18,768 bases of DNA, taken from the NCBI GenBank assembly GCA_016278415.1, contig JADQBV010000407.1, positions 1 to 18,768 on the forward strand, given 5' to 3'. Shown in pieces: positions 1 to 18,768 of this stretch. The translations under genes were made by a program, and so were the position numbers. How positions within the stretch are numbered: position 1 is the stretch's first letter; each line of letters starts with the position of its first letter. Below the pieces are notes generated by a model that worked only from the letters and a program-made list of their open reading frames with translations, had not been told where the DNA came from and searched no databases. Source of the stretch: Halanaerobiales bacterium (GTDB lineage: Bacteria > Bacillota_F > Halanaerobiia > Halanaerobiales > DTU029).

Positions 1-167
1 CACTCTATGCCCATAATTCCAAATTATTAGTCCATTCAGGAAGTAGAGTTAACAAGTCTCAGAAGATTGCATTAGCTGGTAGTAGTGGACAAAGTACTGG
101 ACCACACCTGGATTTTAGAATCTATCTAAATGGTAAAGAAGTAAACCCAATGAACTATCTACCCTAA
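1..167 (+). CDS. M23 (LytM) family metallopeptidase, C-terminal fragment
   Basis: The reading frame is open from the left edge (first full codon at 3) to TAA at 165-167. It encodes the last 54 residues of a LytM-type zinc endopeptidase that cuts peptide cross-links of peptidoglycan outside the membrane. Two family signatures are visible: LYAHNS, carrying a histidine of the active site, and SGQSTGPHLDF, whose GPHLDF gives the HxH-type strand with the last zinc/catalytic histidine. The C-terminal NPMNYLP ending is typical of these domains. The N-terminal part, with any signal peptide, LysM or coiled-coil region, lies outside the window, so the exact role (spore, division or envelope remodelling) cannot be said. 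Confidence 0.9.
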   Translation, partial: LYAHNSKLLVHSGSRVNKSQKIALAGSSGQSTGPHLDFRIYLNGKEVNPMNYLP

Positions 168-171
168 TAGA

Positions 172-206
172 AATTAAATAATAACTAATATTTAATTGCC
201 TATTTT
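172..206 (+). terminator. Possible weak terminator after the M23 gene
   Basis: Five bases after the stop codon there is a perfect 9-bp inverted repeat, AATTAAATA (172-180) and TATTTAATT (189-197), with an 8-base loop, followed by GCCTATTTT. The stem is all A/T and the T-tract is short, so it would be a weak terminator at best. It could also act on the opposite strand for the epimerase gene. The rest of the gap to 366 holds a second GCCTATTTT copy 30 bases on (228-236) and a small GTAAC/GTTAC hairpin at 336-350, neither convincing. Confidence 0.3.
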
Positions 207-366
207 GAAACTTATTTAAATTTTAATGCCTATTTTAATCATTAGTGATACACTTTTTAAAACTTTGGTATCATTAGCACTTAGGTAAGATAATTTTTTG
301 TAGTGTCTTAACTTAATATGAAGGGCTGCATATATGTAACCCTTCGTTACTTACATATTTCTACAT

Positions 367-1518
367 CTACACTCGAAACTCTTCCCCTGTATCATCCAGC
401 AAATCAAATTCATACCGTAGCCTTTTTACTATTCTTTCGACAGCTTTCCCATCACCATAGGGATTAACAGCAGTTGCCATATCTTTATAAGCATAATTAT
501 CTTTAATTAACTGATTAGCAGTATTGTATATTTTATCACTATCAGTACCTAGCAATTTAACAGTACCTGCACTAATCGCTTCAGGTCTTTCAGTGGTATC
601 CCTTAAAACTAATACTGGTTTACCTAGACCTGGTGCCTCCTCCTGGATTCCTCCAGAATCAGTCATAACCAAATAACTCCTGGCCATCAAATTTGCAAAT
701 GGTTGGTAATCAAGGGGCTCTATTAGATGTACTCTATCTATTTCAGCTAATATACTATTTGCTATACCTCTAACTTTAGGGTTAAGGTGTACAGGGAAAA
801 CCACCTCTACTTCAGGATTTTCATTTACCAGTCTTCTAACTGCCTTAAAAATATTTTCCATAGGTTTGCCTAGATTCTCTCTACGGTGGGAAGTTAATAA
901 AACTATCTTTCTATTCTTGAAATCTATATTATTCAAAATGGTATTTTCAAACACAAAACTATCATCAACCGTATTTAATAATGCATCAATAACTGTATTC
1001 CCAGTTATAAATATATTATCTCTATCTACATTTTCTCTGACAAGATTATCACAGGAGGTGGAGGTTGGGGCAAAATGGAGATCTGCTAACACACCAGTTA
1101 GGTGTCGGTTCACCTCTTCTGGAAAGGGGGAATATTTATTGTATGTACGTAAACCTGCCTCAATATGACCGACTCTTATTTGTTGATAGTAAGATGCTAA
1201 GCCTGCCACAAAAGTTGTGGAAGTATCACCATGTACCAAAACTATATCCGGCTTTGCTTCCTGTAAAACACCTTCCAGTCCCTTTAAGACCCTAACAGTA
1301 ATATCACTTAACGTTTGACCTGACTTCATTATATCCAGGTCATAATCTGGTTTTATATCAAACAATTCCAATACCTGATCTAACATCTCACGATGCTGAG
1401 CTGTTACCGTTACTATAGATTCTAAGTCTCCCGCTTTCTCTAGCCCTTTAACAACAGGGGCCATTTTAATAGCCTCTGGCCTTGTACCAAATATCGTCAT
1501 AACCTTAATTTTAACCAT
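367..1518 (-). CDS. wecB: UDP-N-acetylglucosamine 2-epimerase (non-hydrolysing)
   Basis: Interconverts UDP-GlcNAc and UDP-ManNAc in the cytoplasm, supplying ManNAc for wall teichoic-acid linkage units or other surface glycans. The 383-residue product has the usual length and the GT-B fold motifs in order: GTRPEAIKMAP (11-21), TAQHREML, HGDTST (96-101), GHIEAGLRT (118-126) with PFPEE-NR, TGNTVIDAL, SHRREN (210-215) and TDSGGIQEEA (286-295). The start is set by AAGGAG seven bases before the ATG at 1516-1518. The adjacent ATG at 1519-1521 is also possible, and an in-frame ATG at 1590 would add a hydrophobic extension that has no ribosome site and is foreign to the family. It stands alone, divergent from the M14 lipoprotein gene. 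Also called MnaA in Gram-positives; family assignment is secure, the glycan it serves is not known. Confidence 0.95.
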   Translation of the reverse strand: MVKIKVMTIFGTRPEAIKMAPVVKGLEKAGDLESIVTVTAQHREMLDQVLELFDIKPDYDLDIMKSGQTLSDITVRVLKGLEGVLQEAKPDIVLVHGDTSTTFVAGLASYYQQIRVGHIEAGLRTYNKYSPFPEEVNRHLTGVLADLHFAPTSTSCDNLVRENVDRDNIFITGNTVIDALLNTVDDSFVFENTILNNIDFKNRKIVLLTSHRRENLGKPMENIFKAVRRLVNENPEVEVVFPVHLNPKVRGIANSILAEIDRVHLIEPLDYQPFANLMARSYLVMTDSGGIQEEAPGLGKPVLVLRDTTERPEAISAGTVKLLGTDSDKIYNTANQLIKDNYAYKDMATAVNPYGDGKAVERIVKRLRYEFDLLDDTGEEFRV

Positions 1519-1850
1519 CATAACACTCCTTAGTATATTAACAAATACCAAAATAACACCTATCAAAACTAATTCTTTGATTTTATACATTTTTTATGTT
1601 TATTATTTTACTGTTCTCTATCTTCACTATAAAAAATTTAAATTTTTCAAGCTTAAAATTGTACCAATTTTACACTAACTTTACTAAGTTTCTATTTTAG
1701 GTTTCTATTTTAGCTGAGTTAATTTTACCTTTTTATAGTAGAATTATCAAGTTTAAAAGATGATTTTAGTGTAATACTTAATATTGATGCTCTACCTGAT
1801 AATTTTCTGCATATAACTTTACTAAATAAGCCTAAAAAAGGATGGTTTAT
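1519..1850. promoter_or_regulatory. Divergent intergenic region between epimerase and M14 genes
   Basis: This 332-base gap must hold the promoters of two diverging genes. It contains an AT-rich palindrome at 1632-1647, an 8-bp inverted repeat TAAAATTG-TAC-CAATTTTA (1654-1672) that looks like an operator half-site pair, and a perfect 13-base tandem duplication at 1688-1713. I could not find a convincing -35/-10 pair in either direction. No coding sequence is apparent in it. Confidence 0.4.
1688..1713. repeat. Perfect 13-base tandem duplication
   Basis: GTTTCTATTTTAG occurs twice head to tail (1688-1700 and 1701-1713) without a mismatch, in the gap between the divergent epimerase and M14 genes. 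It may be a simple replication duplication or a doubled binding site. Confidence 0.8.
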
Positions 1851-2909
1851 ATGTCTAAAACTTTTTATCCTCTTCTTATAAAAAATAACTGTATTAAAAT
1901 AGTAATATCACTAATCTGTTTGATTTCACTTTTATTAAGTGGATGCAGTAATGAGTCTCCTAATAATATTAACAATAAACGAGAAAACAATTCTACACCT
2001 CAACAACTCCAAAAAACTATAATAAAAGAAGTACCAAACTACACCTATTCTAAAATGGTGAAACACTTAGAAAGCTTAAAAGCCATTTATAACCTAGATA
2101 TCCAAACATTTGGGAAGTCAGTCTATCAAAGAGATTTATATTATATAAAACTGGGCAGCGGAACAAAAAAAATAGCCGTCACTGCCGGTGTACACGGCCG
2201 AGAAGGCATAACTTCTCTCTTAACTATGAAATTAATTGAGGAATATGCTAAGAAGTATGAGCAGCAGCAAAACATAGTTGATTATGACCTAAAGGATTTA
2301 TTTAATAAGGTTAGTTTCTACTTCATACCAATGCTAAACCCAGATGGAATAGAAATTGCCATAAACGGTATTAAGCAAAACCAGGAATTCTTCACGAAAG
2401 CCAATGAAGGTGATTCTGACTTCTCTCATTGGAAATCAAATGGACGAGGTGTTGATCTAAACAAGCAATTCCCTGCAGATTGGGAAGAAGTTGAATCCAG
2501 TAAAAACGCGCACTATAAAGACTTTAAAGGAAATACTCCCTTAAGTGAACCTGAGAGTAAAGCCTTAGCTAGCCTTAGCCAGAAAGAAAATTTTGCGGCT
2601 GTTGTCTGCTTTCACAATAGTGGTTCAATTATTTATTGGTACTACAATCAAAAAGGAAGAAAATATCAACATGATTATAAACTAGCCAAGGCTATGGCTG
2701 CTAAAAATGGCTATCAGCTTATAGAGCCAGAAGAAAGTGATAAAAAAGCAGCTGGATATAAAGATTGGTTTATCAAAGAGTTCGAAAAACCAGGCTTTAC
2801 TATTGAAATCAGTGATGGAAAAGCAGAAAGGCCACTTCCATCCAGCCAGCTAAGCCGTTATTTTCAAGAAAACAAAGAGGTTTTACTCGAATTAGCAAAA
2901 AAATTGTGA
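1851..2909 (+). CDS. M14 family zinc carboxypeptidase-like lipoprotein
   Basis: A 352-residue exported lipoprotein: a lysine-bearing N-terminus, a hydrophobic stretch (about 16-30) and a lipobox LSGC with the modified cysteine near residue 32, then a Ser/Asn/Gln-rich tether. The M14 metallopeptidase domain follows. HGRE (H115, E118) gives the first zinc ligands, then NPDG, GVDLNKQFP, the third zinc ligand in CFHNSG (H255), and the catalytic glutamate in FTIEIS (E319). The NKQFP and HNSGSIIYWYY patterns resemble the gamma-D-glutamyl-diamino-acid peptidase branch, which cuts peptidoglycan stem peptides, more than digestive carboxypeptidases, where NRNFP is usual. Substrate is therefore inferred to be murein peptides at the outer face of the membrane. 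The ATG at 1851 is chosen because AAAAAGGA lies eight bases upstream; an ATG at 1842 falls inside that ribosome site. Confidence 0.88.
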   Translation: MSKTFYPLLIKNNCIKIVISLICLISLLLSGCSNESPNNINNKRENNSTPQQLQKTIIKEVPNYTYSKMVKHLESLKAIYNLDIQTFGKSVYQRDLYYIKLGSGTKKIAVTAGVHGREGITSLLTMKLIEEYAKKYEQQQNIVDYDLKDLFNKVSFYFIPMLNPDGIEIAINGIKQNQEFFTKANEGDSDFSHWKSNGRGVDLNKQFPADWEEVESSKNAHYKDFKGNTPLSEPESKALASLSQKENFAAVVCFHNSGSIIYWYYNQKGRKYQHDYKLAKAMAAKNGYQLIEPEESDKKAAGYKDWFIKEFEKPGFTIEISDGKAERPLPSSQLSRYFQENKEVLLELAKKL

Positions 2910-3054
2910 ACCTCTTCTTTTACTTCCTGCTTAACCATATGCTGAATAAGCGTTAAAAAACTCCAACCCCGCCTGGAAGAAAAGTTGGGAATTAGCTTTT
3001 ATCCTTGCATAGTTAACCAGGCTTTATACGTAAAAATTTATCTGAAAGTACTAG

Positions 3055-3627
3055 TTACATATCTTTATATTTATATTTCTTATTCTTATAATTGTTAATT
3101 ATAGTCCGCTTCATTGATAGATCAATAAGGTAGTCTTGGATAATTGTTATATTACTATATAAAAGTTCTAATAAATACATAGAGATCTCCAGGTCTTTTT
3201 CAACCCCTATTAAACTTTTGTGGATAAATGTAATAATCTCTTTAAAGTCTCTTTCCTGCTGTGTATTATATATCTTTATGTATTTATCTACTTCACTACT
3301 TACTCTCCCTACCACTAATGTCTCTGCCTGCTTTAAATTATATCTACTCACACTAATATTGACAAGATAATATTTCAAAGAATAATAAATGTTATCCAAC
3401 ACTGAGCTACTTAACTGTAAGGCATTTCTTTTTGTTACTACTTTATAGGAAAATAAATACAATGATGGTAAAAGTAAAGCAATCTCACTCTCTGTTACCC
3501 CCATCTTCTTACTTAACATCTCTACGACAACGTCATGTTCTTTCCCTAATAAAAGTTCTGCAAGACTCTCTCCAATATAATCTGATGATACAGAATTACT
3601 AAAGATTTTTTTTAATGAATTAAACAT
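3055..3627 (-). CDS. Hypothetical protein, helical, 190 residues
   Basis: Not recognised. The product is predicted soluble and mainly alpha-helical with no signal peptide or clear transmembrane segment. It is rich in Leu/Ile/Lys/Ser/Tyr, with a basic C-terminus (YKNKKYKYKDM). The segment MGVTESEIALLLPSLYLFSY (about 42-61) could be a small helical binding motif. The start at ATG 3625-3627 is preceded by GAGGGGGAT with a six-base gap; a TTG at 3642 lies inside that ribosome site and is rejected. The gene is convergent with the M14 gene and no clear terminator is seen in the 145-base gap. Coding is supported by the strong ribosome site and the long open frame, but function is unknown. Confidence 0.65.
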   Translation of the reverse strand: MFNSLKKIFSNSVSSDYIGESLAELLLGKEHDVVVEMLSKKMGVTESEIALLLPSLYLFSYKVVTKRNALQLSSSVLDNIYYSLKYYLVNISVSRYNLKQAETLVVGRVSSEVDKYIKIYNTQQERDFKEIITFIHKSLIGVEKDLEISMYLLELLYSNITIIQDYLIDLSMKRTIINNYKNKKYKYKDM

Positions 3628-3780
3628 TTGTATCCCCCTCAAACAACACTTTTATTTTTATATGTATTCATATTGTAAATTCAATAACAAGGAGGATATC
3701 CCTTCATATTTTTTCATACATTTTCCAGCAATATACATTATAATAACTAAAGTAAAACTATATTTTATTATGCTAAAACA

Positions 3781-3815
3781 AAAAAAGACCAATAAAGATA
3801 ATTTCTTTACTGGTC
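3781..3815 (-). terminator. Rho-independent terminator of the zinc-ribbon gene
   Basis: Read on the minus strand, GACCAGTAAAGA (3815-3804) pairs with TCTTTATTGGTC (3798-3787) over 12 positions. The only non-Watson-Crick pair is a G-T wobble that exists on this strand alone, and the loop is five bases. Six T residues follow directly (complement of 3781-3786). The wobble and the T-tract fix the orientation. It lies 49 bases after the stop of the zinc-ribbon gene. Confidence 0.88.
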
Positions 3816-3863
3816 GAATACTTTCGCTATGTATCTATATATAAGATACAAGTTATTTCATTA

Positions 3864-4013
3864 TTATGCTAACTGCCCTACCTTTTTTCCATCATTTTCT
3901 TTCTTACCAGAATTATTCTGTAATTCTACACCACAGTGACAGCATATCCATTTACCCGCTCTACTAGCAGAGTAGTTATTATGACCACACTTTTCACAGA
4001 ATATCTTGTACAT
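3864..4013 (-). CDS. Small zinc-ribbon protein, 49 residues
   Basis: A short gene encoding a protein that starts MYKIFCEKCG and has a second cysteine knuckle in WICCHCG. The CxxC (C6, C9) and CxxC (C24/C25, C27) pairs, 15-18 residues apart, form a classic zinc-ribbon. A short hydrophilic Asn/Gly/Lys tail follows. The ATG at 4011-4013 has a ribosome site GGTGAG five bases upstream, and the gene ends in tandem TAA codons with a strong intrinsic terminator downstream, so it is a complete transcription unit. Such mini-ribbons usually bind nucleic acid or a protein partner; the target is unknown. A TATAAT lies at 4122-4127 on this strand but no good -35 was found at the right distance. Confidence 0.82.
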   Translation of the reverse strand: MYKIFCEKCGHNNYSASRAGKWICCHCGVELQNNSGKKENDGKKVGQLA

Positions 4014-4152
4014 TTCTGCTCACCTACCTTCTAGCTTACTTAAGCATTTTCTAGAATAATCTTAAAAACCGCTAATTAATTGCTCTTTAAGGGAAATAAC
4101 CTTCAATCAAACATGTTCTATATTATATATATCGTCTCATAGAGAAAATTAT

Positions 4153-4180
4153 TAAAAAACTTAAAACCTAATTATTAGGT
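4153..4180 (-). terminator. Possible weak terminator after the 245-residue protein gene
   Basis: On the minus strand ACCTAA-TAA-TTAGGT (4180-4166) forms a 6-bp hairpin, followed by TTTAAG and then TTTTTT. The stem is short and the T-tract is interrupted, so this is only a candidate end for the upstream gene at 4256-4993. Confidence 0.4.
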
Positions 4181-4255
4181 CTTATCTCTAATTACATACC
4201 TATTAACTAACTTTTACTGCATTTTACGCCACCTTATATTTTCTTCATTTTTTAA

Positions 4256-4993
4256 TTACTCTTTTTTGAACAGATTAAAAAACCTATCTTCATATGCAGA
4301 AAAAACATTCCATTTATCCAATTCCTTCTTTAGTATCGATGGATCTAAGTCTCCATCCTTAACCTGTTCAAACATACTTTCTATCTCATTTTGTACTACA
4401 ATTGGTAGGCCCTCTAGATTACGTGTTATCATTGGGTAACCTCGTTCATCCATTCGCAAATAACCTTTGTTTGCGTAATATGGCAACTGTGATTTAAAAA
4501 CGCTCTTAAGTATCAGTCCCTGAACATATTTCATTAACGAAACATCCCAAAGCTCATCTACTCCCCTAATGACAACAGTAAATTCTTTTCCCTCATCCTC
4601 AATTTTATTCTCAATACGGCGATATGCCTCCATAATCTTATAAGGTACTGTATTTTCTCTAGCCTCTTCTTTCTTGTATTTCATCTGATATAAAATCCCT
4701 GCCAGATCTGGATGCTGTCGTGCAACCATCTGCAAAGCCTCTCTTGCCTCATTGCTAAAACCCTCTATATCAACCAGGTAACCAGGTGTCATTAACTTAG
4801 GTTTATCCCATGATATTTTTCCTTGACGAATCCTTGTTTCTGGCCCTTCATCTTTAAAGACCTCCAAATAGGCAGGCTCAGTCAAAACATAATAATGAAG
4901 AGTAGTTGATTTTGTAGTTGAAATTAACTCTTCAGGCTCTCTCAATATCTCTGTCTCTTTCAGTGCATTAGCAATTCTCTCAGGATTTTCCAT
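4256..4993 (-). CDS. Uncharacterised soluble protein, 245 residues
   Basis: I do not recognise the family. The product is charged, without signal peptide or membrane segment, and looks like a folded alpha/beta cytoplasmic protein. Visible segments are a Glu/Arg-rich N-terminus, TLHYYVLTEPAYLEVFKD (around 31-48), SWDKPKLMTPGYLVDIEGF (around 61-79), a helical charged middle with MKYKKEEAREN, FTVVIRGVDELWDVSLMKYV (around 138-157), and an acidic C-terminus. The ATG at 4991-4993 is preceded by GGGGGGAAGTT; an upstream ATG at 5008 lies within the ribosome site and is not preferred. It stands alone, with the zinc-ribbon gene 242 bases downstream and a long AT-rich gap upstream. Coding is well supported, function is not. 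Confidence 0.75.
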   Translation of the reverse strand: MENPERIANALKETEILREPEELISTTKSTTLHYYVLTEPAYLEVFKDEGPETRIRQGKISWDKPKLMTPGYLVDIEGFSNEAREALQMVARQHPDLAGILYQMKYKKEEARENTVPYKIMEAYRRIENKIEDEGKEFTVVIRGVDELWDVSLMKYVQGLILKSVFKSQLPYYANKGYLRMDERGYPMITRNLEGLPIVVQNEIESMFEQVKDGDLDPSILKKELDKWNVFSAYEDRFFNLFKKE

Positions 4994-5409
4994 AACTTCC
5001 CCCCTCATCTATTTACAATCATTATATTCAATATATACATAAAAGCTTAACTCGGGCATCCTTTTCATTCAGAGATATACTTTATATTTATCAGAATCTT
5101 AATCTCAATTATTCCCAAACCTAGTACCACTATATACCAAACCTGATATACTTATCCCTTATTTAATTGATATTTATATATTATATATTATTTAGCACGT
5201 AAATCAAGTTATTCCCTTTACATTACTTTATTTTATTTATTTATTGCTAATTTCAAGACAGGTTCACTAGAATTCATGAGCCTTTTAGAGTAAATACCTA
5301 ATATACTAAGCTAATCCTTTCTACTCTTTAAAAAATAATTTGTATATATATTCTTTTTTATATATAATACTTTTTGTATCTAAATAATTAGAATGGAAGT
5401 GAAAAAGTC
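4994..5409. other. Long AT-rich gap between divergent genes
   Basis: No gene is seen in these 416 bases. It should carry the promoter of the minus-strand 245-residue protein gene; a TATAAT read on the minus strand lies at 5021-5026, only 28 bases before its start and without a good -35. The promoter proposed for the Spo0E-like gene is at 5340-5368. The 5161-5260 stretch is almost pure A/T. Confidence 0.5.
5340..5368 (+). promoter_or_regulatory. Candidate sigma-A promoter of the Spo0E-like gene
   Basis: TTGTAT (5340-5345), a 17-base spacer and a perfect TATAAT (5363-5368) lie about 41 bases before the TTG start. The -35 matches only its TTG half, so the call rests mainly on the -10, the spacing and the position. 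Confidence 0.5.
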
Positions 5410-5583
5410 TTGATTATAGTTAGCAACTCCTTGACAGATAAATTATTACTTAAAAAGATAGAAAGATTGCGTTCAGAATTAAATAACTTATTCAATAAAA
5501 CAAATAAAGATCTCAGCCAGGCAGAGATCTTAGAAAAGAGCCAGGAATTGGACATGCTCTTAAACGAATATAATTCGAATTAA
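5410..5583 (+). CDS. Spo0E-family aspartyl-phosphate phosphatase
   Basis: A 57-residue protein with the Spo0E-like signature: a first helix KKIERLRSELNNLF (15-28), a loop with DLSQAEI, and a second helix LEKSQELDMLLNEY (41-54) containing the diagnostic SQELD motif (44-48). Proteins of this family remove the phosphoryl group from Spo0A~P and so delay or block entry into sporulation. Size and two-helix hairpin fit the family. The start is the TTG at 5410-5412: a stop codon at 5389-5391 closes the frame upstream, no ATG or GTG is available near the N-terminus, and GGAAG lies about ten bases before it. Some members regulate targets other than Spo0A, so the exact partner is inferred. The short convergent gap after it (5584-5616) holds two small AT palindromes that might end transcription weakly. 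Confidence 0.88.
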   Translation: MIIVSNSLTDKLLLKKIERLRSELNNLFNKTNKDLSQAEILEKSQELDMLLNEYNSN

Positions 5584-5616
5584 ACTAGTAATTCAATTAC
5601 TTACATAATGTAACTA

Positions 5617-7533
5617 TTAAATTTTATCAAAATCAATATTACACAACAAATCTACAACATTAGGATCAAATTGCTTACCTGCACAACGCTGTAGCTCTTC
5701 TATAGCCGCTTGATGACTTATAGCCTTTTTATATGGGCGGTCATGAGTCATTACATCATATGCATCTATAACAGTAATAATCCTTGATAACAGCGGGATT
5801 TCTATGCCTTTCTTACCCAAAGGGTAGCCTTTACCGTCCCACCTTTCATGGTGATATAGAATGTAAGTTGCTATTTGAGATAATTCAAAGGAGGCTTGGG
5901 CTATCCGATAACCGGCCTCAGAATGTTTTTTGATTTCTCTCCATTCTTCCTCGTTTAAAGGACCAGGTTTATTTAAAATACTATCATCAATTACAACTTT
6001 CCCAATATCATGGAGCATAGCTAAAACTTTTAAATCATCAAGTTCACTTCCCATCAGATCCATACTTGATCCTAAAACCGTTGACAGCTTACTCATTCGT
6101 TCAGCATGACCAGCAGTCTCAAAACACTTCTCGACCAAAGTTTCTTTTAATGATTTCATCAAAGAGCTACGAAAGCTTTTTGTTTCCAATAGTTTATGAC
6201 GATACATTCTGTCCTCAGCTCTTTTCATAACTGACTCTATATCATCATTTATATGCTCTCTAGTGGCACTGCCAAGAGATATACTTAATTTTATTTTAGA
6301 ATTATCTTCTTCAAGACAGGCCTTCTTTATTTCCTTAGATAATTTATCTGTAACAGTCTTATCTTTACCAGGTAAAAAAATAAAAAATTCATCCCCACCC
6401 CAACGAATGATTAGGTCATCTTTTGAACAGGCATTACGTAATATATCAGCAATCTTCTTCAAAATCTCATCACCAGCAAGATGTCCAAAAACATCATTTG
6501 TTACTTTTAAGCCATTAACATCACCGACAATTACGGATAACGGTAAATACTCTTTCGATCTATATTGTGGTAATGCTTTATCTAAATGAGTACGATTATG
6601 CAATCCAGTCAAACTATCATAAAATGCTGATTGCTGTAAATCAGAAAATAAACGGATATTATCAATAGAATTAGCAAACTGGCTACATAAAATACGCAGG
6701 CTATCTAGAAGTAAATCAGAAAAAGGATGTAATGTATATATATTGTCAAAAAGTACCACTCCCACTATACCCGTGTTTGCTCTCAATGGAAACCAATAGC
6801 CTAAAGCGTTCTCTAATGGAATAAATTCCTTAGATAGATCAGGTAATTCTGGAAAATCTTCAATCAAATAGACTTCTCCCTTTTCGTTAATTCCTTCACC
6901 ATAGATTACTTCTTTATCATCATCAATAATAAATGTAGTAACCCTATCAAACTTAAACTTTTCTATAATTATACCCATGAAGGTAGTAATCAGTGTATTT
7001 AAATCATCAATAGACTGTAATCGTCGATTGATATCTATAGAAATATCTGTATTCTTTTTTATTCTAATTGTATCTGATTTAAATATAACACTACTTAATC
7101 CCAGAGAAATGGCCAAAGCCATCTTTTTAAACTTAGCAAGCAGTTCATTTGAAAATTCCTCCGTAGAACGAAATTCCATTAAACCTAATAATTGATTACT
7201 ACTAAGTAGTGGTATTAATAGGTAATGGTAGTTATTATCTTTAAATCTAAAAATATTCTTTTTTTCCCTTATCTCATCAGGAAGTTGATAAAAGGGTATC
7301 AAGTCATAGCCTGGTCGCCAACCAAGATCGCTGTATATTACTTCCTCCTTAAAATTTTCCATCTGACTATCTATCACATAGAAGCGAAGTTGATCAATCA
7401 AACTTTCTAATCTATTATATAAAAACCTTGCTGTCTTTTCATATATTAGGGTATCATTATAACTATTTGTTAAAAATTCTGCTGTGTCTAATCCTATGAC
7501 TATCGGATTATTTAGTTGATTAATCTCTTTCAT
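5617..7533 (-). CDS. GAF-GAF-GGDEF-HD-GYP cyclic-di-GMP turnover protein
   Basis: A 638-residue cytoplasmic protein without membrane segments. Two GAF-like sensory regions (roughly 25-150 and 165-297) precede a GGDEF domain starting at YDSLTGLHNR (305-314), with intact RWGGDEF (active-site GGDEF at 379-383). An HD-GYP domain follows with H476, the HD pair H508-D509, H537, H561-H562, GYP (569-571) and D590, so the metal ligands of a c-di-GMP phosphodiesterase are present. The position of the inhibitory RxxD site reads SKDD, so allosteric product inhibition of the cyclase is probably lost. The ATG at 7531-7533 overlaps the end of the solute-binding protein gene by 14 bases, with GAGGGATT just before it, indicating translational coupling. 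Net activity (synthesis or breakdown) cannot be told from sequence; both sites look intact. Confidence 0.93.
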   Translation of the reverse strand: MKEINQLNNPIVIGLDTAEFLTNSYNDTLIYEKTARFLYNRLESLIDQLRFYVIDSQMENFKEEVIYSDLGWRPGYDLIPFYQLPDEIREKKNIFRFKDNNYHYLLIPLLSSNQLLGLMEFRSTEEFSNELLAKFKKMALAISLGLSSVIFKSDTIRIKKNTDISIDINRRLQSIDDLNTLITTFMGIIIEKFKFDRVTTFIIDDDKEVIYGEGINEKGEVYLIEDFPELPDLSKEFIPLENALGYWFPLRANTGIVGVVLFDNIYTLHPFSDLLLDSLRILCSQFANSIDNIRLFSDLQQSAFYDSLTGLHNRTHLDKALPQYRSKEYLPLSVIVGDVNGLKVTNDVFGHLAGDEILKKIADILRNACSKDDLIIRWGGDEFFIFLPGKDKTVTDKLSKEIKKACLEEDNSKIKLSISLGSATREHINDDIESVMKRAEDRMYRHKLLETKSFRSSLMKSLKETLVEKCFETAGHAERMSKLSTVLGSSMDLMGSELDDLKVLAMLHDIGKVVIDDSILNKPGPLNEEEWREIKKHSEAGYRIAQASFELSQIATYILYHHERWDGKGYPLGKKGIEIPLLSRIITVIDAYDVMTHDRPYKKAISHQAAIEELQRCAGKQFDPNVVDLLCNIDFDKI

Positions 7534-8782
7534 AATCCCTCATCTCCCAGGACATTTTTAGTAAGTCTACAATGCTTTGGTCCGTTTCTTCTAACAATCT
7601 GTATGCCTCTTGATTAATCTCTGTAATACCCTTATCTATTAATTCCCAGATACTATGAGCAACACCTGTACTTAAAATATTTTCAATAGTAGCCCATGCT
7701 GGATATGCTGGATATGAGCATGTATTAATCGACTGTTCATGCATAATATTTATTCTTTCATCAGTATGACGTTTCTCCCAAAAATCAACATTAAAAGCAG
7801 GCACCTTTCCAGTAACAGATATCCATTCATTTATAAAATCATCTTTTAGAAAACTCTCTACCAATCTCCAGGCCTTTTCCTTATGTTTTGATCTTGACGA
7901 GACCACCAGGACAGATCCTCCACCATAGCTCCGTGCCTTATTACTATCATCAGCAGGAAATGGTAGTATAGTGTAGTCAAAATTACCATCTTCTGACTTC
8001 ACAGGATTATGGGAAATATCTTCTATAATACCATACCAACTCCCTATATAAAATACAAAAGACCCATAGCGATAAAACTCTTCATTTAATTGATAGGGGT
8101 GTTTTTCTATATCTGCAGCCTTGATATCACAGACCTGCATTAAGTCAGCCAAATAACTAATATTCTCTAAAACTGTATCACTTGTTAAGATATGTTCTGG
8201 GGTTTTATATAGATCAGGAAACTGCCATCCCTTTGCCCAGAGTAATGCAGAAAATCGATGTAGTGTATCTACTTCTGCTCTTAATGAGAAGGCCAGGGGT
8301 TTTGGTAAATCAGGGTTAAATCTCCTTTGCTCTGTTATACCCTTACAAACTTGATAAAACTTTTCCCAGTTATCCACATCTGACTTTTTAATAGCTAAGT
8401 CCCTCATGTAGTCTGTTCGTGCAGCCAGCACAATAGTATCAACATTCCAGGGAACAGCATATTGACTTCCATTATACATACATATATCATTCATATTATT
8501 AATAAATGAACTCCTAATACTAGTATTCTCAGGAACACTATCTATATATCCCATATAAGCCAATGTCCTTATCCATGTACTACCTATCTGGATGACATCT
8601 GGGGCATTATCATTTTTATATGCCTCAATGAGTGCCTCAAAAGCCCTATTCCAGGTTACAAGTTTCAACTCTATTTTTATCTTGTTCTCTAGCTGGAATT
8701 GGCTAAACCTTTTTTTTAAGAACTTAAGAACATCATGCTCTTTTGAAGTAATTATTAACCAGACTCTCAAGGTATCATCCAT
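7520..8782 (-). CDS. Solute-binding protein (family 1) lacking an export signal
   Basis: A 420-residue protein with the fold of ABC-transporter family 1 (sugar-type) binding proteins. Typical segments are PDVIQIGSTW (61-70), YMGYIDSVPE, YAVPWNVDT (108-116), a DNWEKFYQVCKGI helix, FYIGSWYG (244-251), SYGGGSVLVVSS (285-296) and TGKVPAF (324-330). The chain begins MDDTLRVWLI, which already corresponds to the first beta strand of a mature binding protein. No signal peptide or lipobox precedes it, even if the in-frame ATG at 8839 were used. The ATG at 8780-8782 is selected from AGGG eight bases upstream. No permease or ATPase gene adjoins it; its stop codon overlaps the start of the GGDEF/HD-GYP gene. 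I infer a cytoplasmic ligand sensor working with that enzyme. Alternatives are a decayed transport protein or a missed upstream export signal. Confidence 0.85.
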   Translation of the reverse strand: MDDTLRVWLIITSKEHDVLKFLKKRFSQFQLENKIKIELKLVTWNRAFEALIEAYKNDNAPDVIQIGSTWIRTLAYMGYIDSVPENTSIRSSFINNMNDICMYNGSQYAVPWNVDTIVLAARTDYMRDLAIKKSDVDNWEKFYQVCKGITEQRRFNPDLPKPLAFSLRAEVDTLHRFSALLWAKGWQFPDLYKTPEHILTSDTVLENISYLADLMQVCDIKAADIEKHPYQLNEEFYRYGSFVFYIGSWYGIIEDISHNPVKSEDGNFDYTILPFPADDSNKARSYGGGSVLVVSSRSKHKEKAWRLVESFLKDDFINEWISVTGKVPAFNVDFWEKRHTDERINIMHEQSINTCSYPAYPAWATIENILSTGVAHSIWELIDKGITEINQEAYRLLEETDQSIVDLLKMSWEMRDYERD

Positions 8783-8885
8783 TAGACCAACCCTTCCCTT
8801 AATATAAGTGCGTATAATTCCATCATAGAACAACCACATGTTTGTCCTTATTCCAAAATAATAAGTAATATCATTTGATTTTTTA

Positions 8886-9370
8886 CTACTGTTTATCTTT
8901 TAACATATTAGCTATAAAGGAAATCTCAGCATAGGTAAAATCTACAGGATAAATCAAACTCGGAAGTAAATCCTTATTATATGCTAACTTATACCATTCT
9001 TTAGAACATATCCTTTTTCTTCCCCTGCTAAAAAAAGGGTCATTAACTTACCAATTAATTGAAAGTTGTCTTCTTTAAACAATAACATATAATGATTATA
9101 ATTTCTGTGAGATATATTACCTTCTACTACTACCTCTTCCCAATTTCCTTTGTTATCTTTCTTTTTATTATCTTTTTCTTTACTATCTTGATCATTAATC
9201 TTAGAATCAAGCTTGGAGTCATCATTTTTCATAACATAAGCAACTCCCTTATTATGATTTCCCATTATAAAACCAGGTTTTATTTCTCTGTTTGCATATA
9301 TTAAACTATTTGAGATTAATAATAATATAATAACAATAAAAATAATATAATCGAACCTTAGCTTTAACAC
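8886..9370 (-). pseudogene. Short exported protein, apparently frameshifted
   Basis: The frame opens with GTG at 9370 (AGGGTGA ribosome site six bases upstream). It encodes a hydrophobic signal sequence (about 7-25, cleavage plausible at LIYA-NRE), a Lys/Asp-rich linker and a compact segment NYNHYMLLFKEDNFQLIGKL. That frame stops at 8984, shortly after a run of seven identical bases (A9030-A9036; T on the coding strand). One extra T there would continue into another frame that stays open to TAG at 8886-8888, reading SRGRKRICSKEWYKLAYNKD, then LLPSLIYPVDFTYAEIS and FIANMLKDKQ, which looks like genuine protein. So either the gene is broken, the assembly lost a base, or slippage makes both forms. 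Without the correction the product is 128 residues (8984-9370). Family not recognised. It is the likely first gene of the solute-binding/GGDEF group, 103 bases upstream. Confidence 0.65.
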
Positions 9371-9684
9371 TATTAATCACCCTATATAATTATTTATATG
9401 ATAGTTGTTGCCTATAAAGTATTTTTCTACACAAAAGTAAATTATCCTGCTGAAACTTAGAAATTATTGGCTTTATAAGACGAACTCAATTCAAAAAGAG
9501 GTTTTCCTTAAAGATTATAGAAATTTAATAATATAAGATTCTCATACTAGTTATCAAACATAACTAGTAGATAGAAAAGTAACTTTTGTTATTATTCAAA
9601 CATTAGTCTCTTTACATAAAGTAGCTAAGAAGACTCTATCTTTTTTGACTTAGGAAGAGAAGATTACACTGAAAAAGTGAGGTT
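9371..9684. promoter_or_regulatory. Divergent intergenic region with a perfect hairpin
   Basis: This 314-base gap separates the minus-strand exported-protein/SBP/GGDEF group from the plus-strand GIY-YIG-like gene. Its main landmark is the perfect inverted repeat at 9545-9569. I saw no coding sequence and no unambiguous -35/-10 pair. Confidence 0.4.
9545..9569. repeat. Perfect 10-bp inverted repeat, operator-like
   Basis: TACTAGTTAT (9545-9554), spacer CAAAC, ATAACTAGTA (9560-9569): ten matched bases on each side with no mismatch. No T-tract follows on either strand, so a terminator is unlikely. Its place between diverging genes suits an operator. Confidence 0.7.
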
Positions 9685-10035
9685 ATGAAATTGACACTTA
9701 AGATAGGAGAATATCAATTTGATGGGCCCTATACATCTATGAAAAAACTAGAAAATAAAGCTGGTATTTATGTAGTTCATACACATATTGATAAGAAATA
9801 CTATATTATAGATATTGGCGAATCTGCAATGGTTAGGGACCGTATGAAAGGACACGAAAGGATGAAATGCTGGCTAAAGCATAGTGGAGATGGCACAATA
9901 GCTATCTCGGTACACTATACCAGTCACTGGTCACAAGATGGACGTAGTAAGTTCGTAAAGAAATTAAGGCAGAAATTTAATCCCCCTTGTGGAAAAAGTA
10001 AACTAGACGGCAAACTAGACTTTTTGTCACGCTGA
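9685..10035 (+). CDS. GIY-YIG-like small protein
   Basis: A 116-residue protein with the pattern of the GIY-YIG nuclease superfamily: AGIYVVHTH (26-34), YYIIDIGES (39-47, in place of YIG), VRDRMKGHERMKCW (50-63) with the arginine and histidine found in this small bacterial subgroup, and FNPPCGK (98-104) at the end. Canonical members use GIY/YIG tyrosines, an arginine and a glutamate to cut DNA. Here the second tyrosine is replaced (DIG) and the helix that usually carries the glutamate reads SKFVKKLRQKF, with no acidic residue, so catalysis is doubtful. It may be a nucleic-acid-binding or inactive relative. The ATG at 9685 has GAGG only two bases away; a TTG two codons on (9691) would have better spacing. 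Stands alone, divergent from the exported-protein gene and convergent with the PAS sensor gene. The 150-base gap that follows shows no clear terminator. Confidence 0.72.
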   Translation: MKLTLKIGEYQFDGPYTSMKKLENKAGIYVVHTHIDKKYYIIDIGESAMVRDRMKGHERMKCWLKHSGDGTIAISVHYTSHWSQDGRSKFVKKLRQKFNPPCGKSKLDGKLDFLSR

Positions 10036-10185
10036 TTATAGTCACTCCATCAAAATCTTTATTCCTAATTGTTAGTGATATTGGGGATGATAGATACTTT
10101 TGTGTAATGGTTTTTATTTAATTATATTTACTATTCTAAGTATAATATTCACATTAATGTATATTCATTATTCTTACTCACCAAG

Positions 10186-12735
10186 TTAAGGTTCAATATC
10201 CTCTTCAATTATATTAATAAACACCTTAGCTAGCTCTGGATCAAACTGACTGCCAGCACAGTCCTTTATCTCCTTAAGTACTTCTCTTTTACTCATAGCC
10301 TTTTTATAAGAACGACCATTTGTCATCACATCATAGGCATCTACAATACTAATTATCCGAGCTAAAAGGGGGATTTCCTCTCCCGCAAGACCCTCAGGGT
10401 AACCTGTTCCATTCCAGCGCTCATGATGTGCCAGAATATCATTAGCTACATGGGCAAACTCTTCAGTTGATGAAGTAATACGATATCCTGCCTCTGGGTG
10501 CTTCTTTATCTGCTCCCACTCTTCTTCTGTTAATTTACCTGGCTTAGTCAGAATTTCTTCAGAAATAACTGTTTTACCTATATCATGGAGAGATGCTAGT
10601 AAAGCTAACCTATTCAATTCAGAGTAATGTAGATTTATTCTTTTACCAATAGCAACGGCTAACTCTTTTAAACGAAGGGCATGTTCCTCTGTTTCTTGAC
10701 TCTTCTCTTTTAGAGTGCTGAGGAGCGCATTTAAAATATTGTTTTTAGCACTTCGGTTCTCTATCAGCTTATTCTTATACATTCTGTCTTCAGCCTTTTT
10801 GAATGTATGCTCTAAATCTCCACCATTTTTCTCTTTAACAGCAATACCTATTGCAATAGAGACAGGGATTTCTTCTTGCCAGGTCTTATCACATCTATTT
10901 TTAATTCTTTCATATATTTTATTTGCATCTTCCTTTGATGTCCGTGGTAACAAAATAACAAATTCATCACCACCCCACCGTGATAGAATGTCTTCTTCAC
11001 GACAAGATTCCCTTAATATATTAGCTGCCTTAACCAACAATTGGTCACCTTTATCATGGCCATATGTATCATTAATCAACTTTAGCCCGTTAATATCACC
11101 CATTATTAAGCCAAGTGGTAGCTGCTCCTTGCTATCATACATTTTCATCTTTTCTTCTATATAAACCCTATTATGTAAGTCAGTTAAACTATCATGATAA
11201 CTAATATACCTAACCTGTTCTTCAAATTTCCTTCTATCACTAATATCACGAACAAACTCAACTACAGCATTAACATCACCAGACTTACTATCAATAATAG
11301 GATAGCTAAATATTTCCAGCCATTTGGGCTTATCTCCTTTTGTCTGTAAGATAATCTCACTTTCCATCTCTCCACTTTCAAAAGAACGCAGAGTTGGACA
11401 GACCTTACAGACCTCACTCTTACCATGAAAGACTTTATAGCACTCACGACCTTCTATAGGTGTGTACTGTGCAAACCTCTCCTTCATAGACTTATTTACA
11501 TGATGGATTTTTAAATCTTTATCTATAACACAAATACCATCCTGAATACTTTCAAGTATTGCATGTAGTAGATTGGCATTCTCCTCTAATTTCTTTTCCG
11601 CCTTTTTACGCTCGGTTATATCTGAGACAAAACCATCAATAATAAAGATCTCATCAGCTGGGTTCTGACCAATCCTCGCATCCATTTCCAGCCAGATATG
11701 AGCACCATCTGCTCGAAGAGCCTGGTATTGGAACTTGTTTACTTCACCTTTCTCTTCTAATAAATTAAGAAACTCCTGCCGGCGCTTTGCACATACATAT
11801 AAATCCTGAGCCAGATTCTGGTATCTCTCATAAACCTCTTCTTCAGTACTACAGGCTAATATTTCTACCATAGCTGGGTTTATAGTCAACACTTCTCCCT
11901 TAGAATTAGTCCTGAATATTCCAAGAGGAGCCTTACTAACCAAGGTTCGAAACTTCTTTTCACTCTCTTTGACTATTTCTTCTTGTTTATATTTTTCTGT
12001 AATATCACGGAATACCAGTACTACTCCATAAAGCTCACCTTCATTATCCATAATTGGCGCAGCACTATCTGCAATCTGATACTCGTTACTATCTCTACCA
12101 ATTAAGACAGTATGATTAGCCAACCCTACTATACTACCTGTCTTTAAGACCTCAGCAACTGGGTTTTCAACAGCTTTACGAGTATTAGCGTTTATTATAT
12201 TAAAAACCTCTGATAACTTACGTCCTTTAGCATCACTTAATGTACAGGCGGTTAGATCCTCTGCCACTTTATTCATACGGGTTATCAAACCATTTACATC
12301 AGTAGCAATTACAGCATCACCAATTGAGGCCAGTGTAACAGATAAATTGTTCTGATTTTCCTTAAGTTCTTCTTCAACCTCTCTTCTTTCCTCTATATCT
12401 TTTCCTACAATTATCGCTAATAAAAAATAAACACCTATATTACTTAAGATATGTGTAAAACCTGATTTTAAATCTATAACTACAGATATAAGAAGTAATA
12501 TTGATAACCATATAGCCGCCAATATTCCACCCTTCACTTCATATAATAATACTGATAATATTATAAATAAGACTCCAAAAAACTCCAGGTAAGTAATTGA
12601 CGAAAAAAATGACAACAATAATAAGAGGGCAGCATAGATTATTAACATGATAAGACCACATCTGCATTTCATAGAACCTATATTTTTTTCTCTCTGGAAA
12701 AATTCATTAATATTTCTAAAATTCATATCTACCAT
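10186..12735 (-). CDS. Membrane PAS-PAS-PAS-GGDEF-HD-GYP sensor
   Basis: An 849-residue protein with a hydrophobic membrane part (three to four segments between 27 and 111), then three PAS domains (about 125-250, 256-378, 385-505), a GGDEF domain beginning SYHDSLTDLHNR (512-523) and a C-terminal HD-GYP domain. GGDEF is intact (588-592) and preceded by RxxD (R579-EE-D582), so the cyclase should respond to product inhibition. HD-GYP ligands are present: H685, H717-D718, H746, H770-H771, GYP (778-780), D799. The third PAS carries a cysteine cluster, ECYKVFHG (C432) and VCKVCP (C443, C446), seen in a PAS subtype that may hold metal, heme or a redox switch. Start: ATG at 12735 with GAGGGGTG eight bases upstream. 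The C-terminal half is closely similar to that of the GAF protein at 5617-7533, so the two are paralogues. Signal sensed is unknown. Confidence 0.93.
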   Translation of the reverse strand: MVDMNFRNINEFFQREKNIGSMKCRCGLIMLIIYAALLLLLSFFSSITYLEFFGVLFIILSVLLYEVKGGILAAIWLSILLLISVVIDLKSGFTHILSNIGVYFLLAIIVGKDIEERREVEEELKENQNNLSVTLASIGDAVIATDVNGLITRMNKVAEDLTACTLSDAKGRKLSEVFNIINANTRKAVENPVAEVLKTGSIVGLANHTVLIGRDSNEYQIADSAAPIMDNEGELYGVVLVFRDITEKYKQEEIVKESEKKFRTLVSKAPLGIFRTNSKGEVLTINPAMVEILACSTEEEVYERYQNLAQDLYVCAKRRQEFLNLLEEKGEVNKFQYQALRADGAHIWLEMDARIGQNPADEIFIIDGFVSDITERKKAEKKLEENANLLHAILESIQDGICVIDKDLKIHHVNKSMKERFAQYTPIEGRECYKVFHGKSEVCKVCPTLRSFESGEMESEIILQTKGDKPKWLEIFSYPIIDSKSGDVNAVVEFVRDISDRRKFEEQVRYISYHDSLTDLHNRVYIEEKMKMYDSKEQLPLGLIMGDINGLKLINDTYGHDKGDQLLVKAANILRESCREEDILSRWGGDEFVILLPRTSKEDANKIYERIKNRCDKTWQEEIPVSIAIGIAVKEKNGGDLEHTFKKAEDRMYKNKLIENRSAKNNILNALLSTLKEKSQETEEHALRLKELAVAIGKRINLHYSELNRLALLASLHDIGKTVISEEILTKPGKLTEEEWEQIKKHPEAGYRITSSTEEFAHVANDILAHHERWNGTGYPEGLAGEEIPLLARIISIVDAYDVMTNGRSYKKAMSKREVLKEIKDCAGSQFDPELAKVFINIIEEDIEP

Positions 12736-12889
12736 ATTATCTACACCCCTCTTTTTTCGAATATTTAAAAAATAGTTATTAAGACTATTTTATTAGTCAG
12801 AAAAAAGTATAAGTTCCTAATTATGTATTTCTACATAATTATACCTTATCCTGCAAAATCTTTTAAAAAAACAAAAATAGTTCCCTATA
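12736..12889 (-). promoter_or_regulatory. Structured leader of the PAS sensor gene
   Basis: On the minus strand a TATAAT (12843-12838) overlaps a perfect 10-bp inverted repeat with a 4-base centre (12818-12841). The leader of about 100 bases then holds AAAATAGT-CTTAATA-ACTATTTT (12791-12769), continuing into TT, a terminator-like hairpin. A competing stem, GACTA-ATAAAA-TAGTC, uses part of the same arm (12797-12782). No convincing -35 was found. Just after the stop of the upstream gene a short ATAG/CTAT stem with a T-rich tail may end that transcript. Confidence 0.4.
12818..12841. repeat. Perfect 10-bp inverted repeat overlapping a -10
   Basis: TAATTATGTA (12818-12827), centre TTTC, TACATAATTA (12832-12841). 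The last bases form part of the minus-strand TATAAT at 12838-12843, which makes an operator at the promoter of the PAS sensor gene the simplest reading. Confidence 0.65.
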
Positions 12890-15586
12890 TCAAGCCCCAT
12901 ATATCTCCTGTGTCACTAAATCGGCAACTACAGTAATACCCTTATCTATGTCACAAACATGAACAACCCCCTGATATTTATTACTATTGGGAACTAGCTC
13001 AGCAAGCCTATTCTCTTTCTCTAATAGAAAATCCTCATTAAAAGTAACCTCTTTATTATCAGGAAATAGTGCGATATATAAGATATTTGACTCTACCAAA
13101 TCCTGAAAGAAATGGGAACCAAAAGATAATTCAGGAACCAAAACACCATTGTTAGAAGCAACCTCCATAAGAATAGTTGTGTGATTGATTTCAGAAAACC
13201 TCACTGGGACTCCCAAAGACGGAGTAGATGTTCCCCACCTACCAGGCCCAATTAACAATATGGGTAAATCAATTTGTCTGTCAATCTGTCTATTCAATTT
13301 CCCAATTAATCGTGCTATATCATATTTTTCATGCTGAGGTAGATTACTATACGCCTCTGGTCTTACATATATAATCCTTCTAATGGGTTGGATATAACTA
13401 CCACCCATAAAATTTCCTTTACTACTGAATAATATATTCTCCTTATTTACTACTGATTTTGCATCGTTAACTATATTTTCATCATCTTCTCCAGAATCTA
13501 TACCTGCGTTGACTTGTTCATCTGATTTAATATTTTTTTCCTGCTTAGATTTTATTTGTAATGGGCGGCACTGTACTAAGTTGACCTTAATATCTAAATC
13601 TTCGGTAATATTCACAGTAAACTCAATATCAACTGGATATTGATAAGCCTTTTCTAAGTCTTTCAAAATACCCTTCATTATAAGAGGGAAATCTGTATTT
13701 AATAATAATGACTCAAAATTTATGATCCAGGCCTCTTCATCCTCTATTCCTAATTGACGCATTCTATCAACTGTCTGCCGATCAAGTTTACCGAATAATT
13801 TCATCTGTGGTATGTCTATATCTTTCCCCATCAAACTGGAAACAGAAAGAATCTCCAGGCTATTTTTGGGGATATCCAGTAGATCAATCTTATGTTGAGA
13901 ATATTTTCTGCTATCCTCATTATTAGAATAAGATTGTAAACTAAGATTATCTAGAGCAACAATACGAGGGTAATCCCCCTCCACCCTATTAACAGCACGA
14001 GTACCCAGCCCAAAAACCAAACGTAACATTCCCGCCTCGGGATCCAATTTATCACTCCAAGCAAAGGTATTATACGAGACACCAACCCCAGCAGCATCTG
14101 GGAAAAAGTAATTATTACGGTATTTACCAGAAACCCTTTGTACCAATAAAGCCATCTGCTCATCCTTTTCACTTAAGCCTCTTTCCCTACGATAAACAAG
14201 GGCATCTTCATTCATAGAACTTGCATAGACCTTTCTCACTGTTTCTTCAAACTGATTGTAGCGTTCTTCAGGTGTCCCTTGGTTTACACAAAAGTAACTA
14301 TCATATTTGCCAGCAAAGGCATTACCATAACCATCCTCTAAAAGACTACTGGAACGTACTATTATAGGAGACTGGCCAAAATAATCCAACATATTGTGAA
14401 ACTGACTCTTTATTTCATCAGGAAACTTACCATTTAACAACTTATCCCTCAGTTCATCTGCAAGATAGTAATAACCCTCTTCTGTCTTCTGCTTTAAACG
14501 CAATTTCCACCAGCCATTTTGTACTATATATGTATAGAAAACATCAGAACCTATATAGAAGGAATCATGTTCTTCCAGGGAATCCGAGTATATAGGACTA
14601 TTACTCTTATGAAGGATATTACGAGCTAAGAGCATACCTAGAGACTTACCTCCAATAAATCCAGTCCCTATCAACCTATTATTTATCTCTAACAAATCTT
14701 TAAGATCAAAATATTTATCTATTAAATTACTAATCCTCTCATCCTTTGTAAGCATCAGTCGATAAATTTTTTCAAACATTTCACTATATCCTAGAGGCTT
14801 TTCCCCAAGACCATTACTAGAGCTCCGGGAATTACTGTCAGATCCAGCAGTACTTCCATTTAATAAATTTTTCGCTTCCCAGAACAATCTATCCCAATAA
14901 TCCAAATTTCTTTCTAAATTCTTTTCACTATTATTTAAAAGATTTGAAAACAAATTGCTTGCAGCAAAACTACTGGTAACAGGTTCAAAATCCTTACCTT
15001 TTTTTAAGTGAGGAAGAAACATGGTGGGCGAATACCGATTCATTACTTTGATTGGATGTAGGTAATAATCATCGTCTTCCTGATATAAATCCAAAAGCAA
15101 TTGAGTAGTGTCCTGAATACGAGCTATAGTTTTGTAGGAGTGTCTTTCACGAAAAATACCAAAATAAGCAATAGTATCAAGCTCATAGAGATAAGGACAG
15201 ACTACCACAAAAAAGTTCCCAATCATTAAATCAGTCGCCCAGGAAAAGAGTAAATCAGAAAGGCAATCAAAAACATAATAAACCCCTTTACCTTCCCTGG
15301 TAATTATATTATGGATATCAGAAGCAAAAGATTCAAAACCCACATCTGCATCCAAGTGATAGACCTTTAAATCTGGATCATTGACATCAAGTAGTGCTTC
15401 ATGCTGAGCAAACCTCATATAAACAACCCTCTTATTTTCATCTATTGCACGCTTTGCAAAGTGTTTAACAAAAAAACGGTAGGAATCAATTTTATTAATT
15501 TGCCAGACTACATTATCACCTTTTCTAAGCCCCTGTAAAGTTTCATCAAGACCATCTAAGCCTGTATGTGCCCAATCAAAGTTCAT
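12890..15586 (-). CDS. KaiC-like/PPDK-N (PEP/pyruvate-binding) fusion protein
   Basis: An 898-residue cytoplasmic protein in three parts. Residues 1-195 resemble a RecA/KaiC-type domain: GLDGLDETLQGLRKGDNVVW (9-28) and a Walker-B-like YYVFDCLSDL (103-112); the Walker A lysine-threonine is absent, so nucleotide hydrolysis there is doubtful. A Ser/Asn/Gly linker (243-262) leads to an ATP-grasp domain of the pyruvate phosphate dikinase N-terminal type, with IGGKSLGM (311-318), IIVRSSSLLEDGYGNAFAGKYDSY (408-431) and LVQCRPL (670-676). A second acidic linker (680-715) precedes a C-terminal domain with LLIGPGRWGTSTPSLGVPVRF (777-797). The swivelling phosphohistidine domain and PEP-binding barrel of true PPDK/PEP synthase are missing, so it is not a complete dikinase. 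It may phosphorylate or sense something with ATP; substrate unknown. Start: ATG after GAGGGGGAAATT. Confidence 0.85.
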   Translation of the reverse strand: MNFDWAHTGLDGLDETLQGLRKGDNVVWQINKIDSYRFFVKHFAKRAIDENKRVVYMRFAQHEALLDVNDPDLKVYHLDADVGFESFASDIHNIITREGKGVYYVFDCLSDLLFSWATDLMIGNFFVVVCPYLYELDTIAYFGIFRERHSYKTIARIQDTTQLLLDLYQEDDDYYLHPIKVMNRYSPTMFLPHLKKGKDFEPVTSSFAASNLFSNLLNNSEKNLERNLDYWDRLFWEAKNLLNGSTAGSDSNSRSSSNGLGEKPLGYSEMFEKIYRLMLTKDERISNLIDKYFDLKDLLEINNRLIGTGFIGGKSLGMLLARNILHKSNSPIYSDSLEEHDSFYIGSDVFYTYIVQNGWWKLRLKQKTEEGYYYLADELRDKLLNGKFPDEIKSQFHNMLDYFGQSPIIVRSSSLLEDGYGNAFAGKYDSYFCVNQGTPEERYNQFEETVRKVYASSMNEDALVYRRERGLSEKDEQMALLVQRVSGKYRNNYFFPDAAGVGVSYNTFAWSDKLDPEAGMLRLVFGLGTRAVNRVEGDYPRIVALDNLSLQSYSNNEDSRKYSQHKIDLLDIPKNSLEILSVSSLMGKDIDIPQMKLFGKLDRQTVDRMRQLGIEDEEAWIINFESLLLNTDFPLIMKGILKDLEKAYQYPVDIEFTVNITEDLDIKVNLVQCRPLQIKSKQEKNIKSDEQVNAGIDSGEDDENIVNDAKSVVNKENILFSSKGNFMGGSYIQPIRRIIYVRPEAYSNLPQHEKYDIARLIGKLNRQIDRQIDLPILLIGPGRWGTSTPSLGVPVRFSEINHTTILMEVASNNGVLVPELSFGSHFFQDLVESNILYIALFPDNKEVTFNEDFLLEKENRLAELVPNSNKYQGVVHVCDIDKGITVVADLVTQEIYGA

Positions 15587-15638
15587 AATTTCCCCCTCTC
15601 ACTTTCACAGTAATTATCCTCTAAATACATTTGAATTA

Positions 15639-15644
15639 ATTATA
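15639..15644 (-). promoter_or_regulatory. Candidate -10 element upstream of the KaiC-like/PPDK-N gene
   Basis: A perfect TATAAT on the minus strand, directly preceded by TG, lies 53 bases before the start codon. The matching -35 region (TTTTAG) is poor, so only the -10 is given. Confidence 0.45.
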
Positions 15645-15794
15645 CACCTGCTGCTTGCTTACTAAAAATTTTTGTAATATCATTAAGGCGAAACACCCAG
15701 TATCAATAATGAATCATTACTACTTATATATTTTATAAATATTATGGCTGAAGAATATCATATTCGACCCCACGCTCGTGGATCTGATATGGAC

Positions 15795-16202
15795 TCAACA
15801 CCTATCCCGATATTTACTTTCACCAAGTTGGATATTTAAAGCATGTACAGACATGTTAATCTCTATAGCTGATATAATTAAAGAAATCATCAATAATACT
15901 AAGGCTATTGCAAAAACAATCTCTCCAGCCAGGTTCTTTTCAAAAAATAATAAAAACATGGAAAACACACAAAAGAACAAAGATATTATGGCAGTAAATT
16001 GCATATTCCTAATCAAAACCACTCTCTTTCTCAATGACTTTAGCTGACATTTAATTACTATATCATCATCTTCCTTTTGCACTGCTACATCATGTAAATT
16101 TCTTATTAAATCTGCAACAGCAGAAAACCTATTTGTATAAGCCAACATTAGTAAAGATATCGTTGAGAAAACTAGCGCTGGTGTTGTCAAAGTAAATTCC
16201 AT
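15795..16202 (-). CDS. DUF2721 family membrane protein
   Basis: A 135-residue integral membrane protein with the DUF2721 pattern: TPALVFSTISLLMLAYTNRF (7-26) as the first membrane segment, a cytoplasmic charged stretch containing LKSLRKRVVLIRNMQ (54-68), and two more hydrophobic segments (about 69-87 and 91-112), followed by an amphipathic C-terminus. Function of the family is unknown. Start: ATG 16200-16202 with GAGGTG seven bases upstream. It is the last gene of the minus-strand cluster, but a 142-base gap with a repeat separates it from the related gene upstream. A hairpin with CCACG/CGTGG (15770-15781) lies just after its stop but has no T-tract. Confidence 0.88.
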   Translation of the reverse strand: MEFTLTTPALVFSTISLLMLAYTNRFSAVADLIRNLHDVAVQKEDDDIVIKCQLKSLRKRVVLIRNMQFTAIISLFFCVFSMFLLFFEKNLAGEIVFAIALVLLMISLIISAIEINMSVHALNIQLGESKYRDRC

Positions 16203-16256
16203 TTCATTTCACCTCAATTTTTATATTATTATAATTAAAAATATATTAATCAAATT

Positions 16257-16308
16257 ATGGCTAACCAGGAAAATCCTTGGGTAATTTGAGTAAGTGCGAA
16301 GTTTGAGT
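16257..16308 (+). repeat. Inverted-repeat copy A flanking the nuclease cassette
   Basis: ATGGCTAACCAG (16257-16268), 29 bases, then GAAGTTTGAGT (16298-16308). The same two blocks recur on the opposite strand at 17844-17794 with a 28-base spacing. The middle is not conserved. The copies face inwards around the two genes between them. Confidence 0.65.
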
Positions 16309-16344
16309 TAATAAATATTACCTAATTCCACTTATGTAAATTCC

Positions 16345-16770
16345 TTATTGCAGATCTATACTAGAGTCTAGTCCTTTTAAAGAATAATAAATATCAACTA
16401 GAACTAGAAAAAGGGCAGACATAAAGAATATAAGGGCAAAAGCAAAAGTATAATAAGAAATTATAGGTCTTTCTAATAATGTTAAAAACATAGAAGTAGT
16501 AGCACAAAAAAGAGAAAGAACACCAGATATATGGATATGTTTAATAATAGATACCCTCTTTTTAAAAATATCTATTTGATCATAATACTTTCTTTTCCCA
16601 TAATGCCTTATATCCTCTTCACTTAACCCTTCTTGATTGTCTATAAATTCAATGTCCTTCTGAAAAGTCCTTATCATACGAGAGAGTTTAGTAAACCGGC
16701 CGATATAAGCCGATAATAATAAACATATTGTTGTAAATAATACAGCTGGAGTCGATATATCAAGATACAT
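16345..16770 (-). CDS. Second DUF2721-like membrane protein
   Basis: A 141-residue paralogue of the neighbouring DUF2721 protein: STPAVLFTTICLLLSAYIGR (6-25), a longer charged loop with GLSEEDIRHYGKRKYYDQID, then DIFKKRVSIIKHIH and two further membrane segments (about 83-101 and 107-128). The family signature TPA-x-LF-TI-LLL-AY and KRV-IIKH are kept. The ATG at 16768-16770 is chosen because AGGTGA lies five bases before it; a GTG at 16779 falls in that ribosome site. Its ribosome site overlaps the stop of the nuclease gene, five bases away, so the two are coupled. Role unknown; the pairing with an exported nuclease is noted. Confidence 0.82.
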   Translation of the reverse strand: MYLDISTPAVLFTTICLLLSAYIGRFTKLSRMIRTFQKDIEFIDNQEGLSEEDIRHYGKRKYYDQIDIFKKRVSIIKHIHISGVLSLFCATTSMFLTLLERPIISYYTFAFALIFFMSALFLVLVDIYYSLKGLDSSIDLQ

Positions 16771-16775
16771 TTTTA

Positions 16776-17753
16776 TCACCTATTTTCTTCATCTAAGACC
16801 ATAATCTGTAACGGACTATCAACAATAATTTCTATCTGACCCTTATATTCCTCAACCTGACCACTAACCTTAATTCTTCTGTCTATTAAATAAGCAAGTG
16901 GGTCATAATCAAACTTTTTAAAATCATCTTCAAAGATAACCACCTGCAGGGCGGCTTCTGTTTCTTGAGTGAATTCTTTAACATCAAATAATAGTACTGC
17001 ATCTTTATCATGACTTTTATCTATTAACCCTTCTACAATAACTTCTTCACCCATATAATCCTTGGCCTCTTCAGGAGAGATTTGCGGTAAAGTCTCATTA
17101 ATCTCATTCCACCTATTCCAAATCCCCTTTAAAGCCTTCCGGGCTTCTCCGGTAGCCTCCTTAAAAGACTCAGCATACAAGAGATTTGGTGGAATCAACA
17201 ATAAACTAGCATAACCATCCTGCAAAAGCTTTAAATTGAGTAAAGTACCATCTTCAAGAAATACATAGGCAAGTGTCCGATCATAATTATCTTTAATCTG
17301 CTGGTCATACTGCAAATAAACATATTTATTCAGCAATATTTCCTTAGTATAGTCAAAAGCCTCTCTAGCATAAAAGTCAGGATCTCCATCATCCCAATTC
17401 ATCTCAGCTGTATCAATACCAAGCAGTCGTACCTTTCTCCCATCCATTAAGCTAAATGTATCACCATCATATACCCAATCTACATAAACCTTCTCAAGCT
17501 GATTTAATTGATCAGAATCTAACTCTAACCCTTGAACCTGTTCAATTTCTTGATTATTATCTTGATCTATAACTTGAAGGTTTTTTTGTACACTTTTTTG
17601 GTAAATATCATGCTTAACTTTCTGAATACTTTCTAGCTTGATAACTTGAGCACTTTCTGAGATAATTTCCTGTCCGCTTAGCAATATAGAAATAAATAAT
17701 AGACAGACAATTATTGGTTTTAATATTTTCCTATATAAAGTCTCATTCATCAT
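16776..17753 (-). CDS. Exported staphylococcal-nuclease domain protein with OB-fold tail
   Basis: A 325-residue protein with an N-terminal signal sequence (hydrophobic at about 12-26), a Gln/Asp-rich linker, a thermonuclease (SNase) domain (about 86-220) and a C-terminal OB-fold-like domain (about 235-318, GEEVIVEGLI to GQIEIIVDS). SNase catalytic residues are all visible: DGDT (D98), RLLGIDTAE (R109, D114, T115, E117) and DRTLAYV (R159). It should hydrolyse extracellular DNA/RNA in a calcium-dependent way; nutrient uptake, competence or biofilm DNA are possible roles. The end of the signal reads LLSGQ, a lipobox with Gln instead of Cys, so lipid anchoring is unlikely. Start: ATG 17751-17753 or the next codon, from AAAGG five bases upstream; the GTG at 17774 has no ribosome site. 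Coupled to the DUF2721-like gene downstream. Confidence 0.9.
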   Translation of the reverse strand: MMNETLYRKILKPIIVCLLFISILLSGQEIISESAQVIKLESIQKVKHDIYQKSVQKNLQVIDQDNNQEIEQVQGLELDSDQLNQLEKVYVDWVYDGDTFSLMDGRKVRLLGIDTAEMNWDDGDPDFYAREAFDYTKEILLNKYVYLQYDQQIKDNYDRTLAYVFLEDGTLLNLKLLQDGYASLLLIPPNLLYAESFKEATGEARKALKGIWNRWNEINETLPQISPEEAKDYMGEEVIVEGLIDKSHDKDAVLLFDVKEFTQETEAALQVVIFEDDFKKFDYDPLAYLIDRRIKVSGQVEEYKGQIEIIVDSPLQIMVLDEENR

Positions 17754-17793
17754 AATAACCTTTCTTAAAGCCACAATTAATTACAGCTTAATT

Positions 17794-17844
17794 ACTCAAA
17801 CTTCCTAGTAACTACAATTATATTACAAATTTCTGGTTAGCCAT
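17794..17844 (-). repeat. Inverted-repeat copy B flanking the nuclease cassette
   Basis: Read on the minus strand: ATGGCTAACCAG (17844-17833), 28 bases, GAAGTTTGAGT (17804-17794). It is the partner of the copy at 16257-16308 and lies in the gap upstream of the nuclease gene. Confidence 0.65.
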
Positions 17845-17932
17845 TCGCAGAAAAAACGTCACTAAAACTCCAATTCATAGATTCCTTTAAGAAATTCGCG
17901 TTCGTGAGCATTAGCAAACAGGCATGAATGAA

Positions 17933-18768
17933 TCAAAAGGCTTTCTTCACCTTTTCCCATAATTTTTTAACTATAGCAGCAGTACTCTTACTTAAAGAAT
18001 GATCACTATATACTATCTCAACATAAAAATCTGTAAGATGTTTAATCTCATCACTTATATCAATATATTGATTACCTAACATTTTGCTATATTCATAAGG
18101 TGTCTGGTCTTTCTTCCTACCTTGACCTCGGAAAGATAGCAATTGCAACATTGAGTTATAGATAACAATAATCATCGAACGCAGGTTGGTAGGGATTTTA
18201 ATATTTTTTATCCTGGAGGTTTCCTGGGAAACCACCTTTTTCTCCTGCTTTCTCTTTTTAATTCTATGCCTACTGGATTTCATCCTAATATTTATCTGTT
18301 TAACTTTAGTAAAGATTTCTATTATAAAACCCTTTAAAAAAGAAATAAATTTTTTCATAAAATCAGGTAGATTCTTTACCTTTCTTAACTCTAGTTTTAA
18401 AAGGAAAATTATAAAAGCAAGTATAATAATAAAAAATGATGTATATAAAAGAACTTGTATAATTAAGAAAATAACTTGAAAATAGTCTACACCACCAGCC
18501 TGTTCCCTCCCCCCCATTTCACCACTTGGCATGGGACTCTGAGGTCTTTCCTGTTGCGGCACTTCTCCTGGACTCATCTCAGGTAAAATTGAATTAAGCC
18601 ACTGAGCAATTCTTTGCATAGGGAGCGGACTGTAATTATAAGGTAATACTACTGCAAAACTAAGAGCTATAACTAAAGTAATAATAATAAATCTATACCA
18701 ACCCTCTTTTAAAAGCACAGGTCGTTCTATCCCCTGTATATGCCAGTCAATAGTCTTTTTATCCAGGT
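17933..18768 (-). CDS. DUF4129 domain membrane protein, N-terminus cut by the window
   Basis: The frame is open through the right edge: codons before the GTG at 18716-18718 read LDKKTIDWHIQGIERP and fit the rest, so the true start lies outside the window and the GTG is not it. Visible parts are a first membrane segment (FIIITLVIALSFAVVLPYNY, near the right edge), an extracytoplasmic Pro/Gly/Met/Gln-rich loop (about 50 residues), a second membrane segment (VIFLIIQVLLYTSFFIIILA) and a basic cytoplasmic region. The C-terminal DUF4129 domain runs TPYEYSKMLGNQ to LWEKVKKAF. Proteins of this type often stand with MoxR ATPase, DUF58 and transglutaminase genes, which might continue beyond the window. 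Function unknown. Stop TGA at 17933-17935. Confidence 0.8.
   Translation of the reverse strand, partial: LDKKTIDWHIQGIERPVLLKEGWYRFIIITLVIALSFAVVLPYNYSPLPMQRIAQWLNSILPEMSPGEVPQQERPQSPMPSGEMGGREQAGGVDYFQVIFLIIQVLLYTSFFIIILAFIIFLLKLELRKVKNLPDFMKKFISFLKGFIIEIFTKVKQINIRMKSSRHRIKKRKQEKKVVSQETSRIKNIKIPTNLRSMIIVIYNSMLQLLSFRGQGRKKDQTPYEYSKMLGNQYIDISDEIKHLTDFYVEIVYSDHSLSKSTAAIVKKLWEKVKKAF

Follow-up and report, generated by a model that had tools for sequence, protein, structure and literature searches.

The gene pair and its surroundings

The window, i.e. the whole stretch of 18,768 nucleotides that was analysed, carries on its reverse strand two overlapping genes. The first (7520..8782) encodes a leaderless family-1 solute-binding protein (SBP) of 420 amino acids, and the second (5617..7533) encodes a soluble GAF-GAF-GGDEF-HD-GYP c-di-GMP enzyme of 638 amino acids. 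The stop codon of the SBP gene lies at 7520-7522 and the next start codon at 7531-7533; these positions confirm exactly the 14-nt overlap (7520..7533) reported in the initial annotation. A Shine-Dalgarno-like GAGGG run can be read in the sequence ahead of the ATG of the second gene. The tight linkage is conserved in the relatives of the pair, in which the genes overlap or are separated by short intergenic gaps, although the overlaps of loci L004, L007, and L050 are overstated because their partner open reading frames (ORFs) are among those called from the first possible start. As the initial annotation had stated, no permease stands alongside the SBP gene: no permease or transport ATPase was recognised in the window (Pfam on 9 + 2 proteins, the rest read from the ORF list). 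Rfam, at gathering scores, gave no regulatory RNA match in the window.

SBPs of this kind normally act outside the cell membrane, and Pfam places the protein of the window (SBP_bac_8, 5e-22; SBP_bac_1, 5e-14) in the family of those of the ABC importers. The SBP fold and profile are both present, according to Pfam and to the predicted model (mean pLDDT 92) and its PDB matches. A signal peptide or lipobox is absent, as judged from the alignment, the reading frames inspected by eye, and hydrophobicity; the limits used here for leaders and transmembrane segments are simple rules of our own rather than those of a trained predictor. The ORF extends over 7520-8839 on the reverse strand, and its conserved start is at 8782 (MDDTLRVWLI). 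The alternative start at 8839 would give 439 amino acids, and the additional 19 residues lack a hydrophobic core (the highest Kyte-Doolittle mean over 12 residues is 0.71) and are found in none of the 13 database relatives. All 13 are leaderless and share the conserved start. Thus, the claim that the protein begins at its first strand is borne out by the ORF, the upstream frames, and the relatives, and the missing signal is conserved not only in these 13 but also throughout a wide leaderless clade. No signal peptide was seen by eye in the three frames upstream of the gene, and no hidden frameshift upstream of it or of those of its GGDEF-linked relatives that were examined. A short run, MILLIILE, occurs in another frame upstream and is closed by a stop codon.

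In the partner, Pfam recognises a GGDEF domain (residues 303-448; 6190..6627; 5e-31) with an intact GGDEF motif at 6385-6399, and an HD-GYP domain (residues 462-626; 5656..6150; HD_5/HD-GYP, 1e-35) with intact HDIGK and HHERWDGKGYP motifs. From its sequence, then, it is a predicted c-di-GMP enzyme with intact catalytic motifs in both domains. The motif GG[DE]E[FI] is intact in all 21 partners, that of the window included. The predicted model (mean pLDDT 89, pTM 0.60) has two N-terminal alpha/beta domains, which match the GAF tandem in PDE5A (E 2e-10, rmsd ~6) and, as a second match that superposes less well, a phytochrome-activated cyclase. The first GAF-like domain (residues ~10-125; 7159..7506) is assigned from the secondary structure of the model and PDB fold matches, and the second (residues ~178-265; 6739..7002) from the model, PDB fold matches, and the Pfam GAF matches in the partners of relatives. 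Pfam detects no GAF domain in the partner of the window and scores one in three of the four soluble partners scanned. The domain order given in the initial annotation is therefore upheld by Pfam for GGDEF and HD-GYP, and by the predicted model for the GAF pair.

Recurrence of the pair and membrane sidedness

A genome scan with the window protein alone found no relative, and a repeat with alignment A1 yielded 79 loci. Among these, 34 SBPs are classed as leaderless (a 16-residue limit counts 35, from which L046 was moved out, its 15 residues being readable as a signal peptide) and 55 as leadered, with all 55 extensions passing our hydrophobicity rule. A GGDEF gene lies directly downstream of 30 SBP genes, 20 of them leaderless and 10 leadered. 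The 20 make up most of the 34 leaderless SBPs; the other 14 occur in five loci with no adjacent GGDEF gene and form a separate branch. Leaderless SBPs of the family with a GGDEF gene directly downstream are found in Bacillota, Fibrobacterota, Elusimicrobiota, and Auribacterota, and because it is conserved across phyla the pairing is above chance. Of ordinary SBP relatives from the same or sampled genomes, five of five combine a leader with a neighbouring permease.

The location of the SBP is matched by that of its partner. In the 79-locus set, the partners of all 20 leaderless SBPs are without convincing transmembrane helices, and those of all 10 leadered SBPs, some of which are identical or nearly so, have two. 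The hydrophobic stretches ahead of GGDEF reach at least 2.59 in each of these leadered pairs other than L065 and L066, for which the strongest values are 2.84 and 2.89. An exported SBP with a membrane-spanning enzyme is the arrangement of the Fibrobacter and Paenibacillaceae pairs, not of the window pair.

The Elusimicrobiota were surveyed through 130 of 131 matches (G270:C18 was left out). A GGDEF gene lies directly downstream of 92 of 92 evaluable leaderless SBPs and of none of the 27 evaluable leadered ones, though many of the pairs are closely related and hence not independent, and four of the 92 (L010, L015, L031, and L070) also belong to the 20 above. Seven further leaderless SBPs are cut by a contig or region end. 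The 29 leadered SBPs comprise 20 fused to a permease, seven without GGDEF over at least 1.5 kb, and two not evaluable, and two rows are misscored (L139 lacks its start and L220 has a leader). Ahead of the GGDEF domain, the strongest hydrophobic stretch in the 92 pairs is 1.91, to be compared with the values of the ten leadered pairs given above. Many of the SBP copies lie in stop-to-stop frames of about 400 codons, which leave no room for a leader. In one of the 92, L098, an in-frame hydrophobic stretch lies upstream (1.68) with no start codon ahead of it, and another, L110, contains masked letters.

Surveys of Bacillota and Fibrobacterota gave 57 rows among the matches listed. Eight of these are leaderless SBPs with soluble GGDEF partners, seven being loci already in the 79-locus set and one, L229, a new pair in which the first strand is masked; one more leaderless SBP (L233) is cut. 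Two leadered SBPs have a GGDEF partner with two transmembrane helices, one of them (L227) from the same genome as L043. The remaining 46 are leadered with no GGDEF shown, and many of these 46 are Fibrobacter rows in which a two-helix neighbour is truncated ahead of the point where its GGDEF domain would start.

In a tree of 39 rows, obtained by manual thinning of the 93 rows of a quick tree, leaderless and leadered SBPs are split by one branch (support 97/96), and the quick tree agrees with the split; L038 is long-branched in the thinned tree. The distances among SBPs and among their partners are correlated (Mantel r 0.86) over 18 of the 20 pairs, the near-duplicates L045 and L079 being left out, and such a signal of co-inheritance is expected in any operon. 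Natural SBP-GGDEF fusions, which were sought as proof of contact, are absent among 21 partner relatives (Pfam columns) and among the long Elusimicrobiota frames inspected, which are leadered SBP-permease fusions or long open frames spanning ordinary pairs. Residues specific to the leaderless SBPs were also considered as a possible contact surface. The most conspicuous is K56, which is present in 14/14 Halanaerobiales, 31/31 diverse, and 55/77 low-scoring Elusimicrobiota leaderless SBPs and in 6% of 84 leadered ones, but this is too little to name an interface.

The ligand pocket

The best solved relatives of the window SBP are cellodextrin or beta-glucoside binders, and the predicted structure and its PDB matches likewise model it as a cellodextrin/beta-glucoside-binding protein. 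The nearest in fold and sequence, CbpB of Clostridium thermocellum and a beta-glycoside-binding protein of Thermus, serve importers, whereas the SBP of the window is leaderless and no transporter genes were recognised near it in the window. Two of the four residues mutated in the Thermus structures are retained as W44 and W70, the acid of the third is kept by D115 (for Glu), and the fourth, W177, corresponds to V171. The stacking residues W90 and W296 of CbpB fall on W44 and W249, at one numbering offset of 48. The ligand of the window protein would most likely be a gluco-oligosaccharide or beta-glucoside.

These residues are not constant within the family. W44 is replaced by Arg in 73 of the 77 low-scoring Elusimicrobiota copies and kept in only 8 of the 15 high-scoring ones. 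At the column of W249, the Trp is retained in 6 of 112 leaderless rows linked to GGDEF, including those of Halanaerobiales L001-L003 (in this comparison, L139 and L220 sit only in the 'noSP_cut' group). Since W44 and W249 vary in this way, a single ligand cannot serve all leaderless members.

A putative cytosolic carbohydrate receptor

The cytosolic location of the SBP and its pairing with a c-di-GMP enzyme are well supported. To that extent the leaderless clade and the conserved linkage sustain the proposal of the initial annotation that the pair is an internal ligand sensor for the enzyme. With the missing leader, the conserved pair, the matching sidedness, the intact catalytic motifs, and a sugar-binding fold with part of its site as the observed ground, the SBP is probably a cytosolic carbohydrate sensor that steers c-di-GMP turnover via the tandem GAF domains of its partner. 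For the ligand, the contact with the GAF domains, and the direction of control, we infer the following. An SBP lacking the signal by which its transporter relatives are exported may have become the stand-alone sensor of the adjoining enzyme. A sugar, imported or made internally, would close the two lobes, and either the closed or the open form would dock onto the two GAF domains of the soluble enzyme. Binding would shift the helix between these domains and GGDEF and so alter c-di-GMP synthesis; in Halanaerobiales, its balance with hydrolysis by HD-GYP would be altered too.

It is very improbable that the window encodes a normal transport SBP with a leader that was missed, through a wrong start or a frameshift, or one exported by another route. 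Its Pfam family is consistent with such a role, as are loci L010 and L015, where permease linkage does occur: two permeases lie directly upstream of the leaderless SBP. Each of these clusters, however, has its own lipoprotein SBP, no frame at the window gene shows a leader by eye, the ~400-codon frames in Elusimicrobiota have no space for one, and the GGDEF partners are soluble. The possibility that the leaderless SBP of L010 or L015 is a recent copy of the adjoining lipoprotein was rejected; the two share 23% identity in L010 and give no BLAST match in L015, and the leaderless proteins are 28-30% identical to the window protein instead. The leaderless SBP is an additional protein in these two loci, and therefore the permease linkage there leaves the sensor idea unrefuted.

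An SBP that binds its ligand in the cytosol independently of the enzyme, as a sugar buffer or carrier, with the two genes merely co-expressed and the GAF domains sensing something else, e.g. a cyclic nucleotide, is also unlikely, though less so. The five loci with leaderless SBPs and no GGDEF neighbour speak for it, and GAF domains of c-di-GMP enzymes can themselves bind small ligands, cAMP and GDP sensors being among those listed in a part of a 2022 review (PMC8846402). The recurrence of the pairing across phyla and the sidedness matched in 20/20 and 10/10 cases, on the other hand, are hard to explain without contact. Rather more plausible, but still less likely than not, is a variant of the cytosolic-sensor explanation, not exclusive of it, in which the SBP senses not an imported nutrient but a non-sugar or cell-made compound such as a nucleotide sugar, a storage-glucan fragment, or an exopolysaccharide precursor. 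A receptor in the cytosol meets the internal pool, and the pocket varies by clade, as the exchange of W44 illustrates; yet the window protein keeps two of the four tested residues of the gluco-oligosaccharide site, with a conservative third, and its nearest solved relatives bind oligosaccharides.

MbaA is a membrane receptor, NspS and AmiC come from other SBP families, and SiaC is not known to be an SBP. In NspS-MbaA of Vibrio cholerae, the periplasmic SBP serves a c-di-GMP enzyme as its sensor subunit (parts of PMC5646818 and PMC8967002); an SBP gene likewise adjoins a GGDEF gene in the window, but the window pair has no export or membrane segments. AmiC is described, in a portion of PMC9602780, as a cytosolic single-domain protein with the SBP signature that forms a ligand-regulated complex with AmiR, functioning in transcription antitermination according to a reference title therein. 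The window pair resembles it, by sequence only, in encoding a cytosolic SBP-like sensor with its effector, and differs in that the effector is a GGDEF-HD-GYP c-di-GMP enzyme instead of an antiterminator. A separate H-NOX sensor is tabulated with a diguanylate cyclase as Hnox1-Lpg1057 (a table in PMC8846402), its heme domain serving for nitric oxide in place of a sugar-binding fold, and SiaC-SiaD is a diguanylate cyclase in complex with a separate activator protein (title of 7e6g). Parts of the principle thus have precedents in AmiC-AmiR, H-NOX-cyclase, and NspS-MbaA, which qualifies the remark of the initial annotation that it knew of no such described system; for the leaderless SBP-GGDEF pair itself, literature searches aimed at it found no description.

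To our knowledge, c-di-GMP has few known sugar inputs. In parts of the 2022 review of c-di-GMP sensing, the carbohydrate example is the phosphotransferase protein EIIA-Glc, and domains of the periplasmic-binding-protein clan are given as periplasmic (PMC8846402). For a wider reading, the case for and the case against appear about balanced: the pair may be a two-gene receptor common to several phyla, in which the SBP moved inside once and c-di-GMP reads the internal carbohydrate pool directly, with mirror-image outer pairs in Fibrobacter and Paenibacillaceae and with the inner copies annotated as 'extracellular'. If true, intracellular carbohydrate receptors would gain a further class in the conserved cytosolic SBP-cyclase pair, which would also account for a group of proteins that carry the label 'extracellular solute-binding protein'. 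The pair would, moreover, be a modular sensor, and two soluble proteins would suffice to test its ligand, contact, and output separately.

The two genes of the window

The first gene (7520-8782, minus strand) encodes a solute-binding protein (SBP) of 420 residues matching Pfam SBP_bac_8 (5e-22) and SBP_bac_1 (5e-14), and the second (5617-7533, minus strand) a protein of 638 residues in which Pfam detects GGDEF and HD-GYP domains. Their coordinates bear out the 14-nt overlap claimed in the initial annotation, and the SBP does begin at its first beta strand. The other in-frame start, at 8839, adds 19 residues without a hydrophobic core, and such an extension is absent from all 13 close relatives in the alignment. 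The frames upstream of the SBP gene, read by eye, revealed no signal peptide, and the window showed no recognisable ABC permease or ATPase, both as the annotation had it. The predicted structure of the second protein (mean pLDDT 89, pTM 0.60) has two GAF-like domains at the N-terminus; it matches the tandem GAF of PDE5A and also, poorly superposed, a phytochrome-activated cyclase.

The window also encodes a second GGDEF-HD-GYP protein (10186-12735, minus strand) with three PAS domains (Pfam) and, by eye, hydrophobic N-terminal segments. An 898-residue protein (12890-15586, minus strand) has a PPDK_N domain (Pfam); the first third of its sequence, without a Pfam match, looks RecA/KaiC-like by eye.

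Leader, partner and membrane side

A protein search returned 14 proteins, the window SBP and 13 relatives of 412-419 residues, all 13 of which start at the same strand, so that the missing signal is conserved as predicted; those bearing an organism name are Halanaerobiales. An alignment-based genome scan gave 188 relatives, from which 79 loci were retained (numbered with the prefix L). The 89 SBP genes at ≥60 bits in these loci comprise 34 without an N-terminal export signal (leaderless) and 55 with one (leadered).

The gene pair, too, recurs in related genomes: a GGDEF gene lies directly downstream of 20 of the 34 leaderless SBP genes in the 79 loci, in most cases with a short overlap or gap. 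These 20 SBPs are from Bacillota (Halanaerobiales and others), Fibrobacterota, Elusimicrobiota, Auribacterota and unplaced genomes. Convincing transmembrane helices are missing from all 20 partners, where the most hydrophobic stretch (maximum local hydrophobicity 2.21) lies in a GAF-like region of the L056 partner. The leadered SBPs with a GGDEF gene directly downstream number ten, eight from Fibrobacter (L040, L059, L064, L065, L066, L071, L073, L077) and two from Paenibacillaceae (L043, L044), L071 being identical to L073 and L065 almost identical to L066, and every partner has two transmembrane helices. These ten pairs form an outer-side mirror of the leaderless pair. In the one partner scanned (L040), the dCache and HAMP matches are weak, under the Pfam cut-offs. 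SBP and enzyme are therefore on the same membrane side in all 30 pairs (Fisher p 3e-8, relatedness ignored). All 21 partners, the window's included, keep an intact GGDEF motif, and the five with an HD-GYP domain, each from Halanaerobiales or the window, keep the motifs of that domain intact as well.

In Halanaerobium saccharolyticum, a flagellin gene (L001:8961-9785) is directly upstream of the pair. The pair is present twice in tandem at L002, and stands directly behind two permease genes at L010 and L015, where the transporter has its own separate lipoprotein SBP.

The other 14 leaderless SBPs, in five loci (L026:1855-9604, L034:9995-13721, L039:9986-12480, L041:6079-8573 and L048:4526-5806), have no adjacent GGDEF gene. 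L041 is from an unplaced bacterium and the rest are titled Elusimicrobia or Elusimicrobiota. Each locus has one to six such genes, in tandem in four of the five, and their SBPs form a separate branch (support 87) in a quick tree of 93 rows. A divergent GAF-HD-GYP gene adjoins them at L039 and L048, and a PAS gene truncated by the contig end at L026. The first SBP gene of the L026 array is immediately preceded (about 1700-1850) by a signal-anchor-like hydrophobic stretch in another frame, which was not noticed ahead of the remaining five copies.

Distribution among phyla

The pair occurs commonly in Elusimicrobiota and, within the genomes sampled, sporadically outside that phylum. A survey of 340 genomes from Elusimicrobiota, the phylum to which an Elusimicrobia locus belongs, gave matches in 124. 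In the 130 matches examined, a GGDEF gene is directly downstream of all 92 evaluable leaderless SBPs (four of these pairs being already among the 20) and of none of the 27 evaluable leadered ones, 20 of which are fused to a permease and seven unfused; for seven further leaderless SBPs the contig or region ends before the downstream gene is readable. The hydrophobic stretch ahead of GGDEF never exceeds 1.91 in the 92 pairs. At L104, L106-L109, L111, L112, L114, L116, L117 and L119, the SBP and a permease-like multi-helix part share a single long frame. L103, L113 and L120 share a gene order, with a TsaD-like protein start (by eye) upstream of the pair. One Elusimicrobiota leaderless SBP has 159 relatives; the 120 matches listed include copies of 401-402 residues from species whose names, in part truncated, read as Elusimicrobium simillimum, E. 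posterum and Parelusimicrobium proximum.

In a sample of 149 genomes from the phylum to which H. saccharolyticum belongs, that species' genome alone gave a leaderless match at 1e-30, and the remaining two matches are ordinary leadered SBPs beside permeases. From 167 Fibrobacterota and 249 Bacillota genomes and eight genomes of known loci came at least one new leaderless pair, L229, with the first strand masked; the seven other pairs are loci already known. The distinct leaderless pairs are thus at least 20 + 88 + 1, plus the window.

Ligand, history and proposed mechanism

The structures closest to the window SBP model (mean pLDDT 92) are CbpB with cellodextrins, a Thermotoga SBP, a Thermus beta-glycoside-binding protein and a beta-1,2-gluco-oligosaccharide-binding protein. 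The mutated Thermus residues W41, W67, E117 and W177, in a numbering inferred from consistent offsets, correspond to W44, W70, D115 and V171. In CbpB, W90 and W296 are described as stacking on glucose units (PMC9601137); a single offset of 48 relates them to W44 and W249. Both are invariant in the window SBP and its 13 relatives. W44 is kept in all rows of a 30-row alignment; in Elusimicrobiota, 73 of the 77 low-scoring copies have Arg at its position, and 8 of the 15 high-scoring ones have Trp; W249 is seldom kept beyond Halanaerobiales. Given this variation between groups, the ligands probably differ from clade to clade. Conservation of W70 and W112 is almost universal.

A maximum-likelihood tree built from 39 thinned rows places all 20 leaderless proteins together on the same side of a branch supported at 97/96, and the 93-row tree has the same split. 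The 39-row tree is unrooted and gives no direction of change; because the leadered state is usual in the family, we infer that the leader was lost rather than gained. SBP and partner distances correlate (r 0.86, 18 pairs), as expected for genes inherited together.

Activation of extracytoplasmic receptors, including c-di-GMP enzymes, is an established role of SBPs, and the existence of single-domain cytosolic proteins bearing an SBP signature is recognised, an AmiC-AmiR paper being cited for it (PMC9602780). The passages on the periplasmic-binding-protein clan in a review of c-di-GMP sensing call it prevalent in c-di-GMP proteins, place its domains in the periplasm and give SBP_bac_3 as the only one studied; the review also lists Hnox1-Lpg1057, in which a separate sensor goes with a cyclase (PMC8846402). 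The mechanism class is known; because searches of an open-access library, targeted at the gene pair and at cytosolic SBPs, brought up no publication in which a leaderless SBP partners a c-di-GMP enzyme, this pairing and its distribution appear to be undescribed.

The simplest reading is that the leaderless SBP is a stand-alone cytosolic receptor. A contact with the enzyme is suggested mainly by the agreement of their membrane sidedness. Ligand would close the lobes of the SBP, which would then bind, or release, the tandem GAF domains of its soluble partner, and this change would alter GGDEF activity and, in the window enzyme, HD-GYP activity.
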